A stretch of DNA of 64,000 nt from Streptomyces sp. NBC_01723. GTDB lineage: Bacteria; Actinomycetota; Actinomycetes; Streptomycetales; Streptomycetaceae. A model generated the notes under the pieces. It worked only from the letters and a program-made list of their open reading frames with translations, was not told where the DNA came from and searched no databases. The stretch lies in assembly GCF_036246005.1 (NCBI RefSeq), contig NZ_CP109171.1, positions 1,600,001 through 1,664,000 on the forward strand, given 5' to 3'. This document shows, in pieces, positions 1 through 64,000 of the stretch. Made by a program: the position numbers and the translations under genes. Within the stretch, counting starts at the first letter, position 1; the number at the start of each line of letters is the position of its first letter.

Positions 1-330
1 GTCGAACTTGACGCCGTACCAGCCCTCGGAGACCTGCGGTCCGGAGACGCCGAGGCCGAGGCGGAAGCGGCCCTGGGAGAGGGAGTCCAGGGTGGCGGCG
101 GTCATCGCGGTCATCGCGGGCTGGCGGGCCGGGATCTGGAAGATGGCCGAGCCCACGTCGATGCGCTCGGTCTGGGCGGCGACCCAGGTGAGCACGGTGG
201 CCGCGTCGGAGCCGTAGGCCTCGGCGGCCCAGCACACGGCGTATCCGAGCCGGTCGGCCTCCTTGGCCACGGCCAGGTTGTCCGCGTCCATTCCGGCACC
301 CCAGTAGCCGAGGTTGATCCCGAGCTGCAT
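1..330 (-). CDS. LLM-class F420-dependent oxidoreductase, N-terminal part
   Basis: The reading frame starts at ATG 328-330 on the minus strand and runs off the left edge, leaving about 110 residues. The start [11 protein letters not shown], then the segment around [15 protein letters not shown], is typical of the luciferase-like TIM-barrel family that uses coenzyme F420 in actinobacteria. That assignment is family knowledge; the substrate cannot be told. The gene diverges from the aldo/keto reductase, with about 110 bp between the two starts. Confidence 0.8.
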
Positions 331-443
331 GGCCGATTCCCCTTACCCATCAGTAACGTCGCTGGTGTCCCGACCTTAGCGCGCGGAAATCGGTTGTCCA
401 CAGGCCCCCACAGCGCAAGCCGTGGCCAGTAATGTCGCCGTTC

Positions 444-1430
444 ATGGAGCAGAGGCATCTCGGCCGCACCGGCCTGCGTGTGTCCCGCATCGGTCTCGGC
501 ACCCTGACCTGGGGCCGGGGCACGGACGAGCACGACGCCGCGGACCTCTTGAAGACGTTCTGGGAAGCGGGCGGCACACTCGTCGACACGGCGGACGTGT
601 ACGGCGACGGGGAGTCGGAGTACCTGCTCGGCCGTCTCATGGAGGGTCTGGTGCCGCGCCGGGATCTGGTGATCTCGACGAAGGCGGGCAGCGTGCCCGA
701 TCCCGACCGCCGCTTCGACGGTTCGCGCGGCCATCTGCTCTCCGCGCTGGACGCCTCGCTCGCCCGCCTCGGCACCGACCACGTCGACGTGTGGCACCTG
801 CACGCCTTCGACCCGCACACCCCGCTGGAGGAGACGCTGCACGCCCTCGACGTGGCGGTGAGCAGCGGCCGCGCCCGGTACGCGGGGGTCTCCAACTTCT
901 GCGGCTGGCAGCTCGCGAAGGCCGCGACCTGGCAGCTGGCGGCGCCCGGCGTACGGAACCGGGTGGCGAGCACCCAGATGGAGTACTCCCTGCTGCAGCG
1001 GGGCGTCGAGCGTGAGGTGCTGCCGGCCGCCCTGGACATGGGCGTCGGCCTGCTGCCCTCCTCACCGCTGGGCCGGGGGGTACTGACCGGCAAGTACCGC
1101 AAGGACGCCACGCCCCCCGACTCGCGGGGCGCCTCGGAGCAGCTGGCGCCGTTCGTCGCGCCCTACCTCGACGACACGGCCGGGCACATCGTGGACGCGG
1201 TGGCGACGGCGGCCGACGGGCTCGCGGTGACCCCGCTCCAGGTGGCGCTGGCCTGGATCCGCGACCGGCCGGGTGTGGTCGCGCCGATCATCGGACCGCG
1301 CAACGCGCAGCAGCTCACGGCGGCGTTGTCAGTGGAGGCCCTTAGTCTTCCTGACGAGATCTGCCGGGCGCTCGACGACGTGTCGGCACCGGTGCACCGC
1401 TATCCCGATCACGACTGGAGCACGCTGTGA
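444..1430 (+). CDS. Aldo/keto reductase
   Basis: A 328-residue NADPH-dependent aldo/keto reductase, cytosolic. The N-terminus MEQRHLGRTGLRVSRIGLG, the DTADVYGDGESE segment carrying the catalytic Asp and Tyr, the STKAG strand and the late IIGPRNAQQL nucleotide-binding segment are standard for the family. An ATG lies 12 bp further upstream (432), but family members begin at MEQR, so I use 444. The stop overlaps the next start (GTGA at 1427-1430), so the two are probably translationally coupled. The substrate is unknown. Confidence 0.88.
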   Translation: MEQRHLGRTGLRVSRIGLGTLTWGRGTDEHDAADLLKTFWEAGGTLVDTADVYGDGESEYLLGRLMEGLVPRRDLVISTKAGSVPDPDRRFDGSRGHLLSALDASLARLGTDHVDVWHLHAFDPHTPLEETLHALDVAVSSGRARYAGVSNFCGWQLAKAATWQLAAPGVRNRVASTQMEYSLLQRGVEREVLPAALDMGVGLLPSSPLGRGVLTGKYRKDATPPDSRGASEQLAPFVAPYLDDTAGHIVDAVATAADGLAVTPLQVALAWIRDRPGVVAPIIGPRNAQQLTAALSVEALSLPDEICRALDDVSAPVHRYPDHDWSTL

Positions 1431-3589
1431 GCACGGAGCCCGAGCCCGCCCCCGAGGACACCGCAGAAACCGTGGAGCCCGGGCCGGGAACGCCGGGCAC
1501 CGCGGACGCCGCCGGGACCGGCGGGGAGGGGGGCGACGCGGCCGCCCCGGCGGGGCAGGTGTCCGAGACCGAGGCCGAGCTGGCCGCTCAGCGGCTCGAG
1601 CGGGAGCGGATCGAGCGGCGGAAGGCGGAGAGGCAGGCGCCGATCGAGGCCGGGGGGAAGCTCAGCGGCACGGCGGCCGATCTGCTGGCCGCCGTCCGGG
1701 CCGTGGAGGGCGGCGAGAAGCCCGCGGCCACCGTCTTCGGCGACCCCGGCCCGGCCCGCCGCCCCGCCCCGGAGCCGGTGCGGCCGCCCCGGCCCGCGCC
1801 CGCCGAGCCGTCCGCCGCACCCGCGGGCCCCCCGCCGGAGACCGTCGAGGCGGTCCGGCGCGTGCTGGCCGAGGGCGGCGCCCCGGAGGCGCTCGCCCCG
1901 CAGACCGCCGCTGCCCTCGGCGAGGGGGCGGCGGAGGCCCTGCGCGCGGACCCCTGGCAGCTGCTCCGGGTCGGCGGGGTGCGGCCCGAGCAGGCCGACG
2001 GGTTCGCCCGCGCACTGCTGGGCGCGGAGTGCGGCCCCGACGACGAGCGGCGCGGCCGTGCCGTCACCGTGTGGCTGCTGGAGCAGGCGGCGCTGGCCGG
2101 GCACACCGCCCTGGAGCTGGCGCGCCTCACCGCCACGCTGGCTCAGCGGGGCGTGCCGGATCCCGACGCGGCCGTGCAGAGCACGCTGGCCGAGGGCGAG
2201 GCACTGGCCTTCCAGGACGCCTTGGACGAGCCCGGCGCCCGCCCGGAGCGCGCGGAGGGCTCGGGCGAGGAGGGCGAGGGGGCCGACGAGCGCCCGGTCC
2301 GCGTCCTGATCGGCCTGGAGCGGTACGCGCTCGCCGAGGAGAGCCTGGCCGACGGTCTCGCCCGGCTCGTCAACGCGGCACCGAAGCAGGACGGTTCGGC
2401 CGCGGACTGGGAGCGGGCCGCCGACTCGGCGCAGGGGTCCGCCGCCGAGCTGATCCGCGCCGTCGCGGGCCACGGGCTGGTCCTGCACACCGGCGGGGAG
2501 GCGTCCCTGGCCGAACCGGCGGCCCTGTTGCACGCCGCGCACGCCCTGGGGCTGCGTGCCTGGGCCGCCGCGCCGGGCCCGCTCGGCCGCGACCGCTTCA
2601 CCGCGCTGCTGGGTTCCGCGGCCGCGGAGGGTCCGGCGGTCGTCACCCTGGCCGGGTTGCTGGCCGGTGCCGAGGGGCCGGGGCGGGACGCCGACGGTGC
2701 GGTGGACCTTGATCTGCTGGTGGTTCTCGACGCACCGCAGCTGGACGTCGAGGCGGGCGCGCTGCTGGCGGAGTCACTGCCGGACGGGGCCCGGCTGGTG
2801 CTGGCCGGGGACCCGGCGGTGCTCGGCTCGGTGGGGCCCGGCCGGGTCTTCGCGGACCTGCTGGCGGCGGGGGTCTGCCCGCAGATCGCCTCGCGGCTCC
2901 CGGACCCGGGCCCGCTCGGCGAACTCGTCTCCGGCATCGGCATCGGCGAGCTGGGCCAGGTGGAGGCGCCCGGCAAGGAGGTCGTGATCGTGCCGGTGCG
3001 GGAGGCGGGTGAGGCCGTGCACCGCACCGTCCAGCTCGTCGCGGACTCGGTGCCGCGCGCGATCGGCGTGCCCGCCGAGGAGACCCAGGTGATCACGCCG
3101 GGCCACGGCGGCGCGGCGGGCACCCGGGCGCTCAACGCGGCGTTGAAGGAACGGCTGAATCCCGGCCCCGGCCGCTTCGGCGGCTTCGACCCCGGCGACC
3201 GTGTCGCCTACTCCCCCGCGCCTGGCCGTACGCTGCCCGGCCGGGTGGTGAAGGCCGACGCCGACGGACTGCACCTGTCGTGCGGGGGCGAGGACGTGGT
3301 CGTCCCCAAGGACCGGGTCGAGGGATCCGTGCGGCACGGGTGGGCCCTCACCGCGCACCAGGCGGTGGGCGGCCGGTGGCCCGCGGTGGTCGTGGTCCTG
3401 CCCGGCGACGCCGCGCAGGCCCTCAGCCGCCCCTGGGTCTACACGGCCTTCGGCCGGGCCGCCCGGCACCTCTCCGTGGTGCACGGCGTGGAGCAGGCGC
3501 TGCCCCACGCCGTGGCCGAGATCCCGGCCAAGCCCCGCACGACCCGGCTGCCGGCGCTGCTCGCGCCGCAGGTCCCCACGGCCGGCTGA
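1427..3589 (+). CDS. RecD2-like helix-hairpin-helix protein with degenerate helicase motifs
   Basis: A 720-residue protein. An acidic, Pro/Ala-rich N-terminus (about 1-140) is followed by a helix-hairpin-helix region like RecD2 (about 150-235), then a RecA-like core. Where RecD2 has the Walker A loop GGPGTGKT, this protein has GGEASLAE (residues 356-363). The Walker B position reads VVLDAPQ (D435, A436) instead of DEAS. The following GDP..LGSVGPGRVFADL and the C-terminal UvrD_C_2-type segment TAHQAVGGRWPAVVV (from residue 642) are still well matched. I infer a paralogue that keeps the fold but probably cannot hydrolyse ATP. GTG start overlaps the aldo/keto reductase stop. Function unknown. 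Confidence 0.75.
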   Translation: MSTEPEPAPEDTAETVEPGPGTPGTADAAGTGGEGGDAAAPAGQVSETEAELAAQRLERERIERRKAERQAPIEAGGKLSGTAADLLAAVRAVEGGEKPAATVFGDPGPARRPAPEPVRPPRPAPAEPSAAPAGPPPETVEAVRRVLAEGGAPEALAPQTAAALGEGAAEALRADPWQLLRVGGVRPEQADGFARALLGAECGPDDERRGRAVTVWLLEQAALAGHTALELARLTATLAQRGVPDPDAAVQSTLAEGEALAFQDALDEPGARPERAEGSGEEGEGADERPVRVLIGLERYALAEESLADGLARLVNAAPKQDGSAADWERAADSAQGSAAELIRAVAGHGLVLHTGGEASLAEPAALLHAAHALGLRAWAAAPGPLGRDRFTALLGSAAAEGPAVVTLAGLLAGAEGPGRDADGAVDLDLLVVLDAPQLDVEAGALLAESLPDGARLVLAGDPAVLGSVGPGRVFADLLAAGVCPQIASRLPDPGPLGELVSGIGIGELGQVEAPGKEVVIVPVREAGEAVHRTVQLVADSVPRAIGVPAEETQVITPGHGGAAGTRALNAALKERLNPGPGRFGGFDPGDRVAYSPAPGRTLPGRVVKADADGLHLSCGGEDVVVPKDRVEGSVRHGWALTAHQAVGGRWPAVVVVLPGDAAQALSRPWVYTAFGRAARHLSVVHGVEQALPHAVAEIPAKPRTTRLPALLAPQVPTAG

Positions 3590-3598
3590 CCCCGAGCA

Positions 3599-3627
3599 CC
3601 GGCCCCCGGAGCGCTCCCGGGGGCCGG
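3599..3627. terminator. Bidirectional hairpin terminator
   Basis: An 11-bp perfect GC stem (CCGGCCCCCGG with CCGGGGGCCGG) and a 7-nt loop lie between the convergent RecD2-like gene and the acidic-protein gene. Confidence 0.7.
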
Positions 3628-3631
3628 CCGC

Positions 3632-4408
3632 TCAGTGACCCGCGGTCGGACGTGCCGGTTCGGTGTCCTCGTCCGGGCCGATGTCGTCGTCCAGGTCCGT
3701 GTCGAGGTCCTCGTCCAGCTCCCCCGCACCGAGGTCGCCGCTCTCGTCCGCGTCCGCCTCGTCGTCATCGTCATCGTCATCGTCATCGTCGAGACCGTCG
3801 TCGTACTCGTCGTCGAAGACCGCGCTGACGTCGAAGCGGCAGACGACCAGTTGCGGGTCGGCCTGGTCGAACGGGGCCTCCAGCCACTCGCCGGGCTCGG
3901 CGGTCTCGTCCGCGGCCGTCACCCAGAGCGTGGAGTCGCCCTCCTCCAGTCCGAACTCCTTGTGCCGGGAGGCGATCTCGTCCGGCTCGAACTCGCCGAA
4001 CAGGAGGCCCAGCGCCCCGTGGACCGTGCCGGAGGCCTCCGCGCCCACGCCTTCCTCGTCCGCCGCCTCGACCCGCCGGGCCTGGGCCATCAGACGCTGC
4101 GGCTCGGCCACCGAGTAGTCGCGGCGGATCAGCACGCTGAGCGCGCTGGGCTCCTCGGGGCCCGTGTACGGCGGCATCGAGTCCCCGGTGCCGGGGATCT
4201 CGAAGGGAGTGACCTCGTCGTACCGGTCGTAGAGCAGTTCGTCGTACGCCTCCGCGGCCGCGGCCAGCTGGTTGAACGCGTCGTAGACGGCAGGGTCGTC
4301 CTCCCCCGACCGGCGTTCGACCGCGGCCAGGTGGCGGTCGAGCGCGGTCTTGACGGCCTCGGCGGCGGCGCGTACCTCGGCAGCGGTGGGCTGCGCAGCA
4401 TCAGACAT
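3632..4408 (-). CDS. Conserved acidic protein with poly-Asp tract
   Basis: A 258-residue cytosolic protein with no recognised domain. The first half is predicted helical (Ala/Glu-rich), the middle contains GALGLLFGEFEPDEIASRHKE, and the last 60 residues are extremely acidic, including ten consecutive Asp coded by a GAC/GAT repeat near 3763-3792. Upstream in-frame codons would extend it by 13 residues, but the ATG at 4408 (MSDAAQPTAAEV) fits better. It is divergent from the DUF5703 gene. I do not recognise a function; acidic tails of this sort often bind basic proteins or buffer charge, which is only a guess. Confidence 0.65.
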   Translation of the reverse strand: MSDAAQPTAAEVRAAAEAVKTALDRHLAAVERRSGEDDPAVYDAFNQLAAAAEAYDELLYDRYDEVTPFEIPGTGDSMPPYTGPEEPSALSVLIRRDYSVAEPQRLMAQARRVEAADEEGVGAEASGTVHGALGLLFGEFEPDEIASRHKEFGLEEGDSTLWVTAADETAEPGEWLEAPFDQADPQLVVCRFDVSAVFDDEYDDGLDDDDDDDDDDEADADESGDLGAGELDEDLDTDLDDDIGPDEDTEPARPTAGH

Positions 4409-4455
4409 AGTGCAGACGCTATCCGTACCGGGCCCCAGACCGCACAATAGATTCG

Positions 4456-4644
4456 ATGCCGGAATACGAATTTGTCGATGTGTACGTTCCGCGCGGGGTC
4501 ACCCGCAGGGAGACGACACGCCTGCTGACGGAACATGCCGAGTACGGACACTGGGAGTTGTACCGCCTGACCCTGTTGCGCGACGGCAGCCGCAAGGTGC
4601 GGCTGCGGCGGCGGATCATCCGCCAGGTACGCGCCACCTGGTGA
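4456..4644 (+). CDS. DUF5703 family protein
   Basis: A 62-residue basic protein (MPEYEFVDVYVPRGVTRRE...). The YEFVDVYVPRGVSR start and the HWELYRLTLLRDGSRKVRLRR core match the small DUF5703 family of actinobacteria, which has no known function. It diverges from the acidic-protein gene with only 47 bp between the starts, so the two share a promoter region. A strong hairpin follows it. Confidence 0.75.
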   Translation: MPEYEFVDVYVPRGVTRRETTRLLTEHAEYGHWELYRLTLLRDGSRKVRLRRRIIRQVRATW

Positions 4645-4652
4645 GCCGCTGA

Positions 4653-4678
4653 CGGGCCCCGCCGACGCGCGGGGCCCG
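4653..4678. terminator. Bidirectional hairpin terminator
   Basis: A 10-bp perfect stem (CGGGCCCCGC / GCGGGGCCCG) with a 6-nt loop lies between the convergent DUF5703 and chpC genes. Confidence 0.7.
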
Positions 4679-4701
4679 CTCCGCGTACCGCACCGCCCGG
4701 G

Positions 4702-5502
4702 TCAGGCCGAGGCGCGCGCCTTGCGGTAGAGCACCGTGCCCGCGAGCAGCGCTCCCGCGCCCACCGGCAGGGTGAGGCCCAGCGGCAGGCCGTTGCCGGT
4801 CTCGGCGAGGCGGGCGTCACCGTGCGGCTGGGCGGCGTTCCGGGTACCGGAACCGTCCTCGTCCGGGGAGCCGCCCGGGGTCCCGCCGTCCGGACCGTCG
4901 GGGCCGTCCGAGCCCGGCGGGGTGTCCGGGTTCTCGGGGTTGCCCGGGTCACCGGGATCGCCGGGGCTGCCCGGGTCACCGGGATCGCCGGGGTTGCCCG
5001 GGTCACCGGGGTCGCCGGGCGGCGTGGAGTGGTCGCCGCCCCCGTTGCCGCAGTCGTTGCCGGTGGCCGGGTTGAGGACGCCGACGACGTCGACGCTGTT
5101 GCCGCACACGTTCACCGGAACGTGCACCGGCACCTCGACGTGGTTGCCGGACGCGACGCCCGGCGAGTCCTTGGCCTGACCGCCGGCGTGCGAGCCTCCG
5201 TGAGAACCGTCCCGGCCGCCGGAGTCGCCGTATCCGCCCGAGCCCCCGGAGGCGCCGCCGCCCCGGTTGACGCACGAGTTGCCCATCGCCGGATTGAGGA
5301 TGCCGACGACGTCGACCGTGTTGCCGCACACGTTGACCGGAACGTGCACCGGCGCCTGCACGGTGTTGCCGGACAGAACGCCGGGCGAACCCGAACTCGA
5401 GCCGTGCGCCCCCGAGTCGGCGTGGGCGGCGCCGCCCGCGGCGGCGATCACACCGGTGGCCGCCGCCATCGTCATCAGGCCCTTGCGGGTGACCTGTCGC
5501 AT
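4702..5502 (-). CDS. chpC: Long chaplin ChpC, sortase-anchored
   Basis: A 266-residue secreted cell-wall protein. It has a signal peptide (about 1-28), two chaplin domains with paired cysteines (C59/C77 and C133/C151), a Gly-Asp-Pro collagen-like stretch (162-190), an LAETG sortase signal at 232-236, a hydrophobic helix and a basic tail. Long chaplins are anchored to peptidoglycan by class E sortase and help coat aerial hyphae with amyloid-like fibrils. Two domains plus adjacency to a short chaplin on the same strand match chpC next to chpH. The Gly-X-Y tract is coded by 27-bp direct repeats. Expression is expected at aerial growth; no promoter element is clear to me. Confidence 0.93.
   Translation of the reverse strand: MRQVTRKGLMTMAAATGVIAAAGGAAHADSGAHGSSSGSPGVLSGNTVQAPVHVPVNVCGNTVDVVGILNPAMGNSCVNRGGGASGGSGGYGDSGGRDGSHGGSHAGGQAKDSPGVASGNHVEVPVHVPVNVCGNSVDVVGVLNPATGNDCGNGGGDHSTPPGDPGDPGNPGDPGDPGSPGDPGDPGNPENPDTPPGSDGPDGPDGGTPGGSPDEDGSGTRNAAQPHGDARLAETGNGLPLGLTLPVGAGALLAGTVLYRKARASA
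4940..5020. repeat. 27-bp tandem repeat in chpC
   Basis: Three near-identical 27-bp copies (4940-4966, 4967-4993, 4994-5020) code for the Gly-Asp-Pro-rich collagen-like linker of ChpC. Copies differ at one to two bases. The copy number could vary between strains and change the length of the wall-spanning linker. Confidence 0.85.
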
Positions 5503-5600
5503 TTTCTGGATCCCTGCCTTGCCCTAGTCCCGTGGTACGGAGAATGCCGGGAATTCCGGCGTTGCCATCGCCCCCCGCCTCGAAGGCCGATCAAAAGGCC

Positions 5601-5639
5601 GTCGGCCCCGGAGCGCATGGCGTGCGCTCCGGGGCCGGC
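5601..5639 (-). terminator. Strong hairpin terminator of chpH
   Basis: A 14-bp perfect stem (5604-5617 with 5623-5636), extendable by three pairs including one wobble, has a 5-nt loop. On the minus strand it is followed by GGCCTTTTG, giving a short T run. It lies between chpH and chpC. Confidence 0.8.
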
Positions 5640-5671
5640 GGACTCAGACCCTCATGGGGCGAGGCACAACG

Positions 5672-5905
5672 TCACTTGTTGACGCAGGCGTTGCCGAAGG
5701 CGGGGTTCAGCAGACCGATCACGGAAATCGTGTTGCCGCAGACGTTCACCGGGACGTGCACGGGAACCTGGACGACGTTGCCGGAAAGGACACCGGGCGA
5801 GTGCACGGCGGCACCCTGCGCACCGGAGTCGGCGACGGCCATGCCCGCGCCCGCGAGAACCAGACCACCGGTGGCAGCCGCGGCGGCGACGACCTTCTTG
5901 AGCAT
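5672..5905 (-). CDS. chpH: Short chaplin ChpH
   Basis: A 77-residue secreted hydrophobic surface protein. A signal peptide (cleavage likely after AVA, residue 25) precedes one chaplin domain with C56 and C74 (CGNTISVIGLLNPAFGNAC). Short chaplins self-assemble into amyloid fibrils at the air-water interface and on aerial hyphae. ChpH is one of the most conserved short forms. The start is fixed by an AGGAGG ribosome site just upstream (complement of 5907-5912 region). It lies upstream of chpC on the same strand, but the terminator between them suggests separate transcripts. Confidence 0.95.
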   Translation of the reverse strand: MLKKVVAAAAATGGLVLAGAGMAVADSGAQGAAVHSPGVLSGNVVQVPVHVPVNVCGNTISVIGLLNPAFGNACVNK

Positions 5906-5972
5906 TGTTCCTCCTAGTTGGAAAACGCGATCCCAGCTTGCTGATCGCATCACCTGTAACGAGGAGGAAGTA

Positions 5973-6092
5973 ATGAGGCTACGAGCTTATGAGCGCATTC
6001 ACTCGTCCCGGTCGACGTCCGCACGCGCGGCCGAATACCGGCGCGTGCGGACCCCGTTGACCCGAGGGGCGCGGTTCAGGAAGCGTCGATGA
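5973..6092 (+). CDS. Possible 39-residue basic peptide divergent from chpH
   Basis: An ATG at 5973 sits 3 nt after the excellent ribosome site GAGGAGGAA (5961-5969). The frame runs 39 codons (MRLRAYERIHSSRSTSARAA...), ends RFRKRR and overlaps the last 17 bp of the convergent M20 peptidase gene. It is Arg-rich, with no recognised domain. The ribosome site is the only evidence; coding bias is not decisive at this length. It may be a real small protein, a leader, or chance. Confidence 0.3.
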   Translation: MRLRAYERIHSSRSTSARAAEYRRVRTPLTRGARFRKRR

Positions 6093-7401
6093 AACGGTCG
6101 AGCACCCGCACGCCGAACTGGAGTCCCTCCACCGGCACCCGCTCGTCCACCCCGTGGAACATGCCCGCGAAGTCCAGCTCCGGCGGCAGCTTGAGCGGCG
6201 CGAAACCGAACCCCCGGATGCCCAGGTCGTCGAAGGACTTCGCGTCCGTGCCGCCGGAGAGCATGTAGGGGATCGCCTTCGCGGCCGGGTCCTCGGCCAC
6301 CAGCGCGGACTGCATCGCCTCGACGAGCGCCCCGTCGAAGGTCGTCTCGACGGCCTTGTCGGCGTGCACGTCCTCGCGCAGTACCTTCGGTCCGAGGATC
6401 CGGTCGAGGTCGGCGAGGAACTCCTCCTCGTGCCCGGGCAGGAACCGCCCGTCGACGTGCGCGGTGGCCGCGCCCGGAATGACGTTGACCTTGTAGCCGG
6501 CCCCCAGCTGCGTGGGGTTGGCGGTGTTGCGCAGGGTCGCGCCGATGAGCTTGGCGATGCCGCCGAGCCTGGCGAGCGTGGCCTCCATGTCGTCCGCGTC
6601 GAGTTCGATGCCCATCGCGTCGCCCAGTTCGTCGAGGAACGCCCGGGTCGTCTTGGTCACGCGGATCGGGAACTGGTGCCGGCCGAGGCGCGCGACGGCC
6701 TCCGACAGCTCGGTGATCGCGTTGTCGCGGTGGATCATCGACCCGTGCCCGGCGGTACCGGCCACGGTCAGCTTCATCCAGTGCATGCCCTTCTCGGCCG
6801 TCTGGATCAGGTAGAGGCGGCGCTGCTCGCTCACGGTGAAGGAGAAGCCGCCCACCTCGCTGATCGCCTCGGTGACGCCCTCGAAGAGGTCGGGGTGGTT
6901 GTCGACGAGGTGCCGGGCGCCGTAGGTGCCGCCGGCCTCCTCGTCGGCGAGGAAGGCCAGCACGATGTCGCGCGGCGGCTTGCGCCCGCTGCGCAGCCGG
7001 TCGCGGACGACCGCGAGGGTCATCGCGTCCATGTCCTTCATGTCGACGGCGCCTCGGCCCCACACGCAGCCGTCGGCGACCTCGCCGGAGAAGGGGTGGT
7101 GGGTCCAGTCGTCCGCGTTGGCCGGGACGACGTCGGTGTGGCCGTGGATGAGCAGCGCGGGCCGGGACGGGTCCGCGCCCTCGATCCGGGCCACCGTGGA
7201 GGCTCGTCCGGGGTGGGATTCGAAGATCCGCGGTTCGAGTCCCACCTCCGCGAGCTTCTCCGCGACGTACTCGGCGGCCTTGCGCTCGCCCGGCCCCGAG
7301 TGGTCGCCGTAGTTGCTGGTGTCGATCCGGATCAGCTCGCGGCAGAGGTCGACGACCTCGTCCTCGCCGGTGACGCTCCTGGCCGTGCCCGAGTCGCTCA
7401 C
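6076..7401 (-). CDS. M20 family metallopeptidase / hydrolase
   Basis: A 441-residue cytosolic zinc hydrolase of the M20/M25/M40 (ArgE/DapE/carboxypeptidase) family. Metal ligands are visible: HGHTD (H88, D90), the bridging Asp in GAVDMKDM (D120) and ADEE (E154, E155). The dimerisation domain follows, and the last His is in the C-terminal GGTDAKSF region. GTG at 7401 is chosen because GGGAGGAACC precedes it; upstream in-frame starts lack a ribosome site. It probably removes acyl or amino-acid groups from small amides or peptides; the substrate is not predictable. Confidence 0.88.
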   Translation of the reverse strand: MSDSGTARSVTGEDEVVDLCRELIRIDTSNYGDHSGPGERKAAEYVAEKLAEVGLEPRIFESHPGRASTVARIEGADPSRPALLIHGHTDVVPANADDWTHHPFSGEVADGCVWGRGAVDMKDMDAMTLAVVRDRLRSGRKPPRDIVLAFLADEEAGGTYGARHLVDNHPDLFEGVTEAISEVGGFSFTVSEQRRLYLIQTAEKGMHWMKLTVAGTAGHGSMIHRDNAITELSEAVARLGRHQFPIRVTKTTRAFLDELGDAMGIELDADDMEATLARLGGIAKLIGATLRNTANPTQLGAGYKVNVIPGAATAHVDGRFLPGHEEEFLADLDRILGPKVLREDVHADKAVETTFDGALVEAMQSALVAEDPAAKAIPYMLSGGTDAKSFDDLGIRGFGFAPLKLPPELDFAGMFHGVDERVPVEGLQFGVRVLDRFIDAS

Positions 7402-7564
7402 GTGGTTCCTCCCGCTGTCACTGCTGGTGGGTCCCTGCTGGTGGGTCGCTCTCATCCTCTCTCTCCGGACGCCCGTGCCCAAGAAGGGGGTGATCGGCCA
7501 CCCCGGAAAGCCTGGTAATGTTTACGTCGTCGCCGCGGGCAACGCCCCGCGCGGCAGACACCTT

Positions 7565-7652
7565 GTCCGGGTGGCGGAATGGCAGACGCGCTAGCTTGAG
7601 GTGCTAGTGCCCTTTATCGGGCGTGGGGGTTCAAGTCCCCCCTCGGACACCA
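7565..7652 (+). tRNA. tRNA-Leu (anticodon GAG)
   Basis: An 88-nt type II tRNA with an encoded CCA end. The acceptor stem GTCCGGG pairs with CTCGGAC (one G-U). The anticodon stem CTAGC/GCTAG holds loop TTGAGGT, giving GAG for CUC/CUU leucine codons. The long variable arm (TGCCCTTTATCGGGCGT region) and T arm GGGGGTTCAAGTCCCCC are present. A hairpin terminator follows at once. No integrase lies nearby, so there is no sign of its use as an attachment site. Confidence 0.97.
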
Positions 7653-7656
7653 GCTG

Positions 7657-7680
7657 AAACCCCTGCTGAGCAGGGGTTTT
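7657..7680 (+). terminator. Intrinsic terminator of tRNA-Leu
   Basis: A perfect 10-bp stem (AAACCCCTGC / GCAGGGGTTT) with a 3-nt TGA loop ends in TTTT, five bases after the tRNA. Confidence 0.85.
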
Positions 7681-7705
7681 CTGCTTTTCCTCTACAGTGG
7701 TCGCC

Positions 7706-8077
7706 ATGACCACCCCTTCCTGCCCCTGCGGGCGGTCCGAGGCGTACGAGAAGTGCTGCGGGCGTTTCCACGCCGGGGCCGCCGCCCCGACCGCCGAGGC
7801 CCTGATGCGCTCGCGCTACAGCGCCTTCGTGAAGGGCGACGCCGGGTACCTGCTGCGGACCTGGCATCCGCGGACCCGGCCCGCGCGCCTGGACCTGGAT
7901 CCGGGGACGCGGTGGACCGGCCTGGAGATCCTGGACTCGTCGAGCGGGTCCGCCTTCCACACCACCGGGACGGTCACCTTCCGCGCCTCCCACCGCGGCG
8001 GCTCGCTGCACGAGCGGAGCCGCTTCGAGCGGGTGGACGGGGCATGGGTGTACGTGGACGGGGAGTTCCTCGACTGA
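7706..8077 (+). CDS. YchJ-family (UPF0225) SEC-C motif protein
   Basis: A 123-residue protein. The N-terminal CPCGRSEAYEKCCGRFH is a SEC-C-like zinc motif, followed by ALMRSRYSAFVKGDAGYL and YLLRTWHP, the NTF2-like fold signature of YchJ. The biochemical role is unknown; the zinc motif resembles the SecA tail. ATG 7706 is used; a GTG 9 bp earlier is less likely. It stands alone between tRNA-Leu and convergent gntR. Confidence 0.87.
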   Translation: MTTPSCPCGRSEAYEKCCGRFHAGAAAPTAEALMRSRYSAFVKGDAGYLLRTWHPRTRPARLDLDPGTRWTGLEILDSSSGSAFHTTGTVTFRASHRGGSLHERSRFERVDGAWVYVDGEFLD

Positions 8078-8091
8078 CGCCCGTCCCGTAC

Positions 8092-8793
8092 TCAGGGTGC
8101 CAGGATGTCCAGTTCCTGCAGGGCGCCGACGGTGATCTCCCGGGTCAGCCGCTCGGCGCGCTCGGCGTCCCGGGCCCGTACCGCCTCGGCGACCTGGACG
8201 TGCAGGGTGACGGCGGCCGGGTCGGGGTCCTCGAACATCACGTCGTGGTGGGTGCGGCCGGCCAGGACCTCGGCGACGACGCCGCCGAGGCGGGCGAACA
8301 TCTCGTTGCCCGAGGCGGTGAGGATGACGCGGTGGAAGGCCACGTCGTGGAAGAGGTACTCCTCCAGCCGGTGCCCGCGCGAGTTGGCGACCATGCCGAG
8401 CGCGCACTCGGTCAGCTCGGCGCACTGCTCCGGTGTGGCGAGCCGCGCCGTCAGGCCGGCCGCGACCGGCTCGACCGCCGACCTCAGCACGGTCAGTGAG
8501 CGCAGCTGCCGGGGGCGTTCGGCACCGGCCAGGCGCCAGCGGATGACCTGCGGGTCGTAGACGTTCCACTCGCACTCGGGCAGGACGGTGACGCCCACGC
8601 GGCGGCGCGACTCGACGAGGTGCATGGACTCCAGGACCCGGACGGCCTCGCGCATCACGGAGCGCGACACCTCGAAGCGCTGCGCGAGTTCGTCCGTGCG
8701 CAAGACGCTGCCCGCGGGGTATTCGCCCGCTGTGATCGCGGGACCGAGGGTGTCCAGTACGCGGCCGTGCAGCCCCCGGCCCGGTGTGCTCAT
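8092..8793 (-). CDS. gntR: GntR/FadR-type gluconate operon repressor
   Basis: A 233-residue regulator. The N-terminal winged helix (TDELAQRFEVSRSVMREAVR, about 33-52) is followed by a FadR-type (FCD) all-helical effector domain with Asp/His metal-binding positions. It is divergent from gntK, 137 bp apart, the normal position for the regulator that senses gluconate or a phosphorylated product and represses the gnt genes. The intergenic region holds candidate operators. The effector is inferred from context. Confidence 0.88.
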   Translation of the reverse strand: MSTPGRGLHGRVLDTLGPAITAGEYPAGSVLRTDELAQRFEVSRSVMREAVRVLESMHLVESRRRVGVTVLPECEWNVYDPQVIRWRLAGAERPRQLRSLTVLRSAVEPVAAGLTARLATPEQCAELTECALGMVANSRGHRLEEYLFHDVAFHRVILTASGNEMFARLGGVVAEVLAGRTHHDVMFEDPDPAAVTLHVQVAEAVRARDAERAERLTREITVGALQELDILAP

Positions 8794-8833
8794 GCACTCA
8801 GCGTACGGGGCGCGTCACGGGAACAAAAAGTCA

Positions 8834-8873
8834 GACTTATATGTCACAGGCTCTTGAATTAGTCGTACCTAAT
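8834..8873. promoter_or_regulatory. Candidate GntR operators between gntR and gntK
   Basis: The gntR-gntK intergenic region contains an unusually AT-rich island with two inverted repeats: GACTTATATGTC (8834-8845, five of six pairs) and ATTAGTCGTACCTAAT (8858-8873, five-bp arms ATTAG/CTAAT). Position between the divergent genes makes them the best candidates for binding by GntR. Confidence 0.45.
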
Positions 8874-8930
8874 GGGTTTCAGTTGCGTCGACATCACGTG
8901 TCGACGAAGACAGCAGACAGCGAGAGTGCG

Positions 8931-9458
8931 ATGCAGCGACTGCACACCCCCCATGTCGTCGTGGTCATGGGCGTAGCGGGCACCGGGAAGACCACCATCG
9001 GCCCCCTGCTCGCGGCCCGGCTCGGCGTTCCCTACGCCGAGGGCGACGACTTCCACCCGCCGGCCAACATCGCGAAGATGACGGCCGGCACCCCCCTAAC
9101 GGACGAGGACCGCTGGCCGTGGCTGGACGCCATCGGCGGCTGGGCCCACGGGCGTGCGGGGCTCGGCGGGGTGGTGAGCAGTTCGGCGCTCAAGCGGTCG
9201 TACCGCGACCGGCTGCGGGCCGCCGCTCCCGGTGTCGTCTTCGTGCATCTCACGGGCAGCCGTGAGCTGATCGAGGACCGGATGGCGCACCGGCAGGGCC
9301 ACTTCATGCCGACGGCCCTGCTCGACTCCCAGTTCGCCACCCTCCAGCCGCTCCAGTCGGACGAGGCCGGGGTCGCGGTGGACGTGTCCGGTACGCCCGA
9401 GGAGATCACCGAGCGCGCGGCGAGCGCCCTGGGCGACCTCGCCGAGCCGGTCCAGTAA
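8931..9458 (+). CDS. gntK: Gluconokinase
   Basis: A 175-residue GntK-type kinase that converts gluconate plus ATP to 6-phosphogluconate for the pentose phosphate pathway. The P-loop GVAGTGKTT is at residues 14-22, followed by GDDFHPPANIAKM and LTDEDRWPWL, the gluconate-binding signatures, and CSALKRSYRD-like SSALKRSYRD. ATG 8931 gives the family's usual length; a GTG at 8898 would add 11 residues. First gene of gntK-gntP-idnO-idnD. Confidence 0.93.
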   Translation: MQRLHTPHVVVVMGVAGTGKTTIGPLLAARLGVPYAEGDDFHPPANIAKMTAGTPLTDEDRWPWLDAIGGWAHGRAGLGGVVSSSALKRSYRDRLRAAAPGVVFVHLTGSRELIEDRMAHRQGHFMPTALLDSQFATLQPLQSDEAGVAVDVSGTPEEITERAASALGDLAEPVQ

Positions 9459-9504
9459 CCCCCCGCACCGTCCCCCGAATCCCCATCACCGCAAGGAACC
9501 CACC

Positions 9505-10902
9505 GTGACCAGACTCAGCGTCGAGATGCTGGCAGCGGACACCGTCGAGCCGATCACCTCGGCCGGCCACGCCCAGCTGGGCATCGCCGTGCTCCTCGGC
9601 ATCGCCGTCATCGTGCTGCTCATCACCAAGTTCAAGCTGCATGCCTTCCTGTCGCTGACCATCGGGTCACTGGCGCTCGGCGCGTTCGCCGGTGCGCCGC
9701 TGGACAAGGTCATCACCAGCTTCACCGCCGGGCTCGGCTCCACCGTCGCGGGCGTCGGCGTGCTGATCGCCCTCGGCGCGATCCTCGGCAAGATGCTCGC
9801 CGACTCCGGTGGCGCCGACCAGATCGTGGACACCATCCTCGCCAGGGCTACGCCTCGTTCGATGCCGTGGACGATGGTGCTGATCGCCTCGGTCATCGGA
9901 CTGCCGCTCTTCTTCGAGGTCGGCATCGTGCTGCTGATCCCGGTCGTGCTGATGGTCGCCAAGCGCGGCAACTACTCGCTGATGCGGATCGGCATCCCGG
10001 CCCTCGCCGGTCTCTCCGTGATGCACGGCCTGGTCCCGCCGCACCCCGGCCCGCTGGTCGCGATCGACGCGCTCGGCGCCAACCTCGGTGTGACCCTCGC
10101 GCTGGGCGTGCTGATCGCCGTCCCGACGGTGATCATCGCCGGTCCGGTGTTCTCCAAGTACGCCGCCCGCTGGGTGGACGTGCCCGCTCCCGACCGGATG
10201 ATCCCGACGCGCGCCTCCGAGGACCTGGAGAAGCGCCCGGGCTTCGGCGCGACGCTGGCCACGATCCTGCTGCCGGTCGTGCTGATGCTGCTCAAGGCGC
10301 TCGTCGACATCATCGTCGACGACCCGGAGAACCTGGTGCAGCGCACCTTCGACGTCATCGGCAACCCGCTGATCGCCCTGCTGGTCTCCGTGATCGTCGG
10401 TATCTTCACGCTGCTGCGGCCCGCCGGGTTCGGCAAGGACCGGCTGTCGGGGCTGGTCGAGAAGGGCCTGGCGCCCATCGCCGGCATCCTGTTGATCGTC
10501 GGCGCCGGCGGCGGCTTCAAGCAGACGCTGATCGACTCCGGCGTGGGCCAGATGATCCTGGAGATCTCCAAGGACTGGTCGATCCCGGCGCTGCTGCTCG
10601 CCTGGCTGATCGCGGTGGCGATCCGGCTGGCGACCGGTTCGGCGACGGTGGCGACGGTCTCGGCGGCCGGTCTGGTCGCGCCGCTCGCCGCCGACATGTC
10701 GACCACGCACGCCGCCCTGCTGGTCCTCGCCATCGGCGCCGGCTCGCTCTTCTTCAGCCACGTCAACGACGCCGGATTCTGGCTGGTGAAGGAGTACTTC
10801 GGGCTGAGCGTCGGCCAGACCATCAAGACCTGGTCCGTCATGGAGACGATCATCTCGGTGGTCGCCGGAGCCCTGGTCCTGCTGTTGTCCCTGTTCATCT
10901 AG
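9505..10902 (+). CDS. gntP: GntP-family gluconate:H+ symporter
   Basis: A 465-residue inner-membrane carrier with about 12-14 hydrophobic helices. GntP hallmarks are GAILGKMLADSGGAD, VIGLPLFFEVGIVLLIP, HGLVPPHPGPL and SHVNDAGFWLVKEYFGLS. It imports gluconate (possibly idonate or ketogluconate), feeding gntK downstream of gntK in the same operon. GTG 9505 has AAGGAAC upstream. Gap to gntK is 46 bp. Confidence 0.93.
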   Translation: MTRLSVEMLAADTVEPITSAGHAQLGIAVLLGIAVIVLLITKFKLHAFLSLTIGSLALGAFAGAPLDKVITSFTAGLGSTVAGVGVLIALGAILGKMLADSGGADQIVDTILARATPRSMPWTMVLIASVIGLPLFFEVGIVLLIPVVLMVAKRGNYSLMRIGIPALAGLSVMHGLVPPHPGPLVAIDALGANLGVTLALGVLIAVPTVIIAGPVFSKYAARWVDVPAPDRMIPTRASEDLEKRPGFGATLATILLPVVLMLLKALVDIIVDDPENLVQRTFDVIGNPLIALLVSVIVGIFTLLRPAGFGKDRLSGLVEKGLAPIAGILLIVGAGGGFKQTLIDSGVGQMILEISKDWSIPALLLAWLIAVAIRLATGSATVATVSAAGLVAPLAADMSTTHAALLVLAIGAGSLFFSHVNDAGFWLVKEYFGLSVGQTIKTWSVMETIISVVAGALVLLLSLFI

Positions 10903-10942
10903 GCGCACGGGACACCGGTCGACCGGAAACAGGAGTACGACG

Positions 10943-11704
10943 ATGACGGCTCACCCCCTCTTCGACATCGGCGGGCGCACGGCCCTGGTGACCGGCTCCA
11001 GCCGGGGCATCGGGCTGGCCCTGGCCCGGGGCCTGGCCGAGGCAGGCTGCCGCGTGGTCCTCAACGGGCGCGACGGCGAACGCCTCACCGAAGCGGCCGC
11101 CGGCCTCCCGGGCGACGTGCACACGGCCGCCTTCGACGTGACCGACGGCCCGTCCGTGGCCGCCGGGATCGCGGAGGTCGAGGAGCGGGTGGGCCCGCTC
11201 GACATCCTGGTCAACAACGCGGGCATGCAACTGCGGGCGCCGCTGCTGGAGTTCGCGGACGCCGACTGGCACCGCATCCTGGACACCAACCTCACCAGCG
11301 CCTTCCTGGTGGGCCGGGAGGCCGCGCGCCGGATGACGGAACGCGGCCACGGCAAGATCGTCAACATCTGCTCGCTGCAGAGCGAGGTGGTCCGCCCGGG
11401 CATCGCGCCCTACGCGGCCACCAAGGGCGCGCTGAAGATGCTCACCAAGGGCATGTGCGCCGACTGGGGCCCGCGCGGGGTCCAGGTCAACGGGCTCGGT
11501 CCCGGCTACATCGAGACCGAGCTGACCCGGCCCCTGGTCGAGGACGAGGAGTTCAGCGCCTGGGTGCGCGGGCGCACACCCGCCGGGCGCTGGGGCACCA
11601 CGGAGGACCTGGTGGGCGGGCTGCTGTTCCTCGTCTCGCCCGCCGCGGACTTCGTCGGCGGACAGGTGCTGTACGTCGACGGCGGCATGACGAGCGTGCT
11701 GTGA
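10943..11704 (+). CDS. idnO: Gluconate 5-dehydrogenase-type SDR
   Basis: A 253-residue short-chain dehydrogenase: TGSSRGIG (18-24), NNAG (91-94), catalytic Ser144, Tyr157 and Lys161 (YAATK). The start PLFDIGGRTALVTG and close partner idnD indicate the enzyme that interconverts 5-ketogluconate and gluconate. A ribosome site (AGGAGTACGACG) precedes the ATG. Its stop abuts the idnD gene. Function by family and operon context. Confidence 0.85.
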   Translation: MTAHPLFDIGGRTALVTGSSRGIGLALARGLAEAGCRVVLNGRDGERLTEAAAGLPGDVHTAAFDVTDGPSVAAGIAEVEERVGPLDILVNNAGMQLRAPLLEFADADWHRILDTNLTSAFLVGREAARRMTERGHGKIVNICSLQSEVVRPGIAPYAATKGALKMLTKGMCADWGPRGVQVNGLGPGYIETELTRPLVEDEEFSAWVRGRTPAGRWGTTEDLVGGLLFLVSPAADFVGGQVLYVDGGMTSVL

Positions 11705-11721
11705 ACGCCGGGGAGGCCGTC

Positions 11722-12762
11722 ATGCGGGGTTGTGTGATCCACGGCGCCGGTGACCTCCGGGTCGAGGAGCTGCCGGTCCCCCGTCCCGGGCCGGGCGAGG
11801 CACTCGTCGCCGTGGGCTATGGCGGCGTGTGCGGCTCCGATCTGCACTACTGGCGGCACGGCGGGGTCGGCGACTTCCGGCTGCGCGAGCCGATGCTGCT
11901 CGGGCACGAGGTGGTCGGCACGGTGGTGGCGTACGGCTCCCCCGGCACGCCGGGCCCCGAGATCGGTACGCCCGTCGCCGTGCACCCGGCGACCCCGTGC
12001 GGGGTGTGCCCGGAGTGCGTGGACGGGCGGCGCAACGTCTGCCGGGACACCCGCTATCTGGGCAGCGCGGCCCGCTTCCCGCACGTGCAGGGCGGCTTCG
12101 CGTCCCGGATCGCCGTCCCGGCCTCCCAGCTCCGGTCCCTCCCGTCCGGCCTCGACCCCCGGCGCGCCGCCCTCGCCGAACCCCTCGCCGTCGCCCTGCA
12201 CGCCGTGGGCCGGGCCGGGGACCTGACCGGCCGGCACGTCCTGGTCACCGGCGCCGGTCCCATCGGCTGCCTGGTGGTCGCGGCGGCCAGGGCGGCGGGC
12301 GCGGCCCGCGTGACGGTGTCGGACCTGCTGCCGGCGGCCCTGGAGTACGCGCGGGCCGCGGGCGCCGACGTGCTGGTACGGGCCGACGACCCGGACGACG
12401 CCGGGTGGCCGGCCGAGGTGGACGCGGCGATCGAGGCGTCCGGGGTGGCCGCGGGCCTGGACGCCTGTCTGCGGCTGGTCCGGCGCGGCGGGGTGGTCGT
12501 CCAGCTCGGCATGCTGCCGCCGGGCCGGAGCCCCTTCGCCGGCAACCTGGTGGTGAGCCGGGAGATCGAGCTGCGCGGGGCCTTCCGCTTCGACGGTGAC
12601 TTCGACGCGGCGCTGGACCTGCTCGCCGCCGAGCCCGCGTTCGACGCGCTGGTCGGCGCGGTGGTCCCGGTGCGCGACGCGGAGTCGGCGTTCGAACTGG
12701 CCGCGGACCGGAGCCGGTCCTGCAAGGTGCTCCTTGACTTCGGGGCGGACCCGGCGCTCTGA
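11722..12762 (+). CDS. idnD: L-idonate 5-dehydrogenase, zinc MDR family
   Basis: A 346-residue zinc-dependent dehydrogenase. Catalytic zinc ligands are C37, H62 and E63 (GHE); structural zinc cysteines are C93, C96, C99 and C107; a Rossmann VTGAGPIG segment follows. The sorbitol/idonate subgroup start CGSDLHYWRHGGVGDF is clear. It would oxidise L-idonate to 5-ketogluconate, then IdnO and GntK bring the carbon to 6-phosphogluconate. ATG 11722 has GGGAGG (11711-11716); a GTG at 11701 overlapping the idnO stop is an alternative. Confidence 0.85.
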   Translation: MRGCVIHGAGDLRVEELPVPRPGPGEALVAVGYGGVCGSDLHYWRHGGVGDFRLREPMLLGHEVVGTVVAYGSPGTPGPEIGTPVAVHPATPCGVCPECVDGRRNVCRDTRYLGSAARFPHVQGGFASRIAVPASQLRSLPSGLDPRRAALAEPLAVALHAVGRAGDLTGRHVLVTGAGPIGCLVVAAARAAGAARVTVSDLLPAALEYARAAGADVLVRADDPDDAGWPAEVDAAIEASGVAAGLDACLRLVRRGGVVVQLGMLPPGRSPFAGNLVVSREIELRGAFRFDGDFDAALDLLAAEPAFDALVGAVVPVRDAESAFELAADRSRSCKVLLDFGADPAL

Positions 12763-12801
12763 GGCCCCGGGATCCGCACGTCTCCCACACCCTCCCCCGG
12801 G

Positions 12802-14340
12802 TCAGGAGGACGCCGCCTTGTCCAGCTGGAACGCCTCGTTTCCCTGCCCGATGCGGGCGTGCCGCTCGGGCGCCCGCGAGCGCAGCAGCAGTCCCTGCAC
12901 GACGCCGGCGACGGCCGCGAGGCCGATGATGCCGGGCAGCACCCAGCTCAGGGCGGAGTCGGGACCGGCGCCGACCAGGACGTCGAAGTCCTTGGCCGTG
13001 TATCCGGCGATCACCAGCAGGGCGGCGCCCGCGACGGCGGAGGCGGCCAGCCGCACGCCCTGGGCGCCGGCGGCTCCGCGGCGTACGAAGAAGGCGACCA
13101 CGGAGAACGAGGCCGTGGCCATCAGCAGGATCACGCCGAGGGCGCCGATGTTGCCGCCCCAGGTGAACAGGTGCAGCACGGGCTGGGTGGGGTCGCCGTT
13201 CGGCCTGTCGTCGGCGAGGGCGAATCCGGCCACGACGACCAGGGACACGGCGGTCTGGAGCAGCGAGCCGGTGCCCGGGGCGCCGCTGGAGCCGCTGGTC
13301 CGCCCGAAGGCGGCGGGCAGCAGTCCTTCGCGGCCCATGGCGAAGGCGTACCGGGCGACGACGTTGTGGAAGCTGAGCAGGGCGGCGAACATGCCGGTCA
13401 CGAAGAGCACGTGCAGCACGTCGGTGAAGGTGGAGCCGAGCCGCGACTCGGTCAGGAAGAAGAGCAGCCCGGCGCTCTGCTCCTGGGCGGTACCGACGAT
13501 CCTGTCCGGCCCGGTGGCGACGGTCAGCGCCCAGCTGCTGAGCGCGAAGAAGACGGCGACCCCACCGACCGCCAGGAACATGACACGCGGGACCAGCACG
13601 TGCGGCCGGCTGGTCTCCTCGGCGTACACGGGCGCCTGTTCGAAGCCGAGGAAGGCGGCGATGCAGAAGCACAGGGCGGTGCCGACCCCGGCGCCGGTCA
13701 GGGTGTCCGGGTTGAAGGCGTGCAGCGAGAGCCCCTGCGGTCCCGGGTCGGCGACGGCGGCGATGTCGAAGACGACCACGAGGACCACTTCGATGAGCAG
13801 CAGTACGCCCAGGACGCGCGCGTTGACGTCGATCTTCAGCCAGCCCAGCGTGCCGACCGCGAGCACGGCCAGCAGCGCCGGGATCCACCAGGCGACGTCC
13901 AGGTCGGCGTAGGTGGACAGGAGCCCCGAGACCTCGAAGCCGAAGATGCCGTAGATGCCGACCTGGAGCGCGTTGTAGGCGACCAGCGCGACCAGGGCGG
14001 CACCCGCGCCGGCGGTGCCGCCGAGGCCGCGGGAGATGTACGCGTAGAAGGCGCCCGCGTTGTGGACGTGCCGGCTCATCTCGGCGTATCCGACGCTGAA
14101 GAGGATCAGCACCACGCCGAGCAGCACGAAGAGCAGCGGCTGTCCCACGATGCCCATCACGGCGAAGGTGGTGGGCATGACGCCCGCGACCACCATCAGC
14201 GGGGCCGTGGCGGCGAGCACGGACAGCAGCAGCCCGCCCGTGCCCAGCCGGTCGGCGCGCAGCGCGCGCTCCTCGCCCTTGAAGGTGCTGATGGCGCCAC
14301 CGTTCGCGGTGCTGCTCGTGCTCGAACTGCCCGTGGTCAT
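12802..14340 (-). CDS. APC-superfamily amino acid permease
   Basis: A 512-residue membrane protein with about 12 helices after a hydrophilic Ser/Thr-rich N-terminus. The segment RLGTGGLLLSVLAATAPLMV and GYAEMSRHVHNAGAFYAYIS match actinobacterial amino acid/polyamine/organocation permeases. The substrate is unknown. The convergent idnD gene ends 39 bp away. The gene below (14375) lies upstream on the same strand, 34 bp off, so they may be co-transcribed. Confidence 0.85.
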   Translation of the reverse strand: MTTGSSSTSSTANGGAISTFKGEERALRADRLGTGGLLLSVLAATAPLMVVAGVMPTTFAVMGIVGQPLLFVLLGVVLILFSVGYAEMSRHVHNAGAFYAYISRGLGGTAGAGAALVALVAYNALQVGIYGIFGFEVSGLLSTYADLDVAWWIPALLAVLAVGTLGWLKIDVNARVLGVLLLIEVVLVVVFDIAAVADPGPQGLSLHAFNPDTLTGAGVGTALCFCIAAFLGFEQAPVYAEETSRPHVLVPRVMFLAVGGVAVFFALSSWALTVATGPDRIVGTAQEQSAGLLFFLTESRLGSTFTDVLHVLFVTGMFAALLSFHNVVARYAFAMGREGLLPAAFGRTSGSSGAPGTGSLLQTAVSLVVVAGFALADDRPNGDPTQPVLHLFTWGGNIGALGVILLMATASFSVVAFFVRRGAAGAQGVRLAASAVAGAALLVIAGYTAKDFDVLVGAGPDSALSWVLPGIIGLAAVAGVVQGLLLRSRAPERHARIGQGNEAFQLDKAASS

Positions 14341-14374
14341 CGGGGGACGTCCTTCTCTCGTCTGCGGGGGATGG

Positions 14375-15343
14375 TCAGGCCGTACCGAGCGCGCTCGCGC
14401 GGGCCGCGCGGAAGGCGGGTAACGGGTCGCGGTCGGGATACGACCAGGGGGCGGGCGTGACGTGCTCGCCGATGCGGTGGAACAGGGCGGCGGCCTCGGC
14501 GCCCCGGCCCTCGCAGCACTTCGCGTGGGCGAGGAAGTTGAGGTCGATCAGCCGGCGCGGATGGCCGTCCTGCTCCCACTCGAGCCACCAGTCGAAGGCC
14601 GCCTTCATCACCAGGCGGGCGCGGCGCCCCGCCCAGTGGCCGGCGGTGTTCGGGCCGGTGGGCTCGTGCCCGGCGACGGCGAGCACGCGGTAGCGCTCGG
14701 CGTGCGCGACGACCGGGAGGATGGCCAGCGGAGAGTCGGCGGGGGCCTGCTCGGCGGCCCAGTTGGCGAAGTCGTACACCTCGTGCAGCGGGTCCGGACC
14801 GCCGTCGCCGCCGCGCTCGGCGAGCCGGGCGACCATCAGGTGGTGGGCGTGGTGGTGGTCGGCGTAGCGCACCCGGACCTCGTCGAAGACCCGGACGACA
14901 TCCTCCTCGGCGCCCAGCGAGCGCTCCAGCATGAGGAGCCCGAGCCAGGGCGTGGGGTCGCCCGGCACCAGCGCGGCGGCGTCCCGGCAGGCGTCCCGGG
15001 CCCGGGCGGCCTTCTCCTTGCCCCGCAGGGCGCGATGGACCAGGGCGAGGGCGAGCAGCACCGACGCGTCGGCGGAGTCGGGTTCGGCGAGCAGCCACTC
15101 GCGGGCCCAGGGGGCACAGCAGGGCTCCTTGGCGAGGACGGCCACCCGATGTCCCCGGCGGTCCCAGTCGTCACCCGTGTGGACCAGCAGGGACCGGACG
15201 GACTGCCAGCGCCCCTGGGTCAACGCCGCCCGGGCGGTGACGAGTTCGGCGTCGTCGAGGGCCTCGTCGAACGCCTGGGCCGCGCGTCTGCGGCCGCGGC
15301 CGAGGGGAGGCGGGGGTGGGGACACCGCGGGAAACTTCCTCAC
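14375..15343 (-). CDS. Hypothetical protein, TPR-like helical repeats
   Basis: About 322 residues, all-helical with Ala/Leu periodicity (RAALTQGRWQSVRSLL, SADASVLLALALVHRAL, AHHLMVARLAERGG), suggesting a TPR/SEL1-like solenoid. Motif CAPWAREWLLAEPDSADA is typical of a streptomycete family with no known job. The start is uncertain: GTG 15343 (VRKFPAVS) is used, but GTG 15388 and TTG 15409 are also in frame and none has a good ribosome site. It may form a unit with the permease downstream. Confidence 0.6.
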   Translation of the reverse strand: MRKFPAVSPPPPPLGRGRRRAAQAFDEALDDAELVTARAALTQGRWQSVRSLLVHTGDDWDRRGHRVAVLAKEPCCAPWAREWLLAEPDSADASVLLALALVHRALRGKEKAARARDACRDAAALVPGDPTPWLGLLMLERSLGAEEDVVRVFDEVRVRYADHHHAHHLMVARLAERGGDGGPDPLHEVYDFANWAAEQAPADSPLAILPVVAHAERYRVLAVAGHEPTGPNTAGHWAGRRARLVMKAAFDWWLEWEQDGHPRRLIDLNFLAHAKCCEGRGAEAAALFHRIGEHVTPAPWSYPDRDPLPAFRAARASALGTA

Positions 15344-15579
15344 GCGACGCGGGGGGTCGTCGTAGCCGGACTGCCATGAACTGATCACGCACAGCAAACC
15401 GGCCGCCAAGGCTTGACGTCAAGAGGAATCCATTCGTTACACGCGTCAACTCAGTTGCGGACAAGGCGACTTGACCGGGCCCCACCCCGAATGCCGCACT
15501 CGCCCGGCGACCGGCTGCCGCCGACACTAGAGTCGGCCTCGACGCACCCGTGACCCGACTGACGATCGAGGTACGCAGC

Positions 15580-16473
15580 GTGTCGGTTCTGGTTCTGGTT
15601 CTCGCCGTGAGCGCCGCGTGCTGCCTGGGCTTCGGTTTCGTCCTCCAGCAGAACGCCGCGCAGCGCGCTCCGCTGGGCGACTTCCTCTCACCCCGCCTGC
15701 TGCTCGACCTGGTCCGGGTACCTCGCTGGCTGGCGGGCATGGGGCTGATGGCGGCCGGCATGGTGCTGGGCGCGATCGCACTGGGCGGCGGCGAACTCAC
15801 CCTCGTCGAACCCCTCCTGGCGACCAACCTCCTCTTCGCCCTCGCGCTGTCCCGCCTCCAGACCCGGCAGCCGCTGGGCCCGCAGGGCTGGGCCGGCCTG
15901 GCGCTGCTCGCGGGCGGGGTGACGGCGTTCATCCTGGCGGGCGAGCCGCGCGGCGGCAGCGCGGTGAGCGACCCGCTGCGGCACTGGCTGATCATCGGCG
16001 CGATGCTGGGCGTGGCCCTCGTGCTCACGGCGTGCGCCGGACGCTTCCGGCTGACCTGGGGCCCGACGCTGCTGGCCCTGGCCGCCGGGCTGCTCTACGG
16101 GGTGCAGGACGCGCTGACCCGGGTCAGCGGACGCCGCTTCTCCGCGGGCGGCCTCGCGGAACTGCTGACGGGCTGGCAGCCGTACGTGGTCGTGGTTCTC
16201 GGCGTCACCGGCCTGGTCCTGGTCCAGAGCGCCTTCGAGACGGCGCCGCTGCGCAGGTCGCTCCCCGCGCTGACCGCCGCCCAGCCGCTCGCGGGCATCG
16301 CCTGCGGGGTCGGCTTCCTCGGCGACCGCCTGCGCACCGACACCGCGGCGCTGGCGTGGGAGGCGGGCGGCCTCGCGTCGGTGGTGGCCGGCATCGTGCT
16401 GCTGGGCATGCACCCGGCGATGCCGCAGGGGACGGGCGAGAGCGGGCGCGAACGGGCTCTGCAGCGGCGCTGA
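15580..16473 (+). CDS. DMT-superfamily (EamA/NIPA-like) transporter
   Basis: A 297-residue integral membrane protein with about nine to ten helices. The pattern GFGFVLQQNAAQRAP, GAIALGGGELTLVEPLLATNLLFALAL resembles the NIPA/DMT group found widely in actinobacteria. The direction and substrate of transport cannot be said. GTG 15580 is chosen for the GAGG ribosome site about 8 nt upstream; GTG 15550 is an alternative. The 236-bp region upstream has no other gene. Confidence 0.75.
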   Translation: MSVLVLVLAVSAACCLGFGFVLQQNAAQRAPLGDFLSPRLLLDLVRVPRWLAGMGLMAAGMVLGAIALGGGELTLVEPLLATNLLFALALSRLQTRQPLGPQGWAGLALLAGGVTAFILAGEPRGGSAVSDPLRHWLIIGAMLGVALVLTACAGRFRLTWGPTLLALAAGLLYGVQDALTRVSGRRFSAGGLAELLTGWQPYVVVVLGVTGLVLVQSAFETAPLRRSLPALTAAQPLAGIACGVGFLGDRLRTDTAALAWEAGGLASVVAGIVLLGMHPAMPQGTGESGRERALQRR

Positions 16474-16497
16474 CCCGCCGCTGCTTGGATGGTCGGC

Positions 16498-17007
16498 ATG
16501 AGCGCTGCTGACGAGATCCTCGACATCGTCGACGAGACCGACCACGTCGTCGGACAGGCCCGGCGGGGCGACGCGTACGCACGTGGGCTGCGCCATCGCT
16601 GCGTGTTCGTGTGGGCCAGGGACGCGGAGGACCGGGTCTTCGTCCACCGCCGCACGGCGACGAAGCTGGTGTTCCCCTCCCAGTACGACATGTTCGTCGG
16701 CGGGGTGGTGGGCGCGGGCGAGTCCTACGACGACGCGGCGCTGCGGGAGGCGGAGGAGGAACTGGGGGTCACCGGGCTGCCGCGCCCGGCGTTCCTCTTC
16801 AAGTTCCTGTACGACGACGGCGCCGGGCGGACCTGGTGGTCGGCGGTGTACGAGGTGCGCTGCGAGGGCCCGGTCTCCCCGCAGGTGGAGGAGGTGGCGT
16901 GGCACGGGTTCCTGCCGGAAGCGGAGCTGGAACGACGGCTCGCGGAGTGGGAGTGGGTGCCGGACGGTTTGTCGGCGTACGCGCGGCTGCGGGCTTGGCG
17001 GCGGTGA
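16498..17007 (+). CDS. NUDIX hydrolase
   Basis: A 169-residue protein with a perfect Nudix box (G-x5-E-x7-REAEEELGV, near residues 64-86) and the start DEILDIVDETDHVVGQ, found in the subgroup related to isopentenyl-diphosphate isomerase and YfcD. It hydrolyses a nucleoside diphosphate linked to X; the real substrate is unknown. ATG 16498 is preferred over 16489 by ribosome-site spacing. Confidence 0.85.
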   Translation: MSAADEILDIVDETDHVVGQARRGDAYARGLRHRCVFVWARDAEDRVFVHRRTATKLVFPSQYDMFVGGVVGAGESYDDAALREAEEELGVTGLPRPAFLFKFLYDDGAGRTWWSAVYEVRCEGPVSPQVEEVAWHGFLPEAELERRLAEWEWVPDGLSAYARLRAWRR

Positions 17008-17099
17008 CGCGACAGGGTGCGGGGGCGCGGTGCGGGGGTGGGTGGGTGACGCGGGCCGCCGCCGGCCGCCGCGGGCATCCGGCCCGATAGGGTCCCCAC

Positions 17100-17492
17100 G
17101 TGATCGAATTCGTGCGGAACGCCCGGCTCTGGTTCGCGCCCGAGGAGGTCAAGCGAGAGGGCCGTACGCCCGACTACCGCTTCTCGCTCGCGAACGAGCG
17201 CACCTTCCTGGCCTGGCTGCGCACCGCCATGGCCCTGATCGGCGGCGGTTTCGCGGTGGACCAGTTCCTGCCCGACCTCCGCTGGGGCTGGCGCGTCGGC
17301 CTCGCGCTCGCGCTGCTCGCCTCCGGTGTGCTGTGCTCGCTGCGCGCCGTGAACCACTGGGTGCGCTGCGAACGCGCCATGCGCCGCGGCGAGGACCTCC
17401 CCGCCTCCCGCTTCCCGGCCCTGCTCAGCCTGGTCGTCGCGGTCGTCGCCGTGGCCATGGTCGTCGTGGTCCTCGTCGGCTGGGAGAGCTGA
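17100..17492 (+). CDS. YidH/DUF202 membrane protein
   Basis: A 130-residue protein with three membrane helices. The soluble start holds the DUF202 signature DYRFSLANERTFLAWLRTAMALIGGG. Function unknown. GTG start. A second DUF202 gene follows 3 bp later; the pair (long YidH-like plus short form) is a common arrangement in actinobacteria. Confidence 0.85.
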   Translation: MIEFVRNARLWFAPEEVKREGRTPDYRFSLANERTFLAWLRTAMALIGGGFAVDQFLPDLRWGWRVGLALALLASGVLCSLRAVNHWVRCERAMRRGEDLPASRFPALLSLVVAVVAVAMVVVVLVGWES

Positions 17493-17495
17493 CCG

Positions 17496-17807
17496 GTGAG
17501 CACGGACCGCGACCCCGGGCTCCAGCCCGAGCGCACCCGGCTGGCCTGGCGCCGCACCACCCTCTCCGGCACCGTCGTCGCCGTGCTCGCCGCGAAGACC
17601 GCGCTGCACGGCGGCGCGACACCCTCGTCCGTCCTGGCCGCCACCCTGTGCTGCGCCCTGTGGCTGGCCTTCCTTGGCATCGCCCACGGCCGCATCACCA
17701 CCCTCGCCTCGACGAACCGCCCCCGGGCCCTCACGCCACCGCACGCGACGGCGGCAGCCCTGTGCACGGTCGCCATCGCCGTCTGCGGCGCGCTCCTCGT
17801 CCTCTGA
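17496..17807 (+). CDS. Short DUF202 membrane protein
   Basis: A 103-residue protein; the DPGLQPERTRLAWRRTTLS signature and three predicted helices mark DUF202. It is almost certainly co-translated with the preceding YidH-like gene (3-bp gap, GTG start). No function is known. Confidence 0.85.
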   Translation: MSTDRDPGLQPERTRLAWRRTTLSGTVVAVLAAKTALHGGATPSSVLAATLCCALWLAFLGIAHGRITTLASTNRPRALTPPHATAAALCTVAIAVCGALLVL

Positions 17808-17842
17808 GGCACCGATCACGTTCCGCCCGCCCACTGGACGGC

Positions 17843-17860
17843 ATACCGACCGGTCGGCAT
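17843..17860. promoter_or_regulatory. TetR-type operator upstream of APH/ACAD operon
   Basis: ATACCGACCGGTCGGCAT is an 18-bp near-perfect palindrome with a perfect 12-bp centre (CCGACCGGTCGG), 40 bp before the phosphotransferase start. A related sequence lies upstream of the SDR/ligase operon (23316-23331), and the TetR gene lies between them. Confidence 0.7.
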
Positions 17861-17899
17861 CATGAGATGCGTACTGTTCACCTGCCGCAGGGAGCGACG

Positions 17900-18925
17900 A
17901 TGACCCCCGACCACCCGCCCGGACTCGATCTCGACCGGTTGCGCGAGCTGCTCGACCGCGAGCGGCCCGGCCTGGTGACCGGCCCGCTGTCCGGCCGGCT
18001 GATCGAGGGCGGACGCTCGAACCTCACCTACGCCGTCACGGACGGCACCGCCCGCTGGGTCGTCAGACGCCCCCCGCTCGGCCACGTCCTCGCCACCGCG
18101 CACGACATGAAGCGCGAGCACCGCGTCATCAGCGCCCTGCACCCCACGAACGTACCGGTCCCCCGCCCCCTGCTCCTCTGCGAGGACGAGGACGTCGTCG
18201 GGGCGCCCTTCTACGTCATGGAGTTCGTCGAGGGCACCCCGTACCGCACCGCCGACCAGCTCGCCCCCCTCGGCCCCGAGCGCACCCGCGCCGCCGTGCT
18301 GAACCTCGTCGACACCCTCGTCGAGCTGCACGCGGTGGACCCCGCCGAGGTCGGCCTCGGGGACTTCGGCCGCCCGGAGGGGTTCCTGGACCGCCAGCTC
18401 CGCCGCTGGGCCAAGCAGCTCGACGCCTCGCGCAACCGCGACCTGACCGGCATCGACGAACTGCACGCCACGCTCGGACGGGAACTCCCCCGCTCCCCCG
18501 CCCCGACGGTCGTCCACGGCGACTACCGCCTGGACAACGTCCTGATCGGCGGCGAGAACGACGAGATCAACGCGATCCTCGACTGGGAGATGTCGACCCT
18601 CGGCGACCCGCTCACCGACCTCGGCCTGCTGGTGATGTACAGCAGCCCGCTCGGCATGCCGGACTCCCCCGTCTCCACCACGGCCCAGGCCCCCGGCCAC
18701 CCCGCCCCCGCCGAGCTGGTCCAGCGGTACGCCGACCGCTCGGGCCGCGACGTGGGCGCCGTCGCCTGGTACACGGCGTTCGCGTGGTTCAAGCTCGCCG
18801 TGATCCTGGAGGGCATCCACTACCGCTACACGCTGGGCCGCACGGTCGGCCCCGGCTTCGACCGCATCGGCGACCTCGTCCCCGTATTCATCGAGCACGG
18901 CCTGACCACCCTTCAGAAGGGCTGA
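17900..18925 (+). CDS. APH-family phosphotransferase, ACAD10/11- and LvaA-like
   Basis: A 341-residue aminoglycoside-phosphotransferase-fold kinase. The glycine-rich N-lobe (EGGRSNLTYAV), catalytic loop HGDYRLDN (H206, D208, N213) and metal site LDWE (D228) are all present. The family is fused to an acyl-CoA dehydrogenase in animal ACAD10/11 and forms LvaA in the levulinate pathway, where it phosphorylates the 4-hydroxyl of 4-hydroxyacyl-CoA. Here an ACAD gene follows 6 bp later. ATG 17900 has GGAG 6 nt before; the long frame upstream is a shadow. The substrate is inferred. Confidence 0.85.
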   Translation: MTPDHPPGLDLDRLRELLDRERPGLVTGPLSGRLIEGGRSNLTYAVTDGTARWVVRRPPLGHVLATAHDMKREHRVISALHPTNVPVPRPLLLCEDEDVVGAPFYVMEFVEGTPYRTADQLAPLGPERTRAAVLNLVDTLVELHAVDPAEVGLGDFGRPEGFLDRQLRRWAKQLDASRNRDLTGIDELHATLGRELPRSPAPTVVHGDYRLDNVLIGGENDEINAILDWEMSTLGDPLTDLGLLVMYSSPLGMPDSPVSTTAQAPGHPAPAELVQRYADRSGRDVGAVAWYTAFAWFKLAVILEGIHYRYTLGRTVGPGFDRIGDLVPVFIEHGLTTLQKG

Positions 18926-18931
18926 CCCGCC

Positions 18932-20146
18932 ATGGACTTCGCGTACGACGCACGCACCGAGGAACTCCGCGCCAGGCTGCTCGCCTTCTTGGACGAGCAC
19001 GTCCACCCCGCCGAGCAGGTCGCCCACGAGCAGCGCGCCCGCCTCGCTTCCCCCTGGGACACCCCGCAGGTCGTGGAGGACCTGAAGGCCGAGGCCCGCC
19101 GCCAGGGGCTGTGGAACCTCTTCCTCCCCGACGCCGAGTACGGCGCGGGCCTGACCAACCTCCAGTACGCCCCGCTCGCCGAGATCACCGGCCGCAGCCC
19201 GCAGCTGGCGCCCACGGCGACGAACTGCGCGGCCCCGGACACCGGGAACATGGAGGTGCTGGCCCAGTTCGCCGACGAGGCGCAGAAGAAGCAGTGGCTC
19301 CAGCCCCTGCTGGCCGGCGAGATCCGTTCCGCGTTCGCGATGACCGAGCCGGACGTGGCCTCCTCGGACGCCACGAACATCACCACGCACATCGAGCGGG
19401 ACGGCGACGAGTACGTCATCACGGGCCGCAAGTGGTACATCTCCGGGGCGATGAACCCGGACTGCCAGATCTTCATCGTGATGGGCAAGACCGACCCGGA
19501 CGGCGCGGACATCCGCCGCCAGCAGTCCATGGTCCTGGTCCCGCGCGACACGCCCGGGGTGACCGTCGACCGCGCCATGCAGGTCTTCGGCTACGAGGAC
19601 CACTACCACGGCGGCCACGCCGAGGTGACCTTCGACCACGCGCGCGTGCCGGTGTCGAACCTGATCGGTGAGGAGGGCGGCGGCTTCGCCATCGCCCAGG
19701 CCCGCCTCGGTCCCGGCCGCATCCACCACTGCATGCGGCTCATCGGGATGGCCGAGCGCGCGATCGAGCTGATGTGCCGCCGCGCGGTGTCCCGCGAGGC
19801 GTTCGGCAAGGCGCTGGCCCAGCAGGGCGTGGTCCACAACTGGATCGCCGACGCCCGGGTCACCGTCGAGCAGTTGCGGCTGCTGGTGCTGAAGACCGCC
19901 TGGCTGATGGACACCGTCGGCAACCGGGGCGCGCACACCGAGATCCAGGCCATCAAGATCGCCACGCCGCGCGCGGTGGTCGACATCATCGACCGGGCCA
20001 TCCAGTTGCACGGCGCGGGCGGCGTGAGCCAGGACTTCCCGCTGGCGGAGCTGTACGCGGGCGCCAGGACGCTGATGATCGCCGACGGGCCGGACGAGGT
20101 GCACCAGCGCTCGCTGGCCCGCCGGGAGATCAAGAAGTACCTCTGA
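18932..20146 (+). CDS. Acyl-CoA dehydrogenase, ACAD11/LvaC-like
   Basis: A 404-residue FAD flavoprotein. FAD/substrate motifs AFAMTEPDVASSDATNI and GRKWYISGA, and the C-terminal IQLHGAGGVSQDFPLAELYAGAR are typical of the ACAD10/11 branch. Together with the kinase it probably converts a 4-hydroxyacyl-CoA to an enoyl- or 3-hydroxyacyl-CoA ready for beta-oxidation (known for LvaC). ATG has GACCCGCC before it; the gene follows the kinase directly. Confidence 0.88.
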   Translation: MDFAYDARTEELRARLLAFLDEHVHPAEQVAHEQRARLASPWDTPQVVEDLKAEARRQGLWNLFLPDAEYGAGLTNLQYAPLAEITGRSPQLAPTATNCAAPDTGNMEVLAQFADEAQKKQWLQPLLAGEIRSAFAMTEPDVASSDATNITTHIERDGDEYVITGRKWYISGAMNPDCQIFIVMGKTDPDGADIRRQQSMVLVPRDTPGVTVDRAMQVFGYEDHYHGGHAEVTFDHARVPVSNLIGEEGGGFAIAQARLGPGRIHHCMRLIGMAERAIELMCRRAVSREAFGKALAQQGVVHNWIADARVTVEQLRLLVLKTAWLMDTVGNRGAHTEIQAIKIATPRAVVDIIDRAIQLHGAGGVSQDFPLAELYAGARTLMIADGPDEVHQRSLARREIKKYL

Positions 20147-20162
20147 ACGAGGCCGACCGGGC

Positions 20163-20198
20163 GAGGTGACGGCCCCCGGAACCCGGGGCCGTCACCTC
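20163..20198. terminator. Bidirectional hairpin terminator
   Basis: A 14-bp perfect stem (GAGGTGACGGCCCC with GGGGCCGTCACCTC) with an 8-nt loop lies between the convergent ACAD and TetR genes and includes the TetR stop codon. Confidence 0.8.
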
Positions 20199-20799
20199 AC
20201 GGGCGCAGTGCCCGCAGCAGCAGGTCCGCGAGGTGGTCGGCGACCTCCTGCGGGCCCAGCGGGCCGTCGGGGCGGTACCAGGTGGACAGGTGGTGGACGG
20301 AACCGAAGTGGTAGTCCACCACCAGGTCCGCCGGGGTCTCCTTGGTGAAGACCCCGGCCCGCTGGCCCTCCTCGATGAGCGCGCGGAAGCGCTCGTGGTA
20401 GCGGCGCCGCTCGGCCCGCACCTGCTTGTTCTTCTCGGGGCTCAGCTGGTGCATGGAGCGGAAGAAGATCGACGCGTCGTCGAGGTTGTCGATGGTGGTG
20501 ACGACGACGTCGGCCGCCGCTTCCCGCACCCGCTTCTCGACCGGCTCGTCGGATTCCGCGAAGGCGTCGAGGCGCTCCTGCTGGAGGCGCAGCACGCGCG
20601 CGTAGACCTCGTGCAGGAGGTCGTCCTTGGAACCGAAGTAGTGGTACAGCGCTCCCTTGGTGACGCCCGCCGCCTCCACGATCTCCTGTACCGAGGTGCG
20701 GTCGTAGCCCTGCTCCGCGAAGAGCCGGGTGGCGGCGGCCAGGAGCCGCTGCGGCACCGGAGTGCCGTCCCCGTCCGTGGTCCTGGGCACTGCCGTCAC
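20197..20799 (-). CDS. TetR/AcrR regulator of the acyl-CoA cluster
   Basis: A 200-residue repressor. The N-terminal HTH (ATRLFAEQGYDRTSVQEIVEAAGVTKGALYHYFGSKDDLL) is standard TetR; the C-terminal half binds an unknown ligand, likely an acyl-CoA. It lies between the kinase/ACAD operon and the ligase/SDR operon, whose promoters both carry TACCGAC-type palindromes. It is downstream of the ligase on the same strand (26 bp) and may be read through from the SDR promoter, giving autoregulation. Confidence 0.85.
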   Translation of the reverse strand: MTAVPRTTDGDGTPVPQRLLAAATRLFAEQGYDRTSVQEIVEAAGVTKGALYHYFGSKDDLLHEVYARVLRLQQERLDAFAESDEPVEKRVREAAADVVVTTIDNLDDASIFFRSMHQLSPEKNKQVRAERRRYHERFRALIEEGQRAGVFTKETPADLVVDYHFGSVHHLSTWYRPDGPLGPQEVADHLADLLLRALRP

Positions 20800-20825
20800 C
20801 TGCCTTTCCGTTCAACTGTCCGTCT

Positions 20826-22496
20826 TCACTGTCCGTCGTCGTGCTTACGGGAACGCAGTTCCCGACGGAGGATCTTCCCACTCGCCGTCTTCGGCAGGTC
20901 GGGCAGGATCTCCACCTGACGCGGGTATTTGTAGGCGGCCAGTCTCTCCTCGCAATAGGCGGCGAGTGCGTCCGGGGCCGTGTCGGCACCCGGACGGAGG
21001 CTGATGTACGCCTTGACCGTCTCTCCCCGGTACCCGTCGGGCACGCCGACGACGGCGGCCTCGCGCACCGCCGGATGGGTGTAGAGCACGTCCTCGACCT
21101 CACGCGGCCAGACCTTGAACCCGGAGGCGTTGATCATGTCCTTCTTGCGGTCGACGACGTAGAGCCACCCCTGAGCGTCCATGAAGCCGATGTCACCGGT
21201 GCGCAGCTCGCCGCCGGGGAAGGTCTCGGCGGTGGCGTCCGGGCGCCGCCAGTAGCCGGGGACGACCTGCGGCCCGCCGACGACGATCTCGCCCTGCTCC
21301 CCGAGGGGCACCTCGGCGCCCAGCTCGTCGACGATGCGGACGACGGTCTCGGGGCCCGGCACGCCGACCGCGAGGGTCCCGGAGGCGGGGTCCACCGGGG
21401 CCTCCAGGTGCGGCGGGACCGAGGCGCACGGCGCGGTGCACTCGGTGAGTCCGTAGCCGTTGCGGATGTACGGCCCGAAGCCCGCGCGGAACTTCTCCAC
21501 CAGGGCCGGCGGCAGCGGGGCACCGCCGGAGGAGATGTTGACGAAGGAGGCGAAGTGCTCGCGGGTGACGGACGGCTGGGCGGCCAGCGCCATGAAGGCG
21601 GTGGACGGGCCGACCGTGTAGTGCGGGCGGTGCTCGGCGAACGCGTCCAGCACGACGCCCGGCTCGAAGCGGTACGCCAGCACCAGCGTGCCCGCGCTGT
21701 TCAGACAGGCGCCGAACTCGCAGACCATGCCGGTGATGTGGAACAGCGGCGCCAGCGCGAAGTAGACCGGCGCGTCGGGCAGGCCGAGCCCGGTGCGCTG
21801 GCGCTCCGCGTTGTACATGATGTTGCGGTGGGTGTTGGTGGCGCCCTTGGGGGTGCCGCTGGTGCCCGAGGTGTAGCTGATGAGCGCGGTGCCGTCCGGC
21901 GCCGGGTCGCGTCCCTCGGGCGCCGGGTGGCCGGCGCGGGCCGCGGCCGTGAGGTCGTCGGCGTCGTCGGTGTCCGGCAGCCGCTCGAAGGTCAGCACGC
22001 GCGCGTCCCCGCGGGTCTGGAAGTCCAGCTCGCACCCCGTGAGCACGATCCGCACCGGCGAGCCGGACGCCGTGTCGCGCAGGTACGACTCCCAGGCCCG
22101 GTCGGAGCAGACCAGCGCGGACACCTCGGCGTCCCGCAGGACGTGGCCGACCTCCCCCGACTTGTACATCGGGTTGACCGGCACCACGATGGCGCCCGCC
22201 TTCCAGGCGCCCAGGACGGCGAGCACGAAGTGCGGGGAGTTCTGCAGCACGACCGCGGCCCGGTCGCCGCGTTCCAGACCGCGCGCGGCGAGGTGCCCGG
22301 CGACGGAGTCGCTCAGCCGGTCCACCTCGCGGTAGGTGAGGCGGCCGTCGAAGTAGGCGAGGAAGACGCGGTCGGGAGTCTCGGCGGCGACCCTGCGCAG
22401 GGCGTGCACCAGGGAGGCGTCGGGGTCGAGCGGTGCCTTCTGGGCATCGGTGAGCAGGCCGAGCCAGGGCTTGGCCGCGTAGGGGGAGCCGGTCAT
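20826..22496 (-). CDS. Acyl-CoA ligase (class I adenylate-forming)
   Basis: A 556-residue AMP-forming acyl-CoA synthetase. The ATP loop YTSGTSGTPKGA, the NGYGLTECT motif, the GDIGFMDAQGWLYVVDRKKDMI segment and the catalytic Lys in KTASGKILRREL are visible. It activates a carboxylic acid with CoA. The start ATG 22496 overlaps the SDR stop (ATGA), so the two are coupled. It corresponds to LvaE in the Lva analogy. Chain length and structure of the acid are unknown. Confidence 0.9.
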   Translation of the reverse strand: MTGSPYAAKPWLGLLTDAQKAPLDPDASLVHALRRVAAETPDRVFLAYFDGRLTYREVDRLSDSVAGHLAARGLERGDRAAVVLQNSPHFVLAVLGAWKAGAIVVPVNPMYKSGEVGHVLRDAEVSALVCSDRAWESYLRDTASGSPVRIVLTGCELDFQTRGDARVLTFERLPDTDDADDLTAAARAGHPAPEGRDPAPDGTALISYTSGTSGTPKGATNTHRNIMYNAERQRTGLGLPDAPVYFALAPLFHITGMVCEFGACLNSAGTLVLAYRFEPGVVLDAFAEHRPHYTVGPSTAFMALAAQPSVTREHFASFVNISSGGAPLPPALVEKFRAGFGPYIRNGYGLTECTAPCASVPPHLEAPVDPASGTLAVGVPGPETVVRIVDELGAEVPLGEQGEIVVGGPQVVPGYWRRPDATAETFPGGELRTGDIGFMDAQGWLYVVDRKKDMINASGFKVWPREVEDVLYTHPAVREAAVVGVPDGYRGETVKAYISLRPGADTAPDALAAYCEERLAAYKYPRQVEILPDLPKTASGKILRRELRSRKHDDGQ

Positions 22497-23260
22497 CGGG
22501 CGTTCCCCTCCTCCCACTGCCGCTGGAGCCGGTTCATGCCGTGCAGCCAGCGGTCGGGTTCGGCGGCGCGGGCCTGGTAGTACTCGGCGACCTCCGGGTG
22601 CGGCAGGATCAGGAAGCGGTCCTCCTCGATGCCCTTGAAGAGGGCGTCGGCCACGTCCTGCGGCTCGATCGCGGTGGGCTGGAGCACCAGTTCGCCCGCG
22701 CTGCCGCTCGCGGTGAGCATGTCGGTGCGCACGCCCTGCGGGCAGATGGCGTGGACCTTGATCCCGCGGTGGCGGTACGTCAGGGACAGCCACTCGGCGA
22801 AGGCGTAGGCGCCGTGCTTGGTGACGCTGTAGGGGGCGGCGCCGATCATGGTGAGCAGTCCGGCGGCCGACACGGTGGAGACGAAACGGCCACTGCCGCG
22901 CTCCAGCCAGTCCGGGATCAGTTCGTGGGCCGCGCGGACGTGGGCCATCACGTTGACGTCCCAGGCGAGCGCCCAGACGGCCTCCTCGGCCGCCTCGGTC
23001 CCTCCGGAGCCGACGCCCGCGTTGGCGCAGTACACGTCGACCGTGCCACCCAGCGCCGCACGGGCCTCGCCGACGATCGCGGAGGCGTCACCGGGCACCG
23101 CGATCCCGCCGATCTCGTCGGCCACGGCCCTGGCCCGGTCGGCGTCAAGGTCGTTGACGACGACGCGGGCGCCCTCGGCGGCGAAGCGGCGGGCCAGCGC
23201 GGCCCCGATGCCGCCTCCAGCCCCGGTGACGACGACTCCGGCATCCTGCACGGCTTCCAC
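22493..23260 (-). CDS. Short-chain dehydrogenase/reductase
   Basis: A 255-residue NAD(P)-dependent SDR: TGAGGGIG (12-19), catalytic Ser131, Tyr144 and Lys148 (YSVTKHG). GTG 23260 is preceded by AAGGAGA at good spacing, so the 10 upstream residues are not included. First gene of the SDR-ligase(-TetR) operon. It could reduce a keto-acyl (for example a 4-keto to 4-hydroxy acid, as suggested for LvaD) or oxidise a hydroxy product. Confidence 0.87.
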   Translation of the reverse strand: MEAVQDAGVVVTGAGGGIGAALARRFAAEGARVVVNDLDADRARAVADEIGGIAVPGDASAIVGEARAALGGTVDVYCANAGVGSGGTEAAEEAVWALAWDVNVMAHVRAAHELIPDWLERGSGRFVSTVSAAGLLTMIGAAPYSVTKHGAYAFAEWLSLTYRHRGIKVHAICPQGVRTDMLTASGSAGELVLQPTAIEPQDVADALFKGIEEDRFLILPHPEVAEYYQARAAEPDRWLHGMNRLQRQWEEGNAR

Positions 23261-23315
23261 GATCGGTCTCCTTCGACGCGGCTCGGGCACTGCTGACTCC
23301 CCGTTGCAGCGTCAG

Positions 23316-23331
23316 ACTAACCAGTCGGTAT
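23316..23331. promoter_or_regulatory. TetR-type operator upstream of SDR/ligase operon
   Basis: On the minus strand it reads ATACCGACTGGTTAGT, sharing ATACCGAC.GGT with the site at 17843. It is 56 bp before the SDR start. One half-site is strong and the other weak, suggesting lower affinity. Confidence 0.55.
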
Positions 23332-23435
23332 GTACGACGGAAGGGGCTCAGCGCGGTCTACTCCATTCCGTGCGACCCACGGTGCGGGTTAGCGTGCGTG
23401 CACATGACACCCGCCGCGATCACGGAGGTCACCGC

Positions 23436-24692
23436 ATGACGCTGTCCAGACGGAATCTGCTCGCCACGACGGCCGCGGCGGCGGCCGGAACCACGGCGGC
23501 GGCCGCCGGCCCGGCCCAGGCGGCCCCCGGGGGCCACGGCGGCCGCCGGCTGCGCACCGGCTTCGAGCGCCTCGCCGACGACGGCTACGCCGTGCTCGAC
23601 GGCCAGAAGGCCGGCGTGGTCACCAATCCGACCGGCATCACCCGGGACGTCCGCCACATCGTCGACGTCATGCACGCCGACGACCGGGTGAACCTCACCG
23701 CCGTGTTCGGCCCCGAGCACGGATTCCGCGGTACCGCGCAGGCGGGCGGCTCCGAGGGCCGCTACGACGACCCGGCGACCGGGCTGCCGGTCTACGACAC
23801 GTACCTCAAGAGCGGGCAGCCGCTCGCGGACGTCTTCACGGCGTCCGGCGTGGACACCGTCGTCTTCGACATCCAGGACGCCGGGGCGCGCTTCTACACG
23901 TACATCTGGACGCTGTTCGACTGCATGGAGGCCGCGAGGCTGGCGGGGAAACGGTTCGTCGTACTGGACCGGCCCAACCCGGTGACGGGGCGGGCGGCCC
24001 TCGGCCCGGTCCTGCACGAGGAGTTCGCCACCTTCGTCGGCCGTCAGCCGATCTCCCAGGCGCACGGCATGACGGTCGCCGAGCTGGCGCACCTCTTCAA
24101 CCACGAGTTCCTGCCGTCGCCGGTGCCGCTGGAGACGGTGACGATGACGGGCTGGAGGCGCTCGGAGTTCTACGACGCCTCGGGGCTGCCGTGGGTGCCG
24201 CCGAGCCCGAACATGCCGACGCCGGAGACGGCCCTGGTCTACTCGGGCACCTGCCTGTTCGAGGGCACGAACCTGTCCGAGGGGCGCGGCACCACCCGTC
24301 CGTTCGAACTGCTCGGCGCCGAGGGGATCGACGGCGGCTGGGCCGCCGCCGTCAACGAACTGGACCTGCCCGGCGTGCGCTTCCGGGAGGCGTACTTCGC
24401 GCCGACCTTCTCCAAGTTCCAGGGGAAGACCGTCGGGGGCGTCCAGCTGCACGTGCACGACCGGGAGGCCTTCGACCCGGTGCGCACCGGAATCGCCCTC
24501 CTGGTGACCGCCAAGCGGACCTGGGACGGTTTCGCCTGGCGGCCGGACAACTGGATCGACAAGCTCACCGGGTCCACGCAGGTGCGCACGATGATCGACG
24601 CTGGCGCGGACACCGACGAGGTGGTGGACGGCTGGCAGCGGGAACTGGCGGCGTTCCGCAGGACCCGCCGCCAGTACCTGATCTACCGCTGA
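23436..24692 (+). CDS. NamZ-type exo-beta-N-acetylmuramidase (DUF1343), secreted
   Basis: A 418-residue protein with a Tat-like signal (SRRNLLATTAAAAAGTTA, cleavage near 30) and a DUF1343 domain: GVVTNPTGITRD, FGPEHGFRG, GLPVYDTY, DTVVFDIQDAGARFYTYIWT, VLDRPNP and NLSEGRGTTRPFE. Studied DUF1343 members (NamZ) release MurNAc from non-reducing ends of cell-wall sugars. It is probably exported for wall recycling. ATG 23436 has GGAGG upstream. Confidence 0.88.
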   Translation: MTLSRRNLLATTAAAAAGTTAAAAGPAQAAPGGHGGRRLRTGFERLADDGYAVLDGQKAGVVTNPTGITRDVRHIVDVMHADDRVNLTAVFGPEHGFRGTAQAGGSEGRYDDPATGLPVYDTYLKSGQPLADVFTASGVDTVVFDIQDAGARFYTYIWTLFDCMEAARLAGKRFVVLDRPNPVTGRAALGPVLHEEFATFVGRQPISQAHGMTVAELAHLFNHEFLPSPVPLETVTMTGWRRSEFYDASGLPWVPPSPNMPTPETALVYSGTCLFEGTNLSEGRGTTRPFELLGAEGIDGGWAAAVNELDLPGVRFREAYFAPTFSKFQGKTVGGVQLHVHDREAFDPVRTGIALLVTAKRTWDGFAWRPDNWIDKLTGSTQVRTMIDAGADTDEVVDGWQRELAAFRRTRRQYLIYR

Positions 24693-24693
24693 G

Positions 24694-24715
24694 CCGGTGA
24701 CCGGCCGGTCACCGG
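24694..24715. terminator. Perfect palindrome between convergent stops
   Basis: A 22-bp perfect inverted repeat with centre CCGGCCGG spans the 16-bp gap between the NamZ stop and the penicillin-acylase stop and could terminate transcription from both sides. Confidence 0.55.
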
Positions 24716-27516
24716 TGGGACGTGAACTCCACGATCTGCTGGTACGTCGGCCGGTTCTGCCAGCTGATCCCTCCGTGTTTGATGCCGCCCAGGGTGCGGT
24801 GGACGACCGAGTCGGCGCACCACTGGTCGCCCGCCGAGCAGTGGTCGTCACCCGGGTAGACCTGGGCGGCCGTGCGGCCCGAGGCCTCCTTCAGGGTGGC
24901 GACCAGGGTGTCCCGGCAGGCGGCGAGGTCGCCGCCGCCGCAGTACTCCCGCGCGAGCGGTCCCCGGACGGACTCGCCGAGCACCGCCCTGACGTCCTTG
25001 TCGACAAAGCTCCACCAGCCGTACTGGAAGGCGCTGCCGGCGTGGGCGCCGGTGGGGCCGTGGGCGGCGGACGGGGACTCGTCGACGGGCAGATTGGCGG
25101 CGAAGGCGGTGTACAGGTCGCTGCCGAGGCCGGGTTCGAACTCGGCCTTCACCAGGAGCGGCCACCAGGCGTCCAGGGTGCGGATCGCGTCGGCGTGGGC
25201 GTACTGCTTCGAGCCGGCCGAGGTCTCCGTGCGCAGGCCGCCCGCCGCGCGCCAGGCCTTGAGCCGGTCGACGGCCGTCCGGGCGTCCGGGTCGGTGACC
25301 GGCGCGGAGTCGATCACCTTCAGCAGATCGGGCAGCACGTCCTCGGCCCGCAGGTCGGCGAGGCCCGCCTCGGCCATGGCCCGCACCAGTGCGGCCCGGG
25401 TGACGCCGCCCTCGGCGACCAGCTTCTTGACGCGGTCGTCGAGAAGGTTGCCGCGGTGGACGGAGCCGTTGCCCCAGGAGGAGGCCGGGTAGTCCTTGGC
25501 CTGCTTGTTGTTCCAGGACACGTAGTAGTCCTGGTCGACCGACTGCGGGTGGGCGGCCGCCTCGGTGTACCGGGCGGTGTTGCCGTCCGGGTCCCAGCCC
25601 TGCCACTCGTACGGTTGCCGCGCCCAGACCGGGAACTCCGCGTCGACACCGTTCGCCCGGACCGGGTTGTCGCCGCTGTTGTAGTACGCGGTGTGCTCGG
25701 AGTCGGCGTAGAACCAGTTGAAGGTGTAGTTGATGTGCTGGACGGCGCTCCGGAAGCGCTCGGGGCTGTCGAGGTAGTCCGGGTCGTTGAGCATCTGGAA
25801 GCCGATGATCGAGTCGGCCTCGTGCAGGTAGGAGGAGCGCAGGGTGGTGTAGGCGACCTTCTTGCCGCCGACGGTGGCGCGGTGTTCGACCGGGCCGTAC
25901 TTGGTGCGCCAGACGCGCATCGTGTAGGAGCCGGCCTTGGTGCCGTCGGCGACGGTCGGCTTCCAGGCGTTCTTGCGCTCGATCTTCTCCATCGCCGTGC
26001 AGGTGCCGCGGTAGAGGTAGTGGTAGTCGTCCTGGCAGAGTTCGACGGCGTAGGTGTCGATGATGTCCTGGCCCGAGGTGGTCGCGCTCCACGCGTAGTC
26101 CTGGCCGCGGCCGAGTTCGACGTACATGCTCAGGCCCGCGAAGGAGGCGCCGCGGGCGCTCAGGCCCGGGCCCTGGATCTCCTGGAGCATGAGGAGCTGG
26201 GGCGCGAAGTAGCCGGTCTGCGGTCCGAAGACGGCGACCGGGTGGCCGCCGGCGGTGTGTTCGCCGCTGACGACGAGGGCGTTGGACATGCCGCGCCGGG
26301 CCGACGTCACCGCCGCGTCGGCCGCCTTGGTGGAGGCGCCGGTCGCGTTCGCCGTGGCCGCGCTGCCGGTGCGGTCGTAGATCAGCGGTTCCGCCTCGAC
26401 CGAGCCGGCGTCGGGCAGGGCGCGGCCCTGCGGGTCGTCGGGCCTCGGCAGATAGGGGAAGCTGCCGTTCTGCTGGGTGAGGACGGCCTCGGGGTCGTTG
26501 CGCTGGCGGAAGGACTCCCAGACCTCGGTGCCCTCGGCCACGCCGTACTTCTCCTGAGCGGCGAGCAGGGAGCGCGCGTTGCCGACCTCGCCGCCGCCTC
26601 CGGCGCCGAAGAGGGAACCGATGACCGAGGCCAGCGCGATCAGGTCGGTGCGCTTGAAGTGCTCGATGGTGCCGGCGTTGGTGATGGCGTTCTTGTGGCC
26701 GGTCAGGACGTACTCGCCGGGGAAGTAGCGGCCGCGGTCGGAGCGGTCGATGTAGGCGTTGATGCCGGCGACGTAGGCGTCCACGTCGGCCAGGGCCAGC
26801 TCGCCGCGTTCGCCGGCCTTGGCGGCGGCGCTCTCGATCTGCGCCTCCAGGTCTGCCTCGGTGTACGGGGCGCTGCGCCAGAACTGCTGTTCCAGGCCCT
26901 GGTTGGCGGGGGCGCCGCCGGCGAAGGGGGTCAACTGGCCGCGTCCGACGTGCCGGAAGAGGTCCATCAGCCACAGCCGGTCCTGGGCCGCGGCGTAGCC
27001 GGCGCCGAACTCGGTGCCGTAGCGGGTGGTGCCGGTGATGTGCGGCACCCCGGTCTTCTTGTCGCGGACGATGGTCACGTCGTCGCGGCCGGCGGGACGG
27101 ACGGTGGAGGCGACCTGGCCGGCGGGGACGCCGAAGGAGGCGTCGTTGAAGAAGTCGTCGATCTTGTCGTTGGTGAAGGCGGAGTAGCCCGTGGCGAGGT
27201 TGGCGTACGGGCCGAGCTGGTCCTCCGCGTGGGCGGGCTGGGTGCCGAATGCCTGGTTGAGGAGGATTTCGGCGAGAGTGGCGTTGCCGTTCTGGCCGGG
27301 CGGGAGGATGTCGGAACACTGCCCTCCGCAGTGATCCTGGGCCGTCGCTTCGGCCGTCGTGGCTTCGGCGGATTCCGTGTCGGCGGCCATCGCCGGGGAA
27401 AGCGGCGACAGGAGACCGGCGATGAGGGCGCATACGGAGGCGCCCTTCAGGAACCCGTGGAGGCCGCGGGGAGTTCTCAGTCTGTCGAGGGCGTCGCGTG
27501 GGGTGCGTCGTGGCAT
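24709..27516 (-). CDS. Penicillin acylase family Ntn-hydrolase, secreted
   Basis: A 935-residue precursor. A signal peptide (about 1-44, cleavage after AMA) precedes the alpha chain, a linker and the beta chain that starts at the nucleophile Ser411 in GMSNALVVSG. The YGAGYAAAQDRLW-like motif (GAGYAAAQDRLWLMDLFRHV) is clear. The family cleaves amide bonds in beta-lactams, N-acyl-homoserine lactones or cyclic lipopeptides (quorum quenching, self-resistance); the true substrate is unknown. It is convergent with NamZ and divergent from the zinc-ribbon gene. Length is at the upper end for the family. Confidence 0.9.
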   Translation of the reverse strand: MPRRTPRDALDRLRTPRGLHGFLKGASVCALIAGLLSPLSPAMAADTESAEATTAEATAQDHCGGQCSDILPPGQNGNATLAEILLNQAFGTQPAHAEDQLGPYANLATGYSAFTNDKIDDFFNDASFGVPAGQVASTVRPAGRDDVTIVRDKKTGVPHITGTTRYGTEFGAGYAAAQDRLWLMDLFRHVGRGQLTPFAGGAPANQGLEQQFWRSAPYTEADLEAQIESAAAKAGERGELALADVDAYVAGINAYIDRSDRGRYFPGEYVLTGHKNAITNAGTIEHFKRTDLIALASVIGSLFGAGGGGEVGNARSLLAAQEKYGVAEGTEVWESFRQRNDPEAVLTQQNGSFPYLPRPDDPQGRALPDAGSVEAEPLIYDRTGSAATANATGASTKAADAAVTSARRGMSNALVVSGEHTAGGHPVAVFGPQTGYFAPQLLMLQEIQGPGLSARGASFAGLSMYVELGRGQDYAWSATTSGQDIIDTYAVELCQDDYHYLYRGTCTAMEKIERKNAWKPTVADGTKAGSYTMRVWRTKYGPVEHRATVGGKKVAYTTLRSSYLHEADSIIGFQMLNDPDYLDSPERFRSAVQHINYTFNWFYADSEHTAYYNSGDNPVRANGVDAEFPVWARQPYEWQGWDPDGNTARYTEAAAHPQSVDQDYYVSWNNKQAKDYPASSWGNGSVHRGNLLDDRVKKLVAEGGVTRAALVRAMAEAGLADLRAEDVLPDLLKVIDSAPVTDPDARTAVDRLKAWRAAGGLRTETSAGSKQYAHADAIRTLDAWWPLLVKAEFEPGLGSDLYTAFAANLPVDESPSAAHGPTGAHAGSAFQYGWWSFVDKDVRAVLGESVRGPLAREYCGGGDLAACRDTLVATLKEASGRTAAQVYPGDDHCSAGDQWCADSVVHRTLGGIKHGGISWQNRPTYQQIVEFTSHR

Positions 27517-27667
27517 GGCAGCTCCTCCCGACGGGGGTGTGGCGGGACGTTACCGCCGGTATCCCCGAGTTGGAAGATGAACATGCGTCACTTTTTTCCA
27601 GTGGGTGGATCGGCTGATGGGGGGCATCGGAAATCGGATGGAGCCGAATCGGTTGTCGATACGTCTA

Positions 27668-27696
27668 TTCGGCGACGTCCGTACGACGACGCCGAA
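27668..27696. promoter_or_regulatory. Inverted repeat upstream of zinc-ribbon gene
   Basis: TTCGGCG (27668-27674) pairs with CGCCGAA (27690-27696), plus inner GTC/GAC, in the 222-bp region between the divergent penicillin acylase and zinc-ribbon genes. It may be an operator or a 5' hairpin; no cognate regulator is adjacent. Confidence 0.35.
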
Positions 27697-27738
27697 GTGA
27701 CCCGAGTACAGGTGCAGGTGTGACGGAGGTGCAGGGCG

Positions 27739-28344
27739 ATGGCCGGTTTCCGAAGTCTGGCGAGACAGGTCCGCGATCCACGGTGCGACCTGGCGCTGCG
27801 GCGTTATTCGCTGCGCAAGTGCCTTGAACGTTTTGCCCCTTATGGGCACAGGGCTACCTGGGACCATCTCTGCTCCAGGGCAGGGTTCGGTCCCGAGGAC
27901 CGCTCCCCCGACCCGGTGCGGCTCGTGGCCGCACTGGAGGAGCTGGAGGAGGCGCGTTCCGTGTGGCTGGCCTATGAGGTCGAGTTCGCCGAGCGGCGCA
28001 GGAAGGAGAAGCACGACGGGCTGCGCAGGCCGGGCAGCGTGGACGACTGGCACCGGCTGACCTGGGGCGGTTTCGGTGTCGCCTGGTGCGACGACCCCCG
28101 GGTGCATCCCGACTGGCCGCTGGCGGAAGTACTGCGCCGGCTGATCTCGGCGCTGGAGCGGGAACCGGGCTCCGTCTGCCCGGTGTGCGACGGGGAACGC
28201 CTCGTCTGGACCTACGACCTCGACCACGAACCCTCGACGGGGCCCGTCTGCGCGGAGTGCGGGATCCTCGTACCGCGGCCGGTCCTCACCCCCGACGCGC
28301 TCGCGGAGGCCCGGCGGGGGCGACGGCTGCTGATGTCGGCGTAG
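27739..28344 (+). CDS. Hypothetical protein with C-terminal zinc ribbon
   Basis: A 201-residue protein. The first 130 residues are helical and basic (KCLERFAPYGHRATWDHLC, EELEEARSVWLAYEVEFAERRRKEK). The C-terminus carries CPVCDG and, 26 residues later, CAECG, a likely zinc ribbon. No family is recognised beyond streptomycete hypotheticals. GGAGG lies about 11 nt before the ATG. The ribbon suggests nucleic-acid or protein binding; this is inference. Confidence 0.6.
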   Translation: MAGFRSLARQVRDPRCDLALRRYSLRKCLERFAPYGHRATWDHLCSRAGFGPEDRSPDPVRLVAALEELEEARSVWLAYEVEFAERRRKEKHDGLRRPGSVDDWHRLTWGGFGVAWCDDPRVHPDWPLAEVLRRLISALEREPGSVCPVCDGERLVWTYDLDHEPSTGPVCAECGILVPRPVLTPDALAEARRGRRLLMSA

Positions 28345-28354
28345 CCGGACTCGC

Positions 28355-28382
28355 GGGGGTGTGCCGGGGAGGCCGCACCCCC
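28355..28382 (+). terminator. Hairpin after zinc-ribbon gene
   Basis: GGGGGTGTG (28355-28363) pairs with CGCACCCCC (28374-28382) with one G-T mismatch-type pair, 11 bp after the stop codon. Confidence 0.45.
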
Positions 28383-28434
28383 CGACGACCGGCGGCCGAC
28401 GGGTGTTGTCAGTGGGGCCCGGCACCATGGGGGG

Positions 28435-29172
28435 ATGGTGCAACTGTGTGCGAACGGGGGCCGGGAGGCCGCCGACGGGGCGGTGGTGCCGCTGTCGCCG
28501 GAGGCGCTCGCGGACTCCGTGGCGGGAGCGGTCGCCGCCGGGGCGACGGATGTCCACGTCCACCCGAAGACACCCTGTGGCCGGGACACGTTGTCGCCGC
28601 GCGTGCTCGCGGCCACGCTGGAGGCGGTGCGCGCGCGGGTGCCGGGCTCGCTTCAGGTCGGCGTCACGACGGGCGCCTGGGCGGAGCCCGACCCGGCCGC
28701 CCGGGTGGCGCGGATACGGAGTTGGACGGTGCTGCCCGACCACGCGTCGGTCAACTGGCACGAGCCGGGCGCCGAGGAGACCGCGGCCGCGCTGCTGGAG
28801 CGCGGGGTGGGCGTGGAGGCCGGCATCTGGACGGGCACGGACGGGGCGGCACGCTTCCTGCGCTCACCGCTGGCACCGAGGGTGTTGCGGGTACTGGCCG
28901 AAGTCACGGACACCGGCCCGGCGACCGCGCGTGACACCGCACGAGCCCTGCTGTCCACGCTGGGCACGGCCCACGGCCGCCCGATCCTGCTGCACGGCGA
29001 GGACGCGGGCACCTGGCCGGTACTCCGCCTCGCCGGCCACCTGGGCCTGCCGACCCGGATCGGCCTGGAGGACACCCTGTTCCTGCCGGACGGCAGCCGT
29101 GCCGCCTCCAACGCCGAACTGGTGAGGGCGGGACTGGAGGAGTGGGCCTCGGCACGGCGGGGCGGGGTGTGA
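28435..29172 (+). CDS. BKACE-family beta-keto acid cleavage enzyme
   Basis: A 245-residue TIM-barrel protein of the DUF849/BKACE (Kce) family. The metal site DVHVHPK, the strand LQVGVTTGAWAEPD, the SVNWHEPG segment and the C-terminal GLEDTLFLPDG are family features. Members condense a beta-keto acid with acetyl-CoA and cleave it to acetoacetate plus a CoA ester (for example in lysine fermentation). It is slightly shorter than the usual 270-300 residues. The substrate is unknown and no pathway genes surround it. Confidence 0.82.
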   Translation: MVQLCANGGREAADGAVVPLSPEALADSVAGAVAAGATDVHVHPKTPCGRDTLSPRVLAATLEAVRARVPGSLQVGVTTGAWAEPDPAARVARIRSWTVLPDHASVNWHEPGAEETAAALLERGVGVEAGIWTGTDGAARFLRSPLAPRVLRVLAEVTDTGPATARDTARALLSTLGTAHGRPILLHGEDAGTWPVLRLAGHLGLPTRIGLEDTLFLPDGSRAASNAELVRAGLEEWASARRGGV

Positions 29173-29550
29173 ACGCCACGCCGGGTCAACGGCGATGGGG
29201 CCGGTCCCGCACGTCGACCCGGCGCCTTCGGGGCCACCAAGGCCGGGCCGCTGGACCGCCCCCGCGGCCGGCCACCAGTGGCGCGCGCCGGAACGGGGGT
29301 GCCACCGCGCCCGGCCGCCCCGCCGGAACCGCGAGATGACCGTGCGGCCCCGGCGGCGACGGAACGCCCCGGCGCACGCGGGCCGTCGGAGCCCGGGGCG
29401 CCGGGACCGGGCGTGCCGCCTCGCACGGCCACCGACGCCAGGACGTCGCCCGCCCTGCCGGGAGGACGAGGTGATCAGCCGGTCCCAGGGCGGCGGAGCG
29501 CCGCCCCGAAGCGGGCGTCAGGGCCGGGCGGGGTGTCTGTCGGAGGCGGG
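29173..29550. other. Intergenic region without evident gene
   Basis: These 378 bp separate the BKACE gene from soxR (convergent). The frames here are short and lack ribosome sites or recognisable protein. I see no clear hairpin or repeat. Confidence 0.5.
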
Positions 29551-30060
29551 TCAGTCGCAGTTCGTCGGGGTCGGGGCGCAGGTCCGGCCGGCCGCGTGCG
29601 GGGACTTGCGTTCCACCAGGAGGCGGGAACCCGCTCGGGTTTCTCCGAACGCGTCGTCCGGGTTGGACAGGACGCAGGTGTCGAGGGACAGGCAGCCGCA
29701 GCCGATGCAGTCGGTGAGGTGGTCGCGCAACCGGTTGAGCTGCTTGATGCGCTCGTCCAGTTCGGAGCGCCAGGACGCCGAGAGGCGGGCCCAGTCGTCC
29801 CGGGTGGGGGTGCGGCCCTCGGGCAGCTCCGAGAGCGCCTCGCGGATCGTGGCGAGGGGGATGCCGACCCGTTGGGCCGCCCGTACGAAGGCGACACGGC
29901 GCAGGGCGTCACGGCTGAAGCGGCGCTGGTTGCCCGAGGTACGGCGACTGCTGATCAGGCCCTTGGACTCGTAGAAGTGCAGGGCGGAGACGGCGGCGCC
30001 ACTGCGCGCGGCGAGCTGGCCGACGGTGAGCTCATGGATCTTCTCGGGAATCTGAGGCAC
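29551..30060 (-). CDS. soxR: Redox-sensing activator SoxR
   Basis: A 169-residue MerR-family regulator. The winged-helix ([26 protein letters not shown]) is followed by a dimerisation helix and the [2Fe-2S] cluster motif [12 protein letters not shown] (C118, C121, C123, C129). In Streptomyces SoxR responds to redox-active small molecules rather than mainly to superoxide. GTG 30060 ([11 protein letters not shown]) is used because known orthologues begin there. It is divergent from the MaoC gene; no SoxR box is obvious in this gap. Confidence 0.95.
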
Positions 30061-30129
30061 CCCTCGAACCCTACCCACCCGCCCCCTCACCCGTCCGGTC
30101 CGTTGACAGGGGCTCCGCGGACGACCATG

Positions 30130-30145
30130 CTAAGCAGTCGCTTAG
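30130..30145. promoter_or_regulatory. TetR-type operator upstream of MaoC gene
   Basis: CTAAGCAGTCGCTTAG is a 16-bp palindrome (six-bp arms CTAAGC/GCTTAG around a 4-nt centre), 28 bp before the MaoC start. It matches 13 of 16 positions with the palindrome upstream of the adjacent TetR gene (31327-31342). Confidence 0.7.
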
Positions 30146-30172
30146 AGTCGCGTCACACGGGAGGCCGGGAGC

Positions 30173-30634
30173 ATGGCAGAGCCGAGGATCTTCACATCCG
30201 TCGACGAGGTGAAGGCGGCGGTGGGCGAGCAGCTGGGACACACCGACTGGCTGGAGGTCGACCAGAAGCGGATCGACCTGTTCGCCGAGGCCACCGGCGA
30301 CCACCAGTGGATCCACGTCGACCCGGAGAAGGCCGCCGCGGGCCCCTTCGGCACCACCATCGCGCACGGCTATCTGACCCTGTCGCTGCTCCCGCTCTTC
30401 GGTCCGCAGCTGATCAGGGTCGAGGGCGTGAAGATGGGCGTCAACTACGGCACCAACAAGGTCCGCTTCCCCTCCCCCGTCCCGGTCGGCTCGCGCCTGC
30501 GTGCCACGGCGACGATCACCGGCGTCGAGGACGTGACGGGCGGGATCCAGGTGTCCGTCGCCTTCACGGTGGAACGCGAGGGCGGCGACAAGCCGGTCTG
30601 CGTCGCCGAGTCCGTCTCCCGCTACTGCGTCTGA
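30173..30634 (+). CDS. MaoC-family hot-dog dehydratase
   Basis: A 153-residue hot-dog protein. The (R)-specific enoyl-CoA hydratase signature D-x4-H (ATGDHQWIHVDPEKAAAGPFGTTIAHGYLTLS, here split) with catalytic Asp and His is intact. It hydrates enoyl-CoA or a related thioester. The gene's last 13 bp overlap the convergent TetR gene. Strong palindrome upstream. Its substrate is unknown, though a TetR of the fatty-acid type alongside suggests acyl-CoA metabolism. Confidence 0.88.
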   Translation: MAEPRIFTSVDEVKAAVGEQLGHTDWLEVDQKRIDLFAEATGDHQWIHVDPEKAAAGPFGTTIAHGYLTLSLLPLFGPQLIRVEGVKMGVNYGTNKVRFPSPVPVGSRLRATATITGVEDVTGGIQVSVAFTVEREGGDKPVCVAESVSRYCV

Positions 30635-31278
30635 GCGGACCGGTCGGAGCCGGACGCGCCGGCCCCGACCATCCGCAGTACGAGGTCGGCGTAGAGCGCG
30701 CCGACCTCGTCGGGCGTCCGGGCGCCGTTCACGTTGAACCAGCGGGCCACGTCGATGCAGAGCGACAGCACGGCGAGCGTGGTGCCCTTGACGTCCGGCA
30801 CGTCGAACTCGCCCGTCGCCACGCCGTCGTCGATGATGCCGCGCACCGCGGCGTCGCACTGCCGGCGGAGCGTGAGGATCTCCTCCCGGGCCTCGGGGCC
30901 GAGCGCGTCCAGCTCGTACTGCACGACCCGCGCGGTCGTGCGCCGGCCGGCGTGCCAGCGGACGAAGGAGCTCACGGCGTCGGCGAGCCGTTCGGTCGCA
31001 CTGCCGTCACCCTGGGCCGCGGAGCGCAGGATGGCCACCGCCCGGGTGTGACCGATGCGGCTGATGCGGTGCAGCAGCTCTTCCTTGGTCTTGTAGTGGA
31101 TGTAGAGCGCGGCCGGGCTCATGCCGGCCCGCCCGGCGATGTCGCGGGTCGTGGTCGCGTGGTACCCGCGTTCGGCGAACGCCTCCACGGCGGCGACCAG
31201 GAGCCGCCGGGCCGCGTCAGGCGTGACCTCTTCCCACGGCTCGATGTCGCCGCCCGTCGTCTCGGCCGCCGTACTCAT
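30622..31278 (-). CDS. TetR regulator of the MaoC gene
   Basis: A 218-residue TetR protein: HTH in AVEAFAERGYHATTTRDIAGRAGMSPAALYIHYKTKEELL. Its own promoter and that of maoC share a CTnAGC..GCGCTTAG-type palindrome, so it probably controls both. The ligand-binding half resembles regulators of fatty-acid genes. ATG start at 31278; it overlaps the convergent MaoC gene by 13 bp. Confidence 0.85.
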   Translation of the reverse strand: MSTAAETTGGDIEPWEEVTPDAARRLLVAAVEAFAERGYHATTTRDIAGRAGMSPAALYIHYKTKEELLHRISRIGHTRAVAILRSAAQGDGSATERLADAVSSFVRWHAGRRTTARVVQYELDALGPEAREEILTLRRQCDAAVRGIIDDGVATGEFDVPDVKGTTLAVLSLCIDVARWFNVNGARTPDEVGALYADLVLRMVGAGASGSDRSAQTQ

Positions 31279-31326
31279 CGCTTGTTCGCCCCTCTCGGTG
31301 ACAGGAGCACCACCATACCGCCGATA

Positions 31327-31342
31327 CTGAGCGGGCGCTTAG
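31327..31342. promoter_or_regulatory. TetR-type operator upstream of its own TetR gene
   Basis: CTGAGCGGGCGCTTAG lies 49 bp before the TetR start (minus strand) and overlaps the stop codon of the YiaA/B gene. It is the partner of the site at 30130. Confidence 0.65.
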
Positions 31343-31653
31343 GCGCGCTGCCCGGCGGAGGGGCCGCCGGGCTTGTGGAACGGGTCGTGCTCCACAAGGA
31401 TCTTGTCCAGCCGCGCCTGGTCCACACGGCTCACGATCTGCCCCACCTCCTGACGGTCCCGGATGATCTTGGCCAGCGTGAAGGCCGAGGTGACGAGGTA
31501 CAGGACGGCGATGGCCAGGAAGGCACGCACCCAGGCGTCGGCCTGGAGCTGGTAGATGCCGATGGCGGTGGCGGCCATGGCGACCGAGAACGACGCGACG
31601 GCCTGCCCGTAGAAGGCCGCCGTGTTCTGCTGCTTGACCGGTGTGTCACTCAT
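31339..31653 (-). CDS. YiaA/YiaB family inner-membrane protein
   Basis: A 104-residue protein with two membrane helices (FYGQAVASFSVAMAATAIGIYQL and AFLAIAVLYLVTSAFTLAKIIRD) and a polar tail, matching YiaA/YiaB. Function unknown. ATG 31653 is used; 12 further residues upstream lack a ribosome site. Confidence 0.85.
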   Translation of the reverse strand: MSDTPVKQQNTAAFYGQAVASFSVAMAATAIGIYQLQADAWVRAFLAIAVLYLVTSAFTLAKIIRDRQEVGQIVSRVDQARLDKILVEHDPFHKPGGPSAGQRA

Positions 31654-31730
31654 GGGCACAAGGATCGGCGGATGCGGTCCGGGCCACATCCGCCGCCGTA
31701 CTCAGTCGAGGTACTCAGAAACCCCGGCCC

Positions 31731-32882
31731 TCAGAAGGCCGAAACCCCGGTCAGCGCCCGCCCGATGACCAGTTTCTGGATCTGGCTGGTGCCCTCGTAC
31801 AGCGTCATCACGCGGGCGTCGCGCAGCAGTTTGCCGGCCGGGTACTCGTCGATGTAGCCGTAGCCGCCGAAGACCTGGAGGGCGTTGTTGGCGGCGCGCA
31901 CGGCCGCCTCCGAGGCGAACAGCTTGGCCTTGGAGGACTCGACGGTGAAGGGCTGCCCGCGGTCGATCAGGTCGGCGACCCGCCAGGTCAGCAGCCGGGC
32001 GGCGTCCACGTCGAGGGCGATGTCGCTGATCAGCTCCTGCACCAGCTGGTGGTGGGCGATGGTCTTCCCGAACTGCTCGCGCTCGCCGGCGTACCGCACG
32101 GCCGCGTCCAGCGCGGCCTGGGCGATGCCGACGCAGCCGGCCGCGACCGACATCCGCCCCTTGGCGAGCGCGGACATGGCGACCGAGAAGCCCCTGCCCT
32201 CGGGTGCGAGCATCGCGGAGGCCGGGACCCGGACGTCCTCCAGGACCAGTTCGGCGGTGGCCTGGCCGCGCAGCCCGAGCTTGCCGTGGATGGTGCGCCG
32301 GGTCAGACCGGGGGTGTCGGTGGGCACCAGGAACGCGGAGACACCCTTGTGGCCCGGGGCGTCGGTGGAGCGGGCGAAGAGCAGGACGACGTCGGCCCAG
32401 GTGCCGTTGGTGATGAACATCTTCGTGCCGTTGATGACGTAGTCGTCGCCGTCGCGGACCGCCCGGGTGGCGAGGTTCCCCGCGTCCGAGCCGGTGCCGG
32501 GCTCGGTGAGGCCGAAGCAGCCGACGTACGCCCCGGAGGTGAGCCCCGGCAGCCAGCGCCGCTTCTGCTCCTCGTCGCCCCAGGCGGCGATGGTCTTGGC
32601 GACCAGGCCGAGGGAGACGGACACGATGCCGCGCACGGAGCTGTCGCCGCGCCCCAGCTCCTCCGTCACCAGGCAGTACGCGAGATGGTCGCCGCCGGAG
32701 CCGCCGCACTCCTCGTCGACGGTGAGCCCGAGGAAGCCGACCTCGCCGAGCTTCTTCACGATGGACCGGTCCACCTCCTCGGCGCGGTCCCAGGCGACGA
32801 CGTGCGGGGCGATCTCGCGCTCCACGAAGTCCCGCGCGAGCCGCCGCACGGCGCTCTGCTCCTCGCTGAGCTCCAGATTCAT
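31731..32882 (-). CDS. Acyl-CoA dehydrogenase
   Basis: A 383-residue FAD enzyme of the short/branched-chain group. FAD and substrate motifs CFGLTEPGTGSDAGNL and INGTKMFITNG, and the catalytic Glu in TLYEGTSQIQKLVIGRAL are present. It introduces a 2,3-double bond into an acyl-CoA in beta-oxidation or amino-acid breakdown. It is divergent from a TetR gene with a long palindrome in between. Confidence 0.9.
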   Translation of the reverse strand: MNLELSEEQSAVRRLARDFVEREIAPHVVAWDRAEEVDRSIVKKLGEVGFLGLTVDEECGGSGGDHLAYCLVTEELGRGDSSVRGIVSVSLGLVAKTIAAWGDEEQKRRWLPGLTSGAYVGCFGLTEPGTGSDAGNLATRAVRDGDDYVINGTKMFITNGTWADVVLLFARSTDAPGHKGVSAFLVPTDTPGLTRRTIHGKLGLRGQATAELVLEDVRVPASAMLAPEGRGFSVAMSALAKGRMSVAAGCVGIAQAALDAAVRYAGEREQFGKTIAHHQLVQELISDIALDVDAARLLTWRVADLIDRGQPFTVESSKAKLFASEAAVRAANNALQVFGGYGYIDEYPAGKLLRDARVMTLYEGTSQIQKLVIGRALTGVSAF

Positions 32883-32923
32883 GCCGAGTCACCCCACAGA
32901 AGACGGTCCTTGAACGTCGGACT

Positions 32924-32948
32924 TTTAAATTAGCACTGCTAGTTTAAA
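32924..32948. promoter_or_regulatory. 25-bp operator between ACAD and TetR genes
   Basis: A palindrome with 12-bp arms (TTTAAATTAGCA and TGCTAGTTTAAA, one mismatch) around a single C. It is AT-rich in a 72% GC setting and lies 42 bp before the ACAD start and 24 bp before the TetR start, so the regulator should repress both genes. Confidence 0.8.
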
Positions 32949-32971
32949 GCCGCAGCCCTACTATGTGCGCC

Positions 32972-33613
32972 ATGGCCCGACCGCGCAAGCCCCTGCTCAG
33001 CACCGACCGGATCGTCGAGAAAGCCCGCGCGCTGGTGGACGCGGAGGGCCTCGCGGCCGTCTCCACCCGCCGGCTCGCCGCGGAACTGGGCGTCAGCGGG
33101 CCCTCGCTCTACAACCACTTCCGCACCAAGGACGAGATCCTGGAGGCCGTCGCCGACTCGGTGAGCGCGCAGGTGGACCTGTCGATGTTCGAGGACGGCC
33201 GGGAGTGGCGGACCGCGCTGCACGACTGGGCCGTCTCCTACCGGGCGGCCCTGCGCGACCACCCCAACATCGTCCCCGTACTGGCGCACGGCCCCGGCCG
33301 CCGGCCGGCCGGGCTGCACCTCGCGGACGCCGTCTACGGCGCCATGGTCGCGGCCGGCTGGCCCCCGGCCCAGGCCACCTCCATCGGCGCGCTGATGCGG
33401 TACTTCATCATGGGCTCCGCGCTCGGTTCCTTCGCCGGTGGCTTCGTCGACGACGCCGGCGCCTACGACCCCGCCGCCTACCCGCACCTCCAGCAGGCCC
33501 ACCTCCTGGCCGAGCAGCAGGAGAAGATCGACGAGCGGGCCTTCGAGACCGGGCTGACGGCCCTGCTGGACGGGCTGACGCAGCAGTACGCGCAGGTGGC
33601 GCGGGACGCCTGA
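32972..33613 (+). CDS. TetR/AcrR regulator divergent from ACAD
   Basis: A 213-residue regulator with N-terminal HTH (STRRLAAELGVSGPSLYNHFRTKDEIL) and a long TetR_C-type ligand domain. ATG 32972 (MARPRKPLL) is chosen; an in-frame ATG at 32963 is equally close to the operator, and the transcript may be nearly leaderless. The AT-rich palindrome upstream also resembles one before the aldehyde dehydrogenase gene (39546). Confidence 0.87.
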   Translation: MARPRKPLLSTDRIVEKARALVDAEGLAAVSTRRLAAELGVSGPSLYNHFRTKDEILEAVADSVSAQVDLSMFEDGREWRTALHDWAVSYRAALRDHPNIVPVLAHGPGRRPAGLHLADAVYGAMVAAGWPPAQATSIGALMRYFIMGSALGSFAGGFVDDAGAYDPAAYPHLQQAHLLAEQQEKIDERAFETGLTALLDGLTQQYAQVARDA

Positions 33614-33659
33614 GGACACTTCGGCGCCCGCCGAACCGTGCGTGGCGCATCCTGGACGC

Positions 33660-34373
33660 ATGACCGAGAGGGACGCCGAGGCGCCCGGCCTCGCGCGGCT
33701 GGCCGGGCTGATCGCGGACGAGACGCGCGCCGCCTGTCTGCTGGCGCTGCTGGACGGACGCGCCTGGACCGCCGGTGAGCTGGCCCGGCACGCGGGCGTC
33801 GCCGCGTCCACGGTGAGCGAGCACCTGGGCAAGCTCGTCGCGGGCGGGCTGCTCACGGAGGAGCGCCAGGGACGGCACCGGTACGTGCGGCTGGCCGACG
33901 AGCGGGTCGCACAGCTGGTCGAGGACCTGGCGGCGCAGGTCGCGCCGCAGGCCGCCGCCCGGCGTCCACGCACCCTGCGGGCGTCGAGCGCCGGGTCGGC
34001 GATGGCCCGGGGGCGTACCTGCTACGACCATCTCGCCGGGCGGCTGGGCATCTCGGTGACCGACGCCCTCACCGGGCGCGGACTGCTGCGCCAGGACACC
34101 GGTTTCGCGCTCACCGACGCGGGGCTCGGCTGGTTCGACGCGGCCGGGATTCCGCTGACGGCCACGGGCCGCCGTCCGCTGGCGCGGGCCTGCCTCGACT
34201 GGACCGAACGCCGTCCGCATCTCGCGGGCGTGGCGGGCGCGGCCCTGTGCAAGCACGCCCTGGACACCGGCTGGTGCGTGCGCATCGGCTCGGAGCGGGC
34301 GGTGAAGGTCACACCGGCGGGCGAGGCCGCGCTCTCCGAACTGCTGGGCATCGATCCCGTGGCGCTGCGCTGA
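33660..34373 (+). CDS. ArsR-type winged-helix regulator
   Basis: A 237-residue protein. The HTH_20 domain (LARLAGLIADETRAACLLALLDG... STVSEHLGKLVAGGLLTEERQGRHRYVRL) occupies the first 90 residues; the rest is a helical region of unknown type, without the Cys-box of metal sensors. The EamA permease gene follows 70 bp downstream on the same strand and is its likely target. Confidence 0.82.
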   Translation: MTERDAEAPGLARLAGLIADETRAACLLALLDGRAWTAGELARHAGVAASTVSEHLGKLVAGGLLTEERQGRHRYVRLADERVAQLVEDLAAQVAPQAAARRPRTLRASSAGSAMARGRTCYDHLAGRLGISVTDALTGRGLLRQDTGFALTDAGLGWFDAAGIPLTATGRRPLARACLDWTERRPHLAGVAGAALCKHALDTGWCVRIGSERAVKVTPAGEAALSELLGIDPVALR

Positions 34374-34443
34374 GCCGCGCGGCAGCGCCTCCCCGTCCGA
34401 AATCCGCGAGACCACGAGACCGTCGCGCCCTAACGTCTGGAGC

Positions 34444-35412
34444 ATGATGAGCACCGCTCGCACGTCCCCCTCCGCCCCCTCCCGCCGCTCGCAGCTGCTC
34501 GCGGCCGGCGCGGCCACCGTGACCGTCGTCCTGTGGGCCTCCGCCTTCGTTTCCATCCGCAGCGCCGGCGAGGCCTACTCGCCGGGTGCGCTGGCCCTCG
34601 GGCGGCTGCTGTCCGGCGCCGTGGTCCTCGCCCTGATCTGCCTGGTGCGGCGGGAAGGGCTGCCGCCCCGCCCGGCCTGGCGGGGGATCGCGATATCGGG
34701 GCTGCTGTGGTTCGGCTTCTACATGGTGGTCCTGAACTGGGGCGAGCAGCAGGTGGACGCCGGTACGGCCGCGCTGGTGGTGAACGTCGGCCCGATCCTC
34801 ATCGCGCTGCTCGGCGCCCGCCTGCTCGGGGACGCGCTGCCGCCGCGGCTGCTGGCGGGGATGGCGGTGTCGTTCGCCGGTGCGGTGACCGTGGGCCTGT
34901 CGATGTCCGGCGAGGGCGGCTCCTCGCTGTTCGGGGTGGTGCTGTGTCTGCTGGCCGCGGTGGCGTACGCGGGCGGGGTGGTCGCGCAGAAGCCCGCGCT
35001 GGGGCACGCCAGCGCGCTTCAGGTGACGACGTTCGGCTGCCTGGTCGGTGCGGTGCTCTGCCTGCCGTTCACGGGGCAGCTGGTGCACGAGGCGGCCGAC
35101 GCGCCCGTCTCGGCGACGCTGAACATGGTGTACCTGGGCGTGTTCCCGACCGCGCTGGCGTTCACGACCTGGGCGTACGCGCTGGCCCGGACGACCGCCG
35201 GGCGCATGGGCGCCACGACGTACGCCGTGCCCGCCCTGGTGGTCCTGATGTCGTGGCTGGCGCTCGGTGAGGTGCCGGGGCTGCTCACCCTGGCGGGCGG
35301 CGCGCTCTGCCTGGCGGGTGTGGCGGTGTCGCGGTCCCGCAAGCGGGCTCGGGCCGCGACCTTGGACGAGCCGGTGGGGTCGCGGCCCGAGGGCGCTTCG
35401 CGGTCAGCGTGA
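34444..35412 (+). CDS. EamA/DMT-family transporter
   Basis: A 322-residue permease with ten helices in two EamA repeats (ASAFVSIRSAGEAYSPGALALGRLL and AVAYAGGVVAQKPAL). Probably an exporter of small metabolites. ATG 34444 or the ATG directly after (34447) are possible; GGAG at 34439-34442 suits 34447. The 3' end overlaps the convergent MHS gene by 9 bp. Confidence 0.85.
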   Translation: MMSTARTSPSAPSRRSQLLAAGAATVTVVLWASAFVSIRSAGEAYSPGALALGRLLSGAVVLALICLVRREGLPPRPAWRGIAISGLLWFGFYMVVLNWGEQQVDAGTAALVVNVGPILIALLGARLLGDALPPRLLAGMAVSFAGAVTVGLSMSGEGGSSLFGVVLCLLAAVAYAGGVVAQKPALGHASALQVTTFGCLVGAVLCLPFTGQLVHEAADAPVSATLNMVYLGVFPTALAFTTWAYALARTTAGRMGATTYAVPALVVLMSWLALGEVPGLLTLAGGALCLAGVAVSRSRKRARAATLDEPVGSRPEGASRSA

Positions 35413-36729
35413 ACGCGCCCTGTCGGCCAGCACCTTGATGGACACCAGGGCGATCACCGAGAGGGCGATGATGTAGCCGGACACGGCCATCGAGGTACCC
35501 GTCGCCTCCAGGAGCAGCACCATGACGAAGGGCGCGAGCCCGCCCCCGCCGACGGCGGCGATCTGGTAGCCGAGGGAGGCGCCGGTGTAGCGCATCTCCG
35601 GCGTGAACAGTTCGGCGAAGAGGGCGGCCTGGGGGCCGTACATGATGCTGAGGAAGCAGCTGGCGACGAAGGTGCCGACCGCCAGCCACACCAGCGAGCC
35701 GGTGTCGATGAGCAGGAACAGCGGGACGGCCCACACGGCGATGCCGACCGCGCCGACCGTGTAGACCCTGATGCGGCCGAACTTGTCGGACAGGGCGGCG
35801 GCGCCCGGGATCAGCACCAGCTGGGTGAGGCTGACGCAGAGCGAGACGGCGAGCACCGCGCCGTGGTCCATGTCCAGTTCCCGCGTCGTGTAGTCGAGGA
35901 CGCCGGTGATGAGGATGTAGAACGTCGCGGTGTTCACGGCGAAGGAGCCGCCGGCCAGCAGGACCGTGCCGAGGTGATCCCGCATGATGGTGCGCAGCGG
36001 GGAGGTCTGCTCGCCCTGCTCCTTCTCGGCCAGCGCCCGCTCGGCCTCCCGGAACTCCGGGGTCTCCTCGACGCGGGTGTGGATGTACCAGGCGAGCCCC
36101 AGGACGAGCAGGCCGACCACGAACGGCACCCGCCAGCCCCAGGACTCGAAGGCCGACTCGGAGGTGAACGCCCCGGCCAGCAGGAAGACGGTGTTGGCCG
36201 TGACCACGCCGATGGGGACGCCGAGCTGGACGACGCTGCCGTAGATGCCGCGCTTGCCCTCGGGGGCGTACTCGGTGGCCAGCAGCATCGCACCGCCCCA
36301 CTGGGCGCCGACGGCCACGCCCTGAACGATGCGGAGCAGGACGAGCAGGACGGGGGCGGCGACGCCGATGGTCTCGTACGTGGGCAGCAGGCCGATGCCG
36401 GTGGTGGCCACGCCCATCAGGGTGAGCGCGATGACCAGCATCGGCTTGCGGCCCTTCTTGTCGCCGAGCTGGCCGGCGACGATGCCGCCGATCGGGCGGG
36501 CGAGGAAGCCGACCGCGAAGGTGGCGAAGGCGGCCAGAACCCCGGCGGTGGAGCTGCCGGCCGGGAAGTACAGGTCACCCAGGACGAGCGCGGCGGCGAT
36601 GCCGAAGACGAAGTAGTCGTACCACTCGACGGCCGACGCGAGGGCCGCGGCGGTGGCCACGCGGCGGCGGTTGGGGGCGGCGGCCCGGGCGGTGGCGGCC
36701 AGGGGCTGAGCGGAGGGGGTGGTGTCCAT
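35404..36729 (-). CDS. MFS transporter, metabolite:H+ symporter (MHS) family
   Basis: A 441-residue 12-helix carrier. MHS signatures are ASAVEWYDYFVFGIAAALV, RPIGGIVAGQLGDKKGRKP and YAPEGKRGIYGSVVQLGVP. Relatives import shikimate, proline/betaine, dicarboxylates or aromatic acids. The gene is downstream of the dehydrogenase genes on the same strand but separated by 273 bp with its own regulatory motifs. Substrate not predictable. Confidence 0.88.
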   Translation of the reverse strand: MDTTPSAQPLAATARAAAPNRRRVATAAALASAVEWYDYFVFGIAAALVLGDLYFPAGSSTAGVLAAFATFAVGFLARPIGGIVAGQLGDKKGRKPMLVIALTLMGVATTGIGLLPTYETIGVAAPVLLVLLRIVQGVAVGAQWGGAMLLATEYAPEGKRGIYGSVVQLGVPIGVVTANTVFLLAGAFTSESAFESWGWRVPFVVGLLVLGLAWYIHTRVEETPEFREAERALAEKEQGEQTSPLRTIMRDHLGTVLLAGGSFAVNTATFYILITGVLDYTTRELDMDHGAVLAVSLCVSLTQLVLIPGAAALSDKFGRIRVYTVGAVGIAVWAVPLFLLIDTGSLVWLAVGTFVASCFLSIMYGPQAALFAELFTPEMRYTGASLGYQIAAVGGGGLAPFVMVLLLEATGTSMAVSGYIIALSVIALVSIKVLADRARSR

Positions 36730-36796
36730 ACGGGCACGCTCCGGTGAGTGCGGAGGGGAGTGGGGCGTGGGGGAACGCGGGGGAACGCGGGGAAAA

Positions 36797-36863
36797 GGGC
36801 GGGGAGGGGGTGGGGAGGGGACGTTGGGGAAACGTTTCGGGGAACGTACTGACCGGACGGTAT
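36797..36863. promoter_or_regulatory. Promoter region of MHS gene: G-tract, LacI-like palindrome, TetR-like site
   Basis: The 273-bp gap upstream of the MHS gene holds a run of G-tracts on the plus strand (36797-36820), a perfect 10-bp palindrome GAAACGTTTC (36829-36838) with the central CG of LacI-type operators, and GTACTGACCGGACGGTAT (36846-36863), which matches 14 of 18 positions with the TetR operator at 17843. Confidence 0.5.
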
Positions 36864-37002
36864 GCGGTCAACAGTCGTGCCGGATGTTTGTCGCACCGCG
36901 ACCGTGGCGCTACGCAGGGACGCGCGACGCGCGCGGGCACGCCGAACGGGGCGCCGGGGCGGGCCCGGCGCCCTCCTGACCGCGTGGCGCGGTGCGGCCG
37001 GC

Positions 37003-38100
37003 CTAGAACACCACCAGCGCCCGGCCGCCCTTGCCCGCCAGCATGTTCTCGAACGCCGCCGGGATGCCGTCCAGCGCGATGCGTTCCGTGACCAGGGCGC
37101 CGAGGTCGAGGCGCCCGGCCCGGACGTGTTCCGCGAGGACGGGGAGGTCGCGGGCCGGGTCGGCGTTGCCGTAGACGCAGCCGGACAGGGTGCGGCCCCA
37201 GTGGAAAATCTCCAGGGCGTTGAAGGTGACCTGCTGGTCCTTGCCGCCGATGCCGACGACCGTGGTGCGCCCGCCGCGCCGGGTGGATTCCCAGGCGGTG
37301 CGGATGGTGGTCGCGCGGCCGACGCACTCGACGGCGACGTCGACGCCCTGCTTGCCGGTGAGGGCGCGGATCTCGCGGGCGGTGGCGTCGGAGGCGATCA
37401 GGTAGTCGGTGGCGCCGACCGCGCGGGCCAGCTCCTCCTTCTCCGGGGACACGTCGACGGCGACGATCTTCGACGCGCCCGCGATCCGGGCCGACTGGAG
37501 GGCGGCGAGGCCCACTCCCCCGGCGCCGAAGACCGCGACGGTCTCGCCCTCGCGGACCTTCGCCGAGTGGTGGACGGCGCCGTAGCCGGTGAGGACGGCG
37601 CAGCCGAGCAGCGCCGCGTCGGTGAGCGGGATGCCGTCCGGGGCGGGCAGCACGCAGCCGGCGTCCACCACCGTCTCCTCGGCGAACGCGGCGACGTTCA
37701 GGCCGGGGTGCAGGTCGGTGCCGTCGTCGGCACGGCGGGCGTGCACGTGCGCGGCGCCGGCCAGGGCGTTCGCGCACAGCCAGATCTCGCCGAGCGCGCA
37801 GGCGTGGCAGGCGCCGCAGGACGGGGCCCAGTTGAGGACCACGGCGTCGCCGGGCGCTACGTGGGTGACGTCCTCGCCGACGGACAGAACGGTGCCGGCG
37901 CCCTCGTGGCCGAGGACCGCGGGGAGCGGCACGCGCATGGTGCCGTTGGACAGGGACAGGTCGGAGTGGCAGACCCCGGCGGCGGCGAGCCGCACCCGCA
38001 CCCGGCCGGGGCCCGGTGCGGGGAGTTCGATCCCGGTGACCTCCAGCGGGGCGCCTACGGCGGGTACGACGGCGGCACGGACAGCGGAACGGACGGCCAT
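37003..38100 (-). CDS. Zinc-dependent alcohol dehydrogenase
   Basis: A 365-residue class III-like MDR enzyme. Catalytic zinc ligands are C44 (GVCHSD), H65 and E66 (GHE); structural cysteines C95, C98, C101 and C109; and the NAD site VFGAGGVGLAALQ. It oxidises a primary alcohol to an aldehyde, and the aldehyde dehydrogenase gene ends only 21 bp upstream, so they act in sequence. ATG 38100. Confidence 0.9.
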   Translation of the reverse strand: MAVRSAVRAAVVPAVGAPLEVTGIELPAPGPGRVRVRLAAAGVCHSDLSLSNGTMRVPLPAVLGHEGAGTVLSVGEDVTHVAPGDAVVLNWAPSCGACHACALGEIWLCANALAGAAHVHARRADDGTDLHPGLNVAAFAEETVVDAGCVLPAPDGIPLTDAALLGCAVLTGYGAVHHSAKVREGETVAVFGAGGVGLAALQSARIAGASKIVAVDVSPEKEELARAVGATDYLIASDATAREIRALTGKQGVDVAVECVGRATTIRTAWESTRRGGRTTVVGIGGKDQQVTFNALEIFHWGRTLSGCVYGNADPARDLPVLAEHVRAGRLDLGALVTERIALDGIPAAFENMLAGKGGRALVVF

Positions 38101-38121
38101 GACGTGGGCAACTCCCCTGGG

Positions 38122-39510
38122 CTAGAACTGGAGGGACTTGGTCTGGAGGTACTCGGTGAGGCCGTGCGCGCCCAGTTCGCGGCCCACGCCCGACTGCTTG
38201 TAGCCGCCGAAGGGCGCCAGCGGGTTGAACCGGCCGCCGTTGATGTCGACCTGGCCGGTCTCCATCCGCCGCGCGAAGGCGACCGCCTCGGCCTCGTCCC
38301 CGGCCCAGACGGCGCCGGCGAGGCCGTACACCGTGCCGTTGGCGATCCGCAGGGCGTCCTCCTCGTCCTCGTAGCGCAGGACGGACAGGACGGGGCCGAA
38401 GATCTCCTCCTGGGCGACCGTCATGTCCTCGGTGACGTCGGCGAGGACCGTCGGGGAGACGTAGTACCCCTGCTCCCGCGGGGCTTCGGCGCCGCCCGCG
38501 ACGATCCGCGCGCCCTCGGCGACGCCCTTCTCGATGTAGCCGCGCACGCGCTCCTGCTGCTTGGCGTTGACGACCGGGCCGATCCGGTCGCCGTACTTGG
38601 CGGCGGCCCGGGCGGCCAGCTCCACCGCCTCGTCGTACTGGTCGCGGTGGACGAGCATGCGGGTCCAGGCGCTGCACGTCTGACCGGAGTTGGACATGAC
38701 GTTGGCGACGCCGACGTTCACGGCCTTGGCCAGGTCGGCGCTGGGCAGGATGACGTTGGCGGACTTGCCGCCGAGTTCGAGGGCGACGTTCTTGACGGCG
38801 GCGCCGGCGAGGGCGCCGATCCGGCGGCCGACCGCCGTCGAGCCGGTGAAGGAGACCAGGTCGACGCCGGGGTGCTCGGCGAGGGCCTGGCCGGCGACCG
38901 GGCCGAGGCCGGTGACCAGGTTGAAGACGCCCGCGGGGAGGCCCGCCTCGTGCACCGCCTCGGCGAAGAGCTGCGCGGTGAGCGGGGTGTCCTCGGCGGG
39001 CTTGAGCACGATCGTGCAGCCGGCCGCGAGCGCCGGGGCGACCTTGGCGACGATCTGGTGCAGCGGGTAGTTCCAGGGGGTGATGGCGCCGACCACGCCG
39101 ACCGGCTCGTGGTGGACGACGGAGTTGCCGACCTTCTCCTCGAAGGCGTACGTCGCCGCCAGCTCGGCGTAGGAGCCCGCGACCGCGATCGGGGCGGCGG
39201 CGTGCACGGCCTGCGAGAACTTCAGCGGGGAGCCCAGTTCGGCGGTGACCGTCTCGGCGACCTCGTCCTTGCGGGCGACCAGCACGTCCCGCAGGGCGGC
39301 CAGGCGGGCGGCGCGCTCGGCGGGCGGGGTGGCGGCCCAGCCGGGCAGGGCGGCGCGGGCCGCGCGTACGGCGGTGTCGACGTCCAGGGCGGTACCGGCG
39401 GGGACCGTGCCGATCACCCGCTCGTCGACCGGGTTCACGACGTCGATCGTGTCCCGGCCGTCGGCGGACCGCCAGGCCCCGTCGATGTACATGCCGTCGT
39501 GTGCCTTCAT
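38122..39510 (-). CDS. Aldehyde dehydrogenase
   Basis: A 462-residue NAD(P)-dependent enzyme. Catalytic Cys279 lies in [12 protein letters not shown]; the general base Glu is in [12 protein letters not shown]; the [12 protein letters not shown] nucleotide loop is present. It oxidises aldehydes to acids. ATG 39510 ([11 protein letters not shown]) follows GGAGGG; the upstream frame to 39603 is discarded. First gene of an ALDH-ADH operon with a palindrome just before it. Confidence 0.9.
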
Positions 39511-39545
39511 CGGGTTCCCTCCGGGCGGGCTTCTCGTCCGGCCCC

Positions 39546-39564
39546 AAACTAGCGCCGATAGTTT
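39546..39564. promoter_or_regulatory. Operator upstream of ALDH-ADH operon
   Basis: AAACTAGCGCCGATAGTTT is a 19-bp palindrome (eight of nine pairs) 36 bp before the ALDH start. It shares AAACTAGC and TA.TTT with the palindrome at 32924-32948 (14 of 19 matches). Confidence 0.65.
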
Positions 39565-39631
39565 TACGGCACCAGGGGCTCCCCCGATGGTGGCGCGGCT
39601 CACCCTCTCCGGGGACGCGGTCCCGGCGGGT

Positions 39632-40978
39632 TCACTCCTCCAGGTCCGGCAGCCGCGCGGGGGCCGGGCAGATGCGGTCGCCGTGCTGGTCGAAGACGAA
39701 CAGGTGGGCGAGGTCGACGAGCAGCGGGACCTGCATGCCGTGGCGCAGGTCGATGTCGGGGGTGGTGCGGACGATCAGGTCGCCGGGGAGGCGGCCGTCG
39801 GGGGCGGTGACGGCGGGGCTTTGCCCCTGCGCCTCCTCCGCTTCGTCCATGACCACCACCGGCCCGGCGCGCAGGGTGCCCGCCCGTTCCCTCAGCCGGT
39901 CGAGGACGGTGCCGTCGCGGCGGCGGCGCCGGACGGGCCGGGTGGCGGGCCGCGGGGCCTCCAGGTCGGGCACGACGGCGGGCCGCGACCCGGTGTTGAG
40001 GTGGACGAGGATCTCGTGGCCCTGGAACTCGACGTGCTCGACCAGGCCGGTGAGCAGTACCTCGCCGGGGCGGGCGGACGCGGGCTTCGCGATCCGGACG
40101 GCCTCCGAGCGCAGGCCCACGATCACCTCCCGGCCCTGCTGGACGCGGAGCAACTGGTGGTCCAGGCAGAGCGGTTCGGGCAGGCGCAGGAACTGCTTGC
40201 CCAGGCTGATCGTCATCGCGCCGTCCAGCGGGGCGCGCACGATCCCGCGCAGCAGGTTGATGCGCGGGGTGCCGATGAAGGCGGCGACGAAGACGTTGCG
40301 GGGCAGGGCGTACACGGCGCGCGGGGCGTCCACCTGCTGGAGCACGCCGCCGCGCAGGACCGCGACCCGGTCGCCGAGGGACATGGCCTCGGACTGGTCG
40401 TGGGTGACGTAGATCGTGGTGACGCCCAGTTCCCGGGTCAGCCGGGTGATCTCGGCGCGCAGGTGGTTGCGGAGCTTGGCGTCCAGGTTGGACAGCGGCT
40501 CGTCCATCAGGAAGGCGGTGGGGTGGCGGGAGATGGCCCGGCCCATGGCGACGCGCTGGCGTTCGCCGCCGGAGAGCTGGGCGGGCAGGCGGTCGAGGAG
40601 GTCCTCGATGCCCAGCATGCGTGCGGTGGCGTCCACGCGGGGCCCGGGGTCTGTCTGGGGGTCCTCGACGCGCAGCGGGAAGCCGATGTTCCCACGGGTC
40701 GTCATGTTGGGGTACAGCGCGAAGTTCTGGAAGACCATCGCCATCCGCCGCTCGGCGGGGAGCAGGTCGTTGGCGTACGCGCCGTCCAGCAGCACCTCGC
40801 CCTCGGTGACCTCCTCCAGCCCGGCGATCATGCGCAGCACGGTCGACTTGCCGCAGCCGGAGGGGCCGAGCAGGACGAGGAACTCGCCCGGCGCGATGTC
40901 CAGCGACAGCCGGTCCACCACGCGGACGCCTCGCGCGAAGGTCTTGCTCACGTCGTGCAGGGAGATGGCGCGTGTCAT
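39632..40978 (-). CDS. Orphan sugar-type ABC transporter ATPase (UgpC/MalK group)
   Basis: A 448-residue ATPase: Walker A GPSGCGKST (38-46), Q-loop FQNFALYP, signature LSGGERQRVAMGRA, Walker B AFLMDEPLSNLDAKLRNHLR, H-loop THDQSEAM and a C-terminal TOBE/OB domain. Unlike classical members of about 370 residues it has a roughly 75-residue Arg/Pro-rich insertion (about 330-405). No permease or binding-protein gene is beside it, so it may serve several importers, as MsiK does. ATG 40978; GTG alternatives upstream. Confidence 0.85.
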   Translation of the reverse strand: MTRAISLHDVSKTFARGVRVVDRLSLDIAPGEFLVLLGPSGCGKSTVLRMIAGLEEVTEGEVLLDGAYANDLLPAERRMAMVFQNFALYPNMTTRGNIGFPLRVEDPQTDPGPRVDATARMLGIEDLLDRLPAQLSGGERQRVAMGRAISRHPTAFLMDEPLSNLDAKLRNHLRAEITRLTRELGVTTIYVTHDQSEAMSLGDRVAVLRGGVLQQVDAPRAVYALPRNVFVAAFIGTPRINLLRGIVRAPLDGAMTISLGKQFLRLPEPLCLDHQLLRVQQGREVIVGLRSEAVRIAKPASARPGEVLLTGLVEHVEFQGHEILVHLNTGSRPAVVPDLEAPRPATRPVRRRRRDGTVLDRLRERAGTLRAGPVVVMDEAEEAQGQSPAVTAPDGRLPGDLIVRTTPDIDLRHGMQVPLLVDLAHLFVFDQHGDRICPAPARLPDLEE

Positions 40979-41153
40979 GGAGGTGCCCCCGGGGCTCACT
41001 GGGCGCTGGTGTTCCGCGGTCGGACGCCCTCGTGCGGGTCGTACGGGGCGTGTGAGTCACGGAAGTTAACGGACAGTGCGCGGCCGGGGGAAGACGCCGG
41101 ACCGGATCCCCCTCCATCGTCCACCTGGTGAGAAAGCGGACGAACTGGTTCCC

Positions 41154-41357
41154 TCAGCCGTCCACGCTGCTGCCGCTGCCGCTCCCACCTGCGCGCGAAC
41201 GACGGTTCGACGCACGGAGCAGTTCCCCCGCCAGCAGGGTCGCCCTGGAGACCCCCCGCGTCCAGCGCGGGCCGCCCCTGGCCGCCCACACGACGCAGAC
41301 ACAGCCGCCTACGGCCAGGAGGAGGACTGCGGACAGAAAGATGAGGATCACGGTCAT
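41154..41357 (-). CDS. Small membrane protein coupled to MFS gene
   Basis: A 67-residue peptide: one membrane helix (MTVILIFLSAVLLLAVGGCVCVVWAA) then a basic, Ser/Gly-rich tail. Its ATG overlaps the MFS stop (ATGA at 41354-41357), indicating translational coupling, which makes it more likely to be real than its size suggests. No family recognised; perhaps a partner of the MFS carrier. Confidence 0.5.
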   Translation of the reverse strand: MTVILIFLSAVLLLAVGGCVCVVWAARGGPRWTRGVSRATLLAGELLRASNRRSRAGGSGSGSSVDG

Positions 41358-42607
41358 CCCTTCGCTTCCCGACACGGCCGGTCGCTGCCGGCCCGGTCCG
41401 TGTCATCCTGCCCGATCCCCGCACGCCGACGGTCGCCCGTCCCCGCCGACGGGGAGCGCAGGGCAACCCCCGACGAGAGCAGGAGCAACGCGCCGAGCAT
41501 CACGAAGGGTGCGGCGACGCCCGCGACGCCCGCGATCAGTCCCGCCGCGGCGGGCGCGGCGACCTGGCCGAGGCGGTTGCCGGTCAGCCGCAGGGCGAGG
41601 GCCGTGGAACGGGCCTCGTCGGGGGCGGCCTGGACGACCGTCGTCATGGACAGCGGCTGGCCGACGCCGAGGCAGAAGCCGAGCACGACCAGCATCAGCG
41701 CGAGCGCCCACACCGGCACCGGCAGCGCGACCCCGGCGCACAGCAGGGCGGCCAGCAGACAGGTCACCGTGAGCAGCACGGTGCGCCCGAGCAGCCGTAG
41801 CAGGGGCGTCAGCACGAGCCGGCAGGCGATGGTGGCCGCCGCGCGCAGGCTGAGCAGGACGCCGATCACGGCCGGGGAGATGCCACGGTGCTCGCCGACC
41901 ACCGGCAGATAGGCGGTGAGGATGTCGGTCGCGGACAGCACCGACAGACTGATCAGGATGCCCCCCGGGACACCCCGGGCCCGCAGGATGCTGCCCACGG
42001 GGACGCGCGCGCCCCGCTCCTTGCCTGCCCCGGCGGTCCTCGGATGCTCTATGCGCCACAGGGAAGTGAAGGCGACCGCCGCGCCCGCGCCCGCCACCAC
42101 CAGGGCCAGCGCGCTGCTGCCGGCCATGTCGGGGCCCCCGATCAACGCGCCCGCGGCGATGGGGCCGATCAGCTGGCCGAGCGAGGCGCCGATGGTGAAG
42201 TGCCCGAAGTTGCGGTCCTGTTCGTGCGGCGCGGACTGGCGGGCGACCAGCGACTGAGCGCCGATGACGAAGCAGAGGTGGCCGAGGCCCATGACGCCGC
42301 TCCACAGGGCCATCGCCCACAGGGAGCCGGCGACGCCGCTGAGCGCGCAGCCGCCGGCGATGAGCACCACGCCGACGGGCAGCAGGGGCGCACAGCGGCC
42401 GTGGTCGGTACGGCGGCCGAGCGGGACGGCGGCGAACAGTGGCAGCAGCGCGTACACACCGGCGATGACGCCGACCGCCCGTTCGTCCGCGCCCAGCGCG
42501 AGGGCCCGGTAGGAGACGGCGGGCCGTGCCATCGACACCGCCCCCTGCGCGAAGCCGAAGGCGATGACGAGGCGGAGCAGCCAGCCGCGGTTCCCACCGG
42601 GCCCCAT
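41354..42607 (-). CDS. MFS transporter
   Basis: A 417-residue 12-helix carrier. Conserved loop PLFAAVPLGRRTDHGRCAP between helices 2 and 3 corresponds to MFS motif A. No specific subfamily recognised; drug or metabolite exporter is plausible. ATG 42607 has GGGAAGGAC in front; the GTG at 42640 is less likely. The small membrane-protein gene starts inside its stop codon. Confidence 0.83.
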   Translation of the reverse strand: MGPGGNRGWLLRLVIAFGFAQGAVSMARPAVSYRALALGADERAVGVIAGVYALLPLFAAVPLGRRTDHGRCAPLLPVGVVLIAGGCALSGVAGSLWAMALWSGVMGLGHLCFVIGAQSLVARQSAPHEQDRNFGHFTIGASLGQLIGPIAAGALIGGPDMAGSSALALVVAGAGAAVAFTSLWRIEHPRTAGAGKERGARVPVGSILRARGVPGGILISLSVLSATDILTAYLPVVGEHRGISPAVIGVLLSLRAAATIACRLVLTPLLRLLGRTVLLTVTCLLAALLCAGVALPVPVWALALMLVVLGFCLGVGQPLSMTTVVQAAPDEARSTALALRLTGNRLGQVAAPAAAGLIAGVAGVAAPFVMLGALLLLSSGVALRSPSAGTGDRRRAGIGQDDTDRAGSDRPCREAKG

Positions 42608-42664
42608 GATCGTGTCCTTCCCGTACGACTCACCGCGCACTCGCCGCGGACGCCGTTTTGATGA

Positions 42665-44101
42665 TCAGATGATGCCGAACAGGATGCCCGCCGCGAGAAT
42701 CACCAGGCTGGTCAGGACCGCCCACTTCACGACGAACCGCGTGTGGTCGCCGAACTCGACCTTCGCCATGCCGACCAGGACGTACACGGCCGGGACGAGC
42801 GGGCTGGACATGTGCAGCGGCTGGCCGACGATCGAGGCGCGGGCGATCTCCAGTGTCGACACGCCGTGCGCCTGGCCGGCCTCGGCGAGCACGGGCAGGA
42901 CGCCGAAGTAGAAGCCGTCGTTGGACATGAAGTAGGTGAGCGGCAGGCTCAGCAGGCCGGTGACCAGGCCCATGTGCGGGCCCATGCCCTCGGGGATGGT
43001 GTCCACGAGCCAGTTGGCCATGTGGTCGACCATGCCGGTGCCGGTGAGGACGCCGGTGAAGACGGCGGCGGCGAAGACCATGCCGGAGACGTTGAGCACG
43101 TTGTCGGCGTGGGCGGCGATCCGGGCCTTCTGGTCCGGGATGTGCGGGAAGTTCACGGTGAGCGCGAGCGCGGCGCCGAGCAGGAAGAGCACCGGGATCG
43201 GCAGCAGCTCCATGATCATGGCGGTGAGCAGCGCGACCGTGAGGAGCGCGTTGAACCAGTACAGCCTGGGGCGCAGGGTGGGCCGGTTCGGGTCGAGGCC
43301 CTTGAAGTCGTCGTCCGACGCCTCGTCCGCTCCGCCGGAGCCGCCGGAGCCGGCGGAACCCCGGGAGGCGTCCGCTCCACCCGGGCCGCCACGACCGGCA
43401 CCGGCCTTGGCACCCGCACCCGCACCGACCAGCACCGTCTCGCTCTCCGGCGCCGGTTCGCGCACCAGCGCCTCGTCCAGCGTCAGCGTGCCCACCCGAC
43501 GGCGCTCGCGCAGACCGAGCACGTACGACAGGGCGACGACCGCGAGCAGACCGACGGCCAGGGCCGGGATCATCGGGACGAAGATGTCGGTGGCGTCGAC
43601 CTTGAGCGCGGTGGCGGCGCGGGCGGTGGGGCCGCCCCAGGGCAGCGTGTTCATCACGCCGTTGGCCATCGCGGCGACGCCGGTCATCACGACCAGGCTC
43701 ATCTTCAGCCGCTTGTACAGCGGATACATGGCCGAGACCGTGATCATGAAGGTGGTGGACCCGTCGCCGTCGAGCGAGACGATCGCGGCGAGCAGTGCCG
43801 TACCGACGACGACGCGCATCGGGTCGGCCTTGCAGAACTTCAGGATGGCCCGGACGATCGGGTCGAAGAGCCCGACGTCGATCATCACCCCGAAGTAGAC
43901 GATCGCGAACATGAGCATCGCCGCGGTGGGGGCGAGGCTGGACACGCCGTCGATGACGTAGTCGCCGAGGTGGGCGCCCTTGCCGACGAACACGCAGAAC
44001 AGCGCGGGAATCAGCACGAGCGCCGCGATCGGCGACATCTTCTTCATCATGATCAGGACCAGGAAGGTCGCGATCATGGCGAAGCCGAGGATGGTCAGCA
44101 T
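42665..44101 (-). CDS. CitMHS-family citrate-metal transporter
   Basis: A 478-residue carrier of the CitMHS family, which imports citrate complexed with a divalent metal. Family segments are LTILGFAMIATFLVLIM, SLDGDGSTTFMITVSAMYPLY, MNTLPWGGPTARAA, YFMSNDGFYFGVLPVLAE and GQPLHMSSPLVPAVYVL. A cytoplasmic, Gly/Ala-rich low-complexity loop of about 55 residues (near 232-290) is longer than usual. ATG 44101 (MLTILG). In other actinobacteria a two-component system adjoins such genes; none is present here. Confidence 0.9.
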   Translation of the reverse strand: MLTILGFAMIATFLVLIMMKKMSPIAALVLIPALFCVFVGKGAHLGDYVIDGVSSLAPTAAMLMFAIVYFGVMIDVGLFDPIVRAILKFCKADPMRVVVGTALLAAIVSLDGDGSTTFMITVSAMYPLYKRLKMSLVVMTGVAAMANGVMNTLPWGGPTARAATALKVDATDIFVPMIPALAVGLLAVVALSYVLGLRERRRVGTLTLDEALVREPAPESETVLVGAGAGAKAGAGRGGPGGADASRGSAGSGGSGGADEASDDDFKGLDPNRPTLRPRLYWFNALLTVALLTAMIMELLPIPVLFLLGAALALTVNFPHIPDQKARIAAHADNVLNVSGMVFAAAVFTGVLTGTGMVDHMANWLVDTIPEGMGPHMGLVTGLLSLPLTYFMSNDGFYFGVLPVLAEAGQAHGVSTLEIARASIVGQPLHMSSPLVPAVYVLVGMAKVEFGDHTRFVVKWAVLTSLVILAAGILFGII

Positions 44102-44109
44102 GTGTGAGT

Positions 44110-44166
44110 ACCTAACGTTCGCCCTTGAACATTCCACCGGGGCAGGCGGTGCGAGCGACGTTAGGT
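44110..44166. promoter_or_regulatory. Paired inverted sites upstream of CitMHS gene
   Basis: ACCTAACGT (44110-44118) and ACGTTAGGT (44158-44166) are perfect 9-bp inverted copies about 40 bp apart, directly upstream of the CitMHS start, suggesting two binding sites for one dimeric regulator. Confidence 0.5.
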
Positions 44167-44241
44167 GCCGTGAAGTCGCGTTAACAAGACGTTGACATGC
44201 GAGCAATAAGCGCAAAACTCCAGGTCAAAGCTTTGCTCAGG

Positions 44242-46509
44242 TCAGAGCGCGGTCACCGGGGTGAGCTTTACCGGTACGCCGTTGAGGACCGCGTTGCCGG
44301 AGAGCGGGTCGAGCAGGCTGCCGTCGAGGAGCTGGTTGACGTTGACACCGGGCTCGGTGGCGGCGTGGGTCTGGCGGGTGCCGGGGCGGTCGTGGCCCCA
44401 GCCGTGCGGCAGGCTGACCACGCCGGGCCGGACGGTGTCGGTGACCTCGGCGGGGACGGTCACCTCTCCCCCGGGCCCCTGGACGCGCACGGGCTGCGCG
44501 CCGCGTACGCCGAGCCGTCCGGCGTCGTCGGGATGGAGGTGCAGGGTGCAGCGGTTGGAGCCGCCGGTGAGGGCCGGGATGTTGTGCATCCAGCTGTTGT
44601 TGGACCTGAGGTGGCGGCGGCCGACGAGGACGAGCCCGGCGGGCCGCTCGGCCAGGGCGTGCCGCAGGCGGGGCAGGTCGCCGGCGATCGGCTCCGGCAG
44701 CAGCTCCACCTTGCCGCTGCGGGTCTTCAGCGGCTGCGGCAGGCGCGGGCGCAGCGGGCCGAGGTCGATGCCGTGCGGGTGGGCGAGCAGGCGCTCCAGG
44801 GTCAGCCCGTCGGGTCGTGCGCCGAAGCCGTCGCCGTAGGGGCCGAGTCGCAGCATCAGGTCGAGCCGTCGCTCGGGGCCGTTCTCGCCGGTGAGCCGTG
44901 CGGTCAGGTCGCCGGGGTCGCGGCCGTGCACGGGTGAGTGCGGGTCGCGGACGGACTTGCCGAGGGTCTGCTCGATCACCATGGCGTCGACGGCGGCCGG
45001 GTCGGCGCCGTGCCTGCCGCTGACGGCCAGGGTCAGCCGGGCCAGGATCTCGGTCTCCGCCATGCGGCCGGGCTCCAGCGGGACGGCGGGGCGGGTGTAG
45101 CGGACCTGGTTGCGCACGGCGAGGGTGTTGAAGGCGAAGTCGTGGTGCGGGCTCTGCGCCGGCGGGGGCGGCGGCAGGACGACGTCGGCGTGGCGGGAGG
45201 TCTCGTTGAGGTAGGGGTCGACGCTGACCATGAAGTCCAGCGAGTCGAGCGCCTTGTCGAGCCGGTCGCCGTCGGGGGCGGACAGTACGGGGTTGGCGGC
45301 GATGGTGATCAGCGCGCGCACCGGCTCGCCGGCGGCGGTGTCGGCGTCGGCGTCGGCGTCGGCGTCGGTGGCGGTGTCGATCTCCTCCGCGAGGGCGGAC
45401 AGCGGCAGTTCGCCCTTCGCCTCGGGGTGTCCGCTCACCCGGGAGCGCCAGCGGCCGAGCGCGAAGCCGCGGCCGGGTCCGGCGGGGCGCGGGGTCCGGT
45501 CGGTGGCGGCCTGCGGGAAGAGGGCGCCGCCGGGCCGGTCGAGGTTGCCGGTGAGGATGTTGAGGACGTCCACGAGCCAGCTGGCGAGGGTGCCGTGCGG
45601 GACGGTGCAGCTGCCGATGCGGCCGTAGACGGCGCCGGTGCGGGCGGCGGCGAGTTCGCGGGCGAGGGCGCGTGTCACACCGGCGTCCACGTCGCAGGCG
45701 GCGGCGACCGCCTCGGGGGTGAAGTCGCGTACGGCGTCGCGGACTTCTTCGACCCCGGTCACGTGCGGGGCGAGGTCGCCGAGGTCGGCCAGGTCCTCCT
45801 CGTACAGCACGTGGACCATCGCGGCGAGCAGCAGGGCGTCGGTGCCGGGCCGGATCGCCACGTGGCGGTCGGCGAGTTTCGCGGTGCGGGTGCGGCGCGG
45901 GTCGACGACGGTGAGGGTGCCGCCGCGGGCGCGCAGGGCCTTGAGCCGGCCGGGGAAGTCGGGGGCGGTGCACAGACTGCCGTTGGACTCCAGCGGGTTG
46001 GCGCCGATCAGCAGGAGGTGGTCGGTGTGGTCGAGGTCGGGCACCGGGATGGCGTTGGCGTCGCCGAAGAGCAGCCCGCTGGAGACGTGCTTGGGCATCT
46101 GGTCGACCGTGGAGGCGGTGAAGAGGCTGCGGGTGCCGAGGGCGGCGAGCAGGACGGGCGGGTAGAGGGCGCCGGCCACGGTGTGCACGTTGGGATTGCC
46201 GAGGACGACGCCGACGGAGTGCGGTCCGTGCCGCTCGGCGACGGTGCGGACCCCGGCGGCGACCGCGTCGAAGGCCTCCTCCCAGGTGGCCTCGCGCAGT
46301 TCGCCGTCCCTGCGCACCAGGGGCGTGCGCAGCCGGTCGGGGTCGGAGTCGACGGCCCCGAAGGAGGCGCCCTTGGGGCAGATGAAACCGTGGCTGAAGA
46401 CGTCGTCGCGGTCGCCGCGGGCGGCGGTGACCTCGGTGCCGTCGATGGTGAGGGCCAGGCCGCAGGTGGCCTCGCACAGGGGGCAGATACGCAGGGCGGT
46501 GCGGGACAC
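44242..46509 (-). CDS. Molybdopterin oxidoreductase with [4Fe-4S] site
   Basis: A 755-residue enzyme of the DMSO-reductase/formate dehydrogenase family. The N-terminal cluster is C9, C12, C16 and C44 (CPLCEATC ... FICPKG). bis-MGD binding segments include GVVLGNPN, DPRRTRTAKLAD and the C-terminal LPHGWGHDRPGTRQ. The physiological substrate is unknown. GTG 46509 follows CCAGGAGGAC. A (GTCGGC)n microsatellite codes an Asp-Ala run near 45340-45368. TetR gene upstream on the same strand. Confidence 0.87.
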   Translation of the reverse strand: MSRTALRICPLCEATCGLALTIDGTEVTAARGDRDDVFSHGFICPKGASFGAVDSDPDRLRTPLVRRDGELREATWEEAFDAVAAGVRTVAERHGPHSVGVVLGNPNVHTVAGALYPPVLLAALGTRSLFTASTVDQMPKHVSSGLLFGDANAIPVPDLDHTDHLLLIGANPLESNGSLCTAPDFPGRLKALRARGGTLTVVDPRRTRTAKLADRHVAIRPGTDALLLAAMVHVLYEEDLADLGDLAPHVTGVEEVRDAVRDFTPEAVAAACDVDAGVTRALARELAAARTGAVYGRIGSCTVPHGTLASWLVDVLNILTGNLDRPGGALFPQAATDRTPRPAGPGRGFALGRWRSRVSGHPEAKGELPLSALAEEIDTATDADADADADTAAGEPVRALITIAANPVLSAPDGDRLDKALDSLDFMVSVDPYLNETSRHADVVLPPPPPAQSPHHDFAFNTLAVRNQVRYTRPAVPLEPGRMAETEILARLTLAVSGRHGADPAAVDAMVIEQTLGKSVRDPHSPVHGRDPGDLTARLTGENGPERRLDLMLRLGPYGDGFGARPDGLTLERLLAHPHGIDLGPLRPRLPQPLKTRSGKVELLPEPIAGDLPRLRHALAERPAGLVLVGRRHLRSNNSWMHNIPALTGGSNRCTLHLHPDDAGRLGVRGAQPVRVQGPGGEVTVPAEVTDTVRPGVVSLPHGWGHDRPGTRQTHAATEPGVNVNQLLDGSLLDPLSGNAVLNGVPVKLTPVTAL

Positions 46510-46547
46510 GGGTCCTCCTGGAGGGCGGCGTCGCTCTTGCCGCGAGC

Positions 46548-46565
46548 ATACCGACCGGTAGGCAT
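46548..46565. promoter_or_regulatory. TetR-type operator between TetR and molybdopterin enzyme genes
   Basis: ATACCGACCGGTAGGCAT differs from the operator at 17843 at one position in 18. It is 39 bp before the oxidoreductase start and just downstream of the TetR gene at 46616. Confidence 0.65.
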
Positions 46566-46615
46566 GTTGGGGAGCCCTCGCACGCATGGCCGCACGGCGC
46601 CGGTGCGGCCGTGGG

Positions 46616-47233
46616 TCAGTCCAGGACGCGCCCCAGATAGGCCCGGAGCAGCTCCCGCGCCTCCTCGATGATCTTCGCGTCCCCGTCCGGCGCGACCCGG
46701 AAGGCGAGTTGGACGAGGGTGTCGGCGGTCTCCACGGCGACGAGGAAGACGCGGCGCAGATCGTCGTCGGGGCTTCGGCCGAGGTAGCCGGAGAGCAGCT
46801 CGGTGAGCCGCTCGGCGACGCGGTGGTTGGGGACGGCGGCCCGGTCGCCGACCGGGATCTGGTTGCCGAAGTCGATCAGGGAGAAGCCGGGCGCGGTCCG
46901 CTTCATCGCCAGGTACTCGTCGAGCACGGCGTCCAGGGCGCAGCGCCAGCCGCCGTCGCCGGTCTCCGTGAGCCGTTCGGTCACGCGTTCCGCGTAGCGC
47001 TCCAGGTTGCGCTGGGCCAGCGCGTCGGCCATCTGCCGCTTGTTGCCGAAGAAGCGGTACACCGACCCGATGGGGACGTCGGCACGCAGCGCCACGGCCC
47101 GGGTGCTCAGGGCGTCGTAGCCCACCTCGTCGAGGAGGTCGGCGCAGGCGTCGAGGATCCTGGTCAGCCGTTCGGCGCTGCGCCGCTGCACGGGGGCGCG
47201 GCGGAGCGGGGTCGCGTGGGACACGGTCCTCAT
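46616..47233 (-). CDS. TetR regulator
   Basis: A 205-residue regulator with a non-canonical, Arg-rich start and HTH region ACADLLDEVGYDALSTRAVALRADVPIGSVYRFFGNKRQM. A palindrome of the ATACCGACCGGT type lies between it and the oxidoreductase gene downstream, the natural target. It starts 7 bp after the lipoprotein stop and may be in one operon with it. Confidence 0.83.
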   Translation of the reverse strand: MRTVSHATPLRRAPVQRRSAERLTRILDACADLLDEVGYDALSTRAVALRADVPIGSVYRFFGNKRQMADALAQRNLERYAERVTERLTETGDGGWRCALDAVLDEYLAMKRTAPGFSLIDFGNQIPVGDRAAVPNHRVAERLTELLSGYLGRSPDDDLRRVFLVAVETADTLVQLAFRVAPDGDAKIIEEARELLRAYLGRVLD

Positions 47234-47240
47234 GATGCCC

Positions 47241-47810
47241 TCACCGTGCCGTCGCGCGGGTGGGAACGGTCCGGCCCTCGATCTCCTCGGGCTGCGTCGC
47301 CTCCGTCGGCTCGGTGTCCGACGCAGTGATGTCCGCCGTGCTCTCGACGGGCTCGCCGTCGACGGCCCAGACGGTGTCGTCGTCGGCGTACAGCCGGACC
47401 GTGACCTGGTGGGTGCCGCGCGGGACCAGGTCGGCGGTGAGCCGGTACTCCGGGCCGCGCAGGCGGGTGAGGAGGTCGCCGTCGAGGAAGAGATGGGCGA
47501 CGCCGCGGCCGGGCACCGCCTCGGCCGCGGTGCCGTCGGGCGAGAACCTGAAGCCGCGGACGGTCAGGCGCACGTCCCAGCTGTCGTCGCTCTCGGGCTG
47601 CACCTCGATGCCGACCTCGGGGGCCCGTTCGGCGTCCACCTCGCGATAGCGCCGGCCCTGCTCGTCGGTGGCGTCGAGCAGCCTGCCCGCCGGAGCGGCC
47701 GACTCCCCGGCCTCCGGTTCTCCACCGCCTCCCGAGCCGCAGCCCGCGGATCCGGTCACCAACAGGACGCAGACCGCGAGCACGGCGAGCACTCCCCGCG
47801 TCCACGACAT
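47241..47810 (-). CDS. Putative lipoprotein of unknown function
   Basis: A 189-residue exported protein. The signal sequence ends in the lipobox TGSAGC (Cys24), so it should be lipid-anchored outside the membrane. The rest is beta-rich (DSWDVRLTVRGFRFSPDG, GVAHLFLDGDLLTRL, HQVTVRLYADDDTVWAV), like a small immunoglobulin-type or CopC-like domain, though no metal ligands are evident. It lies upstream of TetR and the molybdopterin enzyme. Role unknown. Confidence 0.72.
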   Translation of the reverse strand: MSWTRGVLAVLAVCVLLVTGSAGCGSGGGGEPEAGESAAPAGRLLDATDEQGRRYREVDAERAPEVGIEVQPESDDSWDVRLTVRGFRFSPDGTAAEAVPGRGVAHLFLDGDLLTRLRGPEYRLTADLVPRGTHQVTVRLYADDDTVWAVDGEPVESTADITASDTEPTEATQPEEIEGRTVPTRATAR

Positions 47811-47958
47811 GACGCGAGACTAGAACACGGGTCCGACAGTCCGGATCCCCCGGGGGCCTGGTTCCGGTCATCCTTCAGGAGGACGCACGCGCCGGACGGG
47901 GAAGAACCGGGATGCACCGGGAAGACCCGCACGCCCCCTTGCGCGCGGGAAACCGCAA

Positions 47959-47978
47959 TCCTACGGTGTGCCATAGGA
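47959..47978. promoter_or_regulatory. Candidate operator upstream of hmgA
   Basis: TCCTACGGTGTGCCATAGGA is a palindrome with arms TCCTA/TAGGA and GG/CC, ending 23 bp before hmgA. It is a likely binding site for the GntR/HutC regulator encoded just after hmgA. Confidence 0.5.
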
Positions 47979-48001
47979 ATCGGGTTGCGAGGGAGCGATC
48001 A

Positions 48002-49327
48002 ATGAGCGGGGACGCGCGGAAGACCGCGGAGGGGCTGGCCTATCTGTCCGGTTTCGGCAACGAGCACAGCTCGGAAGCCGTCGCGGGCGCACTGCCCGAG
48101 GGCCGGAACTCGCCGCAGCGGGCGCCGCTCGGGCTGTACGCGGAGCAGTTGAGCGGCACGGCGTTCACCGAGCCCCGTGCCCACAACCGGCGTTCGTGGC
48201 TGTACCGGATCCGCCCCTCGGCCGCCCACCCGGCGTTCACCCGCGCGGGCAACGGCGCGATCCGCACGGCGCCCTTCGCCCAGGCCGTGCCGGACCCGAA
48301 CCGGCTGCGCTGGAACCCGCTGCCGGAGCCGGCGGCCGGGACGGACTTCGTCGCGGGCCTGTGGACGCTCGGCGGCAACGGCGACGCGGCCCAGCGCACC
48401 GGCATGGCCGTGCACCTGTACCACGCGACCGCCTCCATGGAGCGCGTGTTCAGTGACTCCGACGGCGAGCTGCTGATCGTCCCGGAGCGCGGCGGCCTGC
48501 TGCTGCGCACCGAGTTCGGGCTGCTGCACGCCGAGCCGGGCCACGTGGCGCTGATCCCGCGCGGGGTGCGTTTCCGGGTGGAGCTGCTGGACGCCGACGC
48601 CCGCGGCTACGTCTGCGAGAACTACGGCGCCCCCTTCCAGCTGCCGGACCTCGGCCCGATCGGCGCCAACGGCCTGGCGAACGCGCGGGACTTCATGGCG
48701 CCGGTCGCCGCCTACGAGGACGACGGGGACACGCCGGGTCCGGTGGAGGTGGTGAACAAGTTCTGCGGCAACCTCTGGACGGCCGAGTACGACCACTCCC
48801 CGCTGGACGTCGTCGCCTGGCACGGCAACCACGTGCCGTACGTCTACGACCTGCGCCGCTTCAACGTCATCGGCACCATCTCGTACGACCACCCGGACCC
48901 GTCCATCTTCACGGTGCTCACCTCACCGTCGGACACCCCGGGGCTCGCGGGCGTCGACTTCGTGGTCTTCGCGCCGCGCTGGCTGGTGGGCGAGGACACC
49001 TTCCGGCCGCCGTACTTCCACCGGAACGTGATGAGCGAGTACATGGGCCTGATCGAGGGCGCCTACGACGCGAAGGCGGAGGGCTTCGTGCCGGGCGGCG
49101 GCTCGCTGCACAACATGATGTCGGCACACGGCCCGGACCGGGAGACCTTCGACCGGGCGAGCGCCGCCGAGCTGAAGCCGCAGCGGATCGACGACGGCCT
49201 GGCGTTCATGTTCGAGACGCGGTGGCCGGTGACCCTCACCCCCCAGGCGGCCCGCGCCGAGCACCTGCAACCCGGCTACGACGACGTCTGGCGGGGCCTG
49301 GAGCGTCACTTCCGCCCCTTGCACTGA
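48002..49327 (+). CDS. hmgA: Homogentisate 1,2-dioxygenase
   Basis: A 441-residue non-haem iron dioxygenase that opens the ring of homogentisate to maleylacetoacetate in tyrosine/phenylalanine breakdown. Signature segments are [18 protein letters not shown], the C-terminal iron-site region [16 protein letters not shown] with EYMG and [16 protein letters not shown] 48002 follows GAGGGAGCG; an upstream frame extension is not used. The isomerase and fumarylacetoacetase genes are not beside it. Confidence 0.95.
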
Positions 49328-49353
49328 GGTTTCCCTACCGGTACGGATGGCCC

Positions 49354-50103
49354 GTGACCTCCTTCGCCCCGGACTCCATCGTCCTGAACCGCAAGCTTCC
49401 GCTGTGGTACCAGGTGTCGCAGTCGCTGCGCGCCTCGATACTCGGCCGCTCGCCCCGGGATCCGCTGCGGCTGCCCACCGAGGAGCAGTTGGCCGGTCAC
49501 TACGGGGTGAGCGTGCTGACCATGCGGCAGGCGCTCAAGGAGCTGGAGGACGAGGGGCTGATCACCCGGCACCGCCGGCGCGGCACGTTCATCGAGCCGG
49601 ACGCCCGGCGGGGCGCCCCGGTGCGGCTGCTGGGTTCGGTTGACGCGATCGTGGCGCAGCAGTCCGGCATGAAGGCCGAACTGCTGGGCCACGGCACGGT
49701 GCCGGTGCCGCCCGAGGTCGCGGAGTACTTCCCCGAGTCCGCGGAGGTGGGGACGTACCACCGGCTGCGCTGCGACGAGACGACGGGCGAGCCCACCAAC
49801 CACGCCCGCAACTACGTCCGTCCCGAACTGGCCGCCCGCATCGACGTGGACGACCTCGCCCGATGGCCGATGACCAAGGTGCTGCGGGACGTGGTGGGGA
49901 TGGACATCAGCCGGATCACGGACACCGTGGAGGCCCGGCTCGCCGACCCGGAGACGGCCCGGCTGCTCGAAGTCCCCCTGCTCAGCCCGATCCTGCACTA
50001 CACGGGCGTCACCTACGACACCGCGGGCCGGGTGCTGGACGTGGCGGTCATCCACTACCGGGGCGACCGGTTCTCCTTCACGGTCACCCTGGACGCCACA
50101 TGA
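49354..50103 (+). CDS. GntR-family (HutC/UTRA) regulator
   Basis: A 249-residue regulator. The N-terminal winged helix (LPTEEQLAGHYGVSVLTMRQALKELEDEGLITRHRRRGTF) is followed by a UTRA effector domain of the chorismate-lyase fold. It starts 26 bp after hmgA on the same strand and most likely controls hmgA in response to an aromatic catabolite. GTG 49354; upstream sequence belongs to hmgA. Confidence 0.87.
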   Translation: MTSFAPDSIVLNRKLPLWYQVSQSLRASILGRSPRDPLRLPTEEQLAGHYGVSVLTMRQALKELEDEGLITRHRRRGTFIEPDARRGAPVRLLGSVDAIVAQQSGMKAELLGHGTVPVPPEVAEYFPESAEVGTYHRLRCDETTGEPTNHARNYVRPELAARIDVDDLARWPMTKVLRDVVGMDISRITDTVEARLADPETARLLEVPLLSPILHYTGVTYDTAGRVLDVAVIHYRGDRFSFTVTLDAT

Positions 50104-50125
50104 GGCCGCGCCCTCCCGTCGTACG

Positions 50126-51286
50126 ATGCCGGGCGTGACGCACGACGACGCTCCGCCGCTGGCGGACCTCATGCCGTGGTCCGTCGCACCGCCACGGCTC
50201 GGCCGGGGGTGGCCGACGGCGCCCGACGCGGCGTCCCTGAAGGCCCGCTGGGACGCTCTGGTGAAGGCCGAGGGCGCCGACCGCGAGGCCCTGTTCGAGC
50301 CGACCCGCTCCCGCACCCCGCACACGGCGGTCGGGCGGCTGCCCGGCGGCGCCGGGGGCACCGAGCGGCTGGCGCGCGCCTCGGGGCCGTGCCCGGAGCC
50401 GCTGCGGGTGCTGCGCGCGCCCTTCGACGAGCAGTGGCTGATTCCCGACCACCGGCTGATCGACGCGGCCCGCCCGGAGCTGTGGCGGGTGGCGGACGAG
50501 CGGCAGGTGTTCGTCGTGGAGGTGCCCGGGGCCACCGGCCCGCCGCTGCTGCTCGCCTCCTCCCGGCTGCCGTTGTTCGGCCCCGCCCGGATCCGTCCGC
50601 TGTACCGCAGGCCCGGCGGCGCCGAGCCCAACCTGGCCCCCGGCCTCCTGGACCACCTCGCCGCCCGGCTCGGGCGGCCGGTCGCGCCGCCGGACGTGCT
50701 GGCCTGGTCGGTCGCGGCCGTGCGGCCCGGCGGGAGGGTCCCGTTCACCGCGGACCCCGAGCTGTGGGAGCGGGGCGTCGACCTGGGGCGGCGCGCGCTG
50801 TGGCTGATGCTGCGCGACGGCGAGCGCCCCAGACTCCCCGGCGGCCGCCGCCCGTACGTCCGCGCCCCGCTGCCCGCGCGCCCGCTCACCCTGCGCTACG
50901 ACCCGGACGACGAGGTCCTGCACCTGGACGAGGGCCGCGTCTCCCCCGTGCCGCCCGGCGCCTGGGAGTTCGAGGTGGGCGGGGTCCGGGTGCTGGAGCA
51001 GTGGTTCGCGGCCCGCACCGCCGAGGGCGAGCCGGGCACGCTGGCGGCGATCCGCCCGGCCACCTGGCCGCAGATTTGGACGTCCGAGCTGCTGGAGCTG
51101 ATCACGGTCCTCGCGCTGCTCGCCGAAGTGCGCTCCGGGTACGCGGAGTCGACGGTGACGGCGGAGATCACCGCGGCGGAGCTGCGCGAGGCGGGCGTGC
51201 TGCCGGTGCCCCCGACGGCCCGCCGGCCGGCCTCCGTGCTGGACGGCCCGGAGGAAGGGCCGGAGGGACAGCTGGCGCTGCTGTAG
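50126..51286 (+). CDS. Stand-alone Type ISP restriction C-terminal specificity-domain protein
   Basis: A 386-residue protein (start PPLADLMPWSVAPPRLGRGWPTAPD). It matches a streptomycete family annotated as type ISP restriction/modification protein (Type_ISP_C): LYRRPGGAEPNLAPGLLDHLAARLG and LRYDPDDEVLHL. Real Type ISP enzymes are about 1500 residues with nuclease, helicase and methylase domains; none of these is here and none is adjacent. I infer a solitary target-recognition relative of unknown role. GTG 50135 is an alternative start. Confidence 0.6.
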   Translation: MPGVTHDDAPPLADLMPWSVAPPRLGRGWPTAPDAASLKARWDALVKAEGADREALFEPTRSRTPHTAVGRLPGGAGGTERLARASGPCPEPLRVLRAPFDEQWLIPDHRLIDAARPELWRVADERQVFVVEVPGATGPPLLLASSRLPLFGPARIRPLYRRPGGAEPNLAPGLLDHLAARLGRPVAPPDVLAWSVAAVRPGGRVPFTADPELWERGVDLGRRALWLMLRDGERPRLPGGRRPYVRAPLPARPLTLRYDPDDEVLHLDEGRVSPVPPGAWEFEVGGVRVLEQWFAARTAEGEPGTLAAIRPATWPQIWTSELLELITVLALLAEVRSGYAESTVTAEITAAELREAGVLPVPPTARRPASVLDGPEEGPEGQLALL

Positions 51287-51304
51287 CGCCCCCGGCCCCG
51301 GTGC

Positions 51305-52009
51305 TCAGGAAAAGCCGTCCAGGACCCTGGTCAGCGCCCTCTCGAAGACCGCCTCCAGGTCGATCGGACCGGCGTCCTCGGCGAAGCTCGCGGCCAGCCG
51401 CGGATAGGCGCCGCTCGCGAGCTGCCCGCCCAGGTAGGCGATGCGCGTCGCGTCCTCCTGCTCCTGGGACCAGGGCAGCGACCGGGTGCGCTCCACGGTG
51501 GAGATCTCGTTGGTGACGTAGGTCGTCACGACGCCGTTCACCATCGCGACCAGCTCCATCTTGGTGCCCGGGGGCGCGTCGAACGGGTCGAGGCAGGCCA
51601 GGCAGTGCTCCAGGTAGCGCAGGGCGTTGGGGCTGAAGCCGTAGACCGGGGACATCAGGCGGGGCAGCCAGGTGTGGCGGTGCATCAGCGCGCGGGTCTG
51701 GTGGGCCACCCGGACCATGTCGGCACGCCAGTCGCCACTCGGTTCCCACAGCTCGTGCTCGCCGCTGACCGCGTCCATCATCAGCTCGTACAGGTCCTCC
51801 TTGCGGGGGACGTAGTTGTAGAGCGACATCGTGCCGCAGCCCAGCGCGGCGGCGACATGCCGCATCGAGACCGCGTCCAGCCCCTCGGCGTCGGCGATCC
51901 GCACCGCGGCCGCGGCGATGTCGGCACGGGTGTAGGCCGGTCTCGGCCCCCTGCCGGTGCGCTCGGGGCGCGACCAGATCACTTCGGGTACGGCCGCTCG
52001 GCCCGCCAT
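51305..52009 (-). CDS. TetR regulator of DrrAB-type exporter
   Basis: A 234-residue protein with HTH (AAVRIADAEGLDAVSMRHVAAALGCGTMSLYNYVPRKEDLY) and a TetR_C_1 ligand domain, the subfamily typical of drug-exporter repressors. It diverges from an ABC exporter operon with two large palindromes in the 63-bp gap and over the start of the first exporter gene. Confidence 0.88.
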   Translation of the reverse strand: MAGRAAVPEVIWSRPERTGRGPRPAYTRADIAAAAVRIADAEGLDAVSMRHVAAALGCGTMSLYNYVPRKEDLYELMMDAVSGEHELWEPSGDWRADMVRVAHQTRALMHRHTWLPRLMSPVYGFSPNALRYLEHCLACLDPFDAPPGTKMELVAMVNGVVTTYVTNEISTVERTRSLPWSQEQEDATRIAYLGGQLASGAYPRLAASFAEDAGPIDLEAVFERALTRVLDGFS

Positions 52010-52037
52010 CGTGCATCACCTCGGCCACCATCCTAGT

Positions 52038-52097
52038 TACGTACAGCGTACGTAGTGCGCTATGGTCACCCCATGACTACTACGTACGCTGTACTTA
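52038..52097. promoter_or_regulatory. Double TetR operator flanking the exporter start codon
   Basis: Site 1, TACGTACAGCGTACGTA (52038-52054), is a perfect palindrome around AGC. Site 2, TACGTACGCTGTACTTA (52081-52097), is its inverted copy with one mismatch and lies inside codons 3-9 of the exporter gene. The two share the 16-mer ACTACGTACGCTGTAC on opposite strands. Confidence 0.8.
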
Positions 52098-53017
52098 GTG
52101 AGGGTCTGGAGAAACGCTTCGGCGAGGTGCGCGCGCTCCGCGGCCTGGATCTCGCGGTGGCCGAGGGCACCGTGTGCGGACTGCTCGGACCGAACGGGGC
52201 GGGCAAGACCACGGCGGTGCGGCTGCTGACGACACTGCTGCGGCCGGACGCGGGGTCGGCCCGGATCGCCGGGCACGACCTCGTCCGTGAAGCGGCCGCG
52301 GTGCGGCACCGGATCGGGGTCACCGGGCAGTACGCGTCGGTGGACGGGGACCTCACCGGGCGTCAGAACCTGCGGCTCTTCGCCCGCCTCCACCGGGTGC
52401 GGGACGCGGCGGCGCGGACCGGTGAGCTGCTGGACCGCTTCGGACTGACGGAGGCCGCCGACCGGCCCGCTTCCACCCTGTCCGGGGGCATGCGGCGCCG
52501 TCTCGACCTGGCGGCGAGTCTCGTCCGGCGGCCCGACGTGCTCTTCCTGGACGAGCCGACGACCGGCCTGGACCCGGCCGGCCGCAACGGGATCTGGGAG
52601 GCCGTGCGCGCCCTGAAGGAGGACGGCACGACCGTGCTGCTCACCACCCAGTACCTGGAGGAGGCCGACCGCCTCGCCGACGACATCGCCCTGGTCGACC
52701 GGGGCCGGGTCGCGCACACGGGGTCGCCGGCCGAACTCAAGGCGCTGGTGGGGGCGTACGCGGAGGCCGTCGTCGCCGACGCGGACGCCATGACGCGGGC
52801 GGCGGGCGTCCTGGACCGCCTCACGGGAACCGAACCGGCGCTGGACCACGACCGGCGCACGGTCGGCGCGGTCAGCACGGACCCGACGCTGACCCTGCCC
52901 CGCCTGGTGCGCGAACTCGACGCGGCCGGGGTGCCGCTGGTCGACGCGAGCCTCCGGCCGCCGACCCTCGACGACGTCTTCCTCCGCCTGACCGACAACA
53001 GGGAGCTGGTGGCATGA
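52073..53017 (+). CDS. DrrA-type ABC exporter ATPase
   Basis: A 314-residue ATPase of the daunorubicin-resistance type: Walker A LGPNGAGKTT, signature LSGGMRRRLDL, Walker B VLFLDEPTTGLDP, then a DUF4162-like C-terminus ending TLDDVFLRLTD. It drives export of a drug-like compound with the permease that follows. ATG 52073 (MTTTYAVLSEG); overlap of the operator with the first codons is notable. The stop overlaps the permease start (ATGA). Confidence 0.9.
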   Translation: MTTTYAVLSEGLEKRFGEVRALRGLDLAVAEGTVCGLLGPNGAGKTTAVRLLTTLLRPDAGSARIAGHDLVREAAAVRHRIGVTGQYASVDGDLTGRQNLRLFARLHRVRDAAARTGELLDRFGLTEAADRPASTLSGGMRRRLDLAASLVRRPDVLFLDEPTTGLDPAGRNGIWEAVRALKEDGTTVLLTTQYLEEADRLADDIALVDRGRVAHTGSPAELKALVGAYAEAVVADADAMTRAAGVLDRLTGTEPALDHDRRTVGAVSTDPTLTLPRLVRELDAAGVPLVDASLRPPTLDDVFLRLTDNRELVA

Positions 53018-53832
53018 GCACGGTGACGACAGGGCCGGGCCGGCCGGGCACGTACGGCCTGGTGCACGACGGATCGGCCATGCTGGGCCGCCAGTTGCGG
53101 CGGCTCCGGAACAACCCGGGCCTGCTGATCCTCACCCAGACGATGCCGATCACGATGCTGCTGTTCTTCGGCTACGTCTTCGGCAGCGCGCTGGCGATGC
53201 CGGGCGAGGAGTACCGCTCCTTCCTGCTGCCGGGCCTGCTGGTCGCGACGGCCGCGAACGGGATCATGACCGGCATGTTCCAGGCGGCCCAGGACACCCA
53301 CCGGGGGGTGACGGACCGCCTGCGCACCCTGCCGGTGAGCCGGGCCGCCGTACCGCTCGGGCAGTCGGTGGCGGACGTGCTCGTCACGGCGGCGGGGACG
53401 GTGCCGCTGTTGCTGGTGGGGCTCGCGGTGGGGTGGCGGATCGAGGGCGGCGCGGCGGGCGCGGCCGGCGCGGTGGGGCTGTTGCTGCTGTTCCGGTTCG
53501 CGACGACGTGGATCGGGATCTTCCTGGGGCTGCTCACCCGGAATGAGGAGGCCGCCGGTCAACTGGGCGGCGCGACCTTCATCCTGCCGTTGCTCTCCAA
53601 CGCGTACATCCCGACCGACGGGCTGCCCGGCTGGCTGCGCACGGTGGCCGAGTGGAATCCGATCAGCGCGGTGACGACGGCGCTGCGTGACCTGTTCGGC
53701 AACGCGCCCGTGCCGGAGGGGGCGGCGTGGCCGGTGGCGCATCCGGTGGCCGGATCGCTGGCCTGGTGCGGACTGCTGCTGGCGGTGTTCGTCCCGCTCG
53801 CCGTGCACCGGTACGCGCGCGGCGGGCGCTGA
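53014..53832 (+). CDS. DrrB-type ABC exporter permease
   Basis: A 272-residue ABC-2 permease with six helices. Features are LILTQTMPITMLLFFGYVFG, LLPGLLVATAANGIMTGMF, RLRTLPVSRAAVPLGQ and FILPLLSNAYIPTDGLPGWLRTVAEWNPI. It forms the membrane half of the exporter with the preceding ATPase and is translationally coupled to it. Followed by an 8-bp tandem repeat. Confidence 0.9.
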   Translation: MSTVTTGPGRPGTYGLVHDGSAMLGRQLRRLRNNPGLLILTQTMPITMLLFFGYVFGSALAMPGEEYRSFLLPGLLVATAANGIMTGMFQAAQDTHRGVTDRLRTLPVSRAAVPLGQSVADVLVTAAGTVPLLLVGLAVGWRIEGGAAGAAGAVGLLLLFRFATTWIGIFLGLLTRNEEAAGQLGGATFILPLLSNAYIPTDGLPGWLRTVAEWNPISAVTTALRDLFGNAPVPEGAAWPVAHPVAGSLAWCGLLLAVFVPLAVHRYARGGR

Positions 53833-53892
53833 GCGCGCGGGTGGGCGCCACCGCCGGGCGGAAGAGGGCGGGCCGAGGGCCGGGGACCTGAC

Positions 53893-53980
53893 GGGTCTAC
53901 GGGTCTGCGGGTCTGCGGGTCTGCGGGTCTGCGGGTCTGCGGGTCTGCGGGTCTGCGGGTCTACGGGTCTACGGGTCAGG
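53893..53980. repeat. 8-bp tandem repeat (GGGTCTGC)n
   Basis: Ten full units and a partial eleventh in the 262-bp gap after the exporter operon. Unit 1 and units 9-10 read GGGTCTAC; units 2-8 are identical GGGTCTGC. Such arrays expand or contract by strand slippage. No gene is read through it. Confidence 0.95.
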
Positions 53981-54094
53981 CGTACGGGAAACACCCGCGC
54001 TCGGGGACACACCGGGGCGCCGCTTCGTGCCGTGGGGACGACGGACGAGTGCGCGGCGCCGCGCCGGGGCGGTGTGACCTCCGGAGCGCGGGCC

Positions 54095-54364
54095 TCAGTT
54101 GCCGCCGAACAGCGAGCGGCGCAGTCGGCGCAGTGGCGCGAACAGCGAGACCCGGCGCACCCTGGCGCCCCTGCTGCTGCGCTTGTGCGCGGGCTCACGC
54201 GCGGTCAGCTCACGCATCAGCGACGTCGCCTCCACGGTCTCCCGCTGTGGGAGGGCAGGCCCTCCGAGCACCGCGAGATGCCGGTCGAGACGCGAGCTGC
54301 TCGCGCTGCTCTTGCAGGTGATCGCAGGCACCCTTGCCCTGCTGCGCACCGTTATCTGTTCCAT
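54095..54364 (-). CDS. Small basic protein, conserved hypothetical
   Basis: An 89-residue Arg-rich protein (MEQITVRSRARVPAITCKSS...) ending APLRRLRRSLFGGN. No domain recognised. The ATG at 54364 is preferred; the reading frame runs on upstream to 54520 but without a credible start context. Moderate coding appearance. It lies between the exporter repeat and the anti-sigma gene on the same strand as the latter. Confidence 0.5.
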   Translation of the reverse strand: MEQITVRSRARVPAITCKSSASSSRLDRHLAVLGGPALPQRETVEATSLMRELTAREPAHKRSSRGARVRRVSLFAPLRRLRRSLFGGN

Positions 54365-54479
54365 GTCACTCCCCACCCGTACGAGTCCACCCGGCCCGGG
54401 CAGGGTAACCCTATCGCCCCGGTACGGGATGCGTGTATCGCGGTCACAGGATTCACCTTCCCCGTAAGGGGGTTGACGA

Positions 54480-55292
54480 TTACTCTCCGAATCCGACAGA
54501 TTCCAGGGTGAGTTGGACAACGGGGCTGCTCGTCGGCCGGACCGATCCCCCTCCGGGCTCGACGGTCACCGCGAGTGATGTCGCGGACCGGTTCAGGCCG
54601 GACGCGATCAGGGGCGTGTCGCCGTCCAGAAGCCCGAGGGAGCGCGGCCCGGCGCCGGGGCGCATGAGCCACAGCTGGTGCACGCGGTCGCCCGACGGCT
54701 CGCCGTATCCGCTCAGGGTGACCACCGCGCGCCCCTCGGCGGCGGAGGCGACCACTCCGATGCCGCGGCCGCGGTCGTCCGTGTCGCTCGTCGCGCGGGC
54801 GTCCGGAGCCGCGAGAACGTGGGCGATCTCACGTTCCCGGTCTCGCGCCGTGTCCAACTCGTCCCGGGTCCGGTCTGCCTGCACGGCGAAGAGCGAGGCG
54901 ACCACGAGCGCCGCGGCGGCCGTCACCGTGGCGAACGGCACCAGCAGGGGACGCGGCCGGACCGCGCGGGACCGTTCCGGCCTCCGGCCGCCCTGCCACA
55001 CATGGGCGGGCAGCCGGGGCGCGGGGCCGAGTCCGGCCGCGGGCTCCTGCGGAGTGGTGCGGACGGCGGCCAGGACCCGTTCGCGCAGGGCGGCCGGTGC
55101 CGGGGCGGCCGTGGACCAGGCCAGCCGGACGGCGTCCTCGGACAGGGCCCGCACCTCGGCGACGCAGTGGTCGCACCCTTCCAAGTGCCGTTCGAAACGG
55201 ACCCGTTCGGCGCCCTCCAGGGCGTCCAGGGCGTAGGGGGCGGCGAGGGAGTGCAGGTCGCCGCGGCGGGACAGCCGGCCCAGGATGCTCAT
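54480..55292 (-). CDS. Anti-sigma factor, RskA type
   Basis: A 270-residue single-pass membrane protein. The N-terminal zinc anti-sigma motif H36-x3-C40-x2-C43 (RHLEGCDHC) holds the sigma factor; a membrane helix (VPFATVTAAAALVVASLFAV, about 115-135) and an extracytoplasmic RskA domain (VTLSGYGEPSGDRVHQLWLMRPG) follow. Release probably requires regulated proteolysis after an outside signal. The start overlaps the sigma gene stop (ATGA). Confidence 0.9.
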   Translation of the reverse strand: MSILGRLSRRGDLHSLAAPYALDALEGAERVRFERHLEGCDHCVAEVRALSEDAVRLAWSTAAPAPAALRERVLAAVRTTPQEPAAGLGPAPRLPAHVWQGGRRPERSRAVRPRPLLVPFATVTAAAALVVASLFAVQADRTRDELDTARDREREIAHVLAAPDARATSDTDDRGRGIGVVASAAEGRAVVTLSGYGEPSGDRVHQLWLMRPGAGPRSLGLLDGDTPLIASGLNRSATSLAVTVEPGGGSVRPTSSPVVQLTLESVGFGE

Positions 55293-55831
55293 GCGGTACC
55301 TCCGAGGCAGTCGCGCAGGCGGCCCAGTCCGTCCCGCATCCGCGTCTTCACCGTGCCCAGCGGCAGGGAGAGGCGTTCGGCCACCTCCCGGTAGGTGTAG
55401 CCGTCGTAGTAGGCGAGGGTGACCGACTGGCGTTGCAGGGCGGTCAGCCGGTCCAGGCAGCGGCGCACCCACTCGCGTTCGAGACCCGCCTCGACCTCCT
55501 CGGAGACCTGGTCGAAGGCGGGGTGGTGGGCGCGCCGGGCCTCGCGCCGCTCACGTTCGCCGGCCGCGCGGGCGCTGCGCACCCGGTCGACCGCGCGGCG
55601 GTGGGCCACGGTGAGGATCCACGACAGGGCGCTGCCGCGGCGCGGGTCGAACCGCGCCGCGGACCGCCAGAGTTCGAGCAGCACCTCCTGCGCCACCTCC
55701 TCCGACTGCGCGGGGTCGCGCACCACCCGCCGTACGAGTCCGAAGACGGGGCCCGAGACCAGCCCGTACAGCTCCTCGAAGGCCTTCTGGTCGCCGTCCG
55801 CCACGAGCGTCAGCAGCTCGTCCGCCTCCAC
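55289..55831 (-). CDS. ECF sigma factor, SigK-like
   Basis: A 180-residue sigma factor with region 2 (AFEELYGLVSGPVFGLVRRVVRDPAQSEEVAQEV) and region 4 (TLAYYDGYTYREVAERLSLPLGTVKTRMRDGLGRLR). With a RskA anti-sigma factor it forms a SigK/RskA-type signalling pair. GTG 55831 has GAGAGGGGG upstream; GTG 55888 or the ATG-equivalent at 55975 would lengthen it. It diverges from the DUF4331 gene, the likely target. Confidence 0.9.
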   Translation of the reverse strand: MEADELLTLVADGDQKAFEELYGLVSGPVFGLVRRVVRDPAQSEEVAQEVLLELWRSAARFDPRRGSALSWILTVAHRRAVDRVRSARAAGERERREARRAHHPAFDQVSEEVEAGLEREWVRRCLDRLTALQRQSVTLAYYDGYTYREVAERLSLPLGTVKTRMRDGLGRLRDCLGGTA

Positions 55832-56046
55832 CCCGTCCCCCTCTCCGCGGGCCGCTCCCGGCCCGTCAGCGTCAGCGAGGGCGCACACGGCGGCACGCCC
55901 TTCGCAGGGGTTACGGATCCGCGGGCCGAAATCGCCAGTCGGCCGGGGACGGAATCGGATGTGGGGCCGCACCAATCCGGCCCCGGGGGTGCTCCGAATG
56001 CCGGTGCGTCAGGTAACTCGGCACTCGGGCACAGAGGACGGACCGC

Positions 56047-57579
56047 ATGACACCTTTCTCCGGTATCTCCGGAAGCGACACGGGTCGACGGCGCTTGGCC
56101 ACGCTGGTCTGCGGCGCGCTGGCCGCCGGGGGGCTCACCGCGGCCGGCGTGACCGCGCTGGAACCGCCGGCGGCGTCCGCCTCCAGCCACCGGGAGGCCC
56201 CGTTGACATCGGGGACCCCTCAGTACGACAACACGGATCTCTACGCCTTCGTGAGCCCGGACCGGCCGGACACCACGACGCTCGTCGCGAACTGGATCCC
56301 GTTCGAGGAACCGGCCGGCGGACCGAACTTCTTCACCTTCGCCGAGGACGCCCAGTACGACCTGCACGTCGACAACGACGGCGACGCGCTCGGCGACCTG
56401 CTGTTCCGGTACACGTTCACCACGCACACGAAGAACGACAAGTCGTTCCTCTACAACACGGGCACCGTCACGAGCCTCGACGACCCGGACCTCAACATCA
56501 CGCAGACCTACGACATCGAGCTGATCAAACTGCACGGCGGGAAGGAGTCGTCCCGGACGACGATCGCGCACGACGTGCCGGTGGCGCCGTCGAACGTCGG
56601 CAAGGCGTCGATGCCGGACTACGGCGCCCTGCGCGACCAGGCCGTCCACGAACTGGACGACGGGACGAAGACGTTCGCCGGTCAGGCCGACGACCCCTTC
56701 TTCCTGGACCTGCGGGTCTTCGACCTGCTGTACGGCGGGAACCTGTCGGAGGTCGGCAACGACACCCTCAAGGGCTACAACGTCAACTCGATCGCCCTCC
56801 AGGTCCCGACCGACATGATCGTGGAGTCGGCGGAGCAGCCGGTGGTCGGCATCTGGTCGACGACCCGGCGCGAGAACGCCCAGGGCGAGTTCACGCAGGT
56901 GTCCCGGCTCGGGAACCCCCTGGTGAACGAGGTGGTCAATCCGCTGAAGGACAAGGACACCTTCAACGCGTCCGCGCCCGCGGACGACGCGCAGTTCCTC
57001 CAGAACGTCACCAACCCCGAACTGCCGAAGCTCATCGAGGCGATCTACGACATCAAGGCACCGGCCGAGCCCCGCGACGACCTCGTGAACGTTTTCCTCA
57101 AGGGCGTGCCGGACCTCAACCAGCCGCCCCACGTCACGCCCTCGGAGCAACTGCGCCTCAACACCTCGGTCGAACCGGCCGCCGACCCCAAGCGCCTCGG
57201 TGTCCTCGACGGCGACAACGCGGGCTTCCCCAACGGACGCCGGCTGACCGACGACGTGATCGACGCCGCGCTCCAGGTCGTCGAGGGCGAGCTGGTGGGT
57301 GCCGCGAACGACCTGGGCGACGCGGTCGACGCCAACGACAAGGAGTTCGGGGCCGCCTTCCCGTACGTGGCGAACCCGACGGAAGGTTCGCGCGGTCCGC
57401 TCGCCGACGGCACGGGCGGCGGCAACGACGTGCGCAACCAGCTCGGTGACGCGCTGCGCCCGGCGGACTCCGGCGACACGACCCTCATCGCCGCCTCGGC
57501 GGGGGCCGGTGCCGTCGGCATCCTGCTGATCGGCGGCGCGGTGGCGTGGTGGCGCCGCATGCGCGGCCGGGCGTACTGA
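56047..57579 (+). CDS. DUF4331 surface protein
   Basis: A 510-residue exported protein: signal peptide (about 1-40, ending ASA), then a DUF4331 domain (SSHREAPLTSGTPQYDNTDLYAF, NFFTFAEDAQYDLHVDNDGD, VFDLLYGG, FPNGRRLTDDVIDAALQ) and a C-terminal helix with basic residues (GILLIGGAVAWWRRMRGRAY), probably a membrane anchor. DUF4331 often follows ECF sigma factors and TPR proteins; molecular function is unknown. The gene is divergent from the sigma factor and precedes the TPR gene by 55 bp. Confidence 0.88.
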   Translation: MTPFSGISGSDTGRRRLATLVCGALAAGGLTAAGVTALEPPAASASSHREAPLTSGTPQYDNTDLYAFVSPDRPDTTTLVANWIPFEEPAGGPNFFTFAEDAQYDLHVDNDGDALGDLLFRYTFTTHTKNDKSFLYNTGTVTSLDDPDLNITQTYDIELIKLHGGKESSRTTIAHDVPVAPSNVGKASMPDYGALRDQAVHELDDGTKTFAGQADDPFFLDLRVFDLLYGGNLSEVGNDTLKGYNVNSIALQVPTDMIVESAEQPVVGIWSTTRRENAQGEFTQVSRLGNPLVNEVVNPLKDKDTFNASAPADDAQFLQNVTNPELPKLIEAIYDIKAPAEPRDDLVNVFLKGVPDLNQPPHVTPSEQLRLNTSVEPAADPKRLGVLDGDNAGFPNGRRLTDDVIDAALQVVEGELVGAANDLGDAVDANDKEFGAAFPYVANPTEGSRGPLADGTGGGNDVRNQLGDALRPADSGDTTLIAASAGAGAVGILLIGGAVAWWRRMRGRAY

Positions 57580-57634
57580 CCGGCCGCACCGCTGCTCGCA
57601 CCCTTCACGCAGACCGCCCGACCTGAGGAGAGGC

Positions 57635-59128
57635 ATGTCCTCGCACGGCAACGACAACGAGGCACGGAGCGAGCCACCCGGCCCGGCCGCCACCACCCCA
57701 CGCCCACCCGACACCGATACGGCTCGCGGCCCCGGTGACGCACCGCCCGGTGCCGCAAGGGGCGCGGCGCGGATCGTCGCCGTGCGGCGGTTCGCGGCGG
57801 CGGCGCGCAGGTGGCGGGGGCTCCAGGTCACCGGGTGCGCCGTCCTGCTGGCCGTGGCGCTCAGCGCCGGGGCCGTCGCGGTCGGCGGCGCCCGGGAGGG
57901 GGCCGGCGCCGTGCCGGGCGGCGCACCCGCGGGCCGGCCGGGAGCGGTTGGGGACGCCGGGCCCGGCGTGGGGATTCCCGCGCTGGAGGCCCGGCTCCGG
58001 GCCCAGCCCCGCGACTTCGAGGGCTGGGCGGCCCTCGGGCTGGCCCACGTCGAGCTGGCCCGCACCGACGGCGACCCCTCCCGCTACCCGCGGGCCGAGC
58101 GGGCACTGAAGCGGTCCCTGGAGCTGAAGCCGGGCAACGACCAGGCGCTGTCGGGGCGCGCCGCTCTCGCCGCCGCCCGGCACGACTTCGCCACGGCGCT
58201 GGCGTACGCCGACCGCGCGCTGGCGGCTAACCCCTACAACGAGCGGGCCCTGTGCTCCCGTGTCGACGCCCTCGTCGAACTGGGCCGTTACGACGACGCG
58301 GCCCGGGCCGCCGACACCGCCGACACCCGGCGCCCCGGCGTCCCCGTCTTCACCCGGTACGCGTACGTCCGCGAGCTGCGCGGCGAGACGGACACCGCGC
58401 GGAAGGTGCTGGAGCGGGCGCTCGCCGTCGCCTCCTCCCCCGCCGACGTGGCCTACGTCGCCACGCAGTTGGGCCACCTCGCCCGCAGGCAGGGCGATCA
58501 GTCGGCCGCCCTGCGCCACTACGCCCGCGCCCTCGCCGCCGACGACACGTACCTGCCCGCCCTGGAGGGCCGGGCCAGGGCCAGGGCCGCGAGCGGTGAC
58601 CGGAACGGTGCGGTCGGGGACCTGGAGCGCGTGGTCGACCGCGCCCCGCTGCCCGGTCCGCTCGTCGCGCTCGGCGAGCTGTACGAGGTGCGCGGCGAGC
58701 CGGCGAAGGCGCGCGAGCAGTACGCCCTCGTCGACGCGTGGACGGCGCTCGCCCGGGCCGGCGGTGTCGAAGCCGACCTGGACACCGCCCTCGCCGCCGC
58801 CGACCACGGCGACCGGAAGGCCGCCCTGCGCGCGGCCCGCGCCGAGTGGGACCGCCGCCGCACCGTGCACACGGCCAACGCCGTGGCCTGGGCGCTGCAC
58901 GTCAACGGCCTCGACCGGGAGGCACTGCCGTACGCCCGTCGGGCCGTCGCCACGGGGTACCGCGACGCCACGTTCCTCTACCACTTGGGCGTGATCGAGC
59001 GCGCGGTGGGACGGCACGCGGACGCGCGCCGCCACCTCTCGGCGGCGCTCCGCCTCGACCCGGGCTTCTCGCCGCTCGGCGCCCGCGAGGCGCGCGGGGC
59101 GCTGAAGGAACTGGAGGCGGACCGGTGA
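57635..59128 (+). CDS. TPR-repeat protein
   Basis: A 497-residue protein. A single membrane helix (GCAVLLAVALSAGAVAVGG, about 67-85) follows a polar N-terminus; the remainder is tetratricopeptide repeats (EGWAALGLAHVELARTDGD, NDQALSGRAALAAARHDFATALAYADRAL, ALRHYARALAADDTYLPALEGRA). It probably scaffolds the DUF4331 protein and permease. The stop overlaps the GTG of the next gene (59125), so they are co-translated. Confidence 0.88.
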   Translation: MSSHGNDNEARSEPPGPAATTPRPPDTDTARGPGDAPPGAARGAARIVAVRRFAAAARRWRGLQVTGCAVLLAVALSAGAVAVGGAREGAGAVPGGAPAGRPGAVGDAGPGVGIPALEARLRAQPRDFEGWAALGLAHVELARTDGDPSRYPRAERALKRSLELKPGNDQALSGRAALAAARHDFATALAYADRALAANPYNERALCSRVDALVELGRYDDAARAADTADTRRPGVPVFTRYAYVRELRGETDTARKVLERALAVASSPADVAYVATQLGHLARRQGDQSAALRHYARALAADDTYLPALEGRARARAASGDRNGAVGDLERVVDRAPLPGPLVALGELYEVRGEPAKAREQYALVDAWTALARAGGVEADLDTALAAADHGDRKAALRAARAEWDRRRTVHTANAVAWALHVNGLDREALPYARRAVATGYRDATFLYHLGVIERAVGRHADARRHLSAALRLDPGFSPLGAREARGALKELEADR

Positions 59129-60597
59129 CGCCCCGGGGTCTCCTCGCGCGCGGCGCCGCCGCCCTCACCGCCGCGTGCGCCCTGGTCCTCCTCGCCCCGG
59201 CGGGCGTGAGCGCGCATCCGCTCGGCAACTTCACCGTCAACCGCTACGACGGTCTGATCGCCGCCCCCGGTCGACTGAGCGTCGACCACGTCGAGGACCT
59301 CGCGGAGATCCCGGCGACCCAGGCGGGCCCCGACGTCGAGCGGCTCGGTCCGGCCGAGTGGGCCCGGCGGCGCTGCGAGCGGGCGGCGCTCGACAGCCGC
59401 CTCACCGTGGACGGCCGCGGCGTCGCCCTCACCGCCCGGCACAGCGGCGTGCGCGTGCGGCCGGGGCAGGCCGGGCTCGACACCCTGCGGCTGGAGTGCC
59501 GGTTCACGGCACCGCTGCCCGACTCCGGTCCGGTGAGCGTCGGCTTCCGTGCGGCCGGCGCCTCGGCGGGCCCCGGCTGGCGGGAGATCACCGCGCGCGG
59601 CGACCGCACGACGCTCACCGCGTCGGACGTGCCGGAGGAGTCGGCCTCACGTGAACTGACCCGCTATCCGCAGGAGTCACTGTCGTCCCCGGCCGACACG
59701 GCGAGCGCGTCGCTGCGGGTCCGGCCCGGCGGCCCCGCCCTGGACCGGGACCGGCAGGACGCCCCCGCCGCCTCCGTCCTGCCCCGCGGCGCGGACCGCT
59801 GGACCCGCGCGCTGGACTCCCTGGTCGCCCGCCGCCACCTCACCCTCGGCTTCGCCGCCCTCGCCCTGGTCGTCGCGGTCGCCCTCGGCGCGGGGCACGC
59901 GCTCGCACCGGGCCACGGCAAGACCCTGATGGCGGCGACGGCGGCCGCCCGGGGCGGCGGGGCCCGGCTGAAGGACGTCCTCCCGATGGCGGCCTCGGTG
60001 ACGGTCACCCACACCCTGGGCGTGGTCGCCCTCGGCGTCCTGGTCACCGCGGGTTCGGCGGCCACGCCGTCGGTCGTCGCGTGGCTCGGTGTCGCCGGCG
60101 GCGCCCTGGTCACGCTGGCGGGCGCGAGCCTCGTACGCCGCGCACTGCGCAACCGGGCGCACGGCCGTACGCACGCGCACCATCACGACCACGGACACAG
60201 CCACGACCACCCCCACGAACACGGCCCGCACACCCACACCCACCCCGTCTCCCCCACCCTGCGCGGCACGATCCTCCTGGGCTTCGCGGGCGGGCTCGTG
60301 CCCAGTCCGTCCGCCGTGGTGGTGCTCGTGGGCGCCGCGGCCGTCGGCCACGCCTGGTTCGGACTGCTGCTCGTGGTCGCGTACGGCCTCGGGCTCGCCC
60401 TCACCCTCACCGCCGCCGGGGTCGCGGTCGTCCGGCTCGGCGGCGGCGTGAGTCGGCTGCTGACGCGGCGCCCGCGGTGGACGTCCGGCCCGCTGGCGGG
60501 CATGGTGCGCCGGGCCACCCCGCTCGGATCGGCGTGCGTGGTGGTGCTCCTCGGGGCCGGATTGGTGTTCAGGGGGGCGGCATCCGCACTCGGCTGA
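59125..60597 (+). CDS. Nickel/cobalt-type permease with His-rich loop
   Basis: A 490-residue membrane protein. A signal-type helix is followed by an extracytoplasmic region of about 200 residues (AHPLGNFTVNRYDGL, the HupE/UreJ-type start), then at least six helices with GAGHALAPGHGKTLMAA and FAGGLVPSPSAVVVLV. A loop at about residues 346-373 contains 12 or more histidines (HHHDHGHSHDHPHEHG), a metal-binding feature of NiCoT/RcnA transporters. It probably moves a divalent metal. GTG 59125 overlaps the TPR stop. Confidence 0.82.
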   Translation: MTPRGLLARGAAALTAACALVLLAPAGVSAHPLGNFTVNRYDGLIAAPGRLSVDHVEDLAEIPATQAGPDVERLGPAEWARRRCERAALDSRLTVDGRGVALTARHSGVRVRPGQAGLDTLRLECRFTAPLPDSGPVSVGFRAAGASAGPGWREITARGDRTTLTASDVPEESASRELTRYPQESLSSPADTASASLRVRPGGPALDRDRQDAPAASVLPRGADRWTRALDSLVARRHLTLGFAALALVVAVALGAGHALAPGHGKTLMAATAAARGGGARLKDVLPMAASVTVTHTLGVVALGVLVTAGSAATPSVVAWLGVAGGALVTLAGASLVRRALRNRAHGRTHAHHHDHGHSHDHPHEHGPHTHTHPVSPTLRGTILLGFAGGLVPSPSAVVVLVGAAAVGHAWFGLLLVVAYGLGLALTLTAAGVAVVRLGGGVSRLLTRRPRWTSGPLAGMVRRATPLGSACVVVLLGAGLVFRGAASALG

Positions 60598-60676
60598 GCT
60601 ACTTTGGGAGGAACGCGGCGGACAGCCGGGCCCGTTCCCGGACCGTGTCCGCGCGAGACGTCTGTAGGGGGCGCCG

Positions 60677-62335
60677 GTGTTCGAGGAACCCGGCGGTGAG
60701 CGCGTGATCGCCGGCCGCTACCGCCTCCTGTCCGCTCTCGGCGAGGGCGGCATGGGCACGGTGTGGCGCGCCCGCGACGAGGTACTGAACCGCGAGGTCG
60801 CCGTCAAGGAGGTGCGCGCCCCCTCCGGGCTGCCGGAGAGCGACGTGCGGCGGATGTACGCCCGGCTGGAGCGCGAGGCGTGGGCCGCGGCCCGGGTCGC
60901 CCACCACAACGTCGTCACGGTGTACGACGTGGCCACCGACGGCGACCGGCCCTGGATCGTGATGGAACTGGTCCGCGGGCTGTCCCTGGCCGACCTGCTG
61001 GACGCCGAGGGCCCGTTGGAGCCGGGGCGGGCCGCGCTGATCGGTGCCGAGGTGCTGGCCGCGCTGCGGGCCGCGCACGCGGCCGGGGTGCTGCACCGGG
61101 ACGTCAAGCCGGCCAACGTGCTGCTGTCGAACGACGGCCGGGTGGTGCTCACCGACTTCGGGATCGCCAGGGTCGAGGGCAGCTCCGCGCTGACCATGAC
61201 CGGCGAGGTCATCGGCTCGCCCGAGTTCCTCGCCCCGGAACGGGCGCTGGGCCGCACCCCCGGTCCCGAGTCCGACCTGTGGTCGCTGGGCGTGCTGCTG
61301 TACGCGGCGGTCGAGGGCGCCTCGCCGTTCCGCCAGGACACTCCGCTGAGCACCCTGCGCGCGATCGTCGACGAGGAGTTGCCGCCGCCCCACCGGGCGG
61401 GTGCGCTCGCGCCCGTCGTCGAGGGGCTGTTGCGCAAGGACCCGGCCGAACGGCTCCCGGCGGAACGCGCCGAGCGGGACCTGCGGCTCGTGGGCGCCGG
61501 GGGCACCCCTGCCTCGGAGCGAGGCGCGTACGGCGCGGCGCCGACGGACGGGTACGCCACGACCGTCGGGGGGCGCCAGGACGCGGGGGCCGCTGCGACT
61601 CCCCCGCTGCCGGGACCGGCGACGACGGCGGGCACGGCCGGCACGAGCCCGCCCGCGCACCGGGACCGGCGCGCGCGTGCCGTACTGATCGCCGGGGTGG
61701 CCGTGCTCGCGCTGGCGGCGGCCGGGCTGACGTACGGGCTGCTCAACCGCTCGGACGGCGGTGACGGGACGGAGGGCGCGGACGGCGGCGGGGGCTCTTC
61801 GGCCAGTGCCCCCGCGACGGGACCGGACGAGAGTGCCGAGCCGAGTCCGTCGGAGTCGTCGGAGTCGGAGTCGGAGTCGGAGGACGACGAAACGGAGAGC
61901 GGTACGCCCCCGCAGTCGGTGAAGGTGTCCGTGGCGGGCTCGCACCCCGACTACTCGGGCACCTGTCCCCCGCCCCGCGACCGGGCGCCCGCCTTCACGG
62001 CGACGTTCACGGTGGGGCGGCTGCCCGCGGAGGTCGGCTACCGCTGGGTCACGGACGACGGTTCGGTCTCCGACCCGGGGTGGCGGACGCTGTCCTTCCC
62101 CGCGGACGGCGACCGCTCGGACGAGGACACCGTCGTGGTGACGACGCGCGAGGACAGTGGCGCGTTCGAGGGCGCCGTGCGGGTGGAGGTGCGGTCCCCG
62201 GTGCGGGCCACGTCGAACGCCGTGGCGTTCTCCGTGACCTGCGAGACCGGGACGGAGACGGAGACCCCGGCCGACGGGGCCTCCCCCTCCTCTTCCGCTT
62301 CGGGTCAGGCGGCGCCGTTGAGGACCGGCAGGTAG
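60677..62335 (+). CDS. Ser/Thr protein kinase (PknB-like)
   Basis: A 552-residue kinase. The catalytic domain (about 14-270) has G-loop GEGGMGTVW (22-30), Lys44, HRDVKPAN (140-147) and DFG (160-162). A proline-rich linker, a membrane helix (335-356), a Ser/Glu/Asp repeat tract (391-408) and a C-terminal extracellular domain with two conserved Cys follow. It may sense an outside signal. GTG 60677. The last 31 bp overlap the convergent lipase gene. Confidence 0.9.
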   Translation: MFEEPGGERVIAGRYRLLSALGEGGMGTVWRARDEVLNREVAVKEVRAPSGLPESDVRRMYARLEREAWAAARVAHHNVVTVYDVATDGDRPWIVMELVRGLSLADLLDAEGPLEPGRAALIGAEVLAALRAAHAAGVLHRDVKPANVLLSNDGRVVLTDFGIARVEGSSALTMTGEVIGSPEFLAPERALGRTPGPESDLWSLGVLLYAAVEGASPFRQDTPLSTLRAIVDEELPPPHRAGALAPVVEGLLRKDPAERLPAERAERDLRLVGAGGTPASERGAYGAAPTDGYATTVGGRQDAGAAATPPLPGPATTAGTAGTSPPAHRDRRARAVLIAGVAVLALAAAGLTYGLLNRSDGGDGTEGADGGGGSSASAPATGPDESAEPSPSESSESESESEDDETESGTPPQSVKVSVAGSHPDYSGTCPPPRDRAPAFTATFTVGRLPAEVGYRWVTDDGSVSDPGWRTLSFPADGDRSDEDTVVVTTREDSGAFEGAVRVEVRSPVRATSNAVAFSVTCETGTETETPADGASPSSSASGQAAPLRTGR

Positions 62336-63111
62336 CCGCCGGACTGACCGGCCGCGGTCGGGTGGTACGACTCGCCGATGTTCAGCCAGTTGACGCTGTG
62401 CAGCCACGAGGCGCCGGAGCACAGCTCGTGACCGGTGAAGGTGGTGCGGACGTCGCCGAAGGTGAAGCCGTGGTCGGCGGCGCGCTTGGCGATGGCGGTG
62501 TTGAGGTAGTCGGAGGCCTCGTTGATCGCCTTCCGCTTGGTCTCGGAGAGGCCGATGCAGGAGGTGCCGAGCTTGTAGAAGCGCGGGTAGCCGATGACGA
62601 CGACGTCGGCGTTGGGGGCCTTGGCGCTGATCGCCGAGTAGACGCTGTCGAGGTTGCCGGGCAGCGTCGAGTCGACGTAGGCCTTCGCGGTGGCGATCCG
62701 CGAGAGACAGGTGCTGTCGGACTGGAGCACGCAGGTCGTCATGACGTCGGCGAAGCCCGCGTCGTTGCCGCCGACGCTGATCGAGACGAGGCCGGTGGCC
62801 GTGGAGAGCGGGCCGAGTTGTCCGGAGAGAACTTCACTCGTTCGGGCGCCCGAGCAGGCCGTGAAGTCGAAGGTCGTGGGGGAGTTGGCGGCCGCCCAGA
62901 GGTACGGGTGGGCCTTGGTGCTGCGCTTGCAGTCGCCGCTGGAGCTGATGTAGCTGCCCGCTCCGACCCCTGAGGAATAGGAGTCGCCGAGGGCCACATA
63001 GCCCCCGGCCGCGGTGGGTTGGGCCGCCTGGGCGGTCGCGGCCCCGGTGAGGGCGGCGCCGGCGGCGAGGAGGACGGAACTCAGGAAGCCGACAAGTCGG
63101 AGACGTCTCAT
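62305..63111 (-). CDS. Secreted SGNH/GDSL lipase
   Basis: A 268-residue exported hydrolase: signal peptide (about 1-30, cut after AQA), nucleophile Ser44 in GDSYSSGVG, the GGND block (N116) and the catalytic His250 in SYHPTAAG. Cysteine pairs 61/86, 127/135 and 185/231 match the three disulfides of streptomycete secreted lipases of the S. rimosus type. ATG 63111 follows AAGGAGG. It overlaps the kinase gene's last 31 bp tail to tail. Confidence 0.94.
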   Translation of the reverse strand: MRRLRLVGFLSSVLLAAGAALTGAATAQAAQPTAAGGYVALGDSYSSGVGAGSYISSSGDCKRSTKAHPYLWAAANSPTTFDFTACSGARTSEVLSGQLGPLSTATGLVSISVGGNDAGFADVMTTCVLQSDSTCLSRIATAKAYVDSTLPGNLDSVYSAISAKAPNADVVVIGYPRFYKLGTSCIGLSETKRKAINEASDYLNTAIAKRAADHGFTFGDVRTTFTGHELCSGASWLHSVNWLNIGESYHPTAAGQSGGYLPVLNGAA

Positions 63112-63663
63112 GGAACCTCCTTTAGCAGGATCTCTGCCGTAACCGTCGTAACAGTGACGCGCGTTGACCGGGAGTGTCCATGCCAAGAAATGGCTGACAG
63201 TCATTCAAAATCGGACGAAAGTCAGTGGGAACGTCAGTGCGCCCTTGACGCTCCGAGCCGGGCTGGGCCAGATTGAGGCGCGAAGAACAGATGACGGCAA
63301 AACAACAAAAACGTGAGACCTGCTTCCAGGTCTTGCCATACGGTTTCAATCGTCAATACCGTCATACATCTCCCGCATCGGTACGTCGGCAAGCGGCTCA
63401 GGGGAGGGCTCGAGGCCGCGGCGCACCGAGGCGGGACGCGCGGTAGGGGGGTGCCGTGCTCGGTGACCGCATCGGTGACCGGGCCGTGCCGCGCGGTCGG
63501 CTGCCGTTTTCTCGCGGTGCCGACAAGCTTTGCCAGCTCATCTGGCACGCACGGAGTAGCACTTCGTCGCGCGCCGGCTGGGCGAGAACCCCCCTTTCGA
63601 ACCGGATACAGAGCCGGACCGCCCCTGGGGCGGGCGGTCCGCCGGACGAGAGGGACCAGACTC
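63112..63663. promoter_or_regulatory. Long divergent promoter region between lipase and glycosyltransferase
   Basis: This 552-bp region holds no convincing gene. It is AT-rich in part (63195-63370) and contains a 7-bp hairpin (AGACCTG-CTTC-CAGGTCT, 63316-63333). Promoters for the lipase (left) and the glycosyltransferase (right) must lie here, but I cannot assign -35/-10 boxes. Confidence 0.5.
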
Positions 63664-64000
63664 ATGAGCTCAGTTCTGCAGCCGGCTTCGACGGGCAACG
63701 ATCCGTCGGCCGACCCGACACCCGCCGGAAAGTACCGGCCCGTCTCCTCGCACCTGGCGATAGCACCGCCGGTGAGCGTGGTCATACCCGCCATGAACGA
63801 GGCGGAGAACCTTCCCTACGTCTTCAAGACGCTGCCCGAGTGGGTCCACGAGGTCGTCCTCGTGGACGGCAACTCCACCGACAACACCATCGAGGTCGCC
63901 CGGGAGCTGTGGCCGGACGTCAAGGTCGTCGAGCAGCGCGGAAAGGGCAAGGGGGACGCGCTGATCACCGGGTTCAAGGCGTGCACCGGGGACATCATCG
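63664..64000 (+). CDS. Family 2 glycosyltransferase, N-terminal part
   Basis: The first 112 residues of a GT-A fold enzyme; cut by the window edge. The strand VSVVIPAMNEAENLPYVFKTL and the DGNSTDNTIEVARELWP segment (nucleotide-sugar binding) followed by QRGKGKGDALITGF identify GT2, of the dolichol-phosphate mannose synthase-like group. ATG 63664 follows GAGAGGGACC. The N-terminal 35 residues are polar and without membrane helix. Confidence 0.9.
   Translation, partial: MSSVLQPASTGNDPSADPTPAGKYRPVSSHLAIAPPVSVVIPAMNEAENLPYVFKTLPEWVHEVVLVDGNSTDNTIEVARELWPDVKVVEQRGKGKGDALITGFKACTGDII

Follow-up and report, generated by a model that had tools for sequence, protein, structure and literature searches.

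A conserved five-gene block of Streptomyces, bracketed by two candidate TetR operators, as a probable 4-hydroxyacyl-CoA degradation regulon

The window analysed here, a stretch of 64,000 nucleotides from Streptomyces sp. NBC_01723, carries a five-gene block at positions 17900-23260, in which the kinase, acyl-CoA dehydrogenase (ACAD), ligase, short-chain dehydrogenase/reductase (SDR) and TetR genes listed in an initial annotation were all confirmed by Pfam. The plus strand holds an APH-fold kinase of the LvaA/ACAD10-11 kinase type (17900..18925; 341 aa; Pfam APH, 194 bits) and, after a gap of 6 bp, an ACAD of the LvaC/ACAD11 type (18932..20146; 404 aa). This pair converges with a minus-strand group, made up of an SDR (22493..23260; 255 aa; Pfam adh_short), an AMP-dependent acyl-CoA ligase whose gene overlaps that of the SDR by 4 bp (20826..22496; 556 aa; Pfam AMP-binding, 291 bits), and a PfmR-like TetR-family regulator (20197..20799; 200 aa). 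Neither a lactonase nor a transporter gene is present in the five-gene block, and among 20 ORFs inserted between the converging operons elsewhere, judged by their first residues only, no common pathway gene was seen. The edges at which the block had first been drawn, 17843 and 23331, fall on two TetR-type operator candidates that were absent from the initial annotation.

The kinase combines membership of the APH family with an HGDxxxxN motif, a DWE motif and nearness to ACAD11-type kinases, all features of LvaA and of the ACAD10/11 kinases. Its catalytic residues (D208, N213, D228) had been described as intact, and the HGDYRLDN-type and DWE motifs are indeed unbroken in 41/41 loci. The score against the ACAD11 kinase domain is 173 bits, with HGDxxxxN aligned to D220/N225 of ACAD11; two bacterial structures of unstated function outscore it (241 and 182 bits), and the CoA-contacting R86 and R176 of the ACAD11 kinase have no certain counterpart position in the alignment. 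The best named match is from S. cathayae (84%). The ACAD reaches 463 and 461 bits against ACAD11 and 447 bits against 4hr3 (a 'putative acyl-CoA dehydrogenase'), compared with at most 140 bits against ordinary ACADs. In the alignment its R258, R263, H266, R269 and D385 are identical to R626, R631, H634, R637 and D753 of mouse ACAD11, five active-site residues whose roles are given in the accessible part of PMC12440821, and which are lacking in the two ordinary ACADs compared. The motif RLGPGRIHHCMR and the Asp motif DGP[DS]EVH occur in 41/41 loci, and the protein has the catalytic Asp, the HCMR motif and the upstream Arg in the FAD pocket that mark the LvaC/ACAD10-11 branch. The earlier placement of the ACAD in the ACAD11 branch is thus strongly borne out, both by the scores and by the five residues. 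Passages of PMC11342911 report that bacterial relatives can stand in for each part of ACAD10 in vitro. Judged from these motifs and alignments, action of the kinase/ACAD pair on 4-hydroxyacyl-CoA is a well supported prediction, and LvaA/LvaC chemistry in a TetR-controlled form a supported one.

The ligase and SDR are less specific: as regards assignment to the levulinyl-CoA ligase LvaE and the 4-keto reductase LvaD, they reached no specific family cut-off and matched generic structures, so that neither levulinate nor butyrolactone is established as the substrate. Of the 39 loci holding the TetR gene, 27 carry a full-length ligase, 2 a partial one and 10 none; being missing or partial in 12/39, the ligase is therefore not essential to the system. 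The SDR was found in 36/41 stretches examined.

Recurrence of the five-gene block is far beyond chance. The kinase was detected at E<=1e-40 in 143/150 same-genus genomes (139 of these at E<=1e-150), and every one of the 40 further same-genus genomes fetched retains the order of kinase and ACAD, the two genes being neighbours in 41/41 loci. Across 296 Actinomycetota genomes, whose mutual relatedness means that a Fisher p-value should not be read literally, kinase and ACAD occur together in 115, the ACAD only in 5, the kinase only in 20 and neither in 156; outside the genus, an adjacent kinase was seen at only 5/17 ACAD loci. Coupling to the block TetR (E<=1e-30) was found in 17/296 Actinomycetota, 12 of them from the window's genus, to which it is nearly confined. 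SCO6785-SCO6792 of S. coelicolor was considered as the orthologous block. This candidate was dropped, as passages of PMC7324645 and PMC5539140 describe a fadAB cluster and make no identification with the present block.

What is new here, besides a TetR most like PfmR, is a pair of PfmR-type candidate operators bracketing the cluster. Operator 1 (TACCGACCGGTCGGCA, 17844..17859) lies inside the spacer of a putative plus-strand promoter of the kinase operon (17835..17863), composed of TGGACG at 17835-17840, a 17-bp spacer and CATCAT at 17858-17863. Operator 2 (TACCGACTGGTTAGTC on the minus strand, 23315..23330) lies upstream of the SDR, with a putative minus-strand -10 element, TAGTCT (23314..23319), inside its right half. 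We infer the promoter elements at both operons from their conservation (each base of TGGAC in 40-41/41 loci, of AT.AT in 41/41 and of TAGTCT in 35-36/36); a strict sigma-70 consensus scan returned 0 promoters. Operator 1 stands upstream of the kinase in 41/41 same-genus loci, with variation confined to the central YR, and is the sole site in the genome within one mismatch of TACCGACYRGTCGGTA, while operator 2 is present in 36/36 loci with the SDR inside the stretch. The two apparent TetR binding sites thus hardly vary among the relatives examined, which strengthens the term 'regulon' used initially. By comparison, the best of 820 letter shuffles of the kinase-upstream DNA matched 12/16 positions, and the median 16-mer of that DNA is common to 1/40 other loci (2/35 on the SDR side). 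The operator pair was recovered in 20/20 whole genomes, all among the 40 fetched; the reversed pattern gave 1 match.

The best PDB match of the block TetR is 3vpr, whose printed sequence is that of the pTT27 PfmR gene product, and to which it is 38% identical. When PfmR of Thermus thermophilus was searched against this genome, the block TetR was the best match, and the second-best scored only 17 bits below it. The PfmR consensus site TACCGACCGNTNGGTN, taken from the accessible text of PMC7022988, differs from operator 1 by one mismatch and from operator 2 by two. Both hallmarks of a PfmR-type system, a TetR nearest PfmR and, at the promoters it would control, palindromes of the TACCGAC type, are accordingly present, and the TetR would be expected to bind and repress at the two candidate operators. 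Two further kinase-ACAD operons, L175 and L176, have a related TetR at a distance of about 10 kb, and at neither was an operator found.

Beyond the block, 8/20 whole genomes hold no further exact operator site, and 12/20 hold such sites, at 20 places in total. In the window's own genome, 105 matches to the operator pattern with up to two mismatches were counted, where the reversed pattern, as control, gave 89 and 86, and 91 matches with up to three mismatches to the symmetric pattern, against 59 for the control. At two mismatches the count hardly exceeds its controls; on these figures weak sites are indistinguishable from chance, and a wider regulon was rejected. An MHS-type transporter gene has a site upstream, at 36847, that is conserved in the window and in the five close orthologues scanned, but its half-site differs, and it was set aside.

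We put the probability that the block is a dedicated 4-hydroxyacyl-CoA degradation regulon at roughly 80%. Its five genes very probably let the cell degrade 4-hydroxy fatty acids by the phosphorylate-and-eliminate chemistry of a Pseudomonas pathway and of two mammalian enzymes. In the proposed pathway, a CoA thioester would be made by the block ligase or by another cellular ligase, the SDR would interconvert 4-keto and 4-hydroxy (or later 3-hydroxy) acyl-CoA, and the kinase would phosphorylate the 4-hydroxyl. The ACAD, with Arg258, His266 and Arg269 holding the phosphate and Asp385 as the base, would then eliminate the phosphate via a transient FAD redox cycle, giving a 2-enoyl-CoA that would enter ordinary beta-oxidation. 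The PfmR-like TetR is predicted to occupy both operators, each placed between the putative -35 and -10 regions of a promoter, one for kinase-ACAD and the other for SDR-ligase-TetR, and to be released by an acyl-CoA of the pathway. Degradation of 4-hydroxy or 4-keto acids, as first suggested, is retained as far as probable use of 4-hydroxyacyl-CoA by an LvaA/LvaC, ACAD10/11-type kinase and ACAD is concerned; no named acid is supported.

Which 4-hydroxyacyl-CoA is used bears on two alternatives. The pair may serve as housekeeping clean-up of medium- or long-chain 4-hydroxy fatty acids, derived from lipid peroxidation or lactones, in the manner of ACAD11 and with no levulinate growth pathway. We give this an even chance, considering the kinase in 143/150 same-genus genomes, the nearness of the ACAD to ACAD11, a block without a transporter and the 12/39 loci with a missing or partial ligase, set against a tightly kept local repressor, which suggests induction by an occasional substrate. 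Streptomyces produce gamma-butyrolactone signals, and opened lactones are 4-hydroxy acids; the module could on these grounds degrade such autoregulators, or other gamma-lactone signals. This seems very improbable: the block has no lactonase, which also counts against the initial naming of these signals as substrates, the TetR scores 73 bits against the ScbR model, under its cut-off of 150 bits, and the butyrolactones of Streptomyces are branched, with a primary 4-hydroxyl.

The generic Pfam domains, the generic ligase and SDR, and the 5/17 adjacency outside the genus would also suit an ordinary beta-oxidation operon, with a normal dehydrogenase and an unrelated APH protein. That reading is already disfavoured, and hardly credible, in view of the HCMR motif, the catalytic Asp, the 463 versus 140 bits, the presence of the kinase in 115/120 ACAD-bearing genomes and the neighbouring genes in 41/41 genus loci. 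As for the operators, another TetR of like specificity might bind them in place of the block TetR, the genome having 22 PfmR-like matches at E<=1e-6 (one at window 30622-31278), and two of 41 loci (L047, L071) lacking a TetR within their 10 kb stretch although the operator at the kinase is kept. One of these two genomes, however, has the TetR about 5 kb the other way, the TetR gene lies between both operators in 36/36 loci with both seen, and TetRs 62-64% identical have a like-type site upstream (directly at L032, some 150 bp away at L177), all of which makes a foreign regulator improbable.

If the 4-hydroxyacyl-CoA regulon reading holds, 4-hydroxy-acid catabolism, as described in Pseudomonas and mammals, would extend to most Streptomyces, in a version that lacks an LvaB-like gene and has another type of regulator. 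In the open-licence PMC literature, as covered by titles, abstracts and passages, none of the matches listed connected 4-hydroxy acid catabolism with either Streptomyces or PfmR. The two candidate operators and one putative repressor are DNA parts defined enough for immediate testing, and a repressor responding to 4-hydroxyacyl-CoA, if true, would be a useful biosensor for the conversion of levulinate and gamma-lactones.

Like the Pseudomonas lva operon, as far as the available accounts describe it, the block unites a kinase, an HCMR/Asp-type ACAD, a CoA ligase and an SDR. It differs from that of P. putida in having a TetR (by Pfam) where the latter has the sigma54-type LvaR, in holding no LvaB-like gene, and in carrying no acetate-symporter-like transporter. 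Membership of the lva operon thus fails on two features, the LvaB partner and LvaR, in keeping with the initial remarks that no LvaB was visible and that the Streptomyces version could be distinct. For LvaB we searched with DUF6285, which we take to be its family: the profile had 0 matches in the window's genome and 0/12 in same-genus genomes, compared with 31/296 Actinomycetota and control matches in 2/14 named genomes (Thermus composti, Caulobacter vibrioides). P. putida required LvaB, according to passages of PMC6692424, in which the levulinate cluster of Pseudomonas citronellolis LA18T is likewise described with LvaA-, LvaC- and LvaD-like genes and no lvaB found; unlike the present block, that cluster has an LvaR-like regulator, a histidine phosphatase gene and a transporter. 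Mammalian ACAD10/ACAD11 share both activities by homology, with the five ACAD residues and the kinase Asp/Asn kept, but are fused where here there are two proteins, and the transcriptional control here is bacterial.

In Thermus thermophilus HB8, the PfmR (TTHB023) regulon differs in having 12 co-directional genes (10 in the published operon), including DUF6285, MaoC, thioesterase, a second ACAD and histidine phosphatase genes, and it is described, in the text available, as a phenylacetic/fatty acid rather than a 4-hydroxy acid system. In the pfmR mutant, the operon's HCMR-type ACAD and kinase were derepressed (log2FC 1.68 and 1.86; adj. p 0.020 and 0.021), and the remaining eight operon genes in the table, placed below PfmR or above TTHB015, rose less, none of them reaching an adj. 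p under 0.05 (0.07-0.17), according to PMC7022988. What the two systems share is a PfmR-like TetR, the operator type, the kinase, the HCMR-type ACAD, a ligase and an SDR, from which we infer that the Thermus regulon may handle 4-hydroxy acids. More tentatively, and with somewhat less than even confidence, PfmR-type TetRs of at least two bacterial phyla might be dedicated to sensing 4-hydroxyacyl-CoA (or else 4-phosphoacyl-CoA or 4-ketoacyl-CoA), with the Thermus PfmR regulon as a 4-hydroxy-acid regulon induced by a CoA ester of the pathway, which would give that regulon a concrete biochemical purpose.

The block consists of five intact genes arranged as two converging operons, assigned with Pfam as a kinase-ACAD operon (17900-20146, rightwards, + strand) and an SDR-ligase-TetR operon (23260-20197, leftwards, - strand), flanked in the 8.85-Mb host genome by genes for a DUF202 protein on one side and a NamZ-type muramidase on the other, neither with an evident link to it. 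The kinase belongs to the APH family (194 bits, Pfam), and its closest solved structures are the bacterial APH 9o56 (241 bits), 3dxp (182 bits, deposited under the name putative acyl-CoA dehydrogenase) and ACAD11 (173 bits). Its HGDYRLDN motif aligns with D220 and N225 of ACAD11, bearing out the initial annotation, which had described the catalytic residues as intact, and antibiotic-phosphotransferase models scored far under their cut-offs against it (best 35 vs 205 bits). The placement of the ACAD on the ACAD11 branch also held. When searched against every sequence with a solved structure, it matched ACAD11 with 463 and 461 bits, and 2wbi (an ACAD11 dehydrogenase-domain structure) and 4hr3 ('putative acyl-CoA dehydrogenase') with 447 bits each, whereas the next match reached only 140 bits. 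In the excerpted account of mouse ACAD11, the 4-phosphate is contacted by R626, H634 and R637, R631 is conserved family-wide and D753 is the base (PMC12440821); R258, H266, R269, R263 and D385 of the window's ACAD align with these residues respectively, 5/5 identical, the chain numbering of the ACAD11 structure in the alignment being offset by one from that paper. We compared the window with 40 further same-genus loci, hand-picked from kinase matches and mostly in few-contig genomes (kinase identity 71-93%). The ACAD motifs RLGPGRIHHCMR and DGP[DS]EVH are present in all 41 loci, and neither is found in two ordinary ACADs, window 31731-32882 and Thermus TTHB022.

Of 150 same-genus genomes, 143 have the kinase at E<=1e-40 and 139 also at E<=1e-150; the kinase's best named match is in S. 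cathayae (84%), and its own genome has no second match at E<=1e-30. Among 296 Actinomycetota genomes spanning 192 genera, 120 carry the ACAD, 135 the kinase, 115 both and 156 neither, a co-occurrence statistic that is inflated because the genomes are related. Within the window's genus the two genes adjoin in 41/41 loci (gap <=55 bp); outside it, the kinase is adjacent at just 5 of the 17 fetched ACAD loci, and the pair is therefore often split. At plasmid loci, the genes are side by side in Rhodococcus koreensis (L035) and apart in Nonomuraea. At the 12 loci L178, L181, L183, L185 and L187-L194, an LvaC-type ACAD has no LvaA-type kinase next to it; in each case the genome contains a kinase match at another place. 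A plasmid of Streptomyces cathayae (L034, NZ_CP121683.1) carries a further copy, bounded by IS3 elements. This copy retains two operator-like sites as well as the kinase, ACAD and SDR; its TetR match is split over two frames and its ligase is a remnant.

No partner resembling LvaB, which we take to be a member of DUF6285, had been visible initially, and this agrees with the lack of any DUF6285 match in the window's own genome and in 12 same-genus genomes (0/12, own genome included). DUF6285 occurs in 31/296 Actinomycetota, 26 of them also with the kinase, and 109 of the 135 kinase-bearing genomes are without it. The Thermus DUF6285 protein, at 116 aa, is consistent in size with LvaB, put at 12 kDa in the excerpted text of PMC6692424, where lvaB is likewise described as not found in the P. 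citronellolis levulinate cluster. Neither the SDR nor the ligase matched a specific family. A full-length ligase is present at 27 of the 39 TetR-bearing loci, with a partial one at 2 and none at the remaining 10.

Two palindromes sit at the block's edges. Operator 1 (17844..17859), TACCGAC[CT][AG]GTCGGCA, lies upstream of the kinase in 41/41 loci, its first base 52-138 bp before the start, and operator 2 (23315..23330), TACCGAC[CT][AG]GTTAGT[CA], lies 32-181 bp before the SDR in all 36 loci with an SDR in the stretch; the TetR gene is between them in 36/36 loci showing both. Letter shuffles of kinase-upstream DNA gave at best 12/16 (820 shuffles), and the median 16-mer is common to 1/40 other loci in kinase-upstream DNA and 2/35 in SDR-upstream DNA. 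An exact search of 20 of the fetched genomes recovered the operator pair in every one, with no further exact site in 8 and 20 extra places in the other 12; the reversed pattern, as a control, matched once over all 20. Since the pair is constant and eight genomes have no other exact site, the candidate TetR regulon is chiefly local. One same-genus genome (G101) has seven exact operator places, five outside the block, making a wider regulon possible there.

Operator 1 is flanked by TGGAC just 5' and CATnAT just 3', hexamers 17 bp apart and kept in 40-41/41 loci, and the deviating right half-site of operator 2 contains a -10-like hexamer, TAGTCT (35-36/36), with no clear -35 seen at this operator. 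Operator 1 would lie between putative -35 and -10 elements and operator 2 would span a putative -10, which would be classic positions for a steric repressor; the latter would also explain the identical departure from symmetry in every locus. This promoter placement is provisional, because a strict sigma-70 scan found no promoter. Elsewhere in the window, TACCGTCCGGTCAGTA (36847-36862) stands upstream of an MHS/MFS transporter gene (35404-36729, - strand) that lies behind Zn alcohol dehydrogenase and aldehyde dehydrogenase genes; identical in five close orthologous loci (L103-L107), it is a relative of operators 1 and 2, perhaps serving another TetR. TACCGACCGGTAGGCA (46549-46564) has an oxidoreductase-like ORF on one side and a TetR gene (46616-47233) on the other. 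The window has four such operator-like sites vs 0.59 expected, a number attained by 1/100 shuffles.

The closest solved structure to the TetR is 3vpr (95 bits), whose printed sequence is the product of the TetR gene of Thermus thermophilus pTT27, PfmR (38% identity). Searched against the window's genome, PfmR retrieves the block TetR first (95 bits) and next, at 78 bits, window 30622-31278, which adjoins genes for a MaoC hydratase (30173-30634) and an ordinary ACAD (31731-32882). The PfmR site quoted from PMC7022988, TACCGACCGNTNGGTN, has one mismatch to operator 1 and two to operator 2. The pTT27 run encodes, in order, TetR, ACAD, serine hydrolase, SDR, MaoC, thioesterase, ligase, SDR, ACAD, phosphotransferase, DUF6285 and histidine phosphatase, the ninth being an HCMR/Asp-type ACAD and the tenth an APH kinase. 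In the table of PMC7022988, as excerpted and with its gene names assigned to pTT27 genes by operon order, the HCMR-type ACAD and kinase genes are up in a pfmR mutant (log2 1.68 and 1.86, adj. p 0.020 and 0.021), and the genes between these and PfmR are up 0.9-1.5, not below 0.05; its authors describe the regulon as fatty acid and phenylacetic acid metabolism. The histidine phosphatase gene ending the run (L031, the pTT27 locus, 5044-5697) has a counterpart in the P. citronellolis levulinate cluster (excerpt of PMC6692424), which suggests a shared accessory step.

Counting against the PfmR link, no such site was found in two further actinobacteria whose kinase-ACAD operon has a TetR (46-50% identical) about 10 kb away, and the TetR reaches E<=1e-30 in only 5/284 other-genus genomes. 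Nonomuraea is the apparent intermediate in this link, with a 64% identical TetR, an operator-type site directly before the TetR gene and another ~12 bp before a 73% identical LvaC-type ACAD, the kinase being elsewhere. Judged by sequence, the block would work like LvaA/LvaC and ACAD10/11, and in the kinase and ACAD the earlier proposal of an Lva-like regulon stands. It does not extend to membership of the lva operon: the block lacks two of the features that define that operon in Pseudomonas, both of them tested here, and so falls outside it. It is best described as a putative genus-wide, PfmR-type-controlled 4-hydroxyacyl-CoA module.
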